The notes beneath the pieces are model-generated. The model made no database searches and had not been told where the DNA came from. It saw nothing but the letters and a program-made list of their open reading frames with translations. This document shows, piece after piece, positions 1 to 64,000 of a DNA stretch of 64,000 bases. The stretch lies in assembly GCF_029871245.1 (NCBI RefSeq), contig NZ_SSON01000030.1, positions 1 through 64,000 of the forward strand, in the 5' to 3' direction. Each line of letters opens with the position of its first letter. The stretch's first letter is position 1. Source of the DNA: Pseudomonas sp. BN102 (GTDB taxonomy: Bacteria > Pseudomonadota > Gammaproteobacteria > Pseudomonadales > Pseudomonadaceae). Both the position numbers and the translations under genes were made by a program.

Positions 1-458
1 GCGGTCAGCTCGCCCAGGCCCCAGTCGGCGTCGGAGAGCAGCGGATCGCTCTCAGTGGCCGGCTGAGGTACTTCGGCGGCAGCCAGCCCCAGGGGAGCGT
101 CCAGGCTGAGGTCGATGTTCTCGGCAGCAGGCTCGGCGGTCAGCTCGACCAGGCCCCAGTCGGCGTCGGAGAGCAGCGGATCGCTCTCGGTGGCCGGCCG
201 AGGCACTTCGGCGGCAGCCAGCTCCAGGGGAGCGTCCAGGCTCAGGTCGATGTTCGCGGCAGCAGGCTCGGCGGCCAGCTCGCCCAGGCCCCAGTCGGCG
301 TCGGAGAGCAGCGGATCGCTCTCAGTGGCCGGCCGAGGCACTTCGGTGTCGGCCAGTTCCAGGGGAGCGTCCAGGCTCAGGTCGATGTTCTCGGCGGCAG
401 GCTCGGCGGCCAGCTCGCCCAGGCTCCAGTTGTCGTCCGAGGCCAGCAGATCGCTTTC
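1..458 (-). repeat. In-frame 135-bp tandem repeat inside chpA (45-residue units)
   Basis: The word TCGGAGAGCA recurs at 31, 166 and 301, and a diverged form lies at 436, so the period is exactly 135 bases. In the chpA frame each unit encodes 45 residues, starting ESDPLLSDADWGLGELAAEP and ending EVPRPAT. The first unit read in protein order (458-324) is the most diverged, with LLASDDNWSL. The next two (323-189 and 188-54) are nearly identical, and a fourth is cut by the window edge. Because the array runs off the window, the true copy number is unknown. The units are acidic and rich in Ala, Leu and Asp. Confidence 0.92.
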
Positions 459-2384
459 GGCGGCCGGAGATACTGCTGCAGCCGACTGCTGCAGTATCTC
501 CGGGAATATCGCCGCGTCGAAGGCCAGGAATTCCGCCAGGGCCGCTTCCGGCATGACGGCTTCCGGTTCGTCCTCGGGGTCAAGGTGCTGGCTCAGCTCG
601 GATTCCTCGGCGGCCAGCACTTCGATCTCTTGCAGTGGATCGGCCAGGGGCGCCAGCGGCTCCCCCTCTTCCTCCACCCGATCAAGGATGGACGGCTTCT
701 CCTTGAGCGGGTAGCCCAGGGCTTCCAGGCTTTCTTCCGCCACGTCGAGGATCAGGTCGCCCTGGGCGGCGTGGTCCTCGGACAGGCGTTCGAGGTAGTA
801 CTCCACGCTGGTGATGGCGTCGGCCAGGGTGTCCAGGCTCTGCCAGTTGGGTACGGCCTTGCGCGCCAGCAGCTGTTCCTGGATGTAGCGGTTGCAGGAC
901 TGCAGCAAGGCGGCGGCGCGCGGCAGCGGGATCATCGCCATGCCGCCGCGGGCCTGAGTCAGCAGCTCCGGCACGCGGGCCAGGTGCTCGTGGTTCCACT
1001 GCGAGGCGATGAATTCGATGATGGCGTCCTTGGCCTGTTCAAGGCCATTGCGCGCCTCCTTGATCACCAATTGGTGGATGTGCGCCACATCGGTGGTGGG
1101 CAGGTGGCTTTCTTCCGCCGCGCCCTCCTCCGCCGGGCCGACCATGCCGGCCAGGGTGGCTTCCACGTAGAGCAAGGCACCGGCCACGTCCATCAGCACG
1201 GCGTCACTGGGCTCGCGTTGGCCGAGGGACAGTCCGTGGATCACATCGATCTGGTCGATGATGACCCTGCGCGGCTGGCCGAAGCCCAGCACCGCCAGGG
1301 TATCGGCAATCTGCTTGAGCGGCGGTAGCAGGGAATCGAGCTCGGTGACGCCACTGCGGTCGCTGCGCACGAAGAGGTCGAGGCTGTCCTTGACCCGCAC
1401 CAGCTCCTCGCAGAGGGCGGTGACCACCGAACGCATGGCATCGCGGTCGGGGCCGGCGAGGCGGGCGCGCTCTTCGTCCACCACCGCGGTATCCGGCAGT
1501 GCCTCATCGAGCCGGTATTGCTCCTTGAGGGCACGGATGCGTGGCGACTGGGCCGGGGCCTTGGCGATGTAGAACAGCAGGTTCTTCACCAGTTCTTCCG
1601 GGGCCGCCTGGTTGAAGCCGTCCGCGCCCTGCTCCAGCAGGCGCTTGAGCTCCTTGTCCACCTGGCGCAGCAGGTTGCGCACGGAAGAGCCGTTGACCAC
1701 GCTGCCGTTGGCCAGGCCTTCCACCAGGCCGGAGGCGATCTGCCAGAGCGGGCCCAGCGGCGCGCCCTGGCAGAGAGATTCGAGGCGGGCGAAGACCCGC
1801 GCCATGTAGCCCAGATTGGCGGCCAGGTCCTGGTTGCGGATCACGCCCACCAGGGCGGTCTGCAGCATCTGCCGCAGTTTGCGCAGCAGCACTGGCAGTT
1901 CGGCGGTGCGCATGCGCGCCAGGGTGTCCACGGACAGCGCTGGCAGCATGCTGGAGAGGTCCGGGGCGAACAGGCTGGTCTCAGACAGCAGGTTGTCACC
2001 GCGAGCCGCACGCAAGTCGTTGAGCAGCGGCAGCAGAACCATCGGCAGGTCGCGGCGGGCGCTCTGGATGCGGTCGAGGTAGGGCGGCAGCTGCAGGATG
2101 GCCTGCATCAGCACTTCCAGGGCCTCGCCACGGTTGGCCGCGCGCCCTTCCATCAAGGCCTGGGCCAGCCGCTCCATTTCCTCGGCAAGCAGGGCCGCGC
2201 CGTAGAACTCGACCATCTGCAGCGTGCCCTGGACCTGGTGGATATAGGTCAGGCAGAAACGCATGCGCGTCGGGTCCTGCGGGTTCTCGACGAAGGCCTC
2301 GAGGGCCTGCCGCGCCTGCTTCAGGGTTTCCGCGATCTCGCCCTTTACCCATTCGAGGGCAACGTAGTCGTGCCGATCAGTCAT
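1..2384 (-). CDS. chpA: ChpA, CheA-type hybrid histidine kinase of the Pil-Chp system (N-terminal part only)
   Basis: ChpA is the central kinase of the Pil-Chp chemosensory pathway. In P. aeruginosa it is about 2,500 residues long, with several phosphotransfer domains followed by kinase, CheW and receiver domains. Only the first ~794 residues are visible; the frame is open to the left edge, so the kinase core lies outside. The visible part begins MTDRHDYVALEWVKGE and is mostly helical. It includes an Hpt-like helix with H49 in the context IHQVQG. An acidic, alanine-rich linker follows. From about residue 643 onward this linker consists of 45-residue tandem repeats (separate entry). The start lies 9 bases after the pilK stop, as expected for the last gene of the operon. 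Identity is firm from context; domain function here is family knowledge. Confidence 0.93.
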   Translation of the reverse strand, partial: MTDRHDYVALEWVKGEIAETLKQARQALEAFVENPQDPTRMRFCLTYIHQVQGTLQMVEFYGAALLAEEMERLAQALMEGRAANRGEALEVLMQAILQLPPYLDRIQSARRDLPMVLLPLLNDLRAARGDNLLSETSLFAPDLSSMLPALSVDTLARMRTAELPVLLRKLRQMLQTALVGVIRNQDLAANLGYMARVFARLESLCQGAPLGPLWQIASGLVEGLANGSVVNGSSVRNLLRQVDKELKRLLEQGADGFNQAAPEELVKNLLFYIAKAPAQSPRIRALKEQYRLDEALPDTAVVDEERARLAGPDRDAMRSVVTALCEELVRVKDSLDLFVRSDRSGVTELDSLLPPLKQIADTLAVLGFGQPRRVIIDQIDVIHGLSLGQREPSDAVLMDVAGALLYVEATLAGMVGPAEEGAAEESHLPTTDVAHIHQLVIKEARNGLEQAKDAIIEFIASQWNHEHLARVPELLTQARGGMAMIPLPRAAALLQSCNRYIQEQLLARKAVPNWQSLDTLADAITSVEYYLERLSEDHAAQGDLILDVAEESLEALGYPLKEKPSILDRVEEEGEPLAPLADPLQEIEVLAAEESELSQHLDPEDEPEAVMPEAALAEFLAFDAAIFPEILQQSAAAVSPAAESDLLASDDNWSLGELAAEPAAENIDLSLDAPLELADTEVPRPATESDPLLSDADWGLGELAAEPAAANIDLSLDAPLELAAAEVPRPATESDPLLSDADWGLVELTAEPAAENIDLSLDAPLGLAAAEVPQPATESDPLLSDADWGLGELT

Positions 2385-2393
2385 AGCCGTCTG

Positions 2394-3275
2394 CTATCCC
2401 TTCCGGGTGAATGCCAGAACCTGTTCATTGGCCACCGGTTCGAGGTCCGGATGCTGCCAACCCACTACTTCGCCCACGCCCAGCACCATCAGGCCTCCTG
2501 GCGCCAGGCGCTCGGCCAGGCGGTTGAGGATTTCCCTGCGGCGCCAGCGGCGGAAGTAGATCAACAGGTTCTGACAGAAAATTACGTCCATGCCGGACAT
2601 TGGCGCCTTCGCCAGTTCCAGCACATTGAGCCGTGCGCAGCACACCCGCGCGGCCAGGCTCGGCACTATCTTGTAGCGGCCATCGGCCTGGGCCTGGAAA
2701 TAGCGTCCGGCGAGTCCGGCCTCCAGTTGCTCCAGGCGCCGGGCGCCATACAGGCCCTCGCGGGCCTTGGCCAGGGCACTGAGGCTGATGTCGGTGCCCG
2801 TCACGCCGAAGTAATCCGGCTGTGCGGTCCCTTTCAGCGCCTCGGCCGCCAACATGGCCAGGGAATAGGGCTCCTCGCCGCTGGAGCAACCCACGCTCCA
2901 GATCTCCAGAGGCTGCGCCAGGCCTTGCTCGACTCGCCGGTGCAGGTAGGTGGCGAGCAGGTCGAAGGAAGGGCCATGGCGGAAGAAACGGGTCTCCTGC
3001 ACGGTCAGGCGGTCCAGCAGGGTCGACCACTCCACGGCGCCTCGCGGCCCATTGGTGACCTGGCGGTAGTAACTGGCGTAGTCCACCACCCCCAGTTCGC
3101 GCATGCGCGCGCTGAGGTTGGTCTGGAGGAACGAGCGGCGTTGCTCGTTGACCACCACGCCGGTGCGCTCCTCGAGCAGCTTGCGCCAGTCGTGGAACTC
3201 CGCTGTCGTCATGTCGGCCAGGGGTTTCAAGGCCCAGACGCCGCCCGGCTGCATGCTGTCGTGCCCTTGATTCAT
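2394..3275 (-). CDS. pilK: PilK, CheR-type chemoreceptor methyltransferase
   Basis: This is a SAM-dependent protein-glutamate O-methyltransferase of the CheR family, expected to methylate the receptor PilJ. The 293 residues match the family length. An N-terminal helical CheR domain is followed by the SAM-binding motif GCSSGEEPYS at about 129-138. The C-terminal part contains NLLIYFRRWRRREIL and APGGLMVLGVGE, typical of the methyltransferase fold. It lies between pilJ (41-base gap) and chpA (9-base gap), the standard P. aeruginosa order. A start at MNQGHDSMQ is the upstream-most reasonable Met in frame. Confidence 0.94.
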   Translation of the reverse strand: MNQGHDSMQPGGVWALKPLADMTTAEFHDWRKLLEERTGVVVNEQRRSFLQTNLSARMRELGVVDYASYYRQVTNGPRGAVEWSTLLDRLTVQETRFFRHGPSFDLLATYLHRRVEQGLAQPLEIWSVGCSSGEEPYSLAMLAAEALKGTAQPDYFGVTGTDISLSALAKAREGLYGARRLEQLEAGLAGRYFQAQADGRYKIVPSLAARVCCARLNVLELAKAPMSGMDVIFCQNLLIYFRRWRRREILNRLAERLAPGGLMVLGVGEVVGWQHPDLEPVANEQVLAFTRKG

Positions 3276-3316
3276 GGCCGTCGTGCCGCGGCCTCAAGCC
3301 GCGGCGCCTCCCCTGG

Positions 3317-5365
3317 TCAGGCTATGTCCTGGGTTTCCGGCAGCTTGAAGCCGGAAACCGACTTGCGCATCTCGCTGGCCATCTTCGCCAGGTTGCCGAT
3401 GCTCTTCGCGGTGGCAGTGGTACCGGCGGAGGTCTGCGAGGTGATCTCCTGGATCACGTTCATGGTGTTGGAGATATGGCCGGCCGAGGATGCTTGCTGA
3501 CGAGCGGCGTTGGAGATGTTCTGGATCAGCGCCGCGAGGGTCTTGGATACCTTCTCGATCTCTTCCAGGGCCACACCGGCGTCCTGGGCCAGACGGGCAC
3601 CGCGGACCACTTCGGAGGTGGTCTGCTCCATGGAGATCACCGCCTCGTTGGTGTCGGTCTGAATGGTCTTCACCAGCGCCTCGATTTGTTTGGTCGCGGC
3701 GGAGGAACGTTCCGCGAGGCGCTGTACCTCGTCCGCTACCACGGCGAAGCCGCGGCCTGCATCACCGGCCATGGACGCCTGGATCGCGGCGTTCAGGGCG
3801 AGGATGTTGGTCTGGTCGGCAATGTCGTTGATCAGGCTGACGATGTCACCGATCTCCTGGGACGACTCACCGAGGCGCTTGATCCGCTTCGAGGTGTCCT
3901 GGATCTGCTCACGGATGTTGTCCATGCCGGTGATGGTGTTGTGCACCACTTCGTTGCCCTTGTTGGCGATGGCTACGGAACGCTCCGCTACCGCCGAGGA
4001 TTCCGAGGCGTTCGCCGATACCTGGTCAATGGACACGGCCATTTCGTTGATCGCGGCGGAAGCGCCGGCGATTTCCTGGGCCTGGTGCTCGGAAGCCTCG
4101 GCCAGGTGCATCGCGGTGGCCTGGGTTTCCTGGGCGGCGGCGGCCACCTGCACGGCAGTCAGGTTGATGGTTTCCACCAGCTCGCGGAGCTGGTCGATGG
4201 AGTAGTTGATCGAGTCGGCGATGGCGCCGGTGAAGTCCTCGGTCACTGTCGCGGCCACGGTCAGGTCACCGTCGGCGAGGTCGGCGATCTCGTCGAGCAG
4301 ACGCAGGATCGCCGCCTGGTTGCGCTCGTTCTTCGCGGCGGTCTCGGCCAGGCGGTTGCGGGTGCTCTGCACCATCACCAGGCCGATGAGGATGATCGAG
4401 CCCAGGGCCAGCACGCCCAGCACGTAACCGGCGAAGCTGTTCATGTCACGGCTGGAAGCCAGGTTCTCGAAGCCGCTGGTCAGGCTGGAAGCCTTGTCCA
4501 GCAGAGTCTGGGAGCCGGTGAAGATGGTATTGGCGGACTCGCGGACCTGGAAGAGTTCGGGCGAGGTCTCGAGGATCTCGTCCACCGAACCGGAGACGAA
4601 TTCGAAGAGTTCGGAAATCTCCTGCAGGCGTTCCAGGGCCTCGGTATTGGTGACCTTGGAGATCTCCATCGCCGGATTGCCTTCGCGCATGGCGTTCAGC
4701 ACTCGGCCGAACAGGCTGGCGTCGCGGCCGAACATGTCGGCAGCCTGGACCGAGTCCTCATCACCGGCCAGCACCTTGTTCACCGAGCCGAGGATACGTT
4801 CGGCCAAGAGCGACTGGCGCTGGGCGACCGATACCTGGCTGGCGGGCGCGCCGCTTTCCAGCAGGATGTCCACCACTTCCTCGTACTCGACCTGCAGTTG
4901 CGGGATGGTTTCGGCCAGGGTGGCGGCTACCTGGTGCAGGGAGAGTACGGTCTGCTCGCTGGCCAGGATGGCGTCGGCGTTCTTGCGCAGGCTGTCCCAG
5001 TCCTTCTGCACCGCGTCCATCTCGACTTTCACGGCGGCCGGCGCGGCCGGCAGGCCGGTGGCGCTGTCGCCTTTGACGAGGTGGTTCCAGCGCTGCTCGA
5101 AGTCGTTGCGTGCGTCCTTCAGCAGGGCGAAGGCTTCGGCCTTGCCCGCTGCGGCCTCGCTGGAGTTCTTGGCGATACGCTGGGAGAGCACGCGCAGCTC
5201 ACCGGCGTGGCTGATGTACTCCTTGTCGTAGTTCGCCTGGGTGTTGAGGTACGCGAAGTTCGCGAACAGCAGCACGATGGCGACGATCAGGACCACGAAG
5301 AGTCCGGCGATCAGCGACGTACTGCGCACCCCGGAAAACAGATTGCCTGAGTTCAGTCTTTTCAT
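3317..5365 (-). CDS. pilJ: PilJ, methyl-accepting chemoreceptor of the Pil-Chp system
   Basis: PilJ is the inner-membrane receptor that feeds type IV pilus signals to the ChpA kinase. The chosen start ([12 protein letters not shown]) gives 682 residues, the length I recall for P. aeruginosa PilJ. A first transmembrane helix spans about 17-38 and a periplasmic helical sensor region with PilJ-type repeats follows. A second helix lies in [20 protein letters not shown], and then come the HAMP and signalling coiled coil. The hairpin tip reads [15 protein letters not shown], the PilJ variant of the usual NAAIEAA. The frame stays open upstream into pilI, but nothing there resembles PilJ, so the longer reading is rejected. 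Confidence 0.96.
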
Positions 5366-5413
5366 TATCGGGCCCCCGCCTGGACCAACCACTTGTTCCC
5401 ACGTAACGCCAAA

Positions 5414-5432
5414 GGGCCGGCGAAGCCGGCCC
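5414..5432 (-). terminator. GC-rich hairpin in the pilI-pilJ spacer, terminator-like
   Basis: The 139-base pilI-pilJ gap is the longest inside the operon. It holds a perfect 8-bp stem (GGGCCGGC / GCCGGCCC) with a 3-base loop, followed in the direction of transcription by TTTGG. It could be a weak intra-operon terminator, an RNA processing site or a stabiliser that sets the PilJ to PilGHI ratio. The T tract is short, so complete termination is unlikely. Confidence 0.5.
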
Positions 5433-5504
5433 AACCTTGAAACCGCGGCCCCGGGAACTGCGTCCCGGCAACCACCGCGGAGCGCCAGGCGCCCCGCGTC
5501 GAAT

Positions 5505-6041
5505 CTATACAGCCACTTCGAGGAACGCCTGATGCTGCGCCAGCGCGTGAGGGCTGAACACCAGCCAGGGTTGCTCGCGGTGGAAGACACCATGGATGAA
5601 GGGCTGGATGCTGGCCTCCAGCGGAGGCAATTCCTCGCTGAAGGCGTCGACCAGGAAATGCTGCATGCCGAAGACTTCGTCGACGATGAGCCCGGCGAAG
5701 ATTTCCTGGTGGTCCACCACCAGAACCCGTCGCTGCTTGCGCAGGGGCGACAGTTCATTGCCGAAGAAACCGCACAGGTCCATGACCGGCAGCAGGCGTC
5801 CGCGCACGTTGGCGACGCCCTTGACCCAGCTCTTCACGCCCGGCAACAGGGTATGGCGCGGCTCATGCAGCACTTCGCTGACCTCGCCCATGGGCGCCAC
5901 GAACAGGCGCTCGCCCATGCGAAAGCCGATGCCGCTCCAGCTCTGCACCACCTGCTGTTGCGCAGGCAGGCCCGCCGCCAGCGCGCGACAGCGCTGGTCG
6001 ATCTCGTAGAGGAGCTGGAAGGGAGTCTGCGGATCCGACAT
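5505..6041 (-). CDS. pilI: PilI, CheW-like coupling protein
   Basis: PilI is a single-domain CheW homologue expected to couple PilJ to ChpA in the cytoplasm. The 178 residues match the P. aeruginosa protein. CheW-type features include the strand [20 protein letters not shown] near 55-75, the segment [22 protein letters not shown] at about 90-110, and [18 protein letters not shown]. It lies 55 bases after pilH and is separated from pilJ by a hairpin-containing spacer. Confidence 0.95.
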
Positions 6042-6096
6042 GGCGACCGGCCTTGGCCTGTTTCTAATAATTATTGGTTCAGGGACCGGCGCGGCA

Positions 6097-6462
6097 TCAG
6101 CCGGCCAGTACCGAGTTCAGCGTCTTGATCAGCGTGTCTTCTTCGATCGGCTTGGTCAGGTAGTCGCGCGCGCCCTGGCGCTTGCCCCAGACCTTGTCGG
6201 TTTCCTGGTCCTTGGTGGTGACGATGACCACCGGGATATGGCTGGTCTCGGCGTCCTTGGTCAGCTGACGGGTCGCCTGGAAGCCGTTCAGGCCGGGCAT
6301 GACAATGTCCATCAGGACGGCGTCCGGCTTCTCCTGGCGGGCCAGGGCCACGCCGTCGGCGCCATTCTCGGCCTTGAGCACATGGTGACCGTGCTTCTCG
6401 AGCATCGCGGTCAGCTTGTACATCTCGGTCGGCGAGTCATCAACTATCAGAATACGAGCCAT
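6097..6462 (-). CDS. pilH: PilH, single-domain response regulator
   Basis: PilH is a CheY-like receiver phosphorylated through ChpA, generally associated with pilus retraction (PilT/PilU) or with acting as a phosphate sink. Starting at MARILIVDDSP gives 121 residues, the usual length; a longer reading from 6489 adds nine residues without homology. The acidic pocket D8-D9, the phosphoacceptor D52 in LMDIVMPG and the TTKDQ/KP region near the C-terminus are intact. There is no output domain. It follows pilG by 45 bases. Confidence 0.96.
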   Translation of the reverse strand: MARILIVDDSPTEMYKLTAMLEKHGHHVLKAENGADGVALARQEKPDAVLMDIVMPGLNGFQATRQLTKDAETSHIPVVIVTTKDQETDKVWGKRQGARDYLTKPIEEDTLIKTLNSVLAG

Positions 6463-6507
6463 GGTGTTCCCCATACGGAAAGGCTTCACCGGCCATCAGG
6501 CCGGACT

Positions 6508-6915
6508 TCAGGAGGCTTGCTCCACCGGGGTGAAATCGGGGACGTGAGTCTTGATCGCGCCGAGCAGCTCTTCCTTGCTGAAGGGCTTGGTGAGGTACTG
6601 ATCGGATCCGACGATGCGACCCTTGGCCTTGTCGAACAGGCCGTCCTTGGAGGACAGCATGATCACCGGGGTGGACTTGAAAGCACTGTTGTTCTTGATC
6701 AGGGCGCAGGTTTGATAACCGTCCAGGCGCGGCATCATGATGTCGACGAAGATGATGTTCGGGTGGGAATCGGCGATCTTGGCCAGGGCATCGAAACCAT
6801 CGACCGCGGTGATGACCTCGCAACCCACCTTTTTCAGCAGAGTCTCGGCGGTGCGACGAATCGTTTTCGAATCGTCGATCACCATGACCTTCAAACCCTC
6901 GGAATGCTGTTCCAT
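6508..6915 (-). CDS. pilG: PilG, single-domain response regulator
   Basis: PilG is the first gene of the Pil-Chp operon and a CheY-like receiver linked to pilus extension and, in P. aeruginosa, to raising cAMP through CyaB. The 135-residue length matches exactly. Residues D14-D15 (VIDDSKTIRR), phosphoacceptor D58 in FVDIMMPRLDG and the conserved lysine in MLSSKDG are all present. The C-terminal LTKPFSKEELLGAI is typical. Transcription likely starts in the AT-rich spacer shared with the divergent gshB. Confidence 0.96.
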   Translation of the reverse strand: MEQHSEGLKVMVIDDSKTIRRTAETLLKKVGCEVITAVDGFDALAKIADSHPNIIFVDIMMPRLDGYQTCALIKNNSAFKSTPVIMLSSKDGLFDKAKGRIVGSDQYLTKPFSKEELLGAIKTHVPDFTPVEQAS

Positions 6916-7184
6916 TTTCGCCCTACCATCGCCTCGGTGAGTCGTTATTCTGCTTTATATATGTGCCTGAGGCCCTGCTACCGACGGGCTACGACCCAAT
7001 CGTCGGGCCTTTTTAGCACAGTCTCCAGACGCAAGCTACACGGCGTCCGCATCTGCGATTCGTCCCATTCCCGGGAAGGTTTTTTCCTTGACCACAGTCA
7101 ATGCCGGCGCCACCCTGAGCGCCTCATCCAACCGGCCCGCCGCCATCGGCGCGCCCCTTTGAAACCTGTTGCGGAGACCCCCCC
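6916..7184. promoter_or_regulatory. Divergent spacer between pilG and gshB
   Basis: This 269-base gap must hold the promoters of both the pil-chp operon (leftward) and gshB (rightward). It has a local AT-rich patch at about 6944-6962 containing TTTATATATG, which could provide a -10 for pilG. A TTGACC at 7087 could be a -35 for gshB. No operator palindrome was recognised. gshB has a GGAG Shine-Dalgarno (ttgcggagac) ahead of its ATG. Confidence 0.45.
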
Positions 7185-8156
7185 ATGAGCGTTCGCCTCG
7201 GGATCGTCATGGACCCCATTGCGCAAATCTCCTTCAAGAAGGACAGCTCCCTGGCCATGCTTCTGGCCGCCCAGGAGCGCGGCTGGTCGCTGTACTACAT
7301 GGAGCAGCAGGACCTATACCAGAAAAACGGTGAAGCGCGCGCGCGCATGCGCCCCCTGAAAGTTTGCCTCGACCCGGAACACTGGTTCGAGCTGGAGGCC
7401 GAGACCGACACCCCGCTGGCCGAGCTGGACGTGATCCTGATGCGCAAGGACCCGCCCTTCGACAACGAGTTCGTCTACTCCACCTACTTGCTGGAACAGG
7501 CCGAACGGACCGGCGTGCTGGTGGTCAACCGCCCGCAGAGCCTGCGTGACTGCAACGAGAAGTTCTTCGCCACGCTGTTTCCCCAATGCGCGCCGCCAAC
7601 CGTGGTCAGCCGACGAGCGGACATTCTGCGCGAGTTTGCCGAAGAGCAGCGTGACATCATTCTCAAACCCCTTGATGGGATGGGCGGTTCCTCAATTTTC
7701 CGCCACCGCGCCGGCGACCCGAACCTCTCGGTAATCCTCGAGACCCTCACCGGCCATGGCCGCCATCAGATCATGGCGCAACGCTATCTGCCGGCGATCA
7801 AGGACGGCGACAAGCGCATCCTGATGATCGACGGCGAGCCGGTGCCCTACTGCCTGGCACGCATACCCGCCGCAGGTGAAACCCGCGGCAACCTGGCCGC
7901 CGGCGGCCGCGGCGTGGCCCAGCCGCTCTCCGACCGCGACCGCGAGATCGCCGCCATCGTCGGCCCCACCCTGCGCGAAAAAGGCCTGCTGTTCGTCGGA
8001 CTGGACGTGATCGGCGAACACCTCACCGAAATCAACGTCACCAGCCCAACCTGCATCCGCGAGATCGACAAGGCCTATGACAGGCGCATCGGCGAGCGCC
8101 TGATGGATGCCATCGACGGCAAGCTGAAAGCGGCAGGCCGCAAGCGCCAAGCTTGA
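7185..8156 (+). CDS. gshB: Glutathione synthetase
   Basis: This ATP-grasp enzyme joins gamma-glutamylcysteine and glycine to form glutathione in the cytoplasm. It opens MSVRLGIVMDPIAQISFKKD, a strong family signature, and carries the ATP-grasp segments KPLDGMGGSSIF and GLDVIGEHLTEINVTSP. The 323 residues slightly exceed the ~317 usual in Pseudomonas. The extra C-terminal residues (KAAGRKRQA) are encoded by one arm of an inverted repeat that straddles the stop codon. It stands alone after the pil operon and ahead of the tonB-like gene. Confidence 0.96.
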   Translation: MSVRLGIVMDPIAQISFKKDSSLAMLLAAQERGWSLYYMEQQDLYQKNGEARARMRPLKVCLDPEHWFELEAETDTPLAELDVILMRKDPPFDNEFVYSTYLLEQAERTGVLVVNRPQSLRDCNEKFFATLFPQCAPPTVVSRRADILREFAEEQRDIILKPLDGMGGSSIFRHRAGDPNLSVILETLTGHGRHQIMAQRYLPAIKDGDKRILMIDGEPVPYCLARIPAAGETRGNLAAGGRGVAQPLSDRDREIAAIVGPTLREKGLLFVGLDVIGEHLTEINVTSPTCIREIDKAYDRRIGERLMDAIDGKLKAAGRKRQA

Positions 8157-8179
8157 CGCAGCTAACAGCTTGGCGCTTG
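8141..8179. repeat. Inverted repeat spanning the gshB stop codon
   Basis: Perfect 13-base arms, CAAGCGCCAAGCT (8141-8153) and AGCTTGGCGCTTG (8167-8179), flank a 13-base loop that contains the gshB TGA. The following bases (gcttgcagctcgc) share 13 nucleotides with sequence inside the 5' end of hemW at about 26761. This suggests one interspersed repeat family. It could act as a terminator or mRNA stabiliser for gshB, though no T tract follows. Confidence 0.7.
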
Positions 8180-8243
8180 TCGCTTGCAGCTCGCCGCTCG
8201 ACTTGGGCAGACTGCGCGGCTATCTGAAGCAAGCTGACTGGCG

Positions 8244-9137
8244 ATGAACGCAGCCGTGAATACTCCCACCCAACTGTCCGCCGGCGTACGCCCGGCGGAC
8301 CGGCTGGGCTTTACTCTGTTCCTCGCCGCCGTGCTGCACGCCGCGCTGATCCTCGGGGTCGGTTTCACCCTGGGCGACCCGCAGCAGATCAGCAAGACCC
8401 TGGAAATCACCCTGGCCACCTTCAAGAGCGAGGAGAAGCCGAAAAAGGCCGATTTCCTCGCCCAGGCCAACCAACAGGGCAGCGGCACCCTCGAACACAA
8501 GGCCAAGCCCAAGACCACCGAGAAGGCGCCGTTCCAGGACAAGGAAATCCGCAAGGCCACCCCGCCCGCCGCGCCGCCGCAAGCGCCGAAGAAGGAAGCG
8601 CCCAAGGCCGCCGTGGCCAGCAAGAGTCCGCAGCCGCAGAAGACCACGGTCAAGCGCGAGCAGACCAAGCCCCAGCCCGAAAGCAAGCCGGCGCCGACCT
8701 TTGACAGTTCGCAGCTCTCCGCTGAAATCGCCAGCCTCGAGGCCGAGCTGGACAAGGAGCGCCAGCTCTACGCCAAGCGCCCGCGCATCCACCGCCTCAG
8801 CGCCGCCTCGACCATGCGCGACAAGGGCGCCTGGTACAAGGAAGAGTGGCGCAAGAAGATCGAGCGCGTCGGCAACCTCAACTACCCGGAAGAAGCCCGC
8901 CGCCAGCGGATATACGGCAATCTGAGACTGCTGGTGTCGATCAACCGGGACGGCACCCTTTACGAGGTACAGGTGCTGGAATCCTCCGGCCAGCCGGTAC
9001 TCGACCAGGGCGCCATGCGCATCGTTCGCCTCGCCGCGCCTTTCGCCCCCTTCACCGGCGACCTGGCCGACATCGACCGCCTGGAAATCATTCGCACCTG
9101 GCGTTTCGAACGCGGCGACCGCCTGTCGAGCAATTGA
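8244..9137 (+). CDS. tonB3: TonB-family energy transducer (TonB3-like)
   Basis: TonB proteins span the periplasm and pass proton-motive force from ExbB-ExbD to outer-membrane receptors. This one has an N-terminal anchor at about 22-40 (GFTLFLAAVLHAALILGVG), a long Lys/Pro/Ala-rich periplasmic stretch at roughly 65-150, and a C-terminal TonB domain (YPEEARRQRIYGNLRLLVSI, then WRFERGD). No exbBD lies nearby. It occupies the position I recall for P. aeruginosa tonB3 (PA0406), a gene reported to affect twitching motility, consistent with its location beside pilGHIJK. The orthologue-level name is inferred from synteny. Confidence 0.85.
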   Translation: MNAAVNTPTQLSAGVRPADRLGFTLFLAAVLHAALILGVGFTLGDPQQISKTLEITLATFKSEEKPKKADFLAQANQQGSGTLEHKAKPKTTEKAPFQDKEIRKATPPAAPPQAPKKEAPKAAVASKSPQPQKTTVKREQTKPQPESKPAPTFDSSQLSAEIASLEAELDKERQLYAKRPRIHRLSAASTMRDKGAWYKEEWRKKIERVGNLNYPEEARRQRIYGNLRLLVSINRDGTLYEVQVLESSGQPVLDQGAMRIVRLAAPFAPFTGDLADIDRLEIIRTWRFERGDRLSSN

Positions 9138-9240
9138 AAGCGGCAAGCCGGAATAGGCTCTAGGCTTCAACCAGGGTTGCCGAATCACGCGGTTGCGTTG
9201 CCGCTTGAAGCCTGCCGTCTTAAGCCTGAAACTAGCCGAC

Positions 9241-9807
9241 ATGAAAAGCGCACCGAGCTACCTCAAGCACCATTTCCTGATCGCCATGCCGCACATGGCC
9301 GATCCGAACTTCGCCCAGACCGTCACCTATCTGGTCGAGCACAACGAGCAAGGCGCCATGGGGCTGGTGATCAACCGTCCCAACGGCCTGAGCCTGAGCG
9401 ACGTGCTCGAACAGCTGCGCCCGGAAGTCAACCCGCCGGCGCGCTGCCAGGGCCTGCCCATCTATGCCGGCGGCCCGGTCCAGACCGACCGCGGCTTCGT
9501 CCTGCATCCCACCGGCTACAGCTACCAGGCCACACTGGAGCTGGGCGAACTGGCGCTGTCCACCTCCCAGGACGTGCTCTTCGCCATCGCTGACGGCAGC
9601 GGCCCGCAGAAGAGCTTCGTGGCCCTCGGCTATGCCGGGTGGGACGCCGGCCAGCTGGAGGCCGAACTCAGCGACAATGCCTGGCTGACCTGCCCGGCGG
9701 ACCTGGCCATCCTCTTCGATACAGCGTCCGACCAGCGCCTGGCTGCTGCGGCTGCGCGCCTGGGGGTCAACCTCAGCCTGCTCACCGCCCAGGCCGGGCA
9801 CGCCTGA
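9241..9807 (+). CDS. algH: AlgH / YqgE family protein
   Basis: AlgH belongs to the UPF0301 (YqgE) family. The name comes from an early link to alginate control in P. aeruginosa, and its biochemical role remains unclear. The start MKSAPSYLKHHFLIAMPHM gives 188 residues, matching the family; an earlier ATG at 9193 would add 16 residues of repeat-like sequence and is rejected. Hallmarks seen are GAMGLVINRP, YAGGPVQTDRGFVLHP and LGYAGWDAGQLEAEL. The stop overlaps the ruvX start (TGATG), so the two genes are translationally coupled. Confidence 0.94.
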   Translation: MKSAPSYLKHHFLIAMPHMADPNFAQTVTYLVEHNEQGAMGLVINRPNGLSLSDVLEQLRPEVNPPARCQGLPIYAGGPVQTDRGFVLHPTGYSYQATLELGELALSTSQDVLFAIADGSGPQKSFVALGYAGWDAGQLEAELSDNAWLTCPADLAILFDTASDQRLAAAAARLGVNLSLLTAQAGHA

Positions 9808-10247
9808 TGGCCGAAACCAAACCCCTGCGCCTGCTGCTCGGCTTCGATTACGGCACCAAACAGATAGGCGTCGCCGTCGGCCAGGCCGTGACCGGCCAGG
9901 CCCGCGAACTGCGCGTGCTGAAGGCGCAGAATGGCGTGCCCGACTGGCAACAGGTGGAAGCCCTGATCCGCGAATGGCAGCCCGATGCCATGGTCGTCGG
10001 CCTGCCACTGAACATGGACGGCAGCCCCAGCGACATGAGCGCCCGCGCGGAAAAGTTCGCCCGGCGCCTGAATGGCCGCTTCAACCTGCCGGTCTTCACC
10101 CATGACGAACGCCTGACCACCTTCGAAGCCAAGGGACATCGCCTGGCCCAGGGCCAGCACGGCGGCTACCGCGAGCGCCCGGTGGACGCCCTGGCCGCCG
10201 CACTCCTGCTGGAAGGCTGGCTGGCCGAAAACTCCGCAACTTCCTAA
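9807..10247 (+). CDS. ruvX: RuvX / YqgF, Holliday-junction resolvase-like RNase H-fold protein
   Basis: YqgF proteins have an RNase H fold; E. coli YqgF acts in 16S rRNA pre-maturation and was predicted to be a Holliday-junction resolvase. The 146 residues show the first catalytic strand [15 protein letters not shown], the glutamate-bearing [10 protein letters not shown] and the final [11 protein letters not shown]. The ATG overlaps the algH stop, the standard algH-ruvX arrangement, and pyrR starts 13 bases downstream. The longer in-frame reading from 9639 would run inside algH and is discarded. Confidence 0.94.
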
Positions 10248-10260
10248 GCGAGGACCGCCG

Positions 10261-10773
10261 ATGACCCTGCCCAACCCCGCCGAACTGCTGCCGCGGATGG
10301 CCAGCGACCTGCAAGCCCACCTCAAGGCCCGAGGCATCGCGGAGCCACGCTACATCGGCATCCGCACCGGTGGCGTCTGGGTCGCCCAGGCCCTGCTGGA
10401 AGCCCTCGGCCAGTCGGTCCCCATGGGCACCCTGGACGTTTCCTTCTATCGCGACGACTTCACCCAGAGCGGCCTGCACCCACAAGTGCGCCCCTCCGCG
10501 CTACCCTTCGAGGTCGAAGGCCAGCACCTGGTACTGATCGACGACGTGCTGATGAGCGGACGCACCGTGCGCGCGGCCCTTAACGAGCTGTTCGACTATG
10601 GCCGCCCCGCCAGCGTGACCCTGGTCTGCCTGCTCGACCTCAACGCCCGCGAGCTGCCGATCCGCCCCGACGTGGTCGGCGCGACCCTGTCCCTGGGCGC
10701 CACGGAACGGGTAAAATTGCTCGGCCCCGCGCCGCTCACCCTCGAGCGCCAGGACCTCGCTTCGCCAGCCTGA
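10261..10773 (+). CDS. pyrR: PyrR, bifunctional pyrimidine regulator / uracil phosphoribosyltransferase
   Basis: This is a type I phosphoribosyltransferase-fold protein. The PRPP loop [17 protein letters not shown] lies near 92-108 and the N-terminal [10 protein letters not shown] forms part of the uracil site. In Bacillus PyrR controls pyr attenuation; in Pseudomonas it has been described as regulating pyr genes, apparently not through a classical attenuator. I saw no obvious antiterminator/terminator pair in the 37-base gap to pyrB. It is the first gene of a pyrR-pyrB-pyrC' operon. Confidence 0.93.
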
Positions 10774-10810
10774 TCCTCCCGATTCCTCGTAACCTTTCAG
10801 GGCCTGCCCC

Positions 10811-11818
10811 ATGCCGACAGACGCCAAGCGCCCGCTGCAGCTCAACGACCAGGGCCAGCTGCGCCACTTCCTCTCGCTCGACGGTCTGCCCCGCGAGCTG
10901 CTGACGGAAATCCTCGACACCGCCGACTCCTTCCTCGAAGTCGGCGCCCGCGCCGTGAAGAAAGTCCCGCTGCTGCGCGGCAAGACGGTGTGCAACGTGT
11001 TCTTCGAGAACTCGACCCGCACCCGCACCACCTTCGAGCTGGCGGCCCAGCGCCTGTCCGCCGACGTCATCACCCTCAACGTCTCCACCTCCTCCACCAG
11101 CAAGGGCGAGACTCTGTTCGACACCCTGCGCAACCTGGAGGCCATGGCCGCCGACATGTTCGTGGTGCGCCACGCCGACTCCGGCGCCGCCCACTTCATC
11201 GCCGAGCACGTCTGCCCGGACGTGGCCATCATCAACGGCGGTGACGGCCGCCACGCGCACCCGACCCAGGGCATGCTCGACATGCTCACCATCCGCCGCC
11301 ACAAGGGCAGTTTCGAGAACCTCTCGGTCGCCATCGTCGGCGACGTGCTGCATTCGCGCGTAGCCCGCTCCAACATGCTCGCCCTGCGCACCCTGGGCTG
11401 CCCGGACATCCGCGTAATCGGACCCAAGACCCTGATCCCGGTGGGCGTCGAGCAGTATGGCGTGAAGGTCTACACCGACCTCGCCGAAGGCCTGAAGGAC
11501 GTGGACGTCGTGATCATGCTGCGCCTGCAGCGCGAGCGCATGCAGGGCGGCCTGCTGCCCAGCGAGGGCGAGTTCTACAAGCTCTACGGCCTGAACACCC
11601 AACGCCTGGCGCTGGCCAAGCCGGACGCCATCGTCATGCACCCGGGCCCGATCAACCGCGGCGTCGAGATCGAATCCGCCGTGGCCGACGGCGCCCAGTC
11701 GGTGATCCTCAACCAGGTCACCTACGGCATCGCCGTGCGCATGGCCGTGCTCTCCATGGCCATGAGCGGCCAAGCCGCACAACGCCAACTGAACCTGGAA
11801 GCCGAGGAACTGAACTGA
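10811..11818 (+). CDS. pyrB: Aspartate carbamoyltransferase catalytic subunit
   Basis: PyrB makes carbamoyl-aspartate from carbamoyl phosphate and aspartate, the committed step of pyrimidine synthesis. The 335 residues include the carbamoyl-phosphate loop S68TRTR72, the HPTQGMLD segment and [14 protein letters not shown]. The ~30-residue N-terminal extension ([20 protein letters not shown]) is typical of Pseudomonas class A ATCases, where it carries effector binding. No pyrI is present. The stop overlaps the ATG of pyrC' by one base, as expected for the two chains of the dodecameric enzyme. Confidence 0.97.
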
Positions 11819-13089
11819 TGCGAACCCACATCCTCGGCGCCCGCCTGATCGACCCGGCCAGCGGCCACGACCAGGTCACCGACCTCTTCCTCGAAGGCGG
11901 CAAAGTGCTCGCCCTCGGCAAGGCCCCGGCCGGCTTCGAGAGCGACAAGCAGATAGACGCCAAGGGCCTGGTAGCCGCTCCCGGCCTGGTGGACCTGTCC
12001 GTCGCCCTGCGCGAGCCCGGTTACAGCCGCAAGGGCAACATCGCCAGCGAAACCCTGGCGGCCGCCAGTGGCGGCGTGACCAGCCTCTGCTGCCCGCCCC
12101 TGACCCGCCCGGTGCTGGACACGCCGGCCGTGGCCGAGATGATCCTCGACCGCGCCCAGGAGGCCGGCAACGCCAAGGTCTTCCCCATCGGCGCCCTGAC
12201 CAAGGGCCTGGCCGGCGAGCAATTGTCCGAGCTGGTGGCCCTGCGCGATGTCGGCTGCGTGGCCTTTGGCAACGGCCTGGCCACCTTCGCCAGCAACCGC
12301 ATTCAGCGCCGCGCCCTGGAATACGCGGCCACCTTCGACCTGACGGTGATCTTCCACTCCCAGGACGCCTCGCTGGCCGAAGGCGGCCTGGCCCACGAAG
12401 GCCCGACCGCCAGCTTCCTCGGCCTCGCCGGCATCCCGGAAACCGCCGAGACCGTGGCCCTGGCACGCGACCTGCTGCTGGTGGAACAAAGCGGCGTGCG
12501 CGCCCACTTCAGCCAGCTCACCAGCGCCCGTGGCGCACAGATGATCGCCGAAGCCCAGGCCCGCGGCCTGCCGGTCACCGCCGATGTCGCGATGTACCAG
12601 CTGATCCTCACCGACGAGGCGCTGATCGACTTCTCCAGCCTCTACCACGTACAGCCGCCACTGCGCACCCGCGCCGACCGCGACGGCCTGCGCGAGGCGG
12701 TGAAGAGCGGCGTGATCTCCGCCATCTCCAGCCACCACCAGCCCCACGAGCCGGACGCCAAGCTCGCGCCCTTCGGTGCCACCGAGCCGGGCATCAGCAG
12801 CGTGGAACTGCTGCTGCCGCTGGCCATGACCCTGGTGCAGGACGGCCTGCTCGACCTGCCCACCCTGCTCGCCCGCCTGACCGCCGGCCCGGCCCGCGCC
12901 CTGCGCCTGCCCGCCGGCCGCCTGGCCGTGGGCGCCCCGGCGGACCTGGTGCTGTTCGACCCGCAAGCCTCCACCCTGGCCGGCGAAACCTGGAACTCCA
13001 AGGGCGACAACTGCCCCTTCATCGGCCACTGCCTGCCGGGCAAGGTGCGCTACACCCTGGTCGACGGCCGGATCATCTTCCAGGCCTGA
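11818..13089 (+). CDS. pyrC': PyrC', catalytically dead dihydroorotase-like ATCase partner
   Basis: This 423-residue amidohydrolase-fold protein resembles dihydroorotase but lacks the metal site. Where active enzymes have Asp-x-His-x-His, it reads D59LSVAL with Ser61 and Ala63. In P. aeruginosa and P. putida the homologous protein is known to have no dihydroorotase activity and to be needed for assembly and activity of the PyrB dodecamer. Late motifs (AISSHHQPHEPDAK, GAPADLVLFDP) keep the fold. A separate active pyrC must exist elsewhere in the genome. A strong terminator follows. Confidence 0.93.
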   Translation: MRTHILGARLIDPASGHDQVTDLFLEGGKVLALGKAPAGFESDKQIDAKGLVAAPGLVDLSVALREPGYSRKGNIASETLAAASGGVTSLCCPPLTRPVLDTPAVAEMILDRAQEAGNAKVFPIGALTKGLAGEQLSELVALRDVGCVAFGNGLATFASNRIQRRALEYAATFDLTVIFHSQDASLAEGGLAHEGPTASFLGLAGIPETAETVALARDLLLVEQSGVRAHFSQLTSARGAQMIAEAQARGLPVTADVAMYQLILTDEALIDFSSLYHVQPPLRTRADRDGLREAVKSGVISAISSHHQPHEPDAKLAPFGATEPGISSVELLLPLAMTLVQDGLLDLPTLLARLTAGPARALRLPAGRLAVGAPADLVLFDPQASTLAGETWNSKGDNCPFIGHCLPGKVRYTLVDGRIIFQA

Positions 13090-13106
13090 TGCCGCTGCAC
13101 CAAAAA

Positions 13107-13126
13107 AGCCCGCCATCCGGCGGGCT
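13107..13126 (+). terminator. Intrinsic terminator after pyrC'
   Basis: An 8-bp stem (AGCCCGCC / GGCGGGCT) with loop ATCC lies 17 bases after the pyrC' stop. It is followed by tctttgttg and preceded by AAAAA, so it may work in both directions. Confidence 0.8.
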
Positions 13127-13372
13127 CTTTGTTGCTATGTCTGCATCAAGAATTGGGCATCTGGCTCAATGGCCGCAGCACCGGCAATCTCGCGAGGACG
13201 TTTCGGTGCGCACAGCGCCCGCTACAACTGGCGAGCCACTCTGTGTGAGCGAATTCATTCGCGAACACGACCGGACACTTGCCGTAGGTTGGCGCTGAGC
13301 GCAACGAAGCCCAACGATCACAACACCCTTTGGCCGACCCTCCCTCTCCCAGAGGGGGAGGGGTGAAATAGC
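13127..13372. repeat. Convergent spacer made of interspersed repeat fragments
   Basis: No gene is seen between the convergent pyrC' and mccB. The spacer holds a copy of the GCGAATTCATTCGC repeat at about 13249-13262. A ggttggcgctgagcgcaacg / cgaagcccaac imperfect inverted repeat follows at about 13286-13315. Last is a pyrimidine-purine hairpin, ccctccctctccc / gggggaggg, at about 13339-13363. The last may end mccB transcription. All look like dispersed Pseudomonas-type REP elements. Confidence 0.6.
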
Positions 13373-14557
13373 TCACACCCGCGCCAACGCCTGCGCCAGG
13401 TCCGCCCGCAGGTCTTCCACGTCCTCCACCCCCACCGACAGCCGCACCAGCGAGTCGCCGATGCCGATCTCGGCGCGGGTTGCGGCCGGAATGCTGGCAT
13501 GGGTCATGATCGCCGGGTGCTCGATCAGGCTTTCCACGCCGCCGAGGCTTTCGGCCAGGGTGAAAATGCGCACCGCTTCGAGGAAGCGCCGGGTGCCGGC
13601 CAGATCGCTGGCGAGATCCATGGAGATCATGCCGCCGTAGCCATGCATCTGCCGACGCGCCAAGCCGTGCTGCGGATGGGACTGCAGTCCGGGGTAGTAG
13701 ACCCGCGCCACCTGCGGCTGCTGCTCCAGCCAGTAGGCCAGCTCCAGGGCGTTGCTGCAGTGGCGTTCCATGCGCAGGGCCAGGGTCTTCACCCCGCGCA
13801 GGGTGAGGAAAGCGTCGAAGGGACCGGCGATGGCGCCCACAGCGTTCTGCAGGAAGCCCAGGCGCTCGCGCCATTCGCGCTGGCGCTCATCCTTGCCGAC
13901 TATGGCGATGCCGCCGATCACGTCCGAGTGGCCATTGAGGTACTTGGTGGTGGAGTGCACCACCAGGTCGAAGCCCAGCTCCAGCGGACGCTGGGTCCAG
14001 GGGCTGGCGAAGGTGTTGTCGGCAACGGCCATGATGCCGCGTTGCCGACACAGGCCGGCGATCGCCTCGAGGTCGGCCAGGCGCAGCAGGGGGTTGCTCG
14101 GGGTTTCCACCCAGACCATGCGGGTATCGTCCTGGATCGACGCCTCGATCAGGGCGATGTCGCTGAAATCGACGAAGCTGAAACGGTGCCCGGCGCTGCG
14201 CTGGCGCACCTTGTCGAAGAGTCGGAAGGTGCCGCCATAAAGGTCATTGCTGGAAAGGATGTGGGAACCGCTGTCGAGCAGTTCCAGCACCGTGGAGATG
14301 GCCGCAAGCCCGGAAGCGAAGGCATAGGCCTGGGCGCCGCCCTCCAGGTCCGCGACGCAACGCTCCAGGGCCCAGCGCGTAGGGTTGTGGGAGCGTCCGT
14401 AGTCCAGCCCCTTGTGCACGCCGGGGCTGTCCTGGGCGTAGGTGGAGTTGGCGTAGATCGGCGGCATGATGGCCCCGGTGGAGGGGTCCGGGGCCTGGCC
14501 GGCGTGGATGACTCGCGTAGCGAAGGCACGCTGGCCGTTGTCGTCCTGCTGGCTCAT
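13373..14557 (-). CDS. mccB: PLP-dependent cystathionine gamma-lyase (Cys/Met metabolism family)
   Basis: This enzyme of the Cys/Met PLP family is expected to cleave cystathionine to cysteine in reverse transsulfuration. The 394 residues contain YGRSHNPTRWALE, the substrate/PLP region AFASGLAAIS, the ADNTFASP aspartate and the Schiff-base lysine K205 in HSTTKYLNGHSDVIGG. The family also includes gamma-synthases and homocysteine-forming enzymes. Pairing with a cystathionine beta-synthase four bases upstream (overlapping stop/start) favours the lyase role. It ends in a repeat-rich spacer. Confidence 0.88.
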   Translation of the reverse strand: MSQQDDNGQRAFATRVIHAGQAPDPSTGAIMPPIYANSTYAQDSPGVHKGLDYGRSHNPTRWALERCVADLEGGAQAYAFASGLAAISTVLELLDSGSHILSSNDLYGGTFRLFDKVRQRSAGHRFSFVDFSDIALIEASIQDDTRMVWVETPSNPLLRLADLEAIAGLCRQRGIMAVADNTFASPWTQRPLELGFDLVVHSTTKYLNGHSDVIGGIAIVGKDERQREWRERLGFLQNAVGAIAGPFDAFLTLRGVKTLALRMERHCSNALELAYWLEQQPQVARVYYPGLQSHPQHGLARRQMHGYGGMISMDLASDLAGTRRFLEAVRIFTLAESLGGVESLIEHPAIMTHASIPAATRAEIGIGDSLVRLSVGVEDVEDLRADLAQALARV

Positions 14558-15933
14558 GCAAGGGTCCTCCGCAGGTGGTTGAGCAGGTCGGAGCGGGTGA
14601 TCAGGCCGTGGAAGCCGGATGCGTCGGCGATGATCGCCACCAGGCCGCGGTCGAGCTCGGCCTGCAATTCGGCCAGGCTGGCGTCCGGCGCCAGAGTCTC
14701 CAGGCGTGTGGTCATGACGCTCGCCACCGGCTGGCGGAAGTGCGTGGCATCGGCATGCACGCCGAGCAGGATGTCGGATTCGTCGACCACCCCTGCCAGT
14801 TGCCCATCCCGCAGCACCGGCAACTGCGAGACATCCGCCAAGCGCATGCGCTGGAAGGCGGTGAGCAGGGTGTCGTCCGGCCCAACGCTGATCACGCGGC
14901 CGTCCTCGAAGCGCCGCGCGATGATGTCGCGCAGGTCGCCGTAGCGCTTACGCGCCAACAGGCCCTGATCGGTCATCCACTGGTCGTTGTAGACCTTGGA
15001 CAGATAGCGGGTGCCGGTATCGCAAACGAAGCTGACCACGCGCTTGGGCGTCTTCTGCTCGCGGCAGTAGCGCAGCGCCGCCGCCAGCAGGGTGCCGGTT
15101 GACGATCCGCCGGGAATGCCCTCGGCGCGCAGCAGCTCGCGGGCGTGGGCAAAGCTCTCTTCATCGCTGATGGAGTAGGCGTGGCGCACGCTGGACAAGT
15201 CGGCAATGGACGGCACGAAGTCTTCGCCAATGCCCTCCACCGCCCAGGAGCCCACGGTGCCCAGGGTGCCGCTGCGCACGTACTCGGCCATCACCGAGCC
15301 CACCGGGTCCGCGAGGATCATTTCCAGCTCGGGCTGCACCCGGCGGAAGTAACGAGTCAGGCCGGTGAGGGTGCCGGCGGAGCCGACACCCACCACTATG
15401 GCGTCCACATCCTGCCCGGTCTGCTGCCAGATTTCCGGGCCGGTGGTGGATTCGTGGGCCAGGGGGTTGGCCGGGTTGTTGAACTGGTCGGCGAAGAAGG
15501 CGCCGGGAATCCCCGCCGCCAGGCGGCCGGCCAGGTCCTGGTAGTACTCGGGGTGGCCCTTGCCGACGTCGGAGCGGGTGATATGCACTTCGGCGCCCAT
15601 GGCTTTCAGGTGCAGCACCTTTTCGGTGGACATCTTGTCCGGCACCACCAGCACCACCCGGTAGCCCTTGGCCCGCCCCACCAGGGCCAGACCCAGGCCG
15701 GTATTGCCGGCGGTGGCCTCGACTATGGTGCCGCCGGGCTTGAGCCGGCCATCGCGCTCGGCGCTGTTGATCATGGCGACGCCGATGCGGTCCTTGATGG
15801 AGCCGCCGGGATTCTGGGATTCGAGCTTGAGAAACAGGGTGCAGAGACCCGTGTCGAAACGCGTGACCCGCACCAGCGGGGTGTTGCCGATCAGGTCGAG
15901 GACCGCGGGACGGACATCTTTGGCGCTGTTCAT
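14554..15933 (-). CDS. mccA: Cystathionine beta-synthase with C-terminal CBS domain pair
   Basis: This enzyme condenses homocysteine with serine (or O-acetylserine) to give cystathionine. The start MNSAKDVRPAVLDLIGNTPL is set by a near-perfect Shine-Dalgarno (AAGGAGGTGA) seven bases ahead and gives 459 residues. The longer frame upstream runs through repeats. The PLP lysine is K47 in NPGGSIKDR, with AGNTGLGLA and GGSSTGTLL as phosphate-binding loops. Residues ~340-459 form a Bateman pair of CBS motifs (ISVGPDDTLL..., VASVMTTRLETLAPD...) that may bind an adenosyl ligand. There is no N-terminal haem domain. It is translationally coupled to mccB. Confidence 0.93.
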   Translation of the reverse strand: MNSAKDVRPAVLDLIGNTPLVRVTRFDTGLCTLFLKLESQNPGGSIKDRIGVAMINSAERDGRLKPGGTIVEATAGNTGLGLALVGRAKGYRVVLVVPDKMSTEKVLHLKAMGAEVHITRSDVGKGHPEYYQDLAGRLAAGIPGAFFADQFNNPANPLAHESTTGPEIWQQTGQDVDAIVVGVGSAGTLTGLTRYFRRVQPELEMILADPVGSVMAEYVRSGTLGTVGSWAVEGIGEDFVPSIADLSSVRHAYSISDEESFAHARELLRAEGIPGGSSTGTLLAAALRYCREQKTPKRVVSFVCDTGTRYLSKVYNDQWMTDQGLLARKRYGDLRDIIARRFEDGRVISVGPDDTLLTAFQRMRLADVSQLPVLRDGQLAGVVDESDILLGVHADATHFRQPVASVMTTRLETLAPDASLAELQAELDRGLVAIIADASGFHGLITRSDLLNHLRRTLA

Positions 15934-16054
15934 GGCGTCACCTCCTTGCGCGACCAGGGCGGGTGCGAAGCTGCACCCCTCGCACGAAAATAGGCCGCCC
16001 GGCAGAAGCCCGCCACGGGTTCCGACGAAGGGGGAACCACTGAAATATCGTTTT

Positions 16055-16153
16055 TGCAGGGGCGAATTCATTCGCCAAGGGGTGCACAGCACCCCAGATG
16101 GGCGCCTCAGGTCGGACCTGGCGGTCCGATTGGCGAATGAGCACGCCCCTGCA
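16055..16153. repeat. Inverted pair of REP-like units upstream of mccA
   Basis: The left arm at 16055-16078 contains GGGGCGAATTCATTCGCC. The right arm at 16130-16153 is its reverse complement except for a three-base change (AAT to TGC on the complementary reading). About 50 bases separate the arms. The left arm is the same word as in the element at 62672-62769. The element lies in the 254-base gap between the divergently read mccA start side and the TM2 gene end; no gene is seen there. Confidence 0.8.
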
Positions 16154-16187
16154 GGATGACGTCCTCCTGGAGGGCGGAACGAAGGAC

Positions 16188-16583
16188 TCAGCGCGCGTTA
16201 AGCACCGAAACCTGGGTATTCAGGGTCCAGAAGTCGTAGAGCACGCCGATCAGGAAGAAGCCGCCGGTGAGCAGGTAGAGGATGCCGCTGATCCACTTGC
16301 CCTGGTACATGCGGTGCACGCCGAAGACGCCGAGGAAGGTCAGCAGGATCCAGGCGACGTTGTAGTCGTACTGGCCGGGATTGAAGCGCAAGGAAGCTTC
16401 GCGGTCCATGGACGGGATCAGGAACAGGTCGATGATCCAGCCAATGAAGAACAGGCCGAGGGTGAAGAACCAGATGGTCCCGGTCACCGGCTTGCCGTAG
16501 TAGAAACGGTGGGAACCGAGGAATCCGAAAATCCAGAGCAGGTAGCCGATGGCCTTGCTGTGGGTGTCCTGACGTGTATCCAT
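16188..16583 (-). CDS. TM2-domain membrane protein
   Basis: This small 131-residue inner-membrane protein of unknown function carries two TM2-like repeats. The first is GFLGSHRFYYGKPVTGTIWF with IGWIIDLFLIP (about 18-56). The second is GVFGVHRMYQGKWISGILYL with LIGVLYDFWTL (about 85-122). Each is a pair of short transmembrane helices around a G-x-H-R-x-Y-x-G turn. TM2 proteins occur widely without an assigned bacterial role. It is downstream of pilU on the same strand but separated by the pilU terminator, so probably a separate transcript. Confidence 0.8.
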   Translation of the reverse strand: MDTRQDTHSKAIGYLLWIFGFLGSHRFYYGKPVTGTIWFFTLGLFFIGWIIDLFLIPSMDREASLRFNPGQYDYNVAWILLTFLGVFGVHRMYQGKWISGILYLLTGGFFLIGVLYDFWTLNTQVSVLNAR

Positions 16584-16705
16584 GCTGCCTCCTGCAGGGG
16601 TGTGTATAGGGTTCTTTCCTGCCCGGATCCACCACCCGTTGGGTCGCGCACGCTCGGCGCCGACCTGCGGAGTGAGGCCGCAGCGGAGCGCGCGGACCGG
16701 GCATG

Positions 16706-16728
16706 AAGAAGCCCGCCGTAGCGGGCTC
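16706..16728 (-). terminator. Intrinsic terminator after pilU
   Basis: A perfect 6-bp stem (GCCCGC / GCGGGC) with loop CGTA lies 18 bases beyond the pilU stop. Read leftward it is followed by TTCTTC. It closes the pilT-pilU transcript. Confidence 0.75.
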
Positions 16729-16745
16729 GTTCGCCGGGCGCGAGC

Positions 16746-17891
16746 TTAACGGAATCGGCGCCCCGGGTTTTCTTCCGAAACCTGCAGCGACAGGCCGTCG
16801 CTCATGTGCTGCAGGTGCTCACCATCGGTTTCCGAGCCGAGCTTGATCAGCAGGCGCAGGTCGTTGGCCGAGTCGGCGTAGAGCAGCGCGTCTTCGTAGG
16901 TGATCTCGCCCTGGGAGTAGAGGTTGAAGAGCGCCTGGTCGAAGGTCTGCATGCCGTGCTCGGTGGAGCGCTTCATCAGGGCCTTGAGTTCGTGCACCTC
17001 GCCCTTGCGGATCAGGTCGGCGGCCAGCGGGGTGTTCAGCAGCACCTCGATAACCGCGCGACGGCCCTTGCCGTCAGGGGTCGGCACCAGTTGCTGGGCG
17101 ACTATCGCCTTGAGGTTGAGCGACAGGTCCATCCAGACCTGCTGCTGCCGGTCGGCGGGGAAGAAGTTGATGATCCGGTCCAGCGCCTGGTTGGCATTGT
17201 TGGCGTGCAGGGTGGCGAGGCACAGGTGACCGGTTTCGGCGAAGGCGATGGCGTGGTCCATGGTCTCGCGGGTCCGCACCTCGCCGATCAGGATCACGTC
17301 CGGCGCCTGGCGCAGGGTGTTCTTCAGGGCCACCTCGAAGGACTCGGTGTCGATACCCACCTCGCGCTGGGTGACGATGCAGCTCTGGTGCTGGTGGATG
17401 AACTCGATGGGGTCTTCAATGGAGATGATGTGGCCGCTGCTGTTCCTGTTGCGGTGGCCGATCATCGCCGCCAGGGAGGTCGATTTACCCGTACCGGTGG
17501 CGCCGACGAAGAGCACCAGGCCGCGCTTGGTCAGCGACAGCTTCTTGAGGATTTCCGGCAGCTTGAGTTCTTCGATGGTGGGGATGGTGGTCTCGATCCG
17601 GCGCAGCACCATGCCCACCAGGTTGCGCTGGTAGAAGGCGCTGACGCGGAAGCGGCCGATGCCCCGCGCACTGATGGCGAAGTTGCACTCGTGGCGCTCG
17701 GCGAATTCGCGCCGCTGCTGCTCGTTCATCACGCCGACCACGGTTTCCCGGGTCATTTCCGGCGACATGGCGTTCTTGGTCACCGGCATGATCTTGCCGT
17801 TGACCTTCATCGACGGCGGCACACCTGCCGTGATGAACAGGTCGGAACCACCTTTTTCCACCATCAGGCGCAGCAGTTTCTCGAATTCCAT
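16746..17891 (-). CDS. pilU: PilU, type IV pilus retraction ATPase (PilT paralogue)
   Basis: PilU is a hexameric secretion-type ATPase at the pilus base that works together with PilT to power retraction under load. Starting at MEFEKLLRLMVEKGGSDLFI gives 381 residues, as in P. aeruginosa; ten extra upstream residues are not conserved. It has the Walker A GATGTGKST, Walker B region DVILIGEVRTRETM and HLCLATLHANNANQA. The C-terminal NTPLAADLIRKGEVHELKAL is the PilU counterpart of the PilT AIRNLIRE motif. It follows pilT by 39 bases in one operon. Confidence 0.96.
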   Translation of the reverse strand: MEFEKLLRLMVEKGGSDLFITAGVPPSMKVNGKIMPVTKNAMSPEMTRETVVGVMNEQQRREFAERHECNFAISARGIGRFRVSAFYQRNLVGMVLRRIETTIPTIEELKLPEILKKLSLTKRGLVLFVGATGTGKSTSLAAMIGHRNRNSSGHIISIEDPIEFIHQHQSCIVTQREVGIDTESFEVALKNTLRQAPDVILIGEVRTRETMDHAIAFAETGHLCLATLHANNANQALDRIINFFPADRQQQVWMDLSLNLKAIVAQQLVPTPDGKGRRAVIEVLLNTPLAADLIRKGEVHELKALMKRSTEHGMQTFDQALFNLYSQGEITYEDALLYADSANDLRLLIKLGSETDGEHLQHMSDGLSLQVSEENPGRRFR

Positions 17892-17930
17892 GACGTTCTC
17901 GCTGTTCGGTTCCGGCGCCACGCGGGCGGC

Positions 17931-18965
17931 TTAGAAGTTTTCCGGGCTCTTGGCCTTTTCCCGGGCGCTCTCGCGGCTGACCAGCCCTTTGGCCACCAGC
18001 CCCTTGAGGCACATGTCCAGGGTCTGCATGCCGAGTGAGCCGCCCGTCTGGATGGCGGAATACATCTGCGCCACCTTGTCTTCGCGGATCAGGTTACGGA
18101 TGGCCGGGGTGCCGATCATGATCTCGTGGGCCGCCACCCGGCCGCCGCCGATCTTCTTCAGCAGGGTCTGGGAGATCACCGACTGCAGGGATTCGGAGAG
18201 CATGGAGCGGACCATGGACTTTTCCTCGGCGGGGAAGACGTCGACCACCCTGTCGATAGTCTTGGCCGCGGAGGTGGTGTGCAGGGTACCGAACACCAGG
18301 TGGCCGGTTTCCGCGGCGGTCAGCGCCAGGCGGATGGTCTCCAGGTCACGCATCTCGCCAACCAGGATGATGTCCGGGTCTTCCCGCAGTGCCGAGCGCA
18401 GCGCTTCGTTGAAACCCAGGGTGTCGCGGTGCACTTCCCGCTGGTTGATCAGGCACTTCTTCGATTCGTGGACGAATTCGATCGGGTCTTCCACCGTGAG
18501 GATGTGGTGATACTTGGTGCTGTTCAGGTAGTCAAGCATGGCCGCCAGGGTGGTGGACTTGCCCGAACCGGTGGGGCCGGTGACCAGCACCAGGCCACGG
18601 GGCACGTCGGAGATCTTCTTGAAGATCTCGCCCATCCCCAGGTCTTCCATGGTCAGCACCTTGGAGGGGATGGTCCGGAACACGGCGCCGGCGCCGCGGT
18701 TCTGGTTGAAGGCGTTGACCCGGAAACGCGCGACGCCAGGCACTTCGAAGGAGAAGTCGGTCTCGAGGAACTCTTCGTAATCCTTGCGTTGCTTGTCGTT
18801 CATGATGTCGTAGATCAACGCGTGGACCTGCTTGTGGTCCAGGGCCGGCAGGTTGATCCGGCGCACGTCGCCGTCGACGCGAATCATGGGTGGCAGGCCG
18901 GAGGAGAGGTGCAGGTCCGACGCGCCCTGCTTGGCGCTGAAGGCAAGCAGCTCAGTAATGTCCAT
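17931..18965 (-). CDS. pilT: PilT, type IV pilus retraction ATPase
   Basis: PilT disassembles the pilus filament to drive twitching motility. The start MDITELLAFSAKQGASDLHL yields 344 residues, the standard length. It shows Walker A GPTGSGKS (130-137), the Asp box, DPDIILVGEMRDLETI (Walker B), the His box HLVFGTLHTTSAAKTI and the AIRNLIRE retraction motif. This operon lies about 10 kb from pilGHIJK-chpA, whose signals control the motor. A divergent promoter region shared with yggS precedes it. Confidence 0.97.
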   Translation of the reverse strand: MDITELLAFSAKQGASDLHLSSGLPPMIRVDGDVRRINLPALDHKQVHALIYDIMNDKQRKDYEEFLETDFSFEVPGVARFRVNAFNQNRGAGAVFRTIPSKVLTMEDLGMGEIFKKISDVPRGLVLVTGPTGSGKSTTLAAMLDYLNSTKYHHILTVEDPIEFVHESKKCLINQREVHRDTLGFNEALRSALREDPDIILVGEMRDLETIRLALTAAETGHLVFGTLHTTSAAKTIDRVVDVFPAEEKSMVRSMLSESLQSVISQTLLKKIGGGRVAAHEIMIGTPAIRNLIREDKVAQMYSAIQTGGSLGMQTLDMCLKGLVAKGLVSRESAREKAKSPENF

Positions 18966-19182
18966 GGGGGCTCCCCAATTCCAAGCAAACGGGTTGCAGG
19001 CCGCTGAAAAACCACTGCGCCGCGCCAAACGGTCTCGAAGCCACCGCGAACTGCACACTCTCCAAAGGTAGACTGCGCTTTTTCGCCGGCTTGCGCCCGG
19101 ACTGGTCGTCGCTCGCTACATTTTTCAACGGCCTGTTAGAATGCCGCAGACCCCACTCAGGCCGGGCTGTAGAGCGCAGGTA

Positions 19183-19875
19183 ATGTCCACGATAGCAGAC
19201 AATATTGCAAAGGTTCGCGCGCGTATCCGTGAGGCGGCGCAAGCCTCTGGAAGAGATTTTTCGAGTGTCGGCCTGTTGGCCGTGAGCAAGACCAAACCTG
19301 TCGACGCCATACGCGAGGCCCATGCCGCCGGCGTCGCCGATTTCGGCGAGAACTACCTGCAGGAGGCCCTGGCCAAGCAGGCCGAGCTCACCGACCTGGG
19401 CCTGACCTGGCATTTCATCGGCCCCATCCAGTCGAACAAGACCAAAGCCATTGCAGAACATTTCCACTGGGTGCACTCGGTCGATCGCCTGAAGATCGCC
19501 GAACGCCTCTCCGCGCAACGCCCGGCCCAGCTGCCGCCGCTGAACATCTGCCTGCAGGTGAACGTCAGTGGCGAGGACAGCAAGTCCGGCTGCGCCCCCG
19601 AAGATCTGCCGGCCCTGGCCGCCGCCGTGGCCGAGCTGCCAAACCTGCGCCTGCGCGGCCTGATGGCCATCCCCGAACCTACCGACGACCGGGCGGCGCA
19701 GCATGCCGCCTTCGCCCGACTGCGCCAGCTGCAGCAGGCACTGAACCCCTCCCTGGACACTCTGTCCATGGGCATGAGCCACGACCTCGAAGCGGCCATC
19801 GCGGAAGGCGCCACCTGGGTGCGCATCGGCACTGCACTGTTCGGCGCCCGCGACTACGGCCAGCCAACGCATTAG
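19183..19875 (+). CDS. yggS: YggS family PLP homeostasis protein
   Basis: YggS (PLPBP/PROSC) binds pyridoxal phosphate and keeps PLP and amino-acid pools balanced, with no known catalysis. The start at MSTIADNIAKVRARI gives 230 residues; 14 additional upstream residues in frame are not conserved. The PLP lysine sits in LLAVSKTKPVDAI. Other hallmarks are DFGENYLQEAL, WHFIGPIQSNK and GMSHDLEAAI with GTALFGAR. It heads a yggS-proC-yggT-yggU run with very short gaps, an arrangement common in gammaproteobacteria. Confidence 0.95.
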   Translation: MSTIADNIAKVRARIREAAQASGRDFSSVGLLAVSKTKPVDAIREAHAAGVADFGENYLQEALAKQAELTDLGLTWHFIGPIQSNKTKAIAEHFHWVHSVDRLKIAERLSAQRPAQLPPLNICLQVNVSGEDSKSGCAPEDLPALAAAVAELPNLRLRGLMAIPEPTDDRAAQHAAFARLRQLQQALNPSLDTLSMGMSHDLEAAIAEGATWVRIGTALFGARDYGQPTH

Positions 19876-19889
19876 ATAAGGAAGCATTT

Positions 19890-20708
19890 ATGAGCACTCC
19901 CCGCATCGCATTCATCGGCGCCGGCAACATGGCCGCCAGCCTGATCGGTGGCCTGCGCGCCAAGGGCGTCGCCGCCGACCATATCCGCGCCAGCGACCCG
20001 GGCGCCGAACAGCGGGCGAAGATCGCCGCCGAGCACCGCATTGAGGTGCTGGAAAGCAACGCCGACGCCGTGCAGGGCGCCGATGTGGTGGTCCTGGCGA
20101 TCAAGCCGCAAGTCATGAAGACCGTCTGCCAGGCCCTGGCGCCCAGCCTCAAGGAAGGCCAGCTGGTGGTGTCCATCGCCGCCGGCATCACCTGCGCCAG
20201 CCTGGCCGCCTGGCTCGGCCCGCGCCCAATCGTGCGCTGCATGCCCAACACCCCGGCGCTGGTTGGCCAGGGCGCCAGCGGCCTGTATGCCAACGCCGAG
20301 GTCAGCGCCGCCCAGCGCGAGCAGGCCGAACAGCTGCTGTCCGCCGTCGGCATCGCCCTCTGGTTGGAGGAGGAAAAGCTGATCGACGCGGTGACGGCCG
20401 TGTCCGGCAGCGGCCCGGCCTACTTTTTCCTGCTGATGGAAGCCATGACCGCCGCAGGCGAGAAGCTGGGCCTGCCCCGCGCTACCGCCGAGCAGCTGAC
20501 CCTGCAGACCGCCCTAGGCGCCGCGCGCATGGCAGTTTCCAGCGACGTGGACGCCGCCGAGCTGCGTCGCCGCGTGACCTCGCCCAATGGCACCACCGAA
20601 GCGGCGATCAAGACTTTCCAGGCCGGCGGCTTCGAAGCCCTGGTGCAACAGGCCCTGACCGCCGCCGACCGGCGTTCGGCTGAACTGGCCGAACAACTGG
20701 GCCAATAA
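19890..20708 (+). CDS. proC: Pyrroline-5-carboxylate reductase
   Basis: ProC reduces pyrroline-5-carboxylate with NAD(P)H in the last step of proline synthesis. The 272 residues begin with the Rossmann motif IAFIGAGNMAASLIGGL. They continue with VVLAIKPQVM, RPIVRCMPNTPALVGQGASG, and the C-terminal signature segment with GSGPAYFFLLMEAM and VTSPNGTTEAAI. It is preceded by a good AAGGA Shine-Dalgarno and lies 14 bases after yggS and 10 before yggT. Confidence 0.96.
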   Translation: MSTPRIAFIGAGNMAASLIGGLRAKGVAADHIRASDPGAEQRAKIAAEHRIEVLESNADAVQGADVVVLAIKPQVMKTVCQALAPSLKEGQLVVSIAAGITCASLAAWLGPRPIVRCMPNTPALVGQGASGLYANAEVSAAQREQAEQLLSAVGIALWLEEEKLIDAVTAVSGSGPAYFFLLMEAMTAAGEKLGLPRATAEQLTLQTALGAARMAVSSDVDAAELRRRVTSPNGTTEAAIKTFQAGGFEALVQQALTAADRRSAELAEQLGQ

Positions 20709-20718
20709 GGAGCTTTCG

Positions 20719-21312
20719 ATGACCGGACTCAACACCGCTGCCATCTATGTGATCCAGACCCTCGGCAGCCTTTATCTGCTGATCGTCCTGCTGCGCTTCA
20801 TCCTCCAGCTTGTCCGTGCCGACTTCTACAACCCGCTGAGCCAGTTCGTGGTGCGCGCCACCAAGCCGCTGCTCAATCCCCTGCGCAAGATCATCCCCGG
20901 CTTCGGCGGCCTCGACCTCGCCTCCCTGGTGCTGGCCATCCTGGTGCAGCTGCTGCTGATGGTCATCACCCTGACCCTGATGGGTTACGGCGTTGGCGGC
21001 TACCTGCTGCAGTTGCTGATCTGGTCGATCATCGGCGTCACCTCGCTGTTCCTGAAGGTGTTCTTCTTTGCCCTGATCATCAGCGTGATCCTGTCCTGGG
21101 TCGCCCCGGGCAGCTACAACCCCGGCGCCCAGTTGGTGAACCAGATCTGCGAGCCGCTGCTGATGCCGTTCCGCAAGCTGCTGCCGAACCTCGGCGGTCT
21201 GGATATTTCGCCGATCTTCGCCTTCATTGCGCTGAAACTGCTGGATATGCTGGTGATCGGCAACCTGGCCGCCATGACCGGCATGCCGCAGATCCTCAGC
21301 CCCTTCCTCTGA
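20719..21312 (+). CDS. yggT: YggT family membrane protein
   Basis: This 197-residue inner-membrane protein has two YGGT domains, each with hydrophobic helices. The first lies around 8-35 and 60-95 (ending ADFYNPLSQFVVRATKPLLN and similar). The second contains LSWVAPGSYNPGAQLVNQIC and EPLLMPFRKLLPNLGGLDISP. The repeated pattern of N-P-x-x-Q-x-V and P-L-L-x-P-x-R-K is the family hallmark. Function is not settled; roles in osmotic or cation tolerance and in positioning membrane complexes have been proposed. Its stop overlaps the yggU start. Confidence 0.92.
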   Translation: MTGLNTAAIYVIQTLGSLYLLIVLLRFILQLVRADFYNPLSQFVVRATKPLLNPLRKIIPGFGGLDLASLVLAILVQLLLMVITLTLMGYGVGGYLLQLLIWSIIGVTSLFLKVFFFALIISVILSWVAPGSYNPGAQLVNQICEPLLMPFRKLLPNLGGLDISPIFAFIALKLLDMLVIGNLAAMTGMPQILSPFL

Positions 21313-21608
21313 TGAGCTGGTACCGCTGGGCAGGCGAGGACCTGATCCTCGACTGCCACCTGCAGCCCAAGGCGAGCCGTGACGAGTTTGCTGGGCTGCA
21401 CGGCGAACGCCTGAAGATCCGCCTCACCGCGCCGCCGGTGGAAGGCAAGGCCAATGCCCAGCTGCGGGCCTTCCTGGCGGCGGCCTTCGGCGTCGCCAAA
21501 TCCCAGGTCAGCCTGGAAAGTGGCGAACTCAATCGCCAGAAGCGGGTGCGCATCCAGAGCCCGCGAACCCTTCCCGACCTGCCCGGATTGACCGCTCGGG
21601 TCCCCTGA
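21312..21608 (+). CDS. yggU: YggU / DUF167 family protein
   Basis: This small soluble protein (98 residues) of the DUF167 family, structurally known but of unknown function, shows the family motifs LDCHLQPKASRDEFAG, PPVEGKANAQLRAFLA and SGELNRQKRVRI. The ATG overlaps the yggT stop (TGATG). It ends the yggS operon. The 209 bases that follow contain no recognised gene. Confidence 0.92.
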   Translation: MSWYRWAGEDLILDCHLQPKASRDEFAGLHGERLKIRLTAPPVEGKANAQLRAFLAAAFGVAKSQVSLESGELNRQKRVRIQSPRTLPDLPGLTARVP

Positions 21609-21817
21609 CCGACCTTAAGGCGGGCGCCGTCTTCGCGGCGATTGACGACCAATCCCCAAGGCGCATAATGCCGAGCAATGACCAGCTGGCACTGTGCTTT
21701 CATTTCGCCGGGGGAATATCTCCGGAGGGAGTTGTGCGACCCACCAGCGTCGTCGTGACCGATTCGAAGTTCGTCCATTCCCGTACGCAGGATGCATGAC
21801 CCACGAGGAGAGTCTGA

Positions 21818-23806
21818 ATGAGCATGGAGCGTCTCAGTCAGCAAGTCGACGCCTACGTTGCCTGGAAACGTGAGCTGCTGCGGGAGATCACGCGCTATAG
21901 AAGCTGGCTCGAACGCAATCGGCTCAGTTCCGACGCACTGTCCGCCAAGCTGGAACGGGCCCAGCGCCTCCTGCGTACCGACCAGATCACCCTGGCCTTC
22001 GTCGGCGAGTTCTCTCGCGGCAAGACCGAGTTGATCAATAGCCTGTTCTTCTCCGAATTCGGCCAGCGCATGCTGCCGTCCCAGGCCGGGCGCACCACCA
22101 TGTGCCCCACCGAGCTGTTCTACGACCCTCGTTCCGAGCGGTCCTATATCCGCCTCCTGCCCATCGAGTCGCGCATGGCCGAGGCCAGCGTCTCGCAGTT
22201 CAAGCGCTCGCCGCGGCACTGGGTGAATATCCCGCTCGACCCGGGCGACCCGGACAACATGGTCCAGGCCTTCACCCAGGTGGCGCGGACCAAGCCCATG
22301 CCAGTGGAACAGGCGATCCAGCTGGGCTTCCATCCCGACATGCTCGACCCCACCGGCCGCCCCGGCGAAGTGCTGGTACCCGCCTGGCGCCATGCCCTGG
22401 TCAATTTCGACCATCCGTTGCTGCGCCAGGGCCTGCGCATCCTCGATACCCCGGGCCTGAACGCCCTCGGCAGCGAACCTGAGCTGACCCTGTCGATGCT
22501 GCCCAGTGCCCAGGCCATCGTCTTCCTGCTCTCGGCCGATACCGGCGTCACCGCCAGCGACATGAATATCTGGCAGCAGCACATCCGCCAGCTGGACGAA
22601 GACACCCAGGCCCACCTCTTCGCCGTGTTGAACAAGATCGACGTGCTCTGGGACGACCTGGCCGGCGACAGCTTCGTGCAGAACGCCATCCGCCGCATCC
22701 AGGAGACCACTGCCAGCCAGCTCGGCATCCGCAGCGAGGAAGTGCTGCCGTTGTCGGCCAAGCAGGCGCTGCTGGCCAAGGTACGCGACGACGGCGAGCT
22801 GCTCGCACGCAGCCAGATCGGCGCCCTGGAAGAGCTGCTCTGCGAGCGCATCGTCACCCAGAAGGAACGCCTGATCGAAGACAACGTGGCGAGCCAGATG
22901 ATGGCGCTGCTGCAGAACAACCTGCACGTGCTCAACCTGCGCCTGGAGAAGGTCCGCGAGCAGCAGTCGCTGCTCGACAGCCACCAGCAGGACAACGGCC
23001 AGATGCTCTTCGAGCTGACAGCCCGCACCAAGGAAGACCACGCCCAGCATCACCGCCGCCTGCTCGGCCTGAAGACCAACCAGCGCCTGCTCAAGCGCCA
23101 GGGCGACATGCTACGCAACGCCGCGCGTCCGGAGCGCCTGGACGAGCACTTGGCGCGCCTGCGCCGCGAGCTGACCGGCAGCTGGACCACCCTGGGCATC
23201 AACCAGAGCATCCTGCACTTCTTCCGCGCAGTGGAGTACGACCTGCGCAGCCTGGAGCACGAGGCCGACATGGCCAACAAGATGGTTGCGGCCATCTACC
23301 GCCGGCACAACGACGAGAATCCCCTGCACGGGGTCGAAGCGCCACAGTTCAACGTGCAACGCTACCTGCGCGAGATCCGCCAGTTGCGTATCAAGGCCGA
23401 CCAGTTCCGCCGCCACCCCAAGACCCTGCTGACCGAGCAGCGCCAGCTGGGCAAGCGCTTCTTCGACACCCTGGTGCAGGAGGTGATCGGCATGCACCAG
23501 CGCCTGCGCCTGGAGGTCGCCCAATGGGCCAGCGACGCGCTGATGCCGCTGATGCAACACACCCTGGAGCACAAGCAGCTGCTGGAAACCCACATGCTGC
23601 GGCTCAAGGCCCTGGCCCAGGAAACCCAGCTCACCCGCCAGCGCGGCCAGCAGCTGGAACGCTACACAGAGGAACTGGAGCAGCAGATCGCCCAGGCCAA
23701 CGAGATGCTGCGTACCTTCCGCCTGCCCTCGCCCATGCAGCGAATGGGCAAGGTGGTCAACCTGCCCCTGGCACCCCGCAAGCAGAGTGGCGGCGAGTCC
23801 GCCTGA
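21818..23806 (+). CDS. Dynamin-superfamily GTPase, solitary
   Basis: This large 662-residue GTPase is of unassigned function. The G1 loop GEFSRGKT lies at 63-70 and the G2 threonine region at GRTTMCPTE. G3 is LDTPGLNALGSE near 210-220, and G4 is NKID near 278. After the G domain the protein is almost wholly helical and charged (about 340-640), as in dynamin stalks. A C-terminal coiled coil, RGQQLERYTEELEQQIAQAN, follows. I see no clear membrane-spanning helix. Bacterial dynamin-like proteins often come as tandem pairs; this one has no partner nearby. A GAGGAG Shine-Dalgarno precedes the ATG and a terminator follows. Confidence 0.85.
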   Translation: MSMERLSQQVDAYVAWKRELLREITRYRSWLERNRLSSDALSAKLERAQRLLRTDQITLAFVGEFSRGKTELINSLFFSEFGQRMLPSQAGRTTMCPTELFYDPRSERSYIRLLPIESRMAEASVSQFKRSPRHWVNIPLDPGDPDNMVQAFTQVARTKPMPVEQAIQLGFHPDMLDPTGRPGEVLVPAWRHALVNFDHPLLRQGLRILDTPGLNALGSEPELTLSMLPSAQAIVFLLSADTGVTASDMNIWQQHIRQLDEDTQAHLFAVLNKIDVLWDDLAGDSFVQNAIRRIQETTASQLGIRSEEVLPLSAKQALLAKVRDDGELLARSQIGALEELLCERIVTQKERLIEDNVASQMMALLQNNLHVLNLRLEKVREQQSLLDSHQQDNGQMLFELTARTKEDHAQHHRRLLGLKTNQRLLKRQGDMLRNAARPERLDEHLARLRRELTGSWTTLGINQSILHFFRAVEYDLRSLEHEADMANKMVAAIYRRHNDENPLHGVEAPQFNVQRYLREIRQLRIKADQFRRHPKTLLTEQRQLGKRFFDTLVQEVIGMHQRLRLEVAQWASDALMPLMQHTLEHKQLLETHMLRLKALAQETQLTRQRGQQLERYTEELEQQIAQANEMLRTFRLPSPMQRMGKVVNLPLAPRKQSGGESA

Positions 23807-23840
23807 GCGCCCGCAGAGCCTGAATATTCAATGCCTTAGC

Positions 23841-23873
23841 CGCCGCCCCCCGCGCTTGCCGCAGGGGGCGGCG
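23841..23873 (+). terminator. Intrinsic terminator after the dynamin-like gene
   Basis: A 10-bp GC stem (CGCCGCCCCC / GGGGGCGGCG) with a 13-base loop is followed by CTCTTTA. It separates the GTPase gene from metX. Confidence 0.75.
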
Positions 23874-23916
23874 CTCTTTAGACTGGCGCCCTTCCCAGAT
23901 TGAGAGCAGGGTCGCG

Positions 23917-25056
23917 ATGCCCACCGCCATTCCCGCAGATTCCGTCGGCCTGGTCAGCCCCAAGGTGCAACGCTTCAGCGAGCCATTGGCGCTCGCCTGC
24001 GGCCGCAGCCTGGCTGACTACGAACTGGTCTATGAGACCTACGGCGAGCTGAACGAGGCCCGCAACAACGCGGTGCTGATCTGCCACGCGCTGTCCGGCC
24101 ACCATCACGCCGCCGGCTACCACAGCCTGGAAGATCGCAAGCCGGGCTGGTGGGACAGCTGCATCGGCCCGGGCAAGGCCATCGACACCCTGAAGTTCTG
24201 CGTGGTCAGCCTGAACAACCTGGGCGGCTGCAACGGATCCACCGGCCCCTCCAGCCTCAACCCGGCCACCGGCGCACCCTACGGCGCCGACTTCCCGGTG
24301 ATGACGGTGGAGGACTGGGTGCACAGCCAGGCGCGCCTCGCCGACGTGCTCGGCATCCGGCAGTGGGCGGCGGTGGTGGGCGGCAGCCTCGGCGGCATGC
24401 AGGCGCTGCAGTGGACCATCAGCTACCCGGACCGCGTCCGCCACTGCCTGGCCATCGCCTCGGCGCCGAAGCTGTCGGCGCAGAACATCGCCTTCAACGA
24501 GGTGGCGCGCCAGGCCATCCTCACCGACCCGGAATTCCATGGCGGGCACTTCCAGGAGCAGGGCGTGATCCCCAAGCGCGGACTGATGCTCGCGCGCATG
24601 GTGGGCCACATCACCTACCTGTCGGATGACGCCATGGGCGAGAAATTCGGCCGCGGCCTGAAGAGCGAGAAGCTCAACTACGACTTCCACAGCGTGGAAT
24701 TCCAGGTGGAAAGCTACCTGCGCTACCAGGGCGAGGAGTTTTCCGGGCGCTTCGACGCCAACACCTACCTGCTGATGACCAAGGCCCTGGACTACTTCGA
24801 CCCGGCCGCGGCCCATGACGGCGACCTGGCGCGCACCCTGGCCTCGGCCAAGGCGGACTTCTGCGTGATGTCCTTCACCACCGACTGGCGCTTCTCCCCG
24901 GCCCGTTCGCGGGAGATCGTCGACGCCCTGATCGCCGCGCGGAAGAACGTCAACTACCTGGAGATCGACGCCCCCCAGGGCCACGATGCCTTCCTCATGC
25001 CGATTCCGCGCTACCTCCAGGCCTTCAGCAGCTACATGAACAGGATTGCGGTGTAA
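23917..25056 (+). CDS. metX: Homoserine O-acyltransferase (probably succinyl-specific MetX)
   Basis: This alpha/beta-hydrolase enzyme activates homoserine for methionine synthesis. The 379 residues include [13 protein letters not shown], the nucleophile elbow [12 protein letters not shown], a late aspartate region around [13 protein letters not shown] and the catalytic histidine in PQGHDAFL. Pseudomonas MetX enzymes are reported to use succinyl-CoA rather than acetyl-CoA, so homoserine O-succinyltransferase is the likelier activity. Sequence alone, as read here, does not prove the acyl donor. metW starts three bases downstream. Confidence 0.94.
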
Positions 25057-25059
25057 ACC

Positions 25060-25680
25060 ATGCGTGCCGACCTAGAAATCATCCAGGACTGGATCCCCGC
25101 GGGCAGCCGGGTGCTCGACCTCGGCTGCGGCAGGGGCGAGCTGCTGGCCTGGCTGCGCGACCACAAGCAGGTCAGCGGCTATGGCCTGGAGATCGACCCG
25201 GAGAACATCGCCCACTGCATCGACCATGGCGTGAACGTGATCGAGCAGGACCTGGACAAGGGGCTGGGCAATTTCGCCAGCAACAGCTTCGACGTGGTGG
25301 TGATGACCCAGGCGCTGCAGGCTGTGCACTACCCCGACCGCATCCTCAAGGAGATGCTGCGGGTCGGCCGCGAGTGCATCATCACCTTCCCCAACTTCGG
25401 CCACTGGCGCTGCCGCTGGTACCTGGCGCGCTACGGGCAGATGCCGGTGTCGGAGTTCCTGCCCTACACCTGGTACAACACGCCGAACATCCACTTCTGC
25501 ACCTTCAAGGACTTCGAGGAACTCTGCCGCGAGCAGCAGGTGAAAGTCCTCGACCGCCTGGCGGTGGACCATGAGCACCGGCACAACCTGCCCAGCCGGG
25601 TTTGGCCTAATCTGTTGGGTGAGATCGGTATCTATCGCGTCAGTGGCCCGGGCCTTTCGGACCACCGCGTCGCGGTCTGA
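25060..25680 (+). CDS. metW: MetW, methionine biosynthesis partner protein
   Basis: MetW has a methyltransferase-like fold with RVLDLGCGRGELLAWL near 19-34, followed by GLEIDPENI and VMTQALQAVHYPD. It is almost always encoded directly after metX in proteobacteria and has been reported to be needed for full MetX activity. The 206-residue length is typical. The metX-metW gap is three bases, which implies coupled translation and complex formation. Confidence 0.94.
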   Translation: MRADLEIIQDWIPAGSRVLDLGCGRGELLAWLRDHKQVSGYGLEIDPENIAHCIDHGVNVIEQDLDKGLGNFASNSFDVVVMTQALQAVHYPDRILKEMLRVGRECIITFPNFGHWRCRWYLARYGQMPVSEFLPYTWYNTPNIHFCTFKDFEELCREQQVKVLDRLAVDHEHRHNLPSRVWPNLLGEIGIYRVSGPGLSDHRVAV

Positions 25681-25696
25681 ATCAAGGAGAGCCACC

Positions 25697-26116
25697 ATGC
25701 GTCGTCTAGCCCTGTTCCTTTTCGCCCTTTGCCTGGCCCTGCCGGCCGTCGCCGAGCGCAAGCAAACCTTCGGCGACCTGGATGTGCACTACAACGCCTT
25801 CAACTCCAGCTTCCTGCAGCCGGACATCGCCGCCGCCGTCGGCCTGACCCGCAGCAAGACCCAGGGCGTGATCAACGTCGCCGTGCTCAAGGCCGGCAAG
25901 GCCAGCACCGCCCAAGTCAGCGGCCAGGTGAAGAACCTGCTCGGCCAGGTCACCTCCCTGCAGTTCAAGCAGGTCAGCGAAGGCGAAGCCATCTACTACC
26001 TGGCGCAGTTCCCCTTCAGCGACCGTGAAATGCTGAACTTCACCCTCAACGTGCAGCGTGGCGACGAAGCGCCGCACAGCTTCAGCTTCGACCAGGAATT
26101 CTTCCCCGACGAATGA
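25697..26116 (+). CDS. Secreted DUF4426 family protein
   Basis: This conserved 139-residue protein of unknown function has a signal peptide, [20 protein letters not shown], with cleavage likely after AVA. The mature part begins [20 protein letters not shown] and fits the DUF4426 pattern, ending [12 protein letters not shown]. The start is set by an AAGGAG site ahead of the ATG; the open frame upstream overlaps metW. It is cotranscribed with metW (16-base gap) and rdgB (overlapping). It is probably periplasmic. Confidence 0.82.
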
Positions 26117-26706
26117 TGCCTTTCAAAGAACTGGTGCTGGCCAGCCACAACGCCGGCAAACTCAAGGAACTCCAGGCCATGCTCGGCGATAGCGTGAAAG
26201 TGCGCTCGATCGCCGAGTTCAGCGAAGTCGAGCCGGAAGAAACCGGCCTCAGCTTCGTCGAGAACGCCATCCTCAAGGCGCGCAACGCCGCCCGGGTCTC
26301 CGGCCTGCCGGCGCTCGCCGACGATTCCGGCCTGGCGGTGGACGCCCTGGGCGGGGCGCCCGGCATCTACTCGGCGCGCTACGCGGATGGCCAGGGCGAC
26401 GCGGCGAACAACGCCAAACTGCTCGAGGTGCTGCGCGAAGTGCCGGAGGCCGAGCGCGGCGCCCAATTCATCTGCAGCCTGGCGCTGCTGCGGCATGCCG
26501 AAGACCCGCTGCCGATCCTCTGTGAAGGCGTTTGGCGCGGCCGCATCCTGTTCGAGGCCCGTGGCGAGCATGGCTTCGGCTACGACCCGCTGTTCTGGGT
26601 ACCCGAGCGCGAATGCTCCAGCGCCGAACTTTCTCCCACCGAGAAGAACCAGCTCAGCCACCGCGCCCGCGCCATGGCCCTGCTCAGGCTACGGTTGGGG
26701 TTATGA
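26113..26706 (+). CDS. rdgB: RdgB, dITP/XTP pyrophosphatase
   Basis: RdgB hydrolyses non-canonical purine triphosphates such as dITP and XTP and so prevents their incorporation into DNA. The 197 residues have the Ham1 signatures [48 protein letters not shown] and [12 protein letters not shown]. Two consecutive ATGs open the gene (MMPFKE), so initiation could be at either one. It overlaps the previous stop by four bases, and hemW overlaps its own stop by four bases. Confidence 0.96.
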
Positions 26707-27920
26707 AACAGACGGCCGCAAGCGGCAAGCCGCACGCCACCAGTGGCGGCGGCAAGGATGGCTTGCAGCTCGCAGCCTCAGGCTTCCAGTTGCCGCCCCT
26801 GGCGCTTTACGTCCACATCCCCTGGTGCGTACGCAAGTGCCCCTACTGCGACTTCAACTCCCACGCCGCCGGCCCCGAACTGCCTGAAGAGGCCTACATT
26901 GACGCCCTGCTCGACGACCTGGAACAGGACCTTGGCCACGTCCACAGCCGCGAGCTGACGTCGATCTTCTTCGGTGGCGGTACGCCCAGCCTATTCAGCG
27001 CCAACGCCATCGGCCGGTTGCTGGACGGCGTCGAGCAGCGGGTGCCCTTCGCCCGCGACATCGAGATCACCCTCGAGGCCAACCCCGGCACATTCGAGCA
27101 GGCCAAGTTCGCTGCCTATCGCCAGCTTGGCATCAACCGCCTGTCCATCGGCGTGCAGAGCTTCCAGGAGGCCAAGCTCAAGGCCCTGGGGCGCATCCAC
27201 GACGGCGAGGAAGCCATCCGCGCCGCCGACATGGCGCGCCGCGCCGGCTTCGACAACTTCAACCTCGACCTGATGCACGGCCTCCCGGATCAGTCCATCG
27301 AGGACGCCCTGGACGATCTGCGCATCGCCATCGCCCAAGGGCCGACGCACCTCTCCTGGTACCAACTGACCATGGAGCCGAACACGGTGTTCTGGAGTCA
27401 GCCGCCGGAGCTGCCGGAGGACGACATCCTCTGGGACATCCAGGAAGCCGGCCAAGCCCTGCTGGCCGAGCACGGCTACGCCCAATACGAGGTTTCCGCC
27501 TATGCCCGGGGCGCCCAGCGCGCACGGCACAACCTCAATTACTGGACCTTCGGCGACTTCCTCGGCATAGGCGCTGGCGCCCACGCCAAGTTGAGCAGCC
27601 CGGAAGGCCGCATCATCCGCAGCTGGAAGACCCGCCTGCCGAAAGACTACCTGGACCCGGCCAAGCGCTTCCTGGCCGGCGAGCGCCACCTGGACGAAAG
27701 CGAACTGCCCTTCGAATTCCTCATGAACGTGCTGCGCCTCACGGACGGCGTGCCCGCCGAATTGTTCACTCAGCGCACCGGCATGCCGCTGGCCGGCCTC
27801 GCCACTGCCCGCGCCGAGGCGGAGACACGCGGCCTGCTGCAGAGCGACCCGCGGCGGCTGGTGGCCACCGCAGAAGGCCAATTGTTCCTCAACGATCTGT
27901 TGCAGCATTTCCTGCCTTGA
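26703..27920 (+). CDS. hemW: HemW, radical SAM haem chaperone
   Basis: HemW is a radical SAM protein related to HemN that binds haem and is proposed to deliver it to respiratory enzymes. It is not a coproporphyrinogen oxidase. The cluster motif CVRKCPYC lies at about 44-51, followed by [10 protein letters not shown] and the HNLNYW segment ([10 protein letters not shown]) typical of the family. The 405 residues include about 25 extra N-terminal residues ([20 protein letters not shown]) encoded by REP-like sequence. A downstream TTG at GLQL could be an alternative start. Confidence 0.92.
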
Positions 27921-27978
27921 CGGGCAGGCTACGGATTTGGAATCGTCTGCCCCCGAACCATTTCGCTAAGGACCCCGG

Positions 27979-28302
27979 ATGGACGTCGTACTGGACATGA
28001 TCGCCACCCTGTCGCGCTGGAGCCGCGGCCACCTCCACGATATAGCCTTGGCCATCATGGCCACCCTGCTGGTGTTGTTCGGCCCGACCCTCAATGCCTG
28101 GGTGCAGCAACGCATCGGCAGCCTCAACTTTCTCTTCCGCACCCTGCTCTTCGTGCTGCTCTGCGCGGTCGGCTACGGCCTGGCGATGATCTACGTGACA
28201 CCCTGGCTGGCCCAGGGCCTGGGCTACTTCAACAACTACACCCTGGCGCCCGTACTGCTACTAGTCTTCTTCGTGATCGGCATCATCGCCGATCGCAACT
28301 GA
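27979..28302 (+). CDS. DUF3392 family membrane protein
   Basis: This 107-residue integral membrane protein has at least three hydrophobic segments: HDIALAIMATLLVLFGPTLN, LFRTLLFVLLCAVGYGLAMI and LAPVLLLVFFVIGIIA. It resembles the DUF3392 family and sits where a conserved Pseudomonas gene follows hemW. No function is known. It has a GGAC/AAGGA-like site ahead of the ATG and lies 58 bases after hemW. Confidence 0.78.
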   Translation: MDVVLDMIATLSRWSRGHLHDIALAIMATLLVLFGPTLNAWVQQRIGSLNFLFRTLLFVLLCAVGYGLAMIYVTPWLAQGLGYFNNYTLAPVLLLVFFVIGIIADRN

Positions 28303-28354
28303 GGTCGGCGGCTCCCCCGGCGGCCACAGGCCGCCAATCCAGGGAGCACGCCCC

Positions 28355-28609
28355 ATGAAGCCGATCAAGCACCTCTACCTGTATTTCCAGGACGGCCAGC
28401 GCCTGGCCCTGCGCTTCCCGCAGCAGTCCGCCGACCCGGTGGAGGTCGCCCGCGGCCTGCGCCGCCAGCTGGAGTCGCCCTTTCTTAGCATCGAAGTGGA
28501 TGGCGATCTGCTGATGATTCCGCGAGAAAGCATCAAATACATGCAGATCAGCCCGGCGCCGCCGTCCCTGCCGGAGTCGACGGTGGTGGGGGCCGAGCTG
28601 ATCAACTGA
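28355..28609 (+). CDS. Small conserved hypothetical protein
   Basis: I do not recognise this 84-residue soluble protein beyond its being a conserved-looking small gene. It begins MKPIKHLYLYFQDGQRLALR and ends VVGAELIN. It has alternating beta-like strands (LYLYFQ, SIEVDGDLLMIP, IKYMQI), suggesting a compact beta-rich fold. A good GGGAGC site precedes the ATG. It follows the DUF3392 gene on the same strand and may be cotranscribed. Confidence 0.7.
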   Translation: MKPIKHLYLYFQDGQRLALRFPQQSADPVEVARGLRRQLESPFLSIEVDGDLLMIPRESIKYMQISPAPPSLPESTVVGAELIN

Positions 28610-28641
28610 GCAGGCATGACGCCGCGCGGACTGAACGGTTC

Positions 28642-28727
28642 CGTAGGGTGGACCACGCTCTATCGGTCCACCATTCGCGCTCCCATATGGCGCCGATGGT
28701 GGATAGAAAATCGCTATCCACCCTACG
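28642..28727. repeat. Compound inverted repeat (second interspersed family)
   Basis: Outer arms CGTAGGGTGGA (28642-28652) and TCCACCCTACG (28717-28727) are perfect complements. Each half folds on itself: GGTGGACC / GGTCCACC on the left and GGTGGATAG / CTATCCACC on the right. A related half element, GGTGGATCACGCTCCACC, lies at about 56082-56099. The spacer between the convergent small gene and the DUF1329 gene holds nothing else except the terminator at 28771. Confidence 0.75.
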
Positions 28728-28770
28728 AGCAGTCACCACCCCCAATCGAATGAAATGGCGCCCATTAAAA

Positions 28771-28790
28771 AGCCGCCCCGAGGGGCGGCT
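28771..28790 (-). terminator. Intrinsic terminator after the DUF1329 gene
   Basis: A perfect stem AGCCGCCCC / GGGGCGGCT with a two-base loop is followed, read leftward, by TTTTAATG. It lies 22 bases past the stop of the DUF1329 gene. Confidence 0.82.
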
Positions 28791-28812
28791 GGGATGGCCA
28801 GGCAGGCCGGAA

Positions 28813-30159
28813 TCAGTTGCCTTCGCGCCGTAGCGCCTGGGGCGTGAAGTCCCTCGGGTGGAGCGGGGCCTTGAAATCATACATGGCTTCGTTGTTGTCG
28901 AGGCCATCGACGAAATAACGGCCACCGACGAAATCGTAGATGGTTTCCAGCGTACTGCCGAACATGGGCACATCGTAATAGTTGATCGGATGGCTTTCCT
29001 GCATGCCGATCAGGCGACCGCCCTTGTCGTAGAGATCGACGGCGAGGATCTGCCAGCTATCCTCGTCGAGGTAGAAGCGGCGCTTGGCGTAAGGATGGCT
29101 GAAGCCCGTGCGCAGGTTCGCCTCCACTACCCAGACGCGATGCTGCTCGTAGCGCAGCAGGTCGGGGTTGACGTAAGCGGCCTGGAGGATCTGCTCGTAG
29201 GGGATGCCTTTCTGGTGCACGGCGTAGCTGTTGTAGGGCACCAGCATTTCCTCTTTGCCCAGCAACTGCCACTCGTAGCGGTCCGGCGCGCCGTTATAGG
29301 AGTCCACCATGTCGGCGGTAGCCAGGCCATTGGTGTCGGGCTGCAGCGTGTCGTAGGCCAGCATCGGCAGGCGGCGCACGCGGCGCTCGCCGCGGTTGAA
29401 GCGCCACGCCTTGCGGATCGACAGCACCTGGTCGAGGGTTTCCTGCACAACCAGGGCCGAGCCTGACAGCTTGGCAGGGGCCACGACCCGGTATTTGTAG
29501 AAGAACAGGGTGTTCTCCAGGTTGTTCGGGGTCATGCCGTCGCGACCATAGACGAAGTAGATATCCCGCTCCAGCTTGAGCAGGTTGTAACCGCCATTGG
29601 CGAGGACCGCCGCCTGATTGGTGGTGAAGTGAATCTGCTCGCCGCGATAGCGCAGGATGTGGTTCCAGATGGCTTCCAGGCCATTGGCCGGAATCGGGAA
29701 GGGCACACCGGCGGCCACACCTTCCACGCCATTGCCTCCGGCCATCAGCGCGCCGTTCTCGGCGTTGACGCGGGTGGCGTCGTAGATGCGTTGCGGCGCG
29801 GCAGCGCTGCGATGGGTCGGATACACGCGCAGCTTGTAGTCCGGGTGCTGCTCCAGCAGGGCCTTGTGTCCCGGGGTCAGCAGCTTGGCGTACTGTCCGA
29901 GGTTCCGGCTGTCGACAACGAAGCGCGGGGTATCGCCTGCATAGGGATCGGGATGGTGCATGCCCGGCTGGTAGCCGGCCGGCGGGGTGGCGAGGCCGCC
30001 ATCCCAGGCCGGGATGGTGCCGGCGGCATTGCCGGCGCGCTCGGCGCCCAGGGGGGTGAGGTCCTGCCCGAGACGGGCGGCCCGGGTAGCGTCGACCTTG
30101 GCCTGGGCCTGCAGGGCGCAGCCAGCCAGAAGCAGATATCCGAATGTTCTCAACAACAC
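28813..30159 (-). CDS. DUF1329 family exported protein, GTG start
   Basis: This 448-residue envelope protein of the DUF1329 family is of unknown function; related genes often accompany outer-membrane DUF1302 proteins or RND-type exporters, but none is here. No ATG fits. A GTG with a GAGGAG site six bases ahead gives a signal sequence, MLLRTFGYLLLAGCALQAQA. LLAGC resembles a lipobox, so it could be a lipoprotein, or be cut after AQA. Family-like segments include NAAGTIPAWDGGL, YAKLLTPGHKALLEQHPDYK and the C-terminal GGRYFVDGLDNNE. Frame extension to 30348 is judged non-coding. Confidence 0.82.
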   Translation of the reverse strand: MLLRTFGYLLLAGCALQAQAKVDATRAARLGQDLTPLGAERAGNAAGTIPAWDGGLATPPAGYQPGMHHPDPYAGDTPRFVVDSRNLGQYAKLLTPGHKALLEQHPDYKLRVYPTHRSAAAPQRIYDATRVNAENGALMAGGNGVEGVAAGVPFPIPANGLEAIWNHILRYRGEQIHFTTNQAAVLANGGYNLLKLERDIYFVYGRDGMTPNNLENTLFFYKYRVVAPAKLSGSALVVQETLDQVLSIRKAWRFNRGERRVRRLPMLAYDTLQPDTNGLATADMVDSYNGAPDRYEWQLLGKEEMLVPYNSYAVHQKGIPYEQILQAAYVNPDLLRYEQHRVWVVEANLRTGFSHPYAKRRFYLDEDSWQILAVDLYDKGGRLIGMQESHPINYYDVPMFGSTLETIYDFVGGRYFVDGLDNNEAMYDFKAPLHPRDFTPQALRREGN

Positions 30160-30310
30160 AGCCTTCTCCTCACGACGCAGCGGCAACCGCGTCGCTCTTA
30201 TTCTTATGCCGCCCGGCCAATCGGCAGGCGTTGCTATCGTCGGATCAGGTGAGGTGCCGGGTGGGCCCGGTCTAGTCAGGTCTGCCGGGGCGCCGCAGGG
30301 CGGCGCCCGG

Positions 30311-31030
30311 TCAATCGATGCGCTGGAACTTGAGGTCCCAGACGCCATGGCCGAGGCGTTCGCCGCGGCGCTCGAACTTGGTCACAGGGCGCTCGTCCGG
30401 GCGCGGGACGTAGCGGCCGTCCTCGGCCAGGTTGCGGAAGCCCGGCGCCACGCTCATCACTTCCAGCATGTGCTCGGCGTAGTGCTCCCAGTCGGTGGCC
30501 ATGTGCAGGATACCGCCGACCTTGAGCTTCTGCCGCACCAGCTCGGCGAAGGCCAGCTGGACGATGCGCCGTTTGTGGTGACGGGACTTGTGCCAAGGAT
30601 CGGGGAAGAACAGCAGGACGCGATCCAGGCTGGCGTCGGCCACACAGCCGCGCAGCACTTCCAGGGCGTCGCAGCTGTAGACGCGGATGTTGTCGAGACC
30701 CTGGGTCATGGCGCCATTGAGCAGCGCACCCACGCCGGGGCGATGCACCTCGACGCCGATGAAATCCTGCTCAGGCGCCGCAGCCGCCATCTCCAGGGTG
30801 GCATGGCCCATGCCGAAGCCGATCTCGAAGGTGCGCGGCGCGCTGCGGCCGAACAAAGCATCGAAATCCTGCGGGCCGTCAGCCAATTCCAGGCCGAATT
30901 TTGGCCAGCCCTGGTCGAGGCCGCGTTGCTGGCCTTCGGTCATGCGGCCGGCGCGCATCACGAAACTCTTGATGGTGCGGTGGTGACGCGTTTCGTCGGC
31001 GGCGGCCGGCGAACCCTGGTGCTCGATCAT
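30311..31030 (-). CDS. trmB: tRNA (guanine-N7-)-methyltransferase
   Basis: TrmB methylates G46 of tRNA using SAM. The 239 residues contain the SAM motif [15 protein letters not shown], the segment [15 protein letters not shown] and the family signature [17 protein letters not shown], with [11 protein letters not shown] near the C-terminus. It follows thiG by 24 bases on the same strand, so it may be expressed from the thi promoter. Confidence 0.95.
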
Positions 31031-31054
31031 TCTTGCGAAACCTGTCAGTGAAAC

Positions 31055-31849
31055 TCAGCGGATCAGTCCGTCCAGCGGCGAGGACGCGCTGGCATAGAGT
31101 TTGCGCGGCATGCGCCCGGCCAGATAGGCGAGACGGCCAGCGACTATGGCGTGCTTCATGGCCTCCGCCATCATCACCGGGTTCTGCGCATGGGCGATGG
31201 CGGTGTTCATCAGTACGGCCTCGCAGCCCAGCTCCATGGCGATGGTCGCGTCGGACGCGGTGCCCACGCCGGCATCCACCAGCACCGGAACCTTGGCTTC
31301 CTCGAGGATGATGCGCAGATTCCAGGGGTTGCAGATGCCCATGCCCGAGCCGATCAGACCGGCCAGCGGCATCACCGCGATGCAGCCCATCTCGGCCAAC
31401 TGGCGGGCGATGATGGGGTCGTCGCTGGTGTAGACCATGACATCGAAGCCGTCCTTGACCAGCTGTTCAGCGGCCTTGAGGGTTTCGACGACATTGGGGA
31501 AGAGCGTCTTCTGGTCGGCCAGCACTTCCAGCTTGACCAGGTTGTGGCCATCCAGCAGCTCGCGGGCCAGGCGGCAGGTACGCACCGCTTCTTCGGCGTT
31601 ATAGCAACCGGCGGTGTTCGGCAGGATGGTGTATTTGTCCGGGGAGATCACGTCCAGCAGGTTGGGCTCGTCCGGGTTCTGGCCGATGTTGGTGCGGCGC
31701 ACCGCCACGGTGACGATCTCGGCACCGGAGGCTTCGATGGCGACGCGGGTCTCTTCGAGGTCCTTGTACTTGCCGGTGCCCACCAACAGACGCGACTGAT
31801 AGGTGCGGCCCGCAAGGGTGAAGGGCTTGTCGATCGGCGTATGGCTCAT
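31055..31849 (-). CDS. thiG: Thiazole synthase
   Basis: ThiG forms the thiazole moiety of thiamine from deoxyxylulose 5-phosphate, dehydroglycine and ThiS thiocarboxylate. The 264 residues show [20 protein letters not shown], the AVRRTN segment, [20 protein letters not shown] and [19 protein letters not shown] typical of the TIM-barrel enzyme. It lies 90 bases after thiS, the sulfur carrier it uses. No TPP riboswitch (THI box) was recognised upstream of thiS. Confidence 0.96.
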
Positions 31850-31939
31850 GCTGGACTCCTGGCGGGCAGTAGGGAAAGCGCAAGGCGCGAAACTGGGACG
31901 GCAGATGGCGCTATTGGGACGGGCGCTGTGCCCGCGCGG

Positions 31940-32140
31940 CTAGCCGCCGCCTATGGCGTGTACCACCTCGACGCGGTCGCCTTCGCGCAGGGCGGTGGCG
32001 GCGTGCTGGCTGCGCGGCACTATGTCGAGGTTGAGTTCGACCGCGACGCGGCGGCCGGCCAGATCCAGGCAGGCGATGAGGTCCGCGACAGTCTGGCCGT
32101 CGGGAAGCTCGAAGGATTCACCGTTCAACTGAATGCGCAT
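31940..32140 (-). CDS. thiS: ThiS, sulfur carrier protein
   Basis: This 66-residue ubiquitin-like protein becomes a C-terminal thiocarboxylate and supplies sulfur to ThiG. It begins MRIQLNGESFELPDGQTVAD and ends in the required Gly-Gly (VVHAIGGG; one extra Gly). ThiS proteins usually end exactly in GG, so the triple Gly is acceptable. It is the first gene of a thiS-thiG-trmB run. Confidence 0.94.
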   Translation of the reverse strand: MRIQLNGESFELPDGQTVADLIACLDLAGRRVAVELNLDIVPRSQHAATALREGDRVEVVHAIGGG

Positions 32141-32246
32141 GACGGAACAGTCACATCTGGAAAGGGGACGGCATTCTAGCCCGTTAGCCGCGCGGGACCA
32201 AGGTTAAAGGACGCCATTCGTCCCGCAATTTGACGCCAGGGTCAGG

Positions 32247-32624
32247 TTAACGACTGCCCAGGTTCCAGGCCACAGTCCCCAGGCACACCCAACCGGCGAG
32301 GAAGGCCAGGCCGCCGAAGGGTGTGATGATGCCGAGCTTGCCGATGCCGGACAGGGTCAGCAGGTAGAGGCTGCCGGAGAACAGCAGGATGCCAAGGGCA
32401 AAACAGCCGCCAGCCAGATTCAGCAGCCGACCCGGTGCGTGCAACGACAGCAGGGCCACGCCGAACAGGGCCATGGCATGGATCAGCTGGTAATGAGTGC
32501 CGGTCTGGAACACCGCCAGGTACTCGGGAGTCAGCCTGCTCTTGAGGCCATGGGCGGCGAAGGCGCCGAGGGCCACCCCGGTAAAACCGGCGAATGCGGA
32601 CAGCAAGAGGAACAGGCGCGCCAT
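32247..32624 (-). CDS. DUF423 family membrane protein
   Basis: This 125-residue protein has four predicted transmembrane helices. It starts MARLFLLLSAFAGFTGVALG and contains GAFAAHGLKSRLTPEYLAVF, QTGTHYQLIHAMALFGVALL and a C-terminal FGGLAFLAGWVCLG. These match the DUF423 (YgdD-like) family, which has no assigned function. The start is placed at the Met beginning the hydrophobic helix. It is divergent from mtgA, 66 bases away. Confidence 0.9.
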   Translation of the reverse strand: MARLFLLLSAFAGFTGVALGAFAAHGLKSRLTPEYLAVFQTGTHYQLIHAMALFGVALLSLHAPGRLLNLAGGCFALGILLFSGSLYLLTLSGIGKLGIITPFGGLAFLAGWVCLGTVAWNLGSR

Positions 32625-32654
32625 GGGGACTCCAGACAGGGAACGGACGGCCGC

Positions 32655-32660
32655 TATAAT
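32655..32660 (+). promoter_or_regulatory. Putative -10 (TATAAT) upstream of mtgA
   Basis: A consensus TATAAT lies 30 bases before the mtgA ATG in the short divergent spacer with the DUF423 gene. No convincing -35 was identified at 17 bases, so this is a weak prediction. Confidence 0.4.
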
Positions 32661-32690
32661 GGCGCGCAAATTTCCCCGGGCCAAGCCAGC

Positions 32691-33383
32691 ATGTTCAGCA
32701 CCATCCGCCAACGCCTGTTCAAACTGCTGCTCTGGTTCGCGGCGGCGTCCGTGTTGCTGGTGATCCTGTTCCGCTGGGTGCCGACGCCGGGATCGATGCT
32801 GATGGTGGAGCGCAAGATTGAGTCCTGGTTCGTCGGCCAGCCCATCGACCTGAAGCGCGACTGGGTATCCTGGGACGAGCTGCCAGACGACCTCAAGATC
32901 GCGGTGATCGCCGCCGAGGACCAGAAATTCGCCGAACATTGGGGCTTCGACGTCCCCGCCATCCGCAAGGCCCTGGCACACAACGAGCGCGGCGGCTCCA
33001 TCCGCGGCGCCAGCACCCTCAGCCAGCAGGTGGCGAAGAACCTCTTCCTCTGGTCCGGCCGCAACTGGCTGCGCAAGGGACTGGAGGTCTGGTTCACCGG
33101 GCTGATCGAACTGTTCTGGCCGAAGCAGCGCATCCTCGAGGTCTACCTGAACAGCGTGGAATGGGGCAACGGCGTATTTGGCGCCGAAGCCGCCGCCCAC
33201 CAGCACTTCGGCGTGACCGCGGCGCACCTGTCACGCCAGCAGGCGGCGCTGCTGGCTGCGGTGCTGCCCAACCCGCGGCAATGGAGCCCCTCGCGGCCCG
33301 GCGGATACGTCGCCCGCCGTGCCGGCTGGATTCGCCGGCAGGTGAGCCAACTGGGCGGCAGCAGCTACCTGCAGCAACTCTGA
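32691..33383 (+). CDS. mtgA: Monofunctional peptidoglycan glycosyltransferase
   Basis: MtgA polymerises lipid II into glycan strands without a transpeptidase domain. The start MFSTIRQRLFKLLLWF gives 230 residues with an N-terminal membrane anchor at about 12-32. GT51 motifs follow in order: AAEDQKFAEHWGFD (catalytic Glu), RGASTLSQQVAKNLFLW, KQRILEVYLNSVEWGNGVFG and QAALLAAVLPNP. It stands as a single gene, divergent from the DUF423 gene. Confidence 0.96.
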   Translation: MFSTIRQRLFKLLLWFAAASVLLVILFRWVPTPGSMLMVERKIESWFVGQPIDLKRDWVSWDELPDDLKIAVIAAEDQKFAEHWGFDVPAIRKALAHNERGGSIRGASTLSQQVAKNLFLWSGRNWLRKGLEVWFTGLIELFWPKQRILEVYLNSVEWGNGVFGAEAAAHQHFGVTAAHLSRQQAALLAAVLPNPRQWSPSRPGGYVARRAGWIRRQVSQLGGSSYLQQL

Positions 33384-33428
33384 GGTCGGACCACGCAAGT
33401 AGCCCACCGCGGCCTTGCCCTGCGCCGC

Positions 33429-34031
33429 TCAGTGCTTCATCGCTTTGCGCGGCACCAGGTGCAGCAACTGCAGCTTGCCATCCGCCAGGTGTGCACTCAG
33501 CCCTTGCTGCGGATAGACCCAGGCCTCGCCCTCAGCCGTGCGCAGGCGCAACCGCGGCGGACCGATACTGGCGGCCAGGCGTGCCGCCGAGACTTCTTCC
33601 ATCGGCACCATATTCAGCACCGCCACCCGGTGTCCGCCGAGTTGTGCTGCCATCTCCCCGCTCAGGGGCTGCTCCTCGTTGCCCTTGCCGAGGGCCTTGC
33701 CCAGGCTGCTGCTCTCGCTATCGCTGAGCAGCAACTCCGCTTCCAGGCGCCAGGCGCCCTCCTCCCGGTCCTGCTCGGCGCGATAGACCAGGCGCGGACC
33801 TTCGGTGCGCGGCTGCAGCCAGAGTTCTCCCGGCGCCAGGGCGGCCAGCTGGTCCAGGCTGAGGGTCTCCTCGGCGAGGGGCACTATCACCGTCTCCTGC
33901 CAGTCCACCAGCCAAGGCAAAGGCTCGGCGCGCTCGGACTGCCGGCTCATCCACAGTGCCAGGGAAAAGAACAGCACGGCGACTGCGGCGAACAGCAGCC
34001 AGTGGCTGGAGCGCAGGGACGGCAAGGGCAT
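33429..34031 (-). CDS. Hypothetical membrane-anchored protein
   Basis: I do not recognise a family for this 200-residue protein. It has one N-terminal transmembrane segment (WLLFAAVAVLFFSLALWM, about 11-28). A soluble domain with several beta-like strands follows, such as GELWLQPRTEGPRLVYRAEQ and HRVAVLNMVPMEEV. The topology suggests a periplasmic domain. It lies downstream of rpoH, past the rpoH terminator, at the position of an uncharacterised conserved Pseudomonas gene. Confidence 0.72.
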   Translation of the reverse strand: MPLPSLRSSHWLLFAAVAVLFFSLALWMSRQSERAEPLPWLVDWQETVIVPLAEETLSLDQLAALAPGELWLQPRTEGPRLVYRAEQDREEGAWRLEAELLLSDSESSSLGKALGKGNEEQPLSGEMAAQLGGHRVAVLNMVPMEEVSAARLAASIGPPRLRLRTAEGEAWVYPQQGLSAHLADGKLQLLHLVPRKAMKH

Positions 34032-34050
34032 GGTGGTTTTCTCCAGAAAG

Positions 34051-34078
34051 AAAAAAGCCGCACATGCGTGCGGCTTTT
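34051..34078 (-). terminator. Intrinsic terminator after rpoH
   Basis: The stem GCCGCAC / GTGCGGC with loop ATGC is followed by TTTTTTC in the direction of rpoH transcription; A and T runs on both sides extend the stem. It lies 18 bases after the rpoH stop. Confidence 0.88.
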
Positions 34079-34092
34079 CCAGGGTTTGGAAC

Positions 34093-34947
34093 TTACGCCT
34101 GAATGAAGCCCTTGAGCTTGCTCATGGCGTTCTTCTCCAACTGGCGGATACGCTCGGCGGAGACGTTGTACTTGGCTGCCAGGTCGTGCAGGGTCGCTTT
34201 CTCCTCGGCCAGCCAGCGCTGGTAAAGGATGTCGCGGCTGCGCTCGTCCAGGCCATCCAGCGCCTCGTGCAGGTTGGCCGTGGAACTGTCGCTCCAGTCG
34301 GCCTCCTCCAGCTGGCGCGCCGGATCGTAGCGGTGGTCTTCCAGGTAGTGGGCCGGAGCCTGGAAGGCCGCGTCGTCGTCAGCGTCCGCCGCCGGGTCGA
34401 AGGCCATGTCCTGGCCGGTCAACCGGCTTTCCATCTCGCGCACTTCATGGGGCTCGACGCCAAGGGTATTGGCCACCGCATGGACTTCATCGTTGTTCAG
34501 CCAGGTCAGGCGCTTCTTCTGGCTGCGCAGATTGAAGAACAGCTTGCGCTGTGCCTTGGTGGTGGCGACCTTGACGATGCGCCAGTTGCGCAGAATGAAC
34601 TCGTGGATCTCGGCCTTGATCCAGTGCACCGCGAAGGACACCAGGCGCACGCCCATCTCGGGGTTGAAGCGCTTGACGGCCTTCATCAGGCCCACGTTGC
34701 CTTCCTGGATCAGGTCGGCCTGGGCCAGGCCGTAGCCGGAATAACTCTTGGCGACGTGCACGACGAAGCGCAGGTGCGCCAACACCATTTGCCGTGCCGC
34801 TTCCAGATCTTGTTCATAGAAGAGGCGTTCGGCCAGCTCGCGCTCCTGCTCGACGGTCAGCAGCGGGATGCCGTTGACCGCATGCACGTATGCCTCCAGG
34901 TTCGCACCGGGGGCAAGGGCATAGACAGGTTGCAGGGAAGTGGTCAT
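34093..34947 (-). CDS. rpoH: RNA polymerase heat-shock sigma factor (sigma 32)
   Basis: RpoH directs transcription of heat-shock genes. The start [20 protein letters not shown] gives 284 residues, as in P. aeruginosa; six residues upstream in the frame are discarded. Region 2 ([36 protein letters not shown]) and the RpoH box region ([19 protein letters not shown]) are clear. The region 4 helix-turn-helix ([20 protein letters not shown]) is also present. A GGAGGA Shine-Dalgarno precedes it. It lies downstream of ftsY-ftsE-ftsX with a 113-base spacer and probably has its own promoters there. Confidence 0.97.
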
Positions 34948-35060
34948 GCAAATCCTCCGATTCACTAAAGCTCGCGCAGTGTAGCACTGGCCAATCTGAC
35001 TGCAAGGGGGCGTAAAAGTTTCGTTACACCACCAGGAAAGGCCCGCGAAAACCGGCGTTT

Positions 35061-36080
35061 CTAGCGCGGCGCGAGCTCGCTCAGGTGGCGGGCGACGGCC
35101 AGCCAGGCGCCAATGTAACCCAGCAGCACAGCCCCCAGAAGCAGGGATAGACCATCGGCCAGGGGCACCCCGGCCAGGGCGAAATCGCTACCGTAGAGCC
35201 CCGCCAGGCGCACCACGGCACCGTTCAACCAGTTGAGGCCGTAGGCCAGTACCAGCCAGGCCAGCAAGCCCGCGCCGGTGCCGTAGAGCGCCCCCATATA
35301 GAGGAAGGGACGGCGCACGTAGCTGTCGGTCCCGCCGACCAGCTTGATCACTTCGATCTCGGTGCGGCGGTTCTCGATATGCAGACGAATGGTATTGCCG
35401 ATCACCAACAGCAGGGCCAGCACCAGCAGCAGGGCCAGACCGAAGACGAAGCGCTCGCCCAGCTTGAGAATGGCCGACAGGCGCTCGACCCAGACCAGGT
35501 CCAGCTGTGCCTGCTCGATGCCGGGCAGCTCGGCGAGACGTTGGCGCAGGGCCTCCAGCGCGGCCTTGTCGACTTCCTTGGGCGTCACCAGGACCACCCC
35601 CGGAAGCGGGTTCTGCGGCAGCTCCTTGAGCGCTTCGCCGAGGCCCGACTGCTGTTGCAGCTCGGCCAGGGCCTGTTCGCGGCTGATCCACTCGGCTTCG
35701 GAAACGTCCGGCATCCGCGCGATCTCGTCGCGCAGCTTCTGCCCCTGGGCTTCGCCGGCATCCATCTTCATGAACAGGGAAATCTGCGCCGCGCGCTGCC
35801 AGGAACCGCCCAGACGCTCGACATTGCCGAGCAGCAGGGAAAGCCCCATGGGCAGGCTCAGGGCGATGGCCATCACCAGGCAGGTGAAGAAGCTGCCGAT
35901 GGGCTGGCGGCCCAGGCGGCGCAAGCTGTCCATCAGGCTGGCGCGGTGGCTTTCCAGCCAGGCGTGCAGCAGCGTGCGGAAATCCGGGCCTTCGTCAGCC
36001 TTCTCCGACGCTTCGGTGTGCCGCGGTGACGCGCCGACACGCTCGGCGGGTTTGGGCGGCGGCATCTGCTTGGCGCTCAT
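35061..36080 (-). CDS. ftsX: FtsX, cell-division ABC transporter permease-like protein
   Basis: FtsX pairs with FtsE to transmit ATP hydrolysis to periplasmic amidase activation at the septum. The 339 residues have a charged cytoplasmic N-terminus. The first membrane helix lies near 63-88 ([21 protein letters not shown]) and is followed by a periplasmic domain of about 115 residues. Three C-terminal helices come last ([54 protein letters not shown]). It overlaps ftsE by one base. Confidence 0.96.
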
Positions 36081-36748
36081 CAGACCGCCTCCCCGTCGCC
36101 GATCAGGCGGCCGCGTTGCAAGGTGAGCAGGCGGTGGCGCATGCGCGCGATAAGCGCCAGGTCGTGGCTGGCGATTAGCACAGTGGTACCCAAGCGATTG
36201 ATGTCCTCGAAAACGCCCATGATCTCCGCGGCCAAGCGCGGGTCCAGGTTACCCGTGGGTTCGTCCGCCAGCAGCAGGGCCGGGCGATGCACCACGGCGC
36301 GGGCGATGCCGACGCGCTGCTGTTGGCCGGTGGAAAGGTCGGCCGGGTAGAGCTCGGCCTTGTCCGCCAGGGAGACGCGCTCCAGCGCCACGCTCACCCG
36401 CTTGGCGATCTCCGGCTTGGACAGGCCGTGGATCTGCATCGGCAGGGCGACGTTGTCGAACACGCTGCGATCGAACAGCAGCTGATGGTTCTGGAACACC
36501 ACACCTATCTGGCGCCGCAGGAAGGGAATCTGCGCGTTGGTGATCTGCGACAGGTCCTGGCCGGCCAGCAGCAGCTTGCCGGTGGTGGGCCGTTCCATCG
36601 CCAGCAGCAGGCGCAGCAGGGTGCTTTTCCCGGCGCCGGAGTGGCCGGTGACGAAGAGGAACTCGCCGCGGCGGACGCGGAAGCTCAGTTCGTGCAGGCC
36701 TACGTGGCCATTGGGATAGCGTTTGCCGACCTGCTCGAATCGAATCAT
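36080..36748 (-). CDS. ftsE: FtsE, cell-division ABC ATPase
   Basis: This 222-residue ATPase is the partner of FtsX. Walker [10 protein letters not shown], the Q-loop near [11 protein letters not shown], signature [13 protein letters not shown], Walker [13 protein letters not shown] and the switch His in LIASHDLAL are all intact. It overlaps ftsY by four bases and ftsX by one, giving the conserved ftsY-ftsE-ftsX order. Confidence 0.97.
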
Positions 36749-38157
36749 GCGGACTCCCGCTCGGCGAAGAGGGCTTTGACGAAGGCATCGGCCTCGAAGG
36801 TGCGCAGATCGTCGATGCCTTCTCCGACACCTATATAGCGGATTGGCAAGCCGAACTGCTTGGCCAGGGCGAAGATCACCCCGCCCTTGGCGGTGCCGTC
36901 CAGCTTGGTCAGCGCCAGGCCGGAGAGGTTGACCGCCTGATGGAACTGCTTGGCCTGGTTGATGGCGTTCTGGCCGGTGCCGGCATCCAGCACCAGCAGC
37001 ACCTCGTGGGGAGCCGACTCATCCAGCTTGCCGATCACCCGGCGCACCTTCTTCAGCTCTTCCATCAGATTGTCCTTGGTGTGCAGGCGTCCGGCTGTAT
37101 CGGCGATCAGCACGTCGACGCCACGGGACTTGGCGGCCTGCACGGCGTCGAAGATCACCGAAGCCGAATCGGCGCCGGTGTGCTGGGCGATCACGGCGAT
37201 GTTGTTGCGCTCGCCCCAGACCTGCAGCTGCTCCACGGCGGCGGCGCGGAAGGTGTCGCCGGCAGCCAGCATCACCTTCTTGCCGTCCAGTTGCAGCTTC
37301 TTGGCCAGCTTGCCGATGGTGGTGGTCTTGCCGACGCCGTTCACGCCGACGACCAGGATCACGTAGGGCGCGCGGCCGTTCTCGATCTTCAGCGGTTGCT
37401 CGACCGGGCGCAGCAGGGCAGCCAGCTCCTCCTGCAGGGCCTTGTACAGGGCACCGCTGTCGGCCAGCTGCTTGCGCGCGACCTTCTGGGTCAGGCTCTG
37501 GACTATGGCGCTGGTGGCTTCGACGCCGACGTCGGCGGTCAGCAACCGGGTCTCGATCTCGTCCAGCAGGTCGTCGTCGATGGCCTTGCGCCCGAGGAAC
37601 AGGCTGGCCATGCCTTCGCCGATACTGGCGCTGGTCTTCGACAGACCCTGCTTGAGTCGGGAGAAGAAACCGGCCTTGGCAGGCTCGGACTCGGCAGCAG
37701 GCGCGGGTGCGACTGGGGCGGTTTCAGGCGTAGGAACCGGCTGAGGAGCAGCCGCTTCAGCTGCGGGAGCTGGCTGAACAGGTGCAGGTGCAGGTGCAGG
37801 TGCAGGTGCAGGTGCAGGTGCAGGTGCAGGTGCAGGTGCAACAGGCTCGACCACCACGGCCGTTTCGGCAATCACCGGCGCTGGCTCCGGGGCCGGAGCG
37901 GGCTCGGGAGCCTCGGCCTGCGGGCCGGAATAAGGCAAGGGAGCGGGAGGCGGGACCGGAGTCGGCTCGACCTGGGGCTCGGCCGCTGGGACAACCTCGG
38001 GCGCAGGCGTGACCGGCGCTTCTGCCTCGACCGGAACCCCCGGCTCCGCCGGAGCGGCGGGGACGGTTTCCTGGGGCTTCTTGCGCAGCCAGCCGAACAA
38101 GGATTTCTTTTCCCCGGCCTGCGCCGGAGCCTTCTTGTCGTCGTTGGAACCAAACAT
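36745..38157 (-). CDS. ftsY: FtsY, signal recognition particle receptor
   Basis: FtsY is the SRP receptor GTPase that docks ribosomes translating membrane proteins. The start [20 protein letters not shown] gives 470 residues. About 170 N-terminal residues are an acidic, Ala/Pro/Glu-rich A domain containing an (Ala-Pro) run coded by a hexanucleotide repeat. The conserved N and G domains follow, with [37 protein letters not shown] and [13 protein letters not shown]. It is divergent from the M16 peptidase gene. Confidence 0.97.
37779..37838 (-). repeat. Hexanucleotide microsatellite in ftsY encoding (Ala-Pro)n
   Basis: Ten uninterrupted CAGGTG units on the plus strand (GCACCT in the ftsY reading direction) encode an alternating Ala-Pro run in the A domain. 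A unit gain or loss changes the protein by two residues without breaking the frame. Flanking codons for Ala and Pro are varied, which marks this as a recent pure-repeat expansion rather than ordinary Ala-Pro bias. Confidence 0.92.
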
Positions 38158-38301
38158 GAGTCGATTGCATCTCAAGGGAGCGGCCGCGCCGGCTCTATGC
38201 CTGGCCAGCTTCGCCGCCCCGGGAAAGGATGGGGTATCCTAGCACCTCTTCGCCCGCAGGCGGTACGACCGCCGGGGCCGTCCGACAGGTCAAAATCATC
38301 G

Positions 38302-39657
38302 ATGAAAGCCTTTGCCCGCCAAGCCGCCGGCTTGCTGTACTGCGCTCTCTGTCTGCCTGCTGTGGCACTGGCTGCAGACAACCAGCCCACTCACGAGTTC
38401 ACCCTGGACAATGGCCTGAAGGTCGTGGTCCGCGAAGACCACCGCGCTCCGGTGGTCGTATCCCAGCTCTGGTACAAGGTCGGCTCCAGCTATGAGACGC
38501 CCGGCCAGACCGGCCTCTCCCACGCCCTCGAACACATGATGTTCAAGGGCAGCCGCAAGCTCGGCCCCGGCGAGGCCTCGCGTATCCTGCGCGAACTGGG
38601 CGCCGAAGAAAACGCCTTCACCAGCGACGACTACACCGCCTACTACCAGGTGCTGGCCCGCGACCGCCTGGGCGTTGCCTTCGAGCTGGAGGCCGACCGC
38701 CTGGCCAGCCTCAAGCTGCCGCCCGAAGAGTTCAAGCGCGAGATCGAGGTAATCAAGGAGGAGCGCCGCCTGCGCACCGACGACAAGCCCACCGCCAAGG
38801 CCTTCGAGCGCTTCAAGGCCATGGCCTACCCAGCCAGCGGCTACCACACCCCCACCATCGGCTGGATGGCCGACCTCAACCGCATGAAGGTGGAGGAGCT
38901 GCGTCACTGGTACGAATCATGGTACGCACCGAACAACGCCACGTTGGTGGTGGTCGGTGACGTTACCCCCGACGAGGTCAAGGGCCTCGCCGAGCGCTAT
39001 TTCGCCGGCATTCCGAAACGTGAAGTACCGCCTGCGAAGAAGCCCGTGGAACTGGCCACCCCCGGTGAACGCCGCCTGACCCTGCATGTGCGCACCCAAT
39101 TGCCGAGCCTGCTGATGGGCTTCAACGTGCCGGGCCTGTCCACCGCCAAGGATGCCCGCCAGGTCCACGCGCTGCGGCTGATCTCCACCCTGCTCGACGG
39201 CGGCTACAGCGCGCGCCTGCCGAGCCGCCTGGAGCGCGGCGAGGAGCTGGTCAGCGGCGCCTCGGCCTGGTACGACGGCTTCCCCCGCGGCGACAGCCTG
39301 TTCGTCGTCAGCGCCACCCCCAACGTGCAGAAGGGCAAGACCCTGGAGCAGACCGAGGCCGGCATCTGGCGCCAGCTGGAAGACCTGAAGAACACCCCGC
39401 CAAGCACCGAGGAACTCAAGCGCGTGCGCGCCCAGGTGATCGCCGACCTGGTCTACGAGCGTGATTCGATCACCAGCCAGGCCACCACCATCGGCCAGCT
39501 GGAAACCGTCGGCCTGTCCTGGAAGTTGATGGACCAGGACCTCAAGGCCCTGGAAGCGGTGACCCCCGCCGACATCCAGGCCGCCGCCAAGACCTTCTTC
39601 ACCCGCGACCGCCTGAGCGTCGCCCACATCCTGCCCGAGGAAGCCCGCAATGAGTGA
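38302..39657 (+). CDS. Secreted M16 zinc peptidase, active subunit
   Basis: This 451-residue pitrilysin-family protease has a signal peptide (MKAFARQAAGLLYCALCLPAVALAA). The zinc-binding inverted motif is intact, HALEH at 74-78, with the distal Glu in EVIKEERR near 150. The chosen start is the Met beginning the signal sequence; the long open frame upstream runs antisense to ftsY. It overlaps the next M16 gene by eight bases. The pair is expected to form a periplasmic heterodimer like mitochondrial processing peptidase. The substrate is unknown. Confidence 0.92.
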   Translation: MKAFARQAAGLLYCALCLPAVALAADNQPTHEFTLDNGLKVVVREDHRAPVVVSQLWYKVGSSYETPGQTGLSHALEHMMFKGSRKLGPGEASRILRELGAEENAFTSDDYTAYYQVLARDRLGVAFELEADRLASLKLPPEEFKREIEVIKEERRLRTDDKPTAKAFERFKAMAYPASGYHTPTIGWMADLNRMKVEELRHWYESWYAPNNATLVVVGDVTPDEVKGLAERYFAGIPKREVPPAKKPVELATPGERRLTLHVRTQLPSLLMGFNVPGLSTAKDARQVHALRLISTLLDGGYSARLPSRLERGEELVSGASAWYDGFPRGDSLFVVSATPNVQKGKTLEQTEAGIWRQLEDLKNTPPSTEELKRVRAQVIADLVYERDSITSQATTIGQLETVGLSWKLMDQDLKALEAVTPADIQAAAKTFFTRDRLSVAHILPEEARNE

Positions 39658-41131
39658 GCGCAACGGCCTGCGTTACGGCCTGCTCGGCCTGGCCCTGATC
39701 GTCCTGCTTGGCGTGCTGGGCTTCATCGTCAATCGTCCCGCCAGCACGGCCACGGCCGACATCGCCTCCCCCGCTGCAGGCCTGCAATCCGTGGCCGAAC
39801 TGGGTAGCAAGGCCCCCGGCCGCCGCGCCCTGGAGATCCAGAACTGGAAGACGGCGGAAGGTGCCAAGGTGCTGTTCGTCGAGGCCCCCGAGCTGCCGAT
39901 GTTCGACCTGCGCCTGACCTTCGCCGCCGGCAGCAGCCAGGACGGTGACGCCGCGGGCGTCGCCACCCTGACCAACGCCATGCTCAACGAGGGCGTGGCC
40001 GGCAAGGACGTCACCGCCATCGCCGAGGGCTTCGAGGGCCTGGGCGCGGAATTCGGCAACGGCGCCTACCGCGACATGGCGATCGCCAGCCTGCGCAGCC
40101 TGACCGAAGCCGATCTGCGCCAACCGGCCCTGGACCTCTTCACCCAGGTGATCGGCGCGCCGACATTCCCCGAGGACTCCCTTGCGCGGATCAAGAACCA
40201 GATGCTCGCCGGCTTCGAGTTCCAGAAGCAGAACCCCGGCAAGCTCGCCGGCCTGGAGCTGTTCGACAAGCTCTACGGCAAGCACCCCTACGCGCACCCC
40301 AGCGAAGGCGACGAGAAGTCCATCCCCGGCATCGGCGTGGACCAGCTGCGCGCCTTCCACCAGAAGGCCTACGCCGCTGGCAACGTGGTGATCGCCCTGG
40401 TCGGCGACCTGTCCCGCGCCGAAGCCGAGGCCATCGCCAACCAGGTATCCAAGGCCCTGCCGCAAGGCCCGGCGCTGCCCAAGCTGCCCGAACCCGAGAT
40501 GCCCAAACCCGGCGTCAACCATATCGAGTTCCCCTCCAAGCAGACCCACCTGATGCTGGCCCAGCTCGGTATCGACCGGAACGACCCGGACTACGCAGCG
40601 CTCTATCTGGGCAACCAGATCCTCGGTGGCGGCGGCTTCGGCACCCGGCTGATGGAAGAGGTGCGCGAGAAGCGCGGCCTGACCTACGGCGTCAGCTCCG
40701 GCTTCACCGCCATGCAGGTGCGCGGCCCCTTCATGATCGGCCTGCAGACCCGTGCCGAGATGAGCCAGGGCACCCTCGAGCTGATCCAGGACATCGTCCG
40801 CCAGTACCTGGCTGAAGGCCCGACCCAGAAGGAGCTGGACGACGCCAAGCGCGAACTGGCCGGCAGCTTCCCGTTGTCCACCGCGAGCAACGCCGACATA
40901 GTCGGCCAACTCGGCGCCATCGGTTTCTACGACCTGCCGCTGACTTACCTGGAAGACTTCATGGCGAAGGTCCAGGCGCTGGACGTCGCCCAGGTCAAGG
41001 CCGCCATGGCCAAGCACCTCTCTCCAGACCAGTTCGTCATAGTCACCGCCGGCCCGACCGTGACCCAGAAGGAACTGCCGCCGCCCACCGACAAGCCCGC
41101 CGAAATGCCCAGCGGCGTACCGGAGCACTGA
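39650..41131 (+). CDS. M16 peptidase-like partner lacking the zinc motif
   Basis: This 493-residue M16-fold protein has an N-terminal membrane anchor or signal (LRYGLLGLALIVLLGVLGFI, about 7-26). Where the first M16 protein has HALEH, this one reads ATLTNAMLNEG, so the metal ligands are gone. It keeps the substrate-binding R/Y region GGGFGTRLMEEVREKRGLTYGV. Together with the overlapping upstream gene it fits an active/inactive M16 pair. rsmD overlaps its stop by one base. Confidence 0.91.
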   Translation: MSERNGLRYGLLGLALIVLLGVLGFIVNRPASTATADIASPAAGLQSVAELGSKAPGRRALEIQNWKTAEGAKVLFVEAPELPMFDLRLTFAAGSSQDGDAAGVATLTNAMLNEGVAGKDVTAIAEGFEGLGAEFGNGAYRDMAIASLRSLTEADLRQPALDLFTQVIGAPTFPEDSLARIKNQMLAGFEFQKQNPGKLAGLELFDKLYGKHPYAHPSEGDEKSIPGIGVDQLRAFHQKAYAAGNVVIALVGDLSRAEAEAIANQVSKALPQGPALPKLPEPEMPKPGVNHIEFPSKQTHLMLAQLGIDRNDPDYAALYLGNQILGGGGFGTRLMEEVREKRGLTYGVSSGFTAMQVRGPFMIGLQTRAEMSQGTLELIQDIVRQYLAEGPTQKELDDAKRELAGSFPLSTASNADIVGQLGAIGFYDLPLTYLEDFMAKVQALDVAQVKAAMAKHLSPDQFVIVTAGPTVTQKELPPPTDKPAEMPSGVPEH

Positions 41132-41748
41132 TGCGCAAGCCAAACGCCAAACCCGCCAAGCCTTCCCACGGCGGCCAGGGCCAGCTCCGCATCATCGGCG
41201 GCGAATGGCGCTCGCGACGCTTCACCTTCCCGGACGGCCCCGGCCTGCGACCGACCCCCGACCGGGTGCGCGAAACCCTGTTCAACTGGCTGGCGCCCCA
41301 TGTGGAAGGCGCCCGCGTGCTGGACCCCTTCGTCGGCAGCGGCGCGCTCTACCTCGAAGCCCTGTCCCGGGGCGCCTCAGAGGCCCTGGCGCTGGACCTC
41401 AATCCCGACTCGGTGGCGGCCCTGCGTGGCACCCTGGATGTCTTGCGTTGCGGCCGCGGGCAACTGCTGCAAAGCGACGCCCTGCGCTACCTGGACACCC
41501 AGGCGCCGAAGGTCTTCGACCTGGTATTCCTCGATCCGCCGTTCAACCAGAACCTCCTGGCGCCCGTCTGCGACCTCCTGGAACAACGCGGCTGGCTCGC
41601 CCCCCGTGCCTGGGTCTATACCGAAAGCGAGAACCCGCCCTCCTCGCTGGGCTTGCCGGGGAACTGGCGCCTGCACCGGGAAAAGAAGGCCGGCCAGGTG
41701 TACTACGCCCTGTGGCAGCGCGAGGCCGCGGAGAGCCCTGACGCCTGA
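41131..41748 (+). CDS. rsmD: 16S rRNA (guanine-N2)-methyltransferase RsmD
   Basis: RsmD methylates G966 of 16S rRNA. The 205 residues contain RIIGGEWRSRRFTFPDGPGLRPTPDRVRETLFNWL, the SAM loop DPFVGSGALYLEALSRGA and the catalytic DLVFLDPPFNQ. The first segment is quoted only to show family identity; GEWRSR and RPTPDRVRE are its key words. It is coupled to the M16 pair by a TGATG overlap. Confidence 0.94.
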   Translation: MRKPNAKPAKPSHGGQGQLRIIGGEWRSRRFTFPDGPGLRPTPDRVRETLFNWLAPHVEGARVLDPFVGSGALYLEALSRGASEALALDLNPDSVAALRGTLDVLRCGRGQLLQSDALRYLDTQAPKVFDLVFLDPPFNQNLLAPVCDLLEQRGWLAPRAWVYTESENPPSSLGLPGNWRLHREKKAGQVYYALWQREAAESPDA

Positions 41749-41763
41749 CTTGCGGCAACGCCG

Positions 41764-42774
41764 ATGAACCAGTTCCATTCCCCAACGACTACCAGCCCCG
41801 GCTTCCAGCCTGCCTGGTGGCTCCCCAGCCCCCACCTGCAGACCCTCTGGTCGCCCTTCTGCCGCAAGCCGCTCCATCTGGAGCGGCGCCGCGAGCGCCT
41901 GTGGCTGGATGATGGCGACTTCCTCGACCTGGACTGGCACGGCCCCCACGAGGCCAGCGCGCCGCTGGTGCTGGTCCTGCACGGCCTCACCGGCTCCTCC
42001 AATTCGCTGTACGTCGTCGGTCTGCAGCAGGAATTGGCGGCCCGCGGCTGGGCCAGTGTGGCCATCAACTGGCGCGGCTGCTCCGGAGAACCCAACCTGT
42101 TGCCGCGCGGCTACCACTCCGGCGTCAGCGAAGACCTGGCGACCACTGTCCGCCACCTGCGCACCAGTCGCCCGCTGGCGCCGCTCTATGCGGTGGGTTA
42201 TTCGCTGGGGGGCAATGTGCTGCTCAAGTACCTGGGCGAGACCGGCGACGACAGCGGCCTCGAAGCAGCGGTGGCGGTCTCGGTGCCCTATCGGCTGGAC
42301 CAGTGCGCTGACCGCATCGCCCTCGGCTTTTCACGGGTCTACCAGGCGCATTTCATGCGCGAAATGGTCGCCTACGTGAAGGGCAAGCAGCGGCTGTTCG
42401 AACATCAGGGCCATGCGGAGCACCTGTCCACCCTGGCGAGCCTGGGCTCACTGGACGGCCTGCGCACCTTCTGGGACTTCGACGGCCGCATCACCGCTCC
42501 CCTGCACGGTTTCAGCGATGCCCAGGACTACTACCGGCGCGCCTCCAGCCGCTACTACCTGGGCGGCATCCGCATTCCCACCCTGCTGATCCAGGCCGCC
42601 GACGACCCCTTCGTCTTCCGCAACAGCCTGCCGGAAGCCCACGAACTCTCGGCCAGCACGCGCATGGAGTTGCATGGACAGGGCGGCCACGTGGGCTTCG
42701 TCGAAGGATCACCGCAAAAACCCGCCTACTACCTGGAGCGGCGGATTCCGGGCTGGCTGGCGAGCGGCCGCTAG
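41764..42774 (+). CDS. YheT-family alpha/beta hydrolase
   Basis: This 336-residue hydrolase of the AB-hydrolase YheT/EMB8 type begins with family-like FQPAWWLPSPHLQTLWSPFC. The oxyanion motif LVLHGLTGSSNSLY, the nucleophile elbow AVGYSLGGNVLLKY, a late Asp in QAADDPFVF and His in GQGGHVGFV complete a Ser-Asp-His triad. Substrate unknown; YheT relatives are putative carboxylesterases. It lies 15 bases after rsmD and is convergent with the exopolysaccharide-type operon (20-base gap). Confidence 0.88.
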   Translation: MNQFHSPTTTSPGFQPAWWLPSPHLQTLWSPFCRKPLHLERRRERLWLDDGDFLDLDWHGPHEASAPLVLVLHGLTGSSNSLYVVGLQQELAARGWASVAINWRGCSGEPNLLPRGYHSGVSEDLATTVRHLRTSRPLAPLYAVGYSLGGNVLLKYLGETGDDSGLEAAVAVSVPYRLDQCADRIALGFSRVYQAHFMREMVAYVKGKQRLFEHQGHAEHLSTLASLGSLDGLRTFWDFDGRITAPLHGFSDAQDYYRRASSRYYLGGIRIPTLLIQAADDPFVFRNSLPEAHELSASTRMELHGQGGHVGFVEGSPQKPAYYLERRIPGWLASGR

Positions 42775-42794
42775 CCAGGGCCGGCCGCGGTCAG

Positions 42795-43832
42795 TCACTC
42801 CTCGACAGCCCAGCGATCGAGCCAGCCCCAGCGGTGCGGGAAGCGCGCCTTGAGGCCCAGGCGATCCACGCGCCAGAACGCCGGCCATTCGCCCCGGACC
42901 CGCGCCAGCAGGCGCAGGTTGCGGCTCGGAGCGCTGAAGGCCTCGCGCAGTTCCACCGGTACGGGGACGGCGTCCTCCACCATGCGCACCACCTCCGCCG
43001 ACAACCAGGTGCCATCCGGCAGGCGCAGCCGAAAGGGCTGACCGGGCGAGGCGTAGGCGGCATGGCGCGGATCGAGGTAGACCCAGAGCTCGGCATCGCC
43101 CAGGCGCTGCAGCCGCATGAGCGGAGTGCCGGGGCCGACGTTCTCGCCCTCACCCACCAGCACCTCGCTGATCACCCCCGCCTCGCCCGCCTTCAGCTCC
43201 ATGCCCTGCAGACGCGCCTGCAGCCAGCCGCTTTCCAGCCGGCGCTGGCGCTCCAGGGTGGCGTCCGCCGGCAGCGATTCGCGGCGCTCGAATTCCAGCA
43301 GGTCGCGCTGGCGCCTGTCCCGCTCGTCCTGGGCCTGCTGCACCTCGCCGCGGGTGGCGGCGCCGGCGGCGAGCAGCCCGCGCAGGCTGCCCAGGCGGGA
43401 TTCGGCACTGTCCAGCAGGCGCTGGACGGCGTGACGCTCCCGTTCCCGCATCCCCGGCTGCACGGCGGATGACGGCAGGGTCGACGGTTCGGCGAGCAAG
43501 GCAAGGCGCGCGCGCCATTCGGGGTTGTCCATCCGCAGGAGCAACTGACCGACTTCCACCCGATCGCCGGGTCGGCCCAACACACGCTCCACCTGCCCGG
43601 CCTCCCGCGCGCGCAGTTCGCTGGAGGGCAGATGCAACTGGGCCGGTGCCTCGATCAGCCAGAGGCCGAAGAACTCACGGCCGACCAGGAACAGCAACGG
43701 GCTGGTCACTGCCAGCAGGATCAGGTACCAGCGCAGCTTGAAGGCCAGGCGCTTGCCCGGCGCATAGAGCACCTTGAGGCCCTGGTCCTGGGTCGGCTGC
43801 TGCTCCTTGGAGCTGGAGAATCGAATCTTCAT
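42795..43832 (-). CDS. HlyD-type periplasmic adaptor (MxdC-like)
   Basis: This 345-residue membrane fusion protein has a cytoplasmic N-terminus and one transmembrane helix at about 33-52 (LRWYLILLAVTSPLLFLVGR). The periplasmic part has a split lipoyl/barrel-sandwich domain (AREAGQVERVLGRPGDRVEV ... AGEAGVISEVLVGEGENVGP), a helical hairpin and a beta-barrel. It is the last gene of a four-gene operon, eight bases after the channel gene. No ABC or RND pump is near, so it probably links the operon's glycosyltransferase to the outer-membrane channel, as the Alg44 periplasmic domain does in alginate export. Upstream frame extension is rejected. Confidence 0.86.
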   Translation of the reverse strand: MKIRFSSSKEQQPTQDQGLKVLYAPGKRLAFKLRWYLILLAVTSPLLFLVGREFFGLWLIEAPAQLHLPSSELRAREAGQVERVLGRPGDRVEVGQLLLRMDNPEWRARLALLAEPSTLPSSAVQPGMRERERHAVQRLLDSAESRLGSLRGLLAAGAATRGEVQQAQDERDRRQRDLLEFERRESLPADATLERQRRLESGWLQARLQGMELKAGEAGVISEVLVGEGENVGPGTPLMRLQRLGDAELWVYLDPRHAAYASPGQPFRLRLPDGTWLSAEVVRMVEDAVPVPVELREAFSAPSRNLRLLARVRGEWPAFWRVDRLGLKARFPHRWGWLDRWAVEE

Positions 43833-43840
43833 GGGATGGC

Positions 43841-45925
43841 TCAACGGGGAAAATGGGTCCAGTCCTGCCAGTCGACACCGGCGACGCCGACCGCCTGCAG
43901 GCGGGTGCGCCAGCGCTCCAGCTGCTGCCGCAACCCTGCGCGCGACACCCCGGCCCAGGACTCCGCGGCCGGCAGCTGCGGCTCGACGCTCTGCGCCAGG
44001 CGGAAGCGCAGCGCCGGCCAGCGCCGGGCGATGGACTCCGCCAGCTCGGCGCTGCGTGCAGGATCGCGGGTATAGATCATCAGGCTGACCTGTCGCACGC
44101 CGCGCTGCGGCAGGGCGCATGGCACGCAGGTAGTGCCGGCGACGGGTTCGGCGAACCAGCGGTGATGGCTGGACAGTTCCAGCGGCCAGGGCGCGCGCCC
44201 GGCCACGGCGCCCAGGGTATCTAGCCAGTCCCGCAGGCGGCTGTCGGGCACCGGCCAGCCAAGTTGCTCGACTTCCAGGTCTAGGTGCAGGGCGTCGAAG
44301 CGCAGGCCCTGGAGCCGATCGATCAGGTCCAGCAGGCCTTGGCGACCGGCGGGCTCCAGCCAGTCCGGATCGCCCAGCAGCAGGACCACCTGCAGGCCCT
44401 GGGCGTGGGCTTCGTCCAGAGTGTCCTGCAGCTGCTTGCGCAGAGCAGGGAGGTCGGCCACCTGCCGGGAATCGAGCCCCAGGTAGAGCCGCGCCATGCC
44501 GGCACGGCGCAACTCATCCAGCTCGACGCGGCGGTTGTCCGGCTGCAACAGCGCCCGGCTGTTCCACAGGTAGACGCCCTGGTTCCAGGCCGTCGACCTG
44601 CCCCCCTTCGGCTCCGCCTCGCTCAGCGCCAGGGCCGGCCAGTCGACACGCTGCGGACCGAGCAGCTCGGACAGCGTCTGGTCGTCATCGACGAACAAGC
44701 GCAGCGCCGCCTCGCGCAACCAGGCGGCGTGCCAGGCGGCGATCAGGCGCAATCCCGTGTTGTAGTGCTCCAGCTCCACGGCCTGCTCCTCACCCGGATT
44801 CTCGGAAACCGAGCGTTCGGCGCGCAGCCGCTGCTCACGCAGGGCCTGCTCCGAAACGGCGAGCTGCTCGCGCTCCCGATCCAGCTGGGCAGCGGCCTGG
44901 CGCTGCGCCTGCAGGGTCTGGCCCAGGGACTGGAGCAGTTGCTGACGCTCGGCCTCCAGTTGCGCCAGGGCGGCCTGGTGTCGCGCCTCGCCCTCGCGGT
45001 CGCGGGCCTGGCCGTAAGCCAACAGGTCGAATGGTGCGGAAAGGCTGAGGCTGGCCACCAGTCCGTCGCCGCGCTTGCTGGCACCGCTGCGGTCCTCGTA
45101 GCTCTGCGCCAGGCTGAAGCTGGAATCAACGCTCGCATACCAGGGCGATTGCCGGTTGCCTTCTGCCTGGCGCACGTCGTCCTGCCGCTCCTGCAGACGC
45201 GGATGACCTTCCAGGGCCTGGCGCCAACTGGCCAGGGGCAGCACCTGGGCGGACAGCGGTTCCGCCTGCGCCCGTTGGCCAGGCGCGATTTCCAGGCCGG
45301 CCAGTCCGGCCAGTCCGGCGCGGGTGTCCTCCACCAGCAGCGCGCTCTGCCCGCAGCGACGCTGCAGGCCCTGCCACCGGCCGTCCAGCAGCCGCGCCTG
45401 GGACGCCAGCAGCCAGCCCTCGCGCTGGCGCAGGTCCAGGCGGTCGCGGGCAGCGGCCGCGGTGGGCAGCAGCGTCTCGCACCAGCGCGCCTCCTGCTCG
45501 GCGCGCCACCAGTCAGCATAGGCGCTGCGCAGGGCCAGCCGCTGCTCGGCCAGGCGCAGCAAGCGGCGGGCCTGTTGCCGTTGCTGCTCAAGCTCGATCG
45601 CGGACACCGCCTGCACCTGCCGGCGCAGGCTGCCAAGCAGGGGGTGGCGCAGGCCGAGGGCCAGATCGCGGCCGTAGTAGTCATCGCGCAGGTCATCGGT
45701 CACCAGTTCGCGGTAGCGCCCGGTACTGCCCGCACCGAACCATTGCCAGCCCGCCTCGGCCTCGCGCTGCTCCTTGAGCGCATCCAGCGCCCGCAGTTCG
45801 GCGGCGTTGGCCTGCAGCGCGGCACCGTCCTCGGCACGCTCCAGGATCCTGTCCAGTGGCAGCACCTCGGCCCGGACCACGCCGGCGGCCAGCAGCAATG
45901 CGCAGAAAAGCACGGAACGGATCAT
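43841..45925 (-). CDS. Outer-membrane TolC-like channel fused to a glycosidase-like barrel
   Basis: This 694-residue two-part protein has a signal peptide at 1-19 (MIRSVLFCALLLAAGVVRA). Residues ~20-420 are long Gln/Glu/Arg-rich helices with short strands. Two repeats of the outer-membrane efflux type are recognisable, with LALGLRHPLLGSLRRQVQAV and VASLSLSAPFDLLAYGQARD at the strand/helix junctions. Residues ~427-694 are unlike TolC and read as a beta/alpha barrel: NQGVYLWNSRALL, MARLYLGLD, LQVVLLLGDPDWL, FDALHLDLEVEQL (D549, E551), PLELSSHHRWF and GVDWQDW. This suggests a glycoside-hydrolase-like domain. It lies four bases after the glycosyltransferase gene. The start at MIRSV is set by the signal peptide. 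Confidence 0.78.
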   Translation of the reverse strand: MIRSVLFCALLLAAGVVRAEVLPLDRILERAEDGAALQANAAELRALDALKEQREAEAGWQWFGAGSTGRYRELVTDDLRDDYYGRDLALGLRHPLLGSLRRQVQAVSAIELEQQRQQARRLLRLAEQRLALRSAYADWWRAEQEARWCETLLPTAAAARDRLDLRQREGWLLASQARLLDGRWQGLQRRCGQSALLVEDTRAGLAGLAGLEIAPGQRAQAEPLSAQVLPLASWRQALEGHPRLQERQDDVRQAEGNRQSPWYASVDSSFSLAQSYEDRSGASKRGDGLVASLSLSAPFDLLAYGQARDREGEARHQAALAQLEAERQQLLQSLGQTLQAQRQAAAQLDREREQLAVSEQALREQRLRAERSVSENPGEEQAVELEHYNTGLRLIAAWHAAWLREAALRLFVDDDQTLSELLGPQRVDWPALALSEAEPKGGRSTAWNQGVYLWNSRALLQPDNRRVELDELRRAGMARLYLGLDSRQVADLPALRKQLQDTLDEAHAQGLQVVLLLGDPDWLEPAGRQGLLDLIDRLQGLRFDALHLDLEVEQLGWPVPDSRLRDWLDTLGAVAGRAPWPLELSSHHRWFAEPVAGTTCVPCALPQRGVRQVSLMIYTRDPARSAELAESIARRWPALRFRLAQSVEPQLPAAESWAGVSRAGLRQQLERWRTRLQAVGVAGVDWQDWTHFPR

Positions 45926-45929
45926 GGCT

Positions 45930-47258
45930 TCAGAACCTCTTCGCCCTGCGCAGGACCCACCAGGGCGCCATGCTGGTTTCCTCGTGGCCGCGGCGCAGGG
46001 CCTCGTTGAGCATGGCCACCGCACTCCACAGGCGCATGACCAGCATGAACAGGGGAAAGACGAAGACCACCGGGAACAGACGCAGGTCCTGGCGCGGGCG
46101 CTCTGACACCAGGGCCAGCATGGCCAGGTACAGCAGCAGCGTCATGCCCAGGTAGACCAGGTAGATGAGCGCCGCCAGGGCAAGGAAGCGCGGCCAGGGC
46201 AGCACCAGAGGCCCTGCTACGCAGTAGCCGAAGATGATGAAAGGCAGCACCAGTTGGAAAAAGAAGCCGGTGACCAGGGTCATCAGGAAGTTCGGCCAGC
46301 CCAGCAGGCGCGGATTGAAGCTGTGGCGATGCTTGCGGATATAGAGGAAGTACAGGTCGCCGTCCCAGCGCAGCCGCTGCATGAGGAACTGGAGGAAGGT
46401 CACGGGGGCGTCGGTATGGCCGATGGCGCCGGGCTCGAAGGGAATGCGCAGGGCCTGGCGGCCGAAGTAGTTCTTGATCCGCAGGGTGAGGTCGAGGTCT
46501 TCCGCGGTGTGGGTGTCCCAGCCACCGATCTTGTCGAGGAAGCTGCGGCGAAAGGCGCCGAAGGCCCCGGACACGTTGTTCACCAGGTTCCATTCGCTGA
46601 GGCCGATCTTGGACATGTGGATCGACAGCTGGTATTCCAGCGCCTGCATGGCGGTGGTCAGCGAGGCCCAGGCGTTGCGCACCCGAAGGCTGCCCGCCAC
46701 CGCCGGCACGTCCGGATCGGCGAAGTGACGAACCATCCGGCTGACCATGTCGTTGTCGAAGGAGGTGTCGCCATCCAGGGCCATCACCACCTCACCGGTG
46801 CAGTGCGCCAGGCCCGCGTTCAGCGACGAGACCCGGCCGCCGCGCTGCCACTTGGCGATGGGCCGCAACAGGCGCCTCGGATGGAGCAGCGGGTCGACGC
46901 GAAAGTCCCGCACCGCCTGCATGGTCGGCCGGTTCACGGCCGCGCCGTCGACCACCGGGATCATCTCGATGTAGCCGGGGTAGGTCTGCTCGCAGAGGCT
47001 GCGCAGGGTCTGCTGCACGTCGCGCCCTTCGCTGTAGCAAGTGATGATGCAGGACACCCGCGGGCGATAGCCGTTGTCCCGCGGCAGCTCGAAGGGTTTG
47101 CGCATGAACCAGCGCAGCACACCGATCAGTACCAGCAGGTTCAGCGGCACCTCCAGCAGCAGGAAGGCCGGCAGCAGCTTGAACGCCCCTTGCAGGAAGC
47201 TTTCGCTCCTGCCCAGTTCGCCGACCAGCAACAGCCACTGCTCGAAGAATGCTTCCAT
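45930..47258 (-). CDS. Processive family 2 glycosyltransferase, polysaccharide synthase (MxdB-like)
   Basis: This 442-residue inner-membrane GT2 enzyme has an N-terminal membrane helix at about 28-50. The cytoplasmic GT-A domain follows, with IITCYSEGRDV, VVDGA (D104), DxD motif LDGD (162-164), the catalytic TAED (251-254) and the processivity motif QRLRW (294-298). Three or more C-terminal helices (about 325-352, 358-385, 395-415) could form a translocation channel. The pattern matches hyaluronan, cellulose and PNAG synthases rather than single-addition enzymes. Sugar specificity cannot be read. It is the second gene of the operon, with 9- and 4-base gaps to its neighbours. Confidence 0.9.
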   Translation of the reverse strand: MEAFFEQWLLLVGELGRSESFLQGAFKLLPAFLLLEVPLNLLVLIGVLRWFMRKPFELPRDNGYRPRVSCIITCYSEGRDVQQTLRSLCEQTYPGYIEMIPVVDGAAVNRPTMQAVRDFRVDPLLHPRRLLRPIAKWQRGGRVSSLNAGLAHCTGEVVMALDGDTSFDNDMVSRMVRHFADPDVPAVAGSLRVRNAWASLTTAMQALEYQLSIHMSKIGLSEWNLVNNVSGAFGAFRRSFLDKIGGWDTHTAEDLDLTLRIKNYFGRQALRIPFEPGAIGHTDAPVTFLQFLMQRLRWDGDLYFLYIRKHRHSFNPRLLGWPNFLMTLVTGFFFQLVLPFIIFGYCVAGPLVLPWPRFLALAALIYLVYLGMTLLLYLAMLALVSERPRQDLRLFPVVFVFPLFMLVMRLWSAVAMLNEALRRGHEETSMAPWWVLRRAKRF

Positions 47259-47267
47259 GCTCGATGC

Positions 47268-48662
47268 TCAGCTCAGTTGTCCGCCCAGGCGCGCCAGCAG
47301 CAGGGCGGCATCCTCCTGATCCTGCTGATCGTCCGGGGCGGTGAAGACGGCCAGCCGCACCTCGATGGGCGTCGCCTGCCCCGCGGTCAGGCTCTCGGCA
47401 CCCTTGACCAGGCGCTTGCGCACTACCTCCAGTCCGACGGCATCGGTGTAGGGCATCATCAGCCAGAGCACCTCCTCGCTCAGCCGGCAGCAGCGGTCGG
47501 TCTCGCGGACGGCTTCCTGCAGGCGCTCCACCAACCCGTCCACTAGCGCGTGGCCACGCATCTCGCCGAGCTGGGCGAGAGTCTCCAGCAGGTTGACGAA
47601 GCGCAGACCGATCAGGGAGAAGGGCGGCGTCGGGTGCCGCCGGGTCAGTTGCAGCTGCCAGTTGAGGAGCTCGAAGAAGGCCTTGCGCGGCAACAGGTTG
47701 AGGCTGCCGAAACGCTCGATGCTCGTCGGCCCGGCGCCGAAGCCCTCACGGCAGCGCAGGCGCCCGGCTTCAGCCAGACGGAAGTGGCGTACCTCGCGCA
47801 CGCGCAGCTTGTCCGGCGCATGGGACAGGCCGCAATCCAGGCAGCGTGCTTCCACCGCGGCGTCGACGAAGAACGCCTGGCAACTGCGGCAACGGTAGTT
47901 CTCCAGGGGCCGGTCGTAGTCGCTGCCGATGTGGCGCAGGCGGGTCAGGCAGTTCGGGCAGAGCAGCAGGCCTTCCTTGAGGAAGTGCTCCTGGGGGCCG
48001 ACGTGGCCGCAGGTGAAGCAGTGCAGCGAGGGCTGACGGCCGATGTCCAGGGCCTGGCACTCGGGGCAGACATCCACATAGTTGAGGCGCCCCGACCCGC
48101 AGCCGGTGCACAAGCGCAGCCGGTCCAGCAGCTCGCCCTCCTCCAGCCACCCTTGCTGGCCCATCAGCTGCAGCCAGGAGAACTGGTTGACGACTTCGCC
48201 ATCCCCCAGGGCCTCCAGCAGCGGGTAGCGGTAGTGCTGCGGCACGGTGGCATCGCGCACGGCGTGGACCTCGCCACGGGAACGCAGCCAGAGCCAGGCC
48301 AGCACCCGCTCCTCGAAGCGCTCCGGCACGGTGCCGCGATTGAACAGGCCGAAGCGTTCGCGCCAGAGACGCCAGAGCGGCGTGATGGCACCGAGGTCGG
48401 CCGGGGGCCGGCCATCCCCCAGGGCAGCGCACCAGGGTTCCTGGTCATGGCAGCAATAGATCAGGCTGAAGCGGTAGTGGCGATCCATGCGCAAGCTGCG
48501 CAGCATCTGGCCAGCCGTGGGGCCCGGGAGGTCGAGCAGCAGCACATCGTAGGCCGGCGCCGCCTGCAGGCTGGCAAGATCGCTGTAGTGATCCAGTTCA
48601 CTGCCGCCGAAATGGGAAGGAACGGCGCCGAGAACTGCGACATGGGGCGCGGCTGTAGTCAT
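47268..48662 (-). CDS. Zinc-ribbon and degenerate GGDEF-like regulator (MxdA-like)
   Basis: This is the first gene of the operon, 464 residues with three recognisable parts. Residues 1-~100 are receiver-like (HVAVLGAVPSHF, DVLLLDLPGP) but lack a clear acidic pocket. Residues 185-277 carry six CxxC pairs (185/188, 199/202, 215/218, 235/238, 258/261, 274/277), enough for three zinc ribbons, resembling the TackOD1 output domain. Residues ~320-464 follow GGDEF topology (LPRKAFFELLNWQLQ ... LWLMMPYTD), but the signature reads RLSEEV instead of GGDEF, so cyclase activity is unlikely. It may sense c-di-GMP or another nucleotide and gate the synthase. No strong Shine-Dalgarno is seen. Confidence 0.82.
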   Translation of the reverse strand: MTTAAPHVAVLGAVPSHFGGSELDHYSDLASLQAAPAYDVLLLDLPGPTAGQMLRSLRMDRHYRFSLIYCCHDQEPWCAALGDGRPPADLGAITPLWRLWRERFGLFNRGTVPERFEERVLAWLWLRSRGEVHAVRDATVPQHYRYPLLEALGDGEVVNQFSWLQLMGQQGWLEEGELLDRLRLCTGCGSGRLNYVDVCPECQALDIGRQPSLHCFTCGHVGPQEHFLKEGLLLCPNCLTRLRHIGSDYDRPLENYRCRSCQAFFVDAAVEARCLDCGLSHAPDKLRVREVRHFRLAEAGRLRCREGFGAGPTSIERFGSLNLLPRKAFFELLNWQLQLTRRHPTPPFSLIGLRFVNLLETLAQLGEMRGHALVDGLVERLQEAVRETDRCCRLSEEVLWLMMPYTDAVGLEVVRKRLVKGAESLTAGQATPIEVRLAVFTAPDDQQDQEDAALLLARLGGQLS

Positions 48663-48716
48663 GGGAAAAAGCTCTGGAAGTCATCCTTAACCAATGTGCC
48701 ACTATAACGCAGAGGA

Positions 48717-48782
48717 ATTATATTTACGTCAGTTATTCGACACGCTCGCGTCAAGGCGTAATCGTCAAAAGGCTAATGTCAA
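48717..48782 (-). promoter_or_regulatory. AT-rich promoter region of the exopolysaccharide operon with TTGAC direct repeats
   Basis: The 116-base gap ahead of the zinc-ribbon gene is the most AT-rich stretch in the neighbourhood. Read leftward it has TTGAC three times at exactly 14-base spacing (starting at 48782, 48768 and 48754). A consensus TATAAT follows at 48722-48717, about 55 bases before the ATG. No -35 hexamer sits 17 bases from that TATAAT, so an activator binding the direct repeats may be required. The first repeat overlaps the stop codon of the TetR gene. Confidence 0.55.
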
Positions 48783-49468
48783 ATATCCGGCGCCCGGTCG
48801 TCTTCGCCGTGCATTATCCGCTCCAGCGGCACGTGAAGCTTCTCGTAGAGCGCCTGCACGCCCGGCTGCGCCTCGGGCGCGAGGTAGCCGCCCTCCAGCG
48901 CGAGTACCTGGTAGATGCCGCGGCGAAGCAGCTCCTGGCTGAGGTCGCCGGCCTCCGGGCGGGTGGTGCAAAGGAAGCGCACCCATGAAGTGACGATGAT
49001 CCAGCTGTTGAGGGTCAGGGCTTCGACCTGGGCGGCGTTCATTCGCAGGATGCCGGCCTCGACGAAGCCGCGGTAGATGGCCTGGGCGTGGTCCAGGCAG
49101 CGCTGGGCGAACAGGCGGTAGCGCGCGGCCAGTTGGGTGTCGGACTCCAGCAGGTGCTCCAGGTCGCGATGCAGGAAGCGGAAATCCCACATCGCCGCCA
49201 GCAGGGACTCCAGGTAGAAGGTCTTGTCCTCCACCGTCACCGCGCGCCCCTCCGGCGGGCGCAGGAAGCTGTCCACCCGGGTTTCGTACTGGCCGAACAG
49301 CTCGGCGATGATCTCCTGCTTGTTGCGGAAGTGGTAATAGAGATTGCCCGGCGACATGCCCAGGTGCGCGGCGATGTGGTTGGTGGTCACGTTGCGCTCG
49401 CCCTGGGTATTGAACAGCGCAAGGCTCTCCAGAACGATGCGGTCGCGGGTCTTGGGTCGTTGGGCCAT
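48779..49468 (-). CDS. TetR/AcrR family transcriptional regulator
   Basis: This 229-residue regulator has an N-terminal helix-turn-helix domain: MAQRPKTRDRIVLESLALFN, then NVTTNHIAAHLGMSPGNLYYHFRNKQEII shortened here to its key words HIAAHLGMSPGNLYYHF. The C-terminal ligand domain is helical. The start at MAQRP is chosen because the 14 upstream residues are not TetR-like. It is divergent from the aldehyde dehydrogenase gene, with a palindromic operator candidate in between, so it most likely represses that cassette. It is also just upstream of the exopolysaccharide operon on the same strand, so read-through between them is possible. Confidence 0.9.
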   Translation of the reverse strand: MAQRPKTRDRIVLESLALFNTQGERNVTTNHIAAHLGMSPGNLYYHFRNKQEIIAELFGQYETRVDSFLRPPEGRAVTVEDKTFYLESLLAAMWDFRFLHRDLEHLLESDTQLAARYRLFAQRCLDHAQAIYRGFVEAGILRMNAAQVEALTLNSWIIVTSWVRFLCTTRPEAGDLSQELLRRGIYQVLALEGGYLAPEAQPGVQALYEKLHVPLERIMHGEDDRAPDI

Positions 49469-49613
49469 CGAGTGGATCTTCCTGCAATCGGTAGGTACGG
49501 CGAGCGCCAAAGGTACACACCGGGAGGGCGCCGGGAAACACTCGGCGTTACCCGCAGGCTCCCTGCCCAGCTTTTCGTTGGGCTGCCGCCGGGCGGCCGG
49601 GCAGGCAAGCTAT

Positions 49614-49642
49614 TTGACACTCTAGAGCAATTGCTCTAAAAA
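49614..49642 (+). promoter_or_regulatory. Sigma70-like promoter with embedded palindromic operator
   Basis: TTGACA (49614-49619) is followed after 17 bases by TAAAAA (49637-49642). The spacer and -10 edge are occupied by a perfect 16-base palindrome, TAGAGCAATTGCTCTA (49623-49638). A TetR dimer bound there would block RNA polymerase. It drives the aldehyde dehydrogenase cassette, whose ATG is 87 bases downstream, and may also repress the divergent tetR gene. Confidence 0.75.
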
Positions 49643-49728
49643 TCCAGCGATACCACAACAATAGAGCTGCCCCGCATTCGCCCGACGGATACGGACGACG
49701 CTCCCGGAGCCCCCCGAGGAACCGCACC

Positions 49729-51159
49729 ATGGTCGCCGACATTGCCTACCTGCAACAGAGCCAGCAGCAGATCAGCCAGCTGGAAAGCCTCTTCCAGCGC
49801 CAGCGCGAGGCCTTCCGCGCCAACCCCATGCCCAGCGCCGGACAGCGCGCCCAGTGGCTGAAGTCGCTGCGCGAGCTGCTGTACACCGAACAGGAAGCGC
49901 TGATCGCCGCCATTTCCGAGGACTTCAGCAACCGCTCGGCCGACGAGACCCGGCTGGCCGAGATCATGCCCAGCCTGCATGGCATCCATTACGCAACCAA
50001 GCGTCTGCACAAGTGGATGAAACCCTCCCGCCGGGGCGTCGGCATGGCCTTCCAGCCCGCCTCGGCCAAGGTGATCTACCAGCCGCTGGGCGTGGTCGGC
50101 GTGATAGTGCCGTGGAACTACCCGCTCTACCTCGCCATAGGCCCACTGGTGGGCGCCCTGGCCGCCGGCAACCGGGTGATGATCAAGATGAGCGAGTCCA
50201 CCCCGGCCACCTCGCAACTGCTCAAGGACCTGCTGGCGAGGATCTTCCCCGAGGACCTGGTCGGCGTGGTGCTGGGCGAGGCCGAGGTGGGCGTGGCCTT
50301 CTCCCGCCAGCCGTTCGACCACCTGCTGTTCACCGGCGCCACCAGCATCGGCAAGCACGTGATGCGCGCGGCCGCCGAGAACCTGACCCCGGTGACCCTG
50401 GAACTGGGCGGCAAATCGCCGGCCATCGTCTCCGCCGACGTGCCGCTGGCTGACGCCGCCGAGCGCATTGCCTTCGGCAAGACCATGAATGCCGGCCAGA
50501 CCTGCGTGGCGCCGGACTATGTGCTGGTGCCGGAAGGCCGCGTCGAGGGCTTCGTCGAGGCCTACCGCCAGGCTGTGCAGGGCTTCTTCCCGCAGCTCAA
50601 GGACAACCCCGACTACACCGCCATCATCAACGAGCGCCAACTGGGCCGCCTCAATGGCTACCTGGCGGACGCCGAAGCAAAGGGTGCCCGCCTGGTGCCG
50701 CTGTTCCCCGAAGCCCAGGGCCGGCGCCTGCCGCATACCCTGGTGCTGAACGCCACCGACGAGATGAAACTGATGCAGGAGGAGATCTTCGGCCCCCTGC
50801 TGCCGATCGTCCCCTACCGCCAGTTGGAAGACGCCTTCGCCTACATCAACGACCGTCCGCGCCCGCTGGCCCTCTACTACTTCGGCTACAACCGCGGCGA
50901 ACAGCAGCGCGTGCTGCACGAGACCCACTCCGGCGGCGTGTGCCTGAACGACACGCTGCTGCACGTGGCCCAGGACGACATGCCCTTCGGCGGCATCGGC
51001 CCCTCGGGCATGGGCCACTATCACGGCCACGAAGGCTTCCTCACCTTCAGCAAGGCCAAGGGTGTGTTCATCAAGCAGCGCTTCAATGCCGCGAAAATGA
51101 TCTATCCGCCCTATGGCAAGGCCATCCAGAAGCTGGTCCACAAACTCTTCGTCCGCTGA
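49729..51159 (+). CDS. NAD(P)-dependent aldehyde dehydrogenase (coniferyl-aldehyde dehydrogenase-like)
   Basis: This 476-residue ALDH oxidises an aldehyde to its acid. The active-site Cys is C259 in NAGQTCVAPDY and the general base is E225 in LELGGKSPAIV. The cofactor strand reads GVVGVIVPWNYPLYL, and the end motif is DMPFGGIGPSGMGHYHG. Its pattern (short N-terminus, PWNYP, C-terminal FVR) fits coniferyl-aldehyde/medium-chain ALDHs without membrane anchors other than the C-terminal stretch. It has a GAGGA Shine-Dalgarno. It is the first gene of a cassette with a Tat-exported small protein and a GMC oxidoreductase. Confidence 0.9.
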   Translation: MVADIAYLQQSQQQISQLESLFQRQREAFRANPMPSAGQRAQWLKSLRELLYTEQEALIAAISEDFSNRSADETRLAEIMPSLHGIHYATKRLHKWMKPSRRGVGMAFQPASAKVIYQPLGVVGVIVPWNYPLYLAIGPLVGALAAGNRVMIKMSESTPATSQLLKDLLARIFPEDLVGVVLGEAEVGVAFSRQPFDHLLFTGATSIGKHVMRAAAENLTPVTLELGGKSPAIVSADVPLADAAERIAFGKTMNAGQTCVAPDYVLVPEGRVEGFVEAYRQAVQGFFPQLKDNPDYTAIINERQLGRLNGYLADAEAKGARLVPLFPEAQGRRLPHTLVLNATDEMKLMQEEIFGPLLPIVPYRQLEDAFAYINDRPRPLALYYFGYNRGEQQRVLHETHSGGVCLNDTLLHVAQDDMPFGGIGPSGMGHYHGHEGFLTFSKAKGVFIKQRFNAAKMIYPPYGKAIQKLVHKLFVR

Positions 51160-51187
51160 GGCGGGCTTTCGCAGGCAGATAACAATA

Positions 51188-51733
51188 ATGAGCGAAACCA
51201 CCCTCGACGCGCCGGGCCTGTCCCGGCGCAACCTGCTCAAGGTCGGCCTGTTCGGTTCGGCCTTCCTCGCCACCGCCGGGGTCGCCGCCAGCCTCACCGG
51301 CTGCTCGGCCAGCGTGCCGGCTGGTGGCTTTGCCGTGCTGCGCGAATCCGACCTGCCCTTCCTCCGTGCCCTGGTGCCGGTGATGCTGGAAGGCGCCGTG
51401 CCCAGCGAGAAAGTACCCCAGACCATCGAGGGCACCCTCGAAAGCCTGGACTACGCCCTGCATCGCCTGTCGCCGGAGATGCTCAAGCTCACCCTGCAGC
51501 TCTTCGACGCGCTCGCCCTGCCGCTGACCCGCGGCCCGCTGACGGGCATCTGGGGCAGCTGGGAAAAGGCCGGCGCCCAGGACGTGCGCGAGTTCCTGGC
51601 GCGCTGGGAGCACAGCTCCATCGGCCTGCTGAAGATGGGTCACGCCTCCCTGCTGCAACTGGTGATGATGGCCTGGTACGGCCGCCCGGAATCCTGGGCG
51701 CATTGCGGTTACCCAGGCCCGCCGACGGTCTGA
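51188..51733 (+). CDS. Twin-arginine signal small subunit of a GMC-type dehydrogenase
   Basis: This 181-residue protein has a Tat signal, LSRRNLLKVGLFGSAFLATAG, and a following LTGC that resembles a lipobox. The mature part is helical (LPFLRALVPVMLEGAVPSEK, LSPEMLKLTLQLFDALALPL) and resembles small subunits of gluconate or fructose dehydrogenase type complexes. In such complexes the small subunit carries the export signal for the flavin subunit. The next gene encodes a GMC flavoprotein without a signal peptide, which fits. The start is the ATG before the RR motif; weak Shine-Dalgarno. Confidence 0.82.
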   Translation: MSETTLDAPGLSRRNLLKVGLFGSAFLATAGVAASLTGCSASVPAGGFAVLRESDLPFLRALVPVMLEGAVPSEKVPQTIEGTLESLDYALHRLSPEMLKLTLQLFDALALPLTRGPLTGIWGSWEKAGAQDVREFLARWEHSSIGLLKMGHASLLQLVMMAWYGRPESWAHCGYPGPPTV

Positions 51734-51782
51734 GCCCCGCGCCACGGCAAGAAAACGACAAGAATTCGCCCGAGACCCTGAC

Positions 51783-53378
51783 ATGCCTGTACCCGATCTG
51801 TTTGCCGAAGGCCTGGCCCGCGGCTGGAAAACCCACAACGGCTCACGCCTGGAGCAGGACCTGACCCTGGAGGCCGATGTCGCCATAGTTGGCAGCGGCG
51901 CCGGTGGCGGCACCACGGCGGAAATCCTCAGTGCCGCCGGATTCAAGGTACTGCTGATCGAGGAAGGGCCGCTGAAGACCAGCTCCGACTTCAAGATGCA
52001 GGAGGCCGAGGCCTACCCCAGCCTCTACCAGGAAGGCATAGGCCGGATGACCAAGGATGGCGCCATCACCATCCTCCAGGGCCGCGCCGTGGGCGGCACC
52101 ACCCTGGTCAATTGGACCTCCAGCTTCCGCACCCCGGAGCCGACCCTGGAGCACTGGGCGCGCGAGCACGGGGTCAAGGGCCACTCGGTGGCCGAGATGG
52201 CCCCGTGGTTCGAGAAGATGGAGCAGCGCCTGGGCGTGGCGCCCTGGGCCATTCCGCCGAACCCCAACAACGACGTGATCCGCCTGGGCTGCGAAAAACT
52301 CGGGCTCCACTGGAAGGTCATTCCTCGCAACGTGCGTGGCTGCTGGAACCTCGGTTACTGCGGCATGGGCTGCCCGACCAACGCCAAGCAGTCGATGCTG
52401 GTCACCACCATCCCCGCCACTCTCGACAAGGGCGGCGAACTGCTCTACCTGGCCCGCGCCGAAAAGCTGCTGATCGAGGGCGACCGGGTCACCGGCATCG
52501 AATGCCTGGGCCTGGACGAACGCTGCGTGGCCCCCAACGGCCGCAAGATCCGGGTCAAGGCCCGCCATTACGTGCTTGCCGGCGGCGGCATCAACACGCC
52601 AGGGCTGCTCCTGCGCTCCGACGCGCCGGACCCGTACGGGCGCACCGGCAAGCGCACCTTCTTGCACGTGGTGAATTTCTCCGCCGCGCAGTTCGACCGA
52701 CTGATCAACCCCTTCTACGGCGCGCCGCAGTCCATCTATTCGGATCACTTCCAGTGGGACGACGGCGCCACGGGGCGCATGTCCTACAAGCTCGAAGTAC
52801 CGCCGCTGCAGCCCTCTCTCACCAGCACCCTGCTGGGGCGCTTCGGTGTCGACAACGCGCTGCGCATGGAGCAGTTGCCCCACACCAACGTGATGCTGGC
52901 GTTGATGCGCGACGGCTTCCATCCGGACAGCGCCGAGGGCACGGTGGAATTGCGCGGCGATGGCAGCCCGGTGCTCGATTACCGCATGACCGACTACACC
53001 TGGGACGGCATCCGCCGGGCCTACCATGCAATGGCGGAAATCCAGTTCGCTGCTGGCGCCCGCGCGGTACTGCCGATGCACGCCGACGCCGACTATGTGA
53101 AGACCCTCGACGAGGTCCGCAACCTGATCGATGGTCTGCCCCTGGAGCTCTACCGCGCCCGCCTGGGCAGCGCCCACGTGATGGGCGGCTGCGCCATGGG
53201 CGAGGATCCGCAGCAGGCGGTGACCGACAGCCTGGGCCGCCACCACCAGTTGGCCAACCTGTCGATCCACGACGGTTCGCTGTTCCCCACCAGCATCGGC
53301 GCCAACCCGCAGCTGTCCGTCTACGGCCTCACCGCCAAGCTCGCCAGCGCCCTCGCCGAGCGGTTGGGCCAGGCCTGA
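51783..53378 (+). CDS. GMC-family FAD-dependent oxidoreductase
   Basis: This 531-residue flavoprotein has the N-terminal FAD-binding motif VAIVGSGAGGGTTAEILSAA near 32-51. GRAVGGTTLVNW is the GMC signature region. CWNLGYCGMGCPTNAKQS is a cysteine-rich stretch, and GGCAMGEDP with TSIGANPQLSVYGL is the C-terminal active-site region. GMC enzymes oxidise alcohols or sugars. The Cys-rich segment and the Tat-signal partner gene suggest a membrane-associated dehydrogenase passing electrons onward rather than an oxidase. Substrate unknown; cassette context suggests alcohol to aldehyde to acid. Confidence 0.88.
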   Translation: MPVPDLFAEGLARGWKTHNGSRLEQDLTLEADVAIVGSGAGGGTTAEILSAAGFKVLLIEEGPLKTSSDFKMQEAEAYPSLYQEGIGRMTKDGAITILQGRAVGGTTLVNWTSSFRTPEPTLEHWAREHGVKGHSVAEMAPWFEKMEQRLGVAPWAIPPNPNNDVIRLGCEKLGLHWKVIPRNVRGCWNLGYCGMGCPTNAKQSMLVTTIPATLDKGGELLYLARAEKLLIEGDRVTGIECLGLDERCVAPNGRKIRVKARHYVLAGGGINTPGLLLRSDAPDPYGRTGKRTFLHVVNFSAAQFDRLINPFYGAPQSIYSDHFQWDDGATGRMSYKLEVPPLQPSLTSTLLGRFGVDNALRMEQLPHTNVMLALMRDGFHPDSAEGTVELRGDGSPVLDYRMTDYTWDGIRRAYHAMAEIQFAAGARAVLPMHADADYVKTLDEVRNLIDGLPLELYRARLGSAHVMGGCAMGEDPQQAVTDSLGRHHQLANLSIHDGSLFPTSIGANPQLSVYGLTAKLASALAERLGQA

Positions 53379-53424
53379 TGGCCGGCCGGGCGGTGCCGGA
53401 CTCATCTCCGTGCGCCGCCTGTAG

Positions 53425-54348
<924 letters not shown>

Positions 54349-54351
54349 CCC

Positions 54352-56061
54352 GTGGGCCGCCAGGAACGCGGCTCGTACCGCCGTGGCGCGCTCGTCGCGA
54401 CGCTGCTCCTGCTCTGCGCGGGAGCCCTGCAGGCCGCCGAGCCCGGGCGCGCAGCCGTCGCCACACCCAGTCCGTCGGCCACGGTAGCCGGCCTCGAGAC
54501 CCTGGCCCAGGGCGGTAACGCCTTTGATGCCGCGGTCGCCATCAGCGCCGCCCTGGCAGTGGCCGAGCCGTATGGCTCGGGTCTTGGCGGCGGTGGCTTC
54601 TTCCTCCTCCGCCAGGGTGGCGACAAACCCGTCTACCGCTTCCTGGACGCCCGCGAGCGTGCCCCGCTGGCCGCCCATCCGCGCCTTTATGTGCGTGACG
54701 GCAAGGCCGACCCGACGCTATCCCTGGACGGCGCCCTGGCTGCCGCCATCCCCGGCCTGCCGGCGGCCCTGGCGGACCTGGCCGGCCGATACGGCCGCCT
54801 GCCCCTGGCTGACAGCCTGACCCCGGCGATCCGCCTGGCGCGCGACGGCATCTCGGTGGATCGCGTTTACCGCGAGCGTGCCTCCTGGCGCCTGTCGTCC
54901 ATGCGCGACGACCCTGAGACGGCGCGCCTGTTCCTCGACCACAAGGGCGAGATCCCGGAAGAGTTCAGCCTGCTGCGCCAGCCGGAACTGGCCAACACCC
55001 TGGAACGCATGGTTCGCTACGGCAAGGCCGGGTTCTACAGCGGCCTCACCGCCGAGAAACTGGTGCAAGGCGTGAACGCCGCTGGCGGCATCTGGAGCCT
55101 GCGTGACCTGGCCGACTACAAGACCGTGGAACGCCAGCCGATCCGCTTTCGCCTCGCCGATGGCCGCGAGCTGATCGGTGCACCACCGCCCTCTGCCGGC
55201 GGCATTGCCCTGGCACAGAGCCTGGCGATGCTGCAGGAGCTGCCCTGGCGCAAGGCTGACCGTGTGCAACGCACCCACTACGTGGTGGAAGTGCTACGCC
55301 GGGCCTACCGCGACCGCGGCCTGCTGGGCGATCCGGATTTCGTCGCCATTCCCCAGGCGAAGCTGCTCGATGCCGGCTACCTGAAGAACCTTGCCGCGGG
55401 TATCGACGCCCGCCGCGCGACCCCAAGCAGCAGCCTGCCTCCGTCGCCGCCCTGGCGTGAAGGCGACCACACCACCCACTTCGCGGTGATCGACAAGGAC
55501 GGCAACGCGGTGGCCGCCACCCTGTCCATCAACCTGCCCTTCGGCGCCGCCTTCACCGTGCCCGGCACCGGCGTGCTGCTGAATGACGAGATGGACGATT
55601 TCGCCGCCGACCCGTCCGGGTCCAACGCCTACGGCCTTGCCGCCAGCCGTGCCAACGCGGTGGGTTCGGGCAAGCGCCCGCTGTCCTCCATGAGCCCCAC
55701 TTTCATCGAAAACGACCAGGAGTTCGCCGCCTTCGGCACCCCCGGTGGCAGTCGGATTCCCAGCATGGTGCTGCTCTCGATCCTGGAGTACCTGGACGGC
55801 CAGCCCGTGAATCGCTGGCCCTCGGTGGCGCGCTATCACCACCAGTACCTGCCCGATCAGATCGAGCACGAACCGGGCGCCTTCAGCAGCGCCGAAAGTG
55901 CCGAACTGCGCTCCCGCGGCTACAGACTCAAGCTGCTTGAGCGCAACTATGGCAACCAGCAGGTGCTGTTCTGGAACAAGGCCAAGGGCAGCCTCGAAGC
56001 CGCCAGTGATCCACGCGGCCTGGGCCTGTCCGAATTATTCGACGTCGAGAAGGTGAAGTAG
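54352..56061 (+). CDS. ggt: Gamma-glutamyltranspeptidase, GTG start
   Basis: This 569-residue periplasmic N-terminal nucleophile hydrolase cleaves gamma-glutamyl bonds such as those of glutathione. A signal peptide (YRRGALVATLLLLCAGALQAAE) follows a GTG start three bases after the ferredoxin stop. Autocleavage should occur before T374 in DHTTHFAVIDKDGNA. The large-subunit PYGSGLGGGGFFLL, GVLLNDEMDDF and the GTPGGSRIPSM motif of the small subunit are present. It has no obvious promoter of its own, so it may be cotranscribed with the ferredoxin gene. Confidence 0.93.
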   Translation: MGRQERGSYRRGALVATLLLLCAGALQAAEPGRAAVATPSPSATVAGLETLAQGGNAFDAAVAISAALAVAEPYGSGLGGGGFFLLRQGGDKPVYRFLDARERAPLAAHPRLYVRDGKADPTLSLDGALAAAIPGLPAALADLAGRYGRLPLADSLTPAIRLARDGISVDRVYRERASWRLSSMRDDPETARLFLDHKGEIPEEFSLLRQPELANTLERMVRYGKAGFYSGLTAEKLVQGVNAAGGIWSLRDLADYKTVERQPIRFRLADGRELIGAPPPSAGGIALAQSLAMLQELPWRKADRVQRTHYVVEVLRRAYRDRGLLGDPDFVAIPQAKLLDAGYLKNLAAGIDARRATPSSSLPPSPPWREGDHTTHFAVIDKDGNAVAATLSINLPFGAAFTVPGTGVLLNDEMDDFAADPSGSNAYGLAASRANAVGSGKRPLSSMSPTFIENDQEFAAFGTPGGSRIPSMVLLSILEYLDGQPVNRWPSVARYHHQYLPDQIEHEPGAFSSAESAELRSRGYRLKLLERNYGNQQVLFWNKAKGSLEAASDPRGLGLSELFDVEKVK

Positions 56062-56080
56062 AGGCGAATTCGCGCCCGTT

Positions 56081-56109
56081 GGGTGGATCACGCTCCACCG
56101 GTCCACCAT
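56081..56109. repeat. Half element of the GGTGGA interspersed repeat
   Basis: GGTGGATCACGCTCCACC and the adjoining GGTCCACC match the left half of the element at 28642-28727. It lies in the 247-base spacer after ggt, which otherwise holds no gene. A truncated GCGAATTCGCGCC word precedes it at about 56064-56076. Confidence 0.55.
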
Positions 56110-56253
56110 GTCTCCGGGCCGTACACCCAGAGGGAGAGGGGGCTGTCCGTGCCACAGACTTGATCCTTATCCCGAAATCCATCCGCCAGAGACGGTCCCC
56201 TAGGACACGATCAACGACTCCCCGTCCGGCAACCCGCGCCTTCTCTGAAAACA

Positions 56254-56289
56254 CCGACGGCCCCATCCCGGAAGGGATGGGGCCGTCGG
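56254..56289 (-). terminator. Strong hairpin terminator between ggt and the small envelope gene
   Basis: A perfect 16-bp stem starting CCGACGGCCCCATCCC closes on loop GGAA. Read leftward it is followed by TGTTTTC. It ends the transcript of the small secreted protein gene 20 bases after its stop and can also stop ggt read-through. Confidence 0.85.
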
Positions 56290-56308
56290 CCTGGTGAGGG
56301 GTAGAGGC

Positions 56309-56665
56309 TCAGTAGCCTTCGCTGGCCTTGTCGTGCCGGTAGCCGCTCATGGTGCAGCCCAGGCAGCGCACAAAGGCTTCCCGGCCCGGCACGCCAATCA
56401 GCTCGTTGGCGGCTTCCTCGACGTTACCGCCCAGGGCCGAGAAGGGCAGGCTGATGATGAACAGGCCGGCGCCAATCACAGTGGCGCCGATCAACAGCGG
56501 CCGGGCGATCAGCACGTCGCCGGCCATGCTGTAGCCGCTGGGGGCCTCAACGGTGTACATGGGGTCACCGCTGGCATTCTCCTGTACCACTTCCGCGCCA
56601 GCCGGCAGCGCCAGCAGGCCAGTGGTCAGCGCCAGGACAGCAGCGGTGGAGCGGAACAGGTTCAT
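56309..56665 (-). CDS. Small secreted or membrane protein of unknown function
   Basis: I do not recognise a characterised family for this 118-residue protein. It has a signal peptide [20 protein letters not shown] ending near AGA-EVV. A second hydrophobic segment follows at about 52-74 ([20 protein letters not shown]). The C-terminus has a CLGC pair ([12 protein letters not shown]). It is probably anchored in the inner membrane with the cysteine pair in the cytoplasm or periplasm depending on topology. It is a single gene with its own terminator. Confidence 0.75.
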
Positions 56666-56737
56666 GAGGGCGATCCTTCAACGATGAGTGTGCGAAAAAC
56701 TATAACAGCGCATGGCAGATTGACACCGTGACGGCCT

Positions 56738-57316
56738 TCAATCGCCATGGAAAGCGTAGTCGGGTTTTTTCGGCACGTACGGACGGTAAAAGGCCAGCAA
56801 CTGGCGCAGGTCGGCCTGCTCGTCGCCACTGGGGAAGAATGGCTGACCTATGACAACGCGGCGGTTGGCGTAGTCCAGGGCGGCCGGAACTATGGGCACG
56901 TCGGCGCCTCGGGCGATGTGATAGAAGCCCATCTTCCAGCGCTCCACCCGCTTGCGCGTGCCTTCCGGCGAGATGATCAGCATGAACTCGCGGCTCTGGC
57001 GGAATTGCTCTACCGCCTGCTCCACCATGTTCAGCTTGAGGTGGCGGTAGATCGGCACCCCGCCCCAGCGCTTCAACAGCCCACCAAAGGGCCGGCGGAA
57101 CAGGGTGTGCTTGGCGAACCAGCGGGCGTTCAAGCGCAGCACGAACTTCACCGCGAGGAAGATCACGAAATCCCAGTTGGAGGTGTGGTGGGCGCCGATC
57201 ACCACGAACTTGTCGAGGTCCGGCATGCGCCCTTCGATGCGCCAGCCCATCAGTTTGAGCACGCCATGGCCGACCGCCTCGGAGAAAGGATTGCGGGGCA
57301 GGTAGTTACCGTACAT
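56738..57316 (-). CDS. PlsC-type acyltransferase
   Basis: This 192-residue 1-acyl-glycerol-3-phosphate acyltransferase-like protein carries the catalytic H-x4-D box HHTSNWD at about 43-49, the GLLKRWGGVPIYR segment and the EGTRKRVERWK motif. It lacks a long membrane anchor apart from VIFLAVKFVLRL. Such small acyltransferases may act on phospholipid precursors or other lipids; substrate is not readable. It lies 75 bases upstream of the mutM stop, on the same strand. Confidence 0.86.
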   Translation of the reverse strand: MYGNYLPRNPFSEAVGHGVLKLMGWRIEGRMPDLDKFVVIGAHHTSNWDFVIFLAVKFVLRLNARWFAKHTLFRRPFGGLLKRWGGVPIYRHLKLNMVEQAVEQFRQSREFMLIISPEGTRKRVERWKMGFYHIARGADVPIVPAALDYANRRVVIGQPFFPSGDEQADLRQLLAFYRPYVPKKPDYAFHGD

Positions 57317-57391
57317 GGGGAAGACTTCTTTGTTGCTCTTGGAGGTTGAGAGCTGGATGGCAGACGCCGGACCTCGCGGCCCGGCGAGGAT

Positions 57392-58204
57392 TCAGCGTTG
57401 GCAGCGCGGGCAGTAGACGCTGGCGCGTTGGCCGAGACGGATTTCCCGCAGGGTCGAGCCGCAGTTCTTGCAGAACTCGCCGCCACGGCCGTAGACGAAC
57501 AACTCCTGCTGGAAGTAGCCCGGCTTGCCGTCGCCGCCGACGAAATCGCGCAGGGTGGTGCCGCCGCATTCGATGGCCTGGGCGAGGATGCGCTTGATCT
57601 CCTCGCCGAGCGCCAGGTAGCGCGCCCGCGAGATGGAACCGGCCTCGCGGCGCGGGTCGATGCCGGCGGCGAACAGTGCCTCGGTGGCGTAAATATTGCC
57701 GACGCCGACCACCACCGCGTTATCCATGATGAAGGGCTTGACCGCCATGCTGCGGCCACGGGACAGCTGGAACAGGCGCTCGCCGTCGAAGAGGCCGCCA
57801 AGCGGCTCGGGACCGAGTCGGCGCAACAGCTCGTGGTTCAGCGGGTCGTCGCTCCAGAGCATGGCGCCGAAGCGGCGCGGGTCGGTGTAGCGCAGGGCCA
57901 TGCCCGACTCCAGCTCGATATCCACATGCTCGTGCTTGGCCGCCACCAGCCCGGCTTCCACCAGACGCAGGCTGCCGGACATGCCCAGGTGGCTGATCAG
58001 GGTACCGGCCTCGGCCTGCAGCAGCAGGTATTTGGCGCGACGCTCCACCTTGAGGATGCACTGGCCGGAGAGGCGCACGTCGAGGTCCTCGGGAATGGGC
58101 CAGCGCAGGCGGCGCTCGCGCACGATCACCCGGCTGACGCGCTGGCCTTCGAGGAAGGGCGCGATGCCCCGACGGGTGGTTTCGACTTCGGGTAGTTCAG
58201 GCAT
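57392..58204 (-). CDS. mutM: Formamidopyrimidine-DNA glycosylase
   Basis: MutM excises 8-oxoguanine and cleaves the resulting AP site. The 270 residues begin with the obligatory [14 protein letters not shown] (N-terminal Pro nucleophile, Glu2/3). They contain the HLGMSGSLR lysine/methionine loop region and [12 protein letters not shown]. The C-terminal zinc finger [25 protein letters not shown] ends the protein (C-x2-C, C-x2-C). The HDOD gene lies 44 bases away in divergent-independent order, both on the minus strand. Confidence 0.97.
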
Positions 58205-58248
58205 TGCGTGTCTCGGGCTCGGTAGGGCCAGGATTTGTAGGAGCGGCG

Positions 58249-59115
58249 TCAGTGGGCGCCCAGCTCGCGGATGCTTTCCTTCAGGTTTTCAAAGTCGTAC
58301 TCCGAGAGCCCCACATAGTCCAGTACCTGGGCGCGAATGCTCTGCCACTCATGGTCCTCGGCCTGGTTGCCCAGCACCAGGTGCGAGGCGCAGATGTGCT
58401 CGGCCATCTTGAGGATCGCCAGCAGGTTCTTCAGCTGCGCGTCGCGGCCGGAGTCGTCGCTGAAGATGGACAGCGCGTTGTGGTGGTTTGCGATGGCCTC
58501 GCAGAGGTGCTCGGGCAGGCGCCAGGAGCGCGCGGTGAAGTAGCCAACCACGGCGTGGTTGGTGTTCAGCAGGCGGTTCTCGGTGTCCACCACCCGACGC
58601 TCCGGGCCGGCGCTGGCATAGGCCTCTTCCAGCACCGTCATGTAGTCGGGGAAACGCTTGAGCATTAGCGGGATGCCGCAATTGTGGAACAGGCCGAGGG
58701 CATAGGCCTCGTCCGCCGACTGGTAGCCGATGCGTTTGGCCAGGGTCAGGCAGGTCATGGCCACGTCCTGGGCGGTGTCCCAGAAGCGGTTCAGGGTGAC
58801 GATGGTCTCGTCGCTCATCTCGCCCTTGATCGACTGCGCGTTGATCAGGTTGATCACCGTGTTGCAGCCGAGCAGGTTCACCGCCTGCTGAATCGAGGCG
58901 ATGCGGTTGGTCAGGCCGAAGAACGGCGAGTTGACGATCTTCAGCAGGGCACCGGACAGTCCCGGGTCCTGGCTGATGAGCCGGGCGATGGACTTGAGGT
59001 CCGGGCTCGGCATGACCTGCTCCATCTGCAGGTCGACCATGATCTGCGGTTGCGGCGGCACGCTGATGCCCTGCAGGACCTGGCGAATCTGTTCTGCGGA
59101 AAGTTCTTGAGCCAT
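58249..59115 (-). CDS. HDOD-domain protein
   Basis: This 288-residue signalling-type protein is dominated by an HDOD domain (about 20-215). It has [38 protein letters not shown] and [13 protein letters not shown], lacking a full HD metal pair. HDOD proteins act as non-enzymatic scaffolds in stress or signalling pathways; no specific partner is visible here. The start MAQELSAEQ is chosen since upstream residues are low-complexity and Pro/Arg-rich. Confidence 0.88.
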
Positions 59116-59260
59116 GGGGATGAGGGAAAAGGTTGACCGAGGCGACAGTCTACCCGGATGCGCCGGCCTGTTGCGCGGGATTTCAGGCCAGCTTCCGTTC
59201 GTTCGTCCCAGGTCGCCGTGAGCACCGCCGGGCGGCCCCCGGAGCCGGTGCGGGCTAGGG

Positions 59261-59266
59261 TATAAT
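59261..59266 (+). promoter_or_regulatory. Putative -10 (TATAAT) upstream of the RlmI-like gene
   Basis: A consensus TATAAT lies 28 bases before the ATG in the divergent spacer with the HDOD gene, followed by a CCGG-T6-CCGG short hairpin. No good -35 was found at 17 bases. Confidence 0.4.
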
Positions 59267-59293
59267 CCCGGCCTTTTTTCCGGAGAGCGACTC

Positions 59294-60490
59294 ATGTCCC
59301 TGCCCAGCCTGCGCCTCAAAGCCAATGCCGATCGACGCCTGCGCGCCGGCCACCTGTGGGTCTACAGCAACGAAGTGGACGTGGTCGCCACCCCGCTGAA
59401 CGCCTTCCAGCCGGGCGACCAGGCCATTCTCGAAGCTGCCGGCGGCAAGCCGCTGGGTGTGGTCGCCCTCTCCCCGAACAACCTGATCTGCGCGCGCCTG
59501 GTCTCCCGTGACATCAAGCACGTGCTGGACAAGTCCCTGCTGGTGCACCGCATCAACGTCGCCCTGAGCCTGCGCGAACGGCTCTTCGACAAGCCCTTCT
59601 ACCGCCTGGTCTATGGCGATTCCGACCTGCTTCCCGGCCTGGTGGTGGACCGCTTCGGTGACATCCTGGTGGTGCAGCTCGCCTCCGCCGCCATGGAGCG
59701 CCACAAGGACGCCGTGCTCGATGCCCTGGTGCAGGTGCTGAAACCCCGCGGCGTGCTCTGGAAAAACGACTCCAGCGCCCGTGACGCCGAAGGCCTGGAG
59801 CGCTACGTCGACACTGCGTTCGGCGTGGTGCCCGAGTGGGTCGCCCTGGAAGAGAACGGCGTGAAGTTCGAAGCCCCGGTACTGGAAGGCCAGAAGACCG
59901 GCTGGTTCTATGACCACCGCATGAACCGCGCTCGCCTGGCGCCTTACGTGAAAGGCAAGCGTGTCCTCGACCTGTTCAGCTACATCGGCGGCTGGGGCGT
60001 GCAGGCAGCGGCCTTCGGCGCCAGCGAAGTGTTTTGCGTAGACGCGTCCGGCTTCGCCCTGGATGGCGTGGAACGCAATGCCACCCTCAACGGCGTGGCC
60101 GAGCAGGTTACCTGTGTCGAGGGCGATGTCTTCGAAGCCCTGAAGGAGCTGAAAGCCGCCGAAGAACGCTTTGACGTGGTGGTCGCCGACCCGCCCGCCT
60201 TCATCAAGCGCAAGAAGGACCTGAAGAACGGTGAGGCCGCCTACCGCCGCCTCAACGAGCAGGCCATGCGCCTGCTGAACAAGGACGGCATCCTGGTCAG
60301 CGCCTCCTGCTCCATGCACCTGCCGGAAGACGATCTGCAGAACATCCTTCTCAACAGCGCCCGCCACTTGGACCGCAACATCCTCCTGCTGGAGCGCGGC
60401 GGCCAGGGGCCGGACCACCCGGTGCACCCGGCCATTGCCGAAACCCGCTACATCAAGAGCCTGACCTGCCGCCTGCTGCCCAACAGCTAA
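59294..60490 (+). CDS. rlmI: RlmI-type 23S rRNA (cytosine-5)-methyltransferase
   Basis: This 398-residue class I SAM methyltransferase has an N-terminal PUA domain (LPSLRLKANADRRLRAGHLW ... LGVVALSPNN, about 1-70), a central EEI-like domain and a Rossmann domain. The last contains LDLFSYIGGWGVQAAAFGAS, VVADPPAFIKRKKDL and the catalytic SASCSMH. E. coli RlmI makes m5C1962 in 23S rRNA; the same specificity is inferred, not shown. It is separated from ilvD by 268 bases. Confidence 0.9.
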   Translation: MSLPSLRLKANADRRLRAGHLWVYSNEVDVVATPLNAFQPGDQAILEAAGGKPLGVVALSPNNLICARLVSRDIKHVLDKSLLVHRINVALSLRERLFDKPFYRLVYGDSDLLPGLVVDRFGDILVVQLASAAMERHKDAVLDALVQVLKPRGVLWKNDSSARDAEGLERYVDTAFGVVPEWVALEENGVKFEAPVLEGQKTGWFYDHRMNRARLAPYVKGKRVLDLFSYIGGWGVQAAAFGASEVFCVDASGFALDGVERNATLNGVAEQVTCVEGDVFEALKELKAAEERFDVVVADPPAFIKRKKDLKNGEAAYRRLNEQAMRLLNKDGILVSASCSMHLPEDDLQNILLNSARHLDRNILLLERGGQGPDHPVHPAIAETRYIKSLTCRLLPNS

Positions 60491-60758
60491 GCGCGCGTCC
60501 CGCCTCGCAGCGCCCGGGCCGGCACCATCGCCGGCCCGACCGCCAGCCTTTCCCTGCCGGCCGGGCCCGGCGTAGAATCGGGCGATTCCTCGCCAACCAT
60601 CCTCCGGCGGGCTTGAGTGAGCCTAGGCCGAACGAGCGGTGACCCCGCCTCGTCTCCCGGCCCCTTCCGAACGCACGGCCAACTGCCGTTTGCAACCGGC
60701 ACAGGCGGCGCTCACCATACGCTTACAACCGATACCTGATTAGCCGCAGGAAACCGTC
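60491..60758. other. Spacer between rlmI and ilvD
   Basis: No gene is supported here. A perfect stem GGGCCGGC / GCCGGCCC with loop ACCATC at 60516-60537 lies 26 bases after rlmI and could terminate it, but no T tract follows. The right part (about 60690-60758) is less GC-rich and must hold the ilvD promoter; a GCAGGAAA Shine-Dalgarno precedes ilvD. No leader peptide with branched-chain codon runs was seen. Confidence 0.5.
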
Positions 60759-62597
60759 ATGCCCGATTACCGTTCGAAAACCTCCACCCACGGCCGCAAC
60801 ATGGCCGGCGCCCGTGCACTGTGGCGCGCCACCGGGATGAAGGACGAGGATTTCAAGAAGCCGATCATCGCCATCGCCAACTCCTTCACCCAGTTCGTGC
60901 CCGGCCACGTGCACCTGAAGGACTTGGGTCAACTGGTCGCCCGCGAAATCGAGAAACACGGCGGCGTGGCCAAGGAATTCAACACCATCGCCGTGGACGA
61001 CGGCATCGCCATGGGCCACGACGGCATGCTCTATTCCCTGCCGAGCCGCGAGATCATCGCCGACTCCGTGGAATACATGGTCAATGCCCACTGCGCTGAC
61101 GCCATCGTCTGCATCTCCAACTGCGACAAGATCACCCCCGGCATGCTGATGGCCGCCCTGCGCCTGAACATCCCGGTGGTGTTCGTTTCCGGTGGCCCGA
61201 TGGAAGCTGGCAAGACCAAGCTGGCCAACCACGGCCTGGACCTGGTCGACGCCATGGTCGCCGCCGCCGACGACTCCTGCTCCGACGAGAAGGTCGCCGA
61301 GTACGAGCGCAGCGCCTGCCCGACCTGCGGTTCCTGCTCCGGCATGTTCACCGCCAACTCGATGAACTGCCTGACCGAGGCCCTTGGCCTCGCGCTGCCG
61401 GGCAACGGCTCCACCCTGGCCACCCACAGCGACCGCGAGCAACTGTTCCTGCGCGCCGGCCGCCTGGCCGTGGAGCTCTGCCAGCGCTACTACGGCGAAG
61501 GCGATGAATCGGTGCTGCCGCGCAACGTCGCCAGCTTCAAGGCGTTCGAGAACGCCATGACCCTGGACATCGCCATGGGCGGCTCGACCAACACCATCCT
61601 GCACCTGCTGGCCGCCGCCCAGGAGGCGGAGATCGACTTCGACCTGCGCGACATCGATCGCCTGTCGCGCGAGGTGCCGCAACTGTGCAAGGTGGCGCCG
61701 AACATCCAGAAGTACCACATGGAAGACGTGCACCGCGCCGGCGGCATCTTCAGCATCCTCGGCGAGCTGGCCCGTGGCGGCCTGCTGCACACCGACGTGC
61801 CGACCGTGCACAGCCCGACCATGGCCGATGCCATTGCCCAGTGGGACATCACCCAGACCAATGACGAAGCCGTGCACACCTTCTTCAAGGCCGGCCCGGC
61901 CGGCATCCCGACCCAGACCGCGTTCAGCCAGAGCACCCGCTGGGCGACCCTGGACGACGACCGCGCCGAAGGCTGCATCCGCAGCGTCGAGCACGCCTAC
62001 TCCCAGGAAGGCGGTCTGGCGGTGCTCTACGGCAACATCGCCCTCGACGGTTGCGTGGTGAAAACCGCCGGCGTGGATGAGTCCATCCATGTCTTCGAAG
62101 GCACCGCGAAAATCTTCGAAAGCCAGGACGCCGCCGTGAAGGGCATCCTCGCTGACGAAGTGAAGGCTGGCGATGTAGTGATCATCCGCTACGAAGGCCC
62201 GAAAGGCGGCCCGGGCATGCAGGAAATGCTCTACCCCACCAGCTACCTGAAATCCAAGGGCCTGGGCAAGCAATGCGCGCTGCTCACCGACGGCCGCTTC
62301 TCCGGCGGCACCTCGGGCCTGTCCATCGGCCACGCTTCACCGGAAGCCGCAGCCGGCGGTGCCATCGGCCTGGTGGAAGACGGCGACAAGATCCACATCG
62401 ACATCCACAACCGCACCATCCAGCTGCTGGTCAGCGATGAAGAGCTGTCGCACCGCCGCCACGCGCAGGACAAGAAAGGCTGGAAGCCCGCCGCACCGCG
62501 CGCGCGCAAGGTGACCACCGCCCTCAAGGCCTACGCCCTGCTGGCTACCAGCGCCGACAAGGGCGCGGTGCGCAACAAGGCGATGCTCGAAGGCTGA
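60759..62597 (+). CDS. ilvD: Dihydroxy-acid dehydratase
   Basis: IlvD dehydrates dihydroxyisovalerate and dihydroxymethylvalerate in valine, leucine and isoleucine synthesis. The 612 residues match the long E. coli-type enzyme. Iron-sulfur ligands lie in [12 protein letters not shown] and [17 protein letters not shown]. The conserved C-terminal [17 protein letters not shown] is present. The N-terminus [20 protein letters not shown] is typical. It is a single gene with a strong terminator. Confidence 0.97.
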
Positions 62598-62611
62598 TCG
62601 CCGCCCTGACT

Positions 62612-62645
62612 AGAAAGCCCGGCCTGGCGCCGGGCTTTCTTTTTG
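62612..62645 (+). terminator. Intrinsic terminator after ilvD
   Basis: A perfect 12-bp stem (AGAAAGCCCGGC / GCCGGGCTTTCT) with loop CTGGC is followed by TTTTT, 14 bases past the ilvD stop. Confidence 0.92.
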
Positions 62646-62671
62646 TGGCCAGGGGTGCGAGGTGCAATCAC

Positions 62672-62769
62672 TGTAGGGGCGAATTCATTCGCCAAGCAGG
62701 CCGAAGGTCTGCCCTGCGGAGCCCCGCGGGGCAGCTTCGCCGCCCTTGGCAAATGAATTCGCCCCTACA
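62672..62769. repeat. Inverted pair of REP-like units before the permease gene
   Basis: Two 25-base arms (62672-62696 and 62745-62769), each containing GGGGCGAATTCATT or its complement, are complementary at 24 of 25 positions. Inside lies a further self-complementary core, GCCCCGCGGGGC at 62721-62732. The whole 98 bases can extrude as a cruciform or fold as a long hairpin RNA. The left-arm word is shared with the element at 16055. Confidence 0.85.
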
Positions 62770-62835
62770 ACTCCAGCGCCAACCGTCCTGCGTGTGGCTC
62801 AGGTAGAATCGCCGCTTTTTTTGCGGTCGATCGCC

Positions 62836-64000
62836 ATGACTTCACTGGAAAAGCCCCCCGTCATCGAGGCTCGCAACGAGCTGCTCTACGGCCTGGACGA
62901 CAAGCCTCGCCCGCTGGCCGCCCTGCTCGCCGCGCTGCAGCACCTGCTGGCCATCATCATTCCCATCGTCACTCCCGGCCTGCTGATCTGCCAGGCACTG
63001 GGCGTGTCGGCGCGGGACACCAACCTGATCGTCTCCATGTCCCTGGTGGTCTCCGGCATCGCCACCTTCGTCCAGTGCAAGCGCTTCGGGCCCTTTGGCG
63101 CCGGCCTGCTTATCGTCCAAGGCACCAGCTTCAACTTCGTCGGCCCGCTGATCGCCGGCGGCGCGCTGATGGTCAAGCAGGGCACTCCGGTGGAAGGCGT
63201 GATGGCCGCCATCTTCGGCGTGGTGATGGCCGGCGCCTTCGTTGAAATGGGCATTTCCCGCGTGCTGCCGTTCATCAAGCGGCTGATCAATCCGCTGGTG
63301 ACTGGCATCGTGGTGCTGATGATCGGCCTGACCCTGATCAAAGTCGGCCTGATCAGTATGGGTGGCGGCTTCGGTGCCATGGCCAACGGCACCTTCGCCA
63401 ACGGTGAGAACCTGCTGCTGTCCGGCACGGTGCTGGCGGTGATCCTGCTGCTCAACCGCATCCCGGTGATCTGGATGCGCAGCTGCGCCATTGTCATCGC
63501 CCTGCTGGTGGGCTACGCCCTGGCTGCCTGGCTCGGCCGCCTGAATTTCAGCGGGCTGCATGACGCACCGCTGGTGCAGGTTCCGGTGCCGCTGCATTTC
63601 GGCCTGGGCTTCTCCTGGTCGCTGTTCGTACCGATGCTGGTGATCTACCTGGTCACCTCCCTGGAAGCCATCGGCGACGTCACCGCCACCAGCAAGGTCT
63701 CGCGCCAGCCGGTGGAAGGCCCGCTGTGGATGCAGCGGATCAAGGGCGGCGTACTGGTGAACGGCGCCAACTCGCTCTTGGCTGGCCTGTTCAACACTTT
63801 CCCCAGCTCGGTGTTCGCGCAGAACAACGGCGTGATCCAGCTGACCGGCATCGCCAGCCGTCATATCGGCCTGTGGATCGCCCTGATGCTGGTGCTGCTG
63901 GGCCTGTTCCCGGCGGTGGCTGGTGTGCTCCAGGCCATCCCTGAGCCGGTGCTGGGCGGCGCCGCCATGGTGATGTTCGGCGCGGTGGCCGCATCGGGCA
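62836..64000 (+). CDS. NCS2-family purine (xanthine/urate) permease, truncated at window edge
   Basis: This nucleobase:cation symporter-2 transporter is visible for 388 residues and open at the right edge. It begins MTSLEKPPVIEARNELLYGL. NCS2 landmarks are ALQHLLAIIIPIVTPGL in TM1, QGTSFNFVGP, the signature EAIGDVTATSKVS with its Glu, and QNNGVIQLTGIASRHIG. The pattern E-x-x-GD-x-x-AT and NNG-x-x-x-x-TG favours the xanthine/uric acid branch over uracil (UraA). About ten transmembrane helices are seen so far. It has its own short upstream spacer containing TAGAAT and the inverted repeat pair. Confidence 0.86.
   Translation, partial: MTSLEKPPVIEARNELLYGLDDKPRPLAALLAALQHLLAIIIPIVTPGLLICQALGVSARDTNLIVSMSLVVSGIATFVQCKRFGPFGAGLLIVQGTSFNFVGPLIAGGALMVKQGTPVEGVMAAIFGVVMAGAFVEMGISRVLPFIKRLINPLVTGIVVLMIGLTLIKVGLISMGGGFGAMANGTFANGENLLLSGTVLAVILLLNRIPVIWMRSCAIVIALLVGYALAAWLGRLNFSGLHDAPLVQVPVPLHFGLGFSWSLFVPMLVIYLVTSLEAIGDVTATSKVSRQPVEGPLWMQRIKGGVLVNGANSLLAGLFNTFPSSVFAQNNGVIQLTGIASRHIGLWIALMLVLLGLFPAVAGVLQAIPEPVLGGAAMVMFGAVAASG

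Follow-up and report, generated by a model that had tools for sequence, protein, structure and literature searches.

Analysis of the window, the 64,000-nucleotide stretch of Pseudomonas sp. BN102 presented above, identified a four-gene operon that, judged by sequence, appears to be a variant of the Mxd kind, a sister group of the Shewanella Mxd systems with a putative outer-membrane exit of its own. The operon probably makes and exports a surface polysaccharide on the command of c-di-GMP, using its own TolC-type exit and a barrel that trims the chain; polymerisation, regulation and assembly are the parts that we infer. Four ORFs follow each other on the minus strand in the order A-B-C-D with gaps of 9, 4 and 8 bases, so that the earlier note, which had described four genes on one strand 4–9 bases apart, had read the layout correctly. 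The features are as follows.

48779..49510, minus strand: TetR-family-like regulator gene, flank (neighbour comparison in the genus)
48663..48778, minus strand: leader of 116 bases between the TetR gene and gene A (ORF coordinates)
47268..48662, minus strand: gene A, MxdA-like regulator with a TackOD1 zinc ribbon and a degenerate GGDEF domain, 464 aa (Pfam, MxdA homology)
47775..48326, minus strand: TackOD1 domain of A (PF18551, 8e-64)
47496..47507, minus strand: RETD, presumed I-site RxxD of the GGDEF-like domain of A, R386 and D389 (alignments)
45930..47258, minus strand: gene B, MxdB-like processive-type GT2 synthase, 442 aa (Pfam, MxdB homology, alignment, tree)
46365..46379, minus strand: QRLRW, the QxxRW motif of B (Q, R and W identical in 85 of 85 rows)
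43841..45925, minus strand: gene C, TolC-family OEP in the first ~420 aa, followed by a fused TIM-barrel-like domain, 694 aa (Pfam, alignment, model)
43844..44650, minus strand: predicted TIM-barrel-like, glycosidase-like domain of C, residues 426–694 (alignment, predicted model, structure comparison)
44273..44287, minus strand: HLDLE on barrel strand 4, with D549 and E551 as candidate catalytic acids (alignment; strand from the model)
42795..43832, minus strand: gene D, HlyD-type periplasmic adaptor, MxdC-like, 345 aa (Pfam, MxdC homology)
41764..42774, plus strand: alpha/beta-hydrolase-like gene, flank on the other side of the empty site (neighbour comparison in the genus)

The names of the two flanking genes, TetR-family-like and alpha/beta-hydrolase-like, are those that we presume for them. 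The promoter scan found no sigma-70-type promoter on the minus strand of the 116-base leader region, the single site lying on the opposite strand, and no common motif was seen by eye when the leader sequences of gene A were compared. Neither the ORFs nor the Pfam matches between the flanking genes include an ABC, RND or MFS transporter gene; a pump could be encoded elsewhere. The operon itself holds no precursor-sugar gene, which we counted against the preferred reading.

The four genes recur together in other genomes, as the earlier note had expected for a genuine set. A search of 248 genomes of the window's family located C or its barrel in 48, and A, B, C/barrel and D are all present in 38 of these: the OEP part and the barrel lie in one locus in 35 genomes, the barrel stands alone in two (L107, L108), and in one the parts are split over two contigs (L100, L116). 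In one of the 38 (L103) gene A is broken, and the other 10 family genomes have the barrel or C only. This joint occurrence in 38 of 248 genomes, along with the conservation of key residues, indicates that the operon is more than a product of chance. A chance assembly of unrelated genes was considered as an explanation and ruled out because the gene set is conserved elsewhere. Within the window's genus, the operon was found in 5 of 18 genomes, always between the TetR and hydrolase genes, and these two genes adjoin in the other 13, leaving an empty site; the nearest relative by TetR (G015) is without the operon, and a further genome of the genus (G017) has the barrel only.

Gene A matches the Pfam family TackOD1 (PF18551) at 8e-64 and, weakly, GGDEF at 2e-6, so that the zinc ribbon of the regulator postulated earlier is a named domain. 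In an alignment of 57 rows (A homologues above 270 bits and three plasmid proteins), 11 Cys residues and His214 of TackOD1 are each kept in 56 or 57 rows. The GGDEF site of A reads SEEVL, and GGDEF was seen by eye in none of the 55 rows with letters in the GGDEF/I-site region, L060 and L103 being fragments. The RxxD in this domain, which we take to be the c-di-GMP inhibitory-site (I-site) motif, is conserved: R386 is present in 55 of 55 rows and D389 in 54 of 55, the exception being the broken row L066. Among 31 further A homologues (above 250 bits), 29 have RxxD and the other two have K, while GG[DE]EF occurs in none; in alignment A2 (35 rows), no residue of the GGDEF-like domain other than R386 and D389 is invariant. 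PelD is a cytoplasmic c-di-GMP receptor derived from a degenerate GGDEF domain with a kept RxxD. The same receptor pattern, catalysis lost and I-site kept, suggests that A may bind c-di-GMP. Relatives of A in viral contigs were found at one locus only.

Gene B has one N-terminal and about three C-terminal hydrophobic segments by hydropathy. An alignment of 85 rows (above 390 bits; identical rows kept, the window's B counted twice) shows no variation at the two D of DxD, at the D of ED or at the Q, R and W of QxxRW; the E of ED is kept in 78 rows. These residues fit the processive GT2 synthase that had been proposed, and their conservation throughout the alignment argues against a plain non-polymerising enzyme. 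The top NCBIfam matches are PgaC_IcaA (TIGR03937; 124.1 bits at a cut-off of 422.3) and then NodC, also far below its cut-off; the cellulose synthase model TIGR03030 scores 23.5 bits, below the cut-off of 699.1. Since the nearest models are far below their cut-offs, B belongs to no known equivalog. Hyaluronan synthase is among the PDB relatives of B, which we counted for the preferred reading.

Gene C starts with a hydrophobic, signal-like segment and matches OEP (PF02321) at 1e-8 (35.5 bits, cut-off 22) in two stretches, the better one in the N-terminal half; no Pfam family scores above its cut-off in the C-terminal 269 aa. The earlier note had seen in C a TolC-like channel fused to a glycosidase-like barrel, and this description is borne out by the OEP match for the channel and, for the barrel, by a low-confidence model and structure comparison. 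The single-sequence AlphaFold model of the C-terminal part (pLDDT 58, pTM 0.59, low confidence) predicts a strand/helix alternation like that of a TIM barrel, with seven strands of at least three residues and an eighth reduced to a single residue. In this model, strand 4 carries HLDLE, strand 6 carries MIY, and WQDW falls at the position of the eighth strand. D549 and E551 of HLDLE, W454 and W522 are each identical in 56 of 56 C rows.

Foldseek searches with the barrel model returned mixed TIM-barrel enzymes, GH18 chitinases being found among epimerases, aldolases and lyases. After re-ranking, nearly all of the 50 matches listed are glycosidases, mostly GH1 beta-glucosidases, plus Cwp19 and a GH5 enzyme, with Z ~12, rmsd of 4.4 to 5.8 and 219–243 residues aligned to this low-confidence model. 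The GH18 signature consists of DxxDxDxE on strand 4, MxYD on strand 6 and W on strand 8. The barrel has DALHLDLE on model strand 4 and MIYT on strand 6, both incomplete, and WQDW where the eighth strand would fall. We take the C-terminal domain of C to be a glycosidase-like barrel, as the model predicts, and do not settle its family. A barrel profile found nothing but YfiB, at E 1, among PDB sequences, and in viral contigs 10 stretches matched a barrel pattern, none of which was confirmed. As a general remark, the common barrel fold says little on function, and at a pLDDT of 58 the barrel model is weak.

The barrel is a movable module, standing alone between B and D in the two family genomes mentioned above. 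In ten genomes whose retrieved stretch contains no A, B or D, the barrel was found alone (eight genomes) or on an OEP-type protein (two, L101 and L102). A protein of 621–650 aa lies next to it in nine of these ten genomes, and all three of these neighbours tested (L074, L101, L109) match the Pfam polysaccharide deacetylase family, which we counted for the preferred reading; in the tenth genome (L115) the neighbours have no Pfam match. In L056, AMIN and OEP domains precede the barrel. The picture is not uniform, since Pfam gave no OEP match for C in the distant C-D-A-B loci L059, L063, L068, L192 and L193 or in the family locus L104; the latter still matches a custom profile of the N-terminal part of C.

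Gene D, for which a HlyD adaptor had been claimed, matches HlyD_3 at 1e-10. Its hairpin turn reads G-A-A-T in 33 of 39 family rows (the window counted twice) and is mostly different in relatives without C. Hairpin turns of the G-A-A-T kind are used by adaptors for TolC docking.

For comparison with Shewanella, we took locus L215 in genome G988 as the mxd locus of S. oneidensis MR-1, since it holds all five tested stretches of the published mxd primers (PMC3691769). One match to the primer pattern in a Saprospiraceae MAG, the sole match in the genome contigs, was taken as chance. The MR-1 locus has the order A-B-D followed by MxdD, a 122-codon ORF without a Pfam match. MxdA is 34% identical to A over 438 aa (E 3e-78); it has TackOD1 (4.7e-71), and its I-site reads RVTD. 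MxdB is 52% identical to B over 402 aa (E 3e-145), and MxdC is 26% identical to D over 371 aa (E 4e-23). The best match of MxdD among the window proteins has an E of 0.3, and the MR-1 mxd locus has no counterpart of C. The resemblance to mxdABCD drawn in the earlier note, "the same kind of content", is thus true for three of the four genes, A, B and D, which are homologous to MxdA, MxdB and MxdC and share their relative order as well as TackOD1 and RxxD in the regulator, but not for C. Since the operon has gene C and no match to MxdD, it is a sister variant and not mxdABCD itself; the Shewanella locus differs by its lack of the TolC-barrel gene, by MxdD at its end and by an MxdB from a separate sister clade.

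The B tree, built from 81 proteins (L117, L066, L122, identical and short rows dropped), places the rows of the window's family, all with C or the barrel, in a clade of 35 (100/99). Its sister, 31 rows that lack C (98/98), includes MR-1 and Plesiomonas. A further clade is made up of seven distant rows in which C is divergent and the order is C-D-A-B; some forks and long rows of the tree are unsure. The presence of C requires 3 changes on this tree, compared with a mean of 27 after shuffling, and none of 500 shuffles was as low, near-copies helping the clustering. C is therefore bound to a lineage and not a random neighbour, and as it is missing in the Mxd clade, it is not needed by every relative. 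In the order that includes Shewanella, B was found at E <=1e-40 in 19 of 325 genomes: 17 loci follow the A-B-D pattern, with D seen in all of them except L184 (16 loci), and two are C-D-A-B. The genus of G619, to which MR-1 belongs, has a B-type locus in 16 of 129 genomes, that of G997 being broken.

Mutants in mxdA and mxdB are reported to lose aggregation and to form far less biofilm (PMC3691769). Synthesis of an exopolysaccharide by Mxd is worded as "putative" or "probably" in the literature available to us, and those texts do not state how Mxd-type polymers cross the outer membrane.

TackOD1 and GT2 genes are paired well beyond the window's family. Among 369 genomes of the class, one of them the window's own, TackOD1 was found in 27, of which 19 are over the cut-off and 17 have a full domain (E <1e-50). 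The pairing count covers these 17, the other 10 being weak or partial (two of them over the cut-off). B adjoins the full TackOD1 gene in 16 of the 17 (split in G493), the exception being G467 (L055). B at E <=1e-40 was found in 15 of the 369 genomes, 14 of them among the 17; the remaining match (G363) is a GT2 in a 1158-codon frame. G539 has a second, partial TackOD1 copy (L069) with no B adjoining. All 16 records of the plasmid collection that match A have a glycosyltransferase closely downstream on the same strand, 14 by match coordinates and two (Roseibium, Halorussus) by annotation, with one gene in between in the Alisedimentitalea and Halorussus plasmids; the order TackOD1, DUF2334, GT2 in the haloarchaeon Halorussus was counted for the preferred reading. 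Two plasmid records match B without A (Novosphingobium and Prevotella, ~35% identity). The pairing is not universal, since TackOD1, named from archaeal response regulators, also occurs in thaumarchaeal pilus loci (PMC5847659). The function of the domain is termed obscure in the same source, and the GT2 pairing provides a functional lead.

In the mechanism that we propose, c-di-GMP would bind the I-site of A, which would no longer make the messenger itself, and A would contact B through TackOD1 and switch it on. B would polymerise an activated sugar and extrude the product through the inner membrane in the manner of processive GT2 synthases, so that no ABC, RND or MFS pump would be needed. D would take the chain over the periplasm to a TolC-type trimer of C, and the barrel, at the periplasmic side of the channel, where TolC-type proteins have both their termini, may cut or trim it. 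N-acetylhexosamine is a first guess for the sugar that could well go either way.

As a rival reading, C and D could have been recruited beside A and B from efflux or type I secretion, the polymer of B leaving by some other way; we hold this to be very unlikely. Both families serve efflux, and the absence of C in the Mxd sister clade means that the outer-membrane exit there would have to come from elsewhere; however, 38 of 248 family genomes have A, B, C/barrel and D together, 16 of the 17 loci that lack C still have a D-type gene with A-B, the flanking genes enclose no transporter gene of the ABC, RND or MFS class, and C carries a sugar-enzyme-like barrel, which to our knowledge efflux channels do not have. 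Alternatively, B could make a short glycan, a glycolipid or a modified lipid carrier, with D and C exporting the small product. The PDB search with B points in this direction, its best match being 6yv7, a family 2 glycosyltransferase (5.6e-20) that we take to be archaeal and of the non-polymerising kind, ahead of hyaluronan synthase (3.4e-9), and no copolymerase such as PgaD is encoded in the operon. Against it stand the QxxRW motif, present in all 85 rows, the NCBIfam ranking of B with PgaC_IcaA and NodC first, and the reported failure of mxdB mutants in the homologous system to build three-dimensional biofilm (PMC3691769); we regard a small product as distinctly unlikely.

The main role of A might also be that of a hub for protein contacts, with CheY as an example, and of an indirect influence on c-di-GMP levels; it would then neither bind the messenger nor gate B directly. 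MxdA is reported to change c-di-GMP indirectly and to bind CheY3 (PMC3691769, PMC7666153), and the TackOD1 protein of Palleronia carries a receiver domain. Yet binding of c-di-GMP by MxdA is reported as well (PMC11395469), and in the GGDEF-like domain alignment A2 shows full invariance for R386 and D389 alone, so that we consider this role of A unlikely.

Under the preferred reading, a polysaccharide synthase with a c-di-GMP receptor and its own exit, the operon shares parts with several known systems. It differs from tripartite efflux and type I secretion by the lack of an energised ABC, RND or MFS transporter. The Pel system is alike in the type of receptor (PelD and A) and unlike in the synthase, PelF not being a GT2, and in the exit, which is a TPR/beta-barrel pore and not TolC. 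PNAG synthesis by pgaABCD involves a processive GT2, the nearest NCBIfam synthase of B (124 bits), and periplasmic glycosidase and deacetylase activity (PMC5933820), but B is far below the PgaC cut-off and the operon has neither a PgaA-type pore nor PgaD. The cyanobacterial cellulose system XcsA-XcsB(HlyD)-XcsC(endoglucanase)-TolC is alike in having a GT2, a HlyD adaptor, a TolC exit, a glycanase and a proposed tripartite path; in place of a TackOD1-GGDEF partner its synthase carries PilZ, TolC is encoded outside the operon and the glycanase is a separate protein (PMC12430437). The HlyD-TolC model for Xcs is described there as not experimentally confirmed. As the window's operon combines synthase, receptor, adaptor and channel compactly, whereas the Xcs genes are not in one operon, it makes the HlyD-TolC model testable by deletions.

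Five synthase-dependent exopolysaccharide systems are counted in PMC7112194, whose main text, as available, does not contain mxd, HlyD or TolC. Our literature search, to which subscription journals contributed little, found no published work, biochemistry included, on this operon outside Shewanella. With a confidence somewhat short of even, we suggest that the operon may represent a further synthase-dependent class, in which a TackOD1 c-di-GMP receptor would gate a GT2, the chain would leave by a pumpless HlyD-TolC exit with a trimming glycosidase in the channel, and bacterial TackOD1 would be mostly a synthase partner.

The complete gene set A-B-C-D is also carried by pKAM329_3, a mobilizable 29-kb plasmid of Aeromonas caviae; A, B and C match in pKAM345_3, a plasmid of equal length. 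The pKAM329_3 operon is 95% identical over 5823 bases to a locus of the window's family (L087) and 73% identical to that of the window. The presence of such a closely related operon on a mobilizable Aeromonas plasmid indicates that the trait can move.

Among 18 genomes of the window's genus (loci L230-L247), 13 have the flanking TetR-like and hydrolase-like genes directly adjacent, with no operon at the site between them; the 13 include G015, the closest relative by TetR identity. A complete operon was found on a plasmid, and its DNA is 95% identical to that of L087, a genome locus from the window's family:

L155, 7998-13820: complete A-B-C-D operon on the small mobilizable plasmid pKAM329_3 of Aeromonas caviae

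A barrel related to that of C also occurs apart from A, B and D, and in nine of the ten genomes with this arrangement it adjoins a deacetylase-type protein of 621-650 aa:

L074, 5993-8967: barrel alone, with this neighbor
L101, 7146-11236: barrel on an OEP-type protein, with this neighbor
L102, 6978-11057: barrel on an OEP-type protein, with this neighbor
L109, 7475-10530: barrel alone, with this neighbor
L110-L114: barrel alone, with this neighbor

The L074 and L109 barrels appear near-identical despite belonging to two different genera, which suggests recent transfer.

TackOD1 proteins are encoded near glycosyltransferase genes on other replicons:

L149, 7074-8771: Alphaproteobacteria, TackOD1 protein (by Pfam) annotated as a response regulator, glycosyltransferase downstream
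L150, 7170-9050: Alphaproteobacteria, the same annotation and downstream gene, TackOD1 by tblastn
L152, 7950-10911: plasmid of the haloarchaeon Halorussus halophilus, TackOD1 protein, DUF2334 and GT2 in one tight run

Pfam also detects a receiver domain in the L149 protein, a possible phospho-signal input, and the L152 run is possibly an archaeal polysaccharide locus.

In the Shewanella genus, six loci, L215 (the MR-1 mxd locus), L216, L218, L219, L221 and L222, have a short same-strand ORF (120-175 codons) after D. The ORF listing contains none in other loci of this genus; an MxdD-like gene may therefore not be general. In locus L058 a GH16-family gene (11971-12882) comes after an A-B-D operon, a glycanase of another kind close to where the barrel would be. 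In locus L055 a TackOD1-GGDEF protein (8624-10015) has no GT2 neighbor; downstream of it lie a response regulator gene and one for a PhoR-like kinase.
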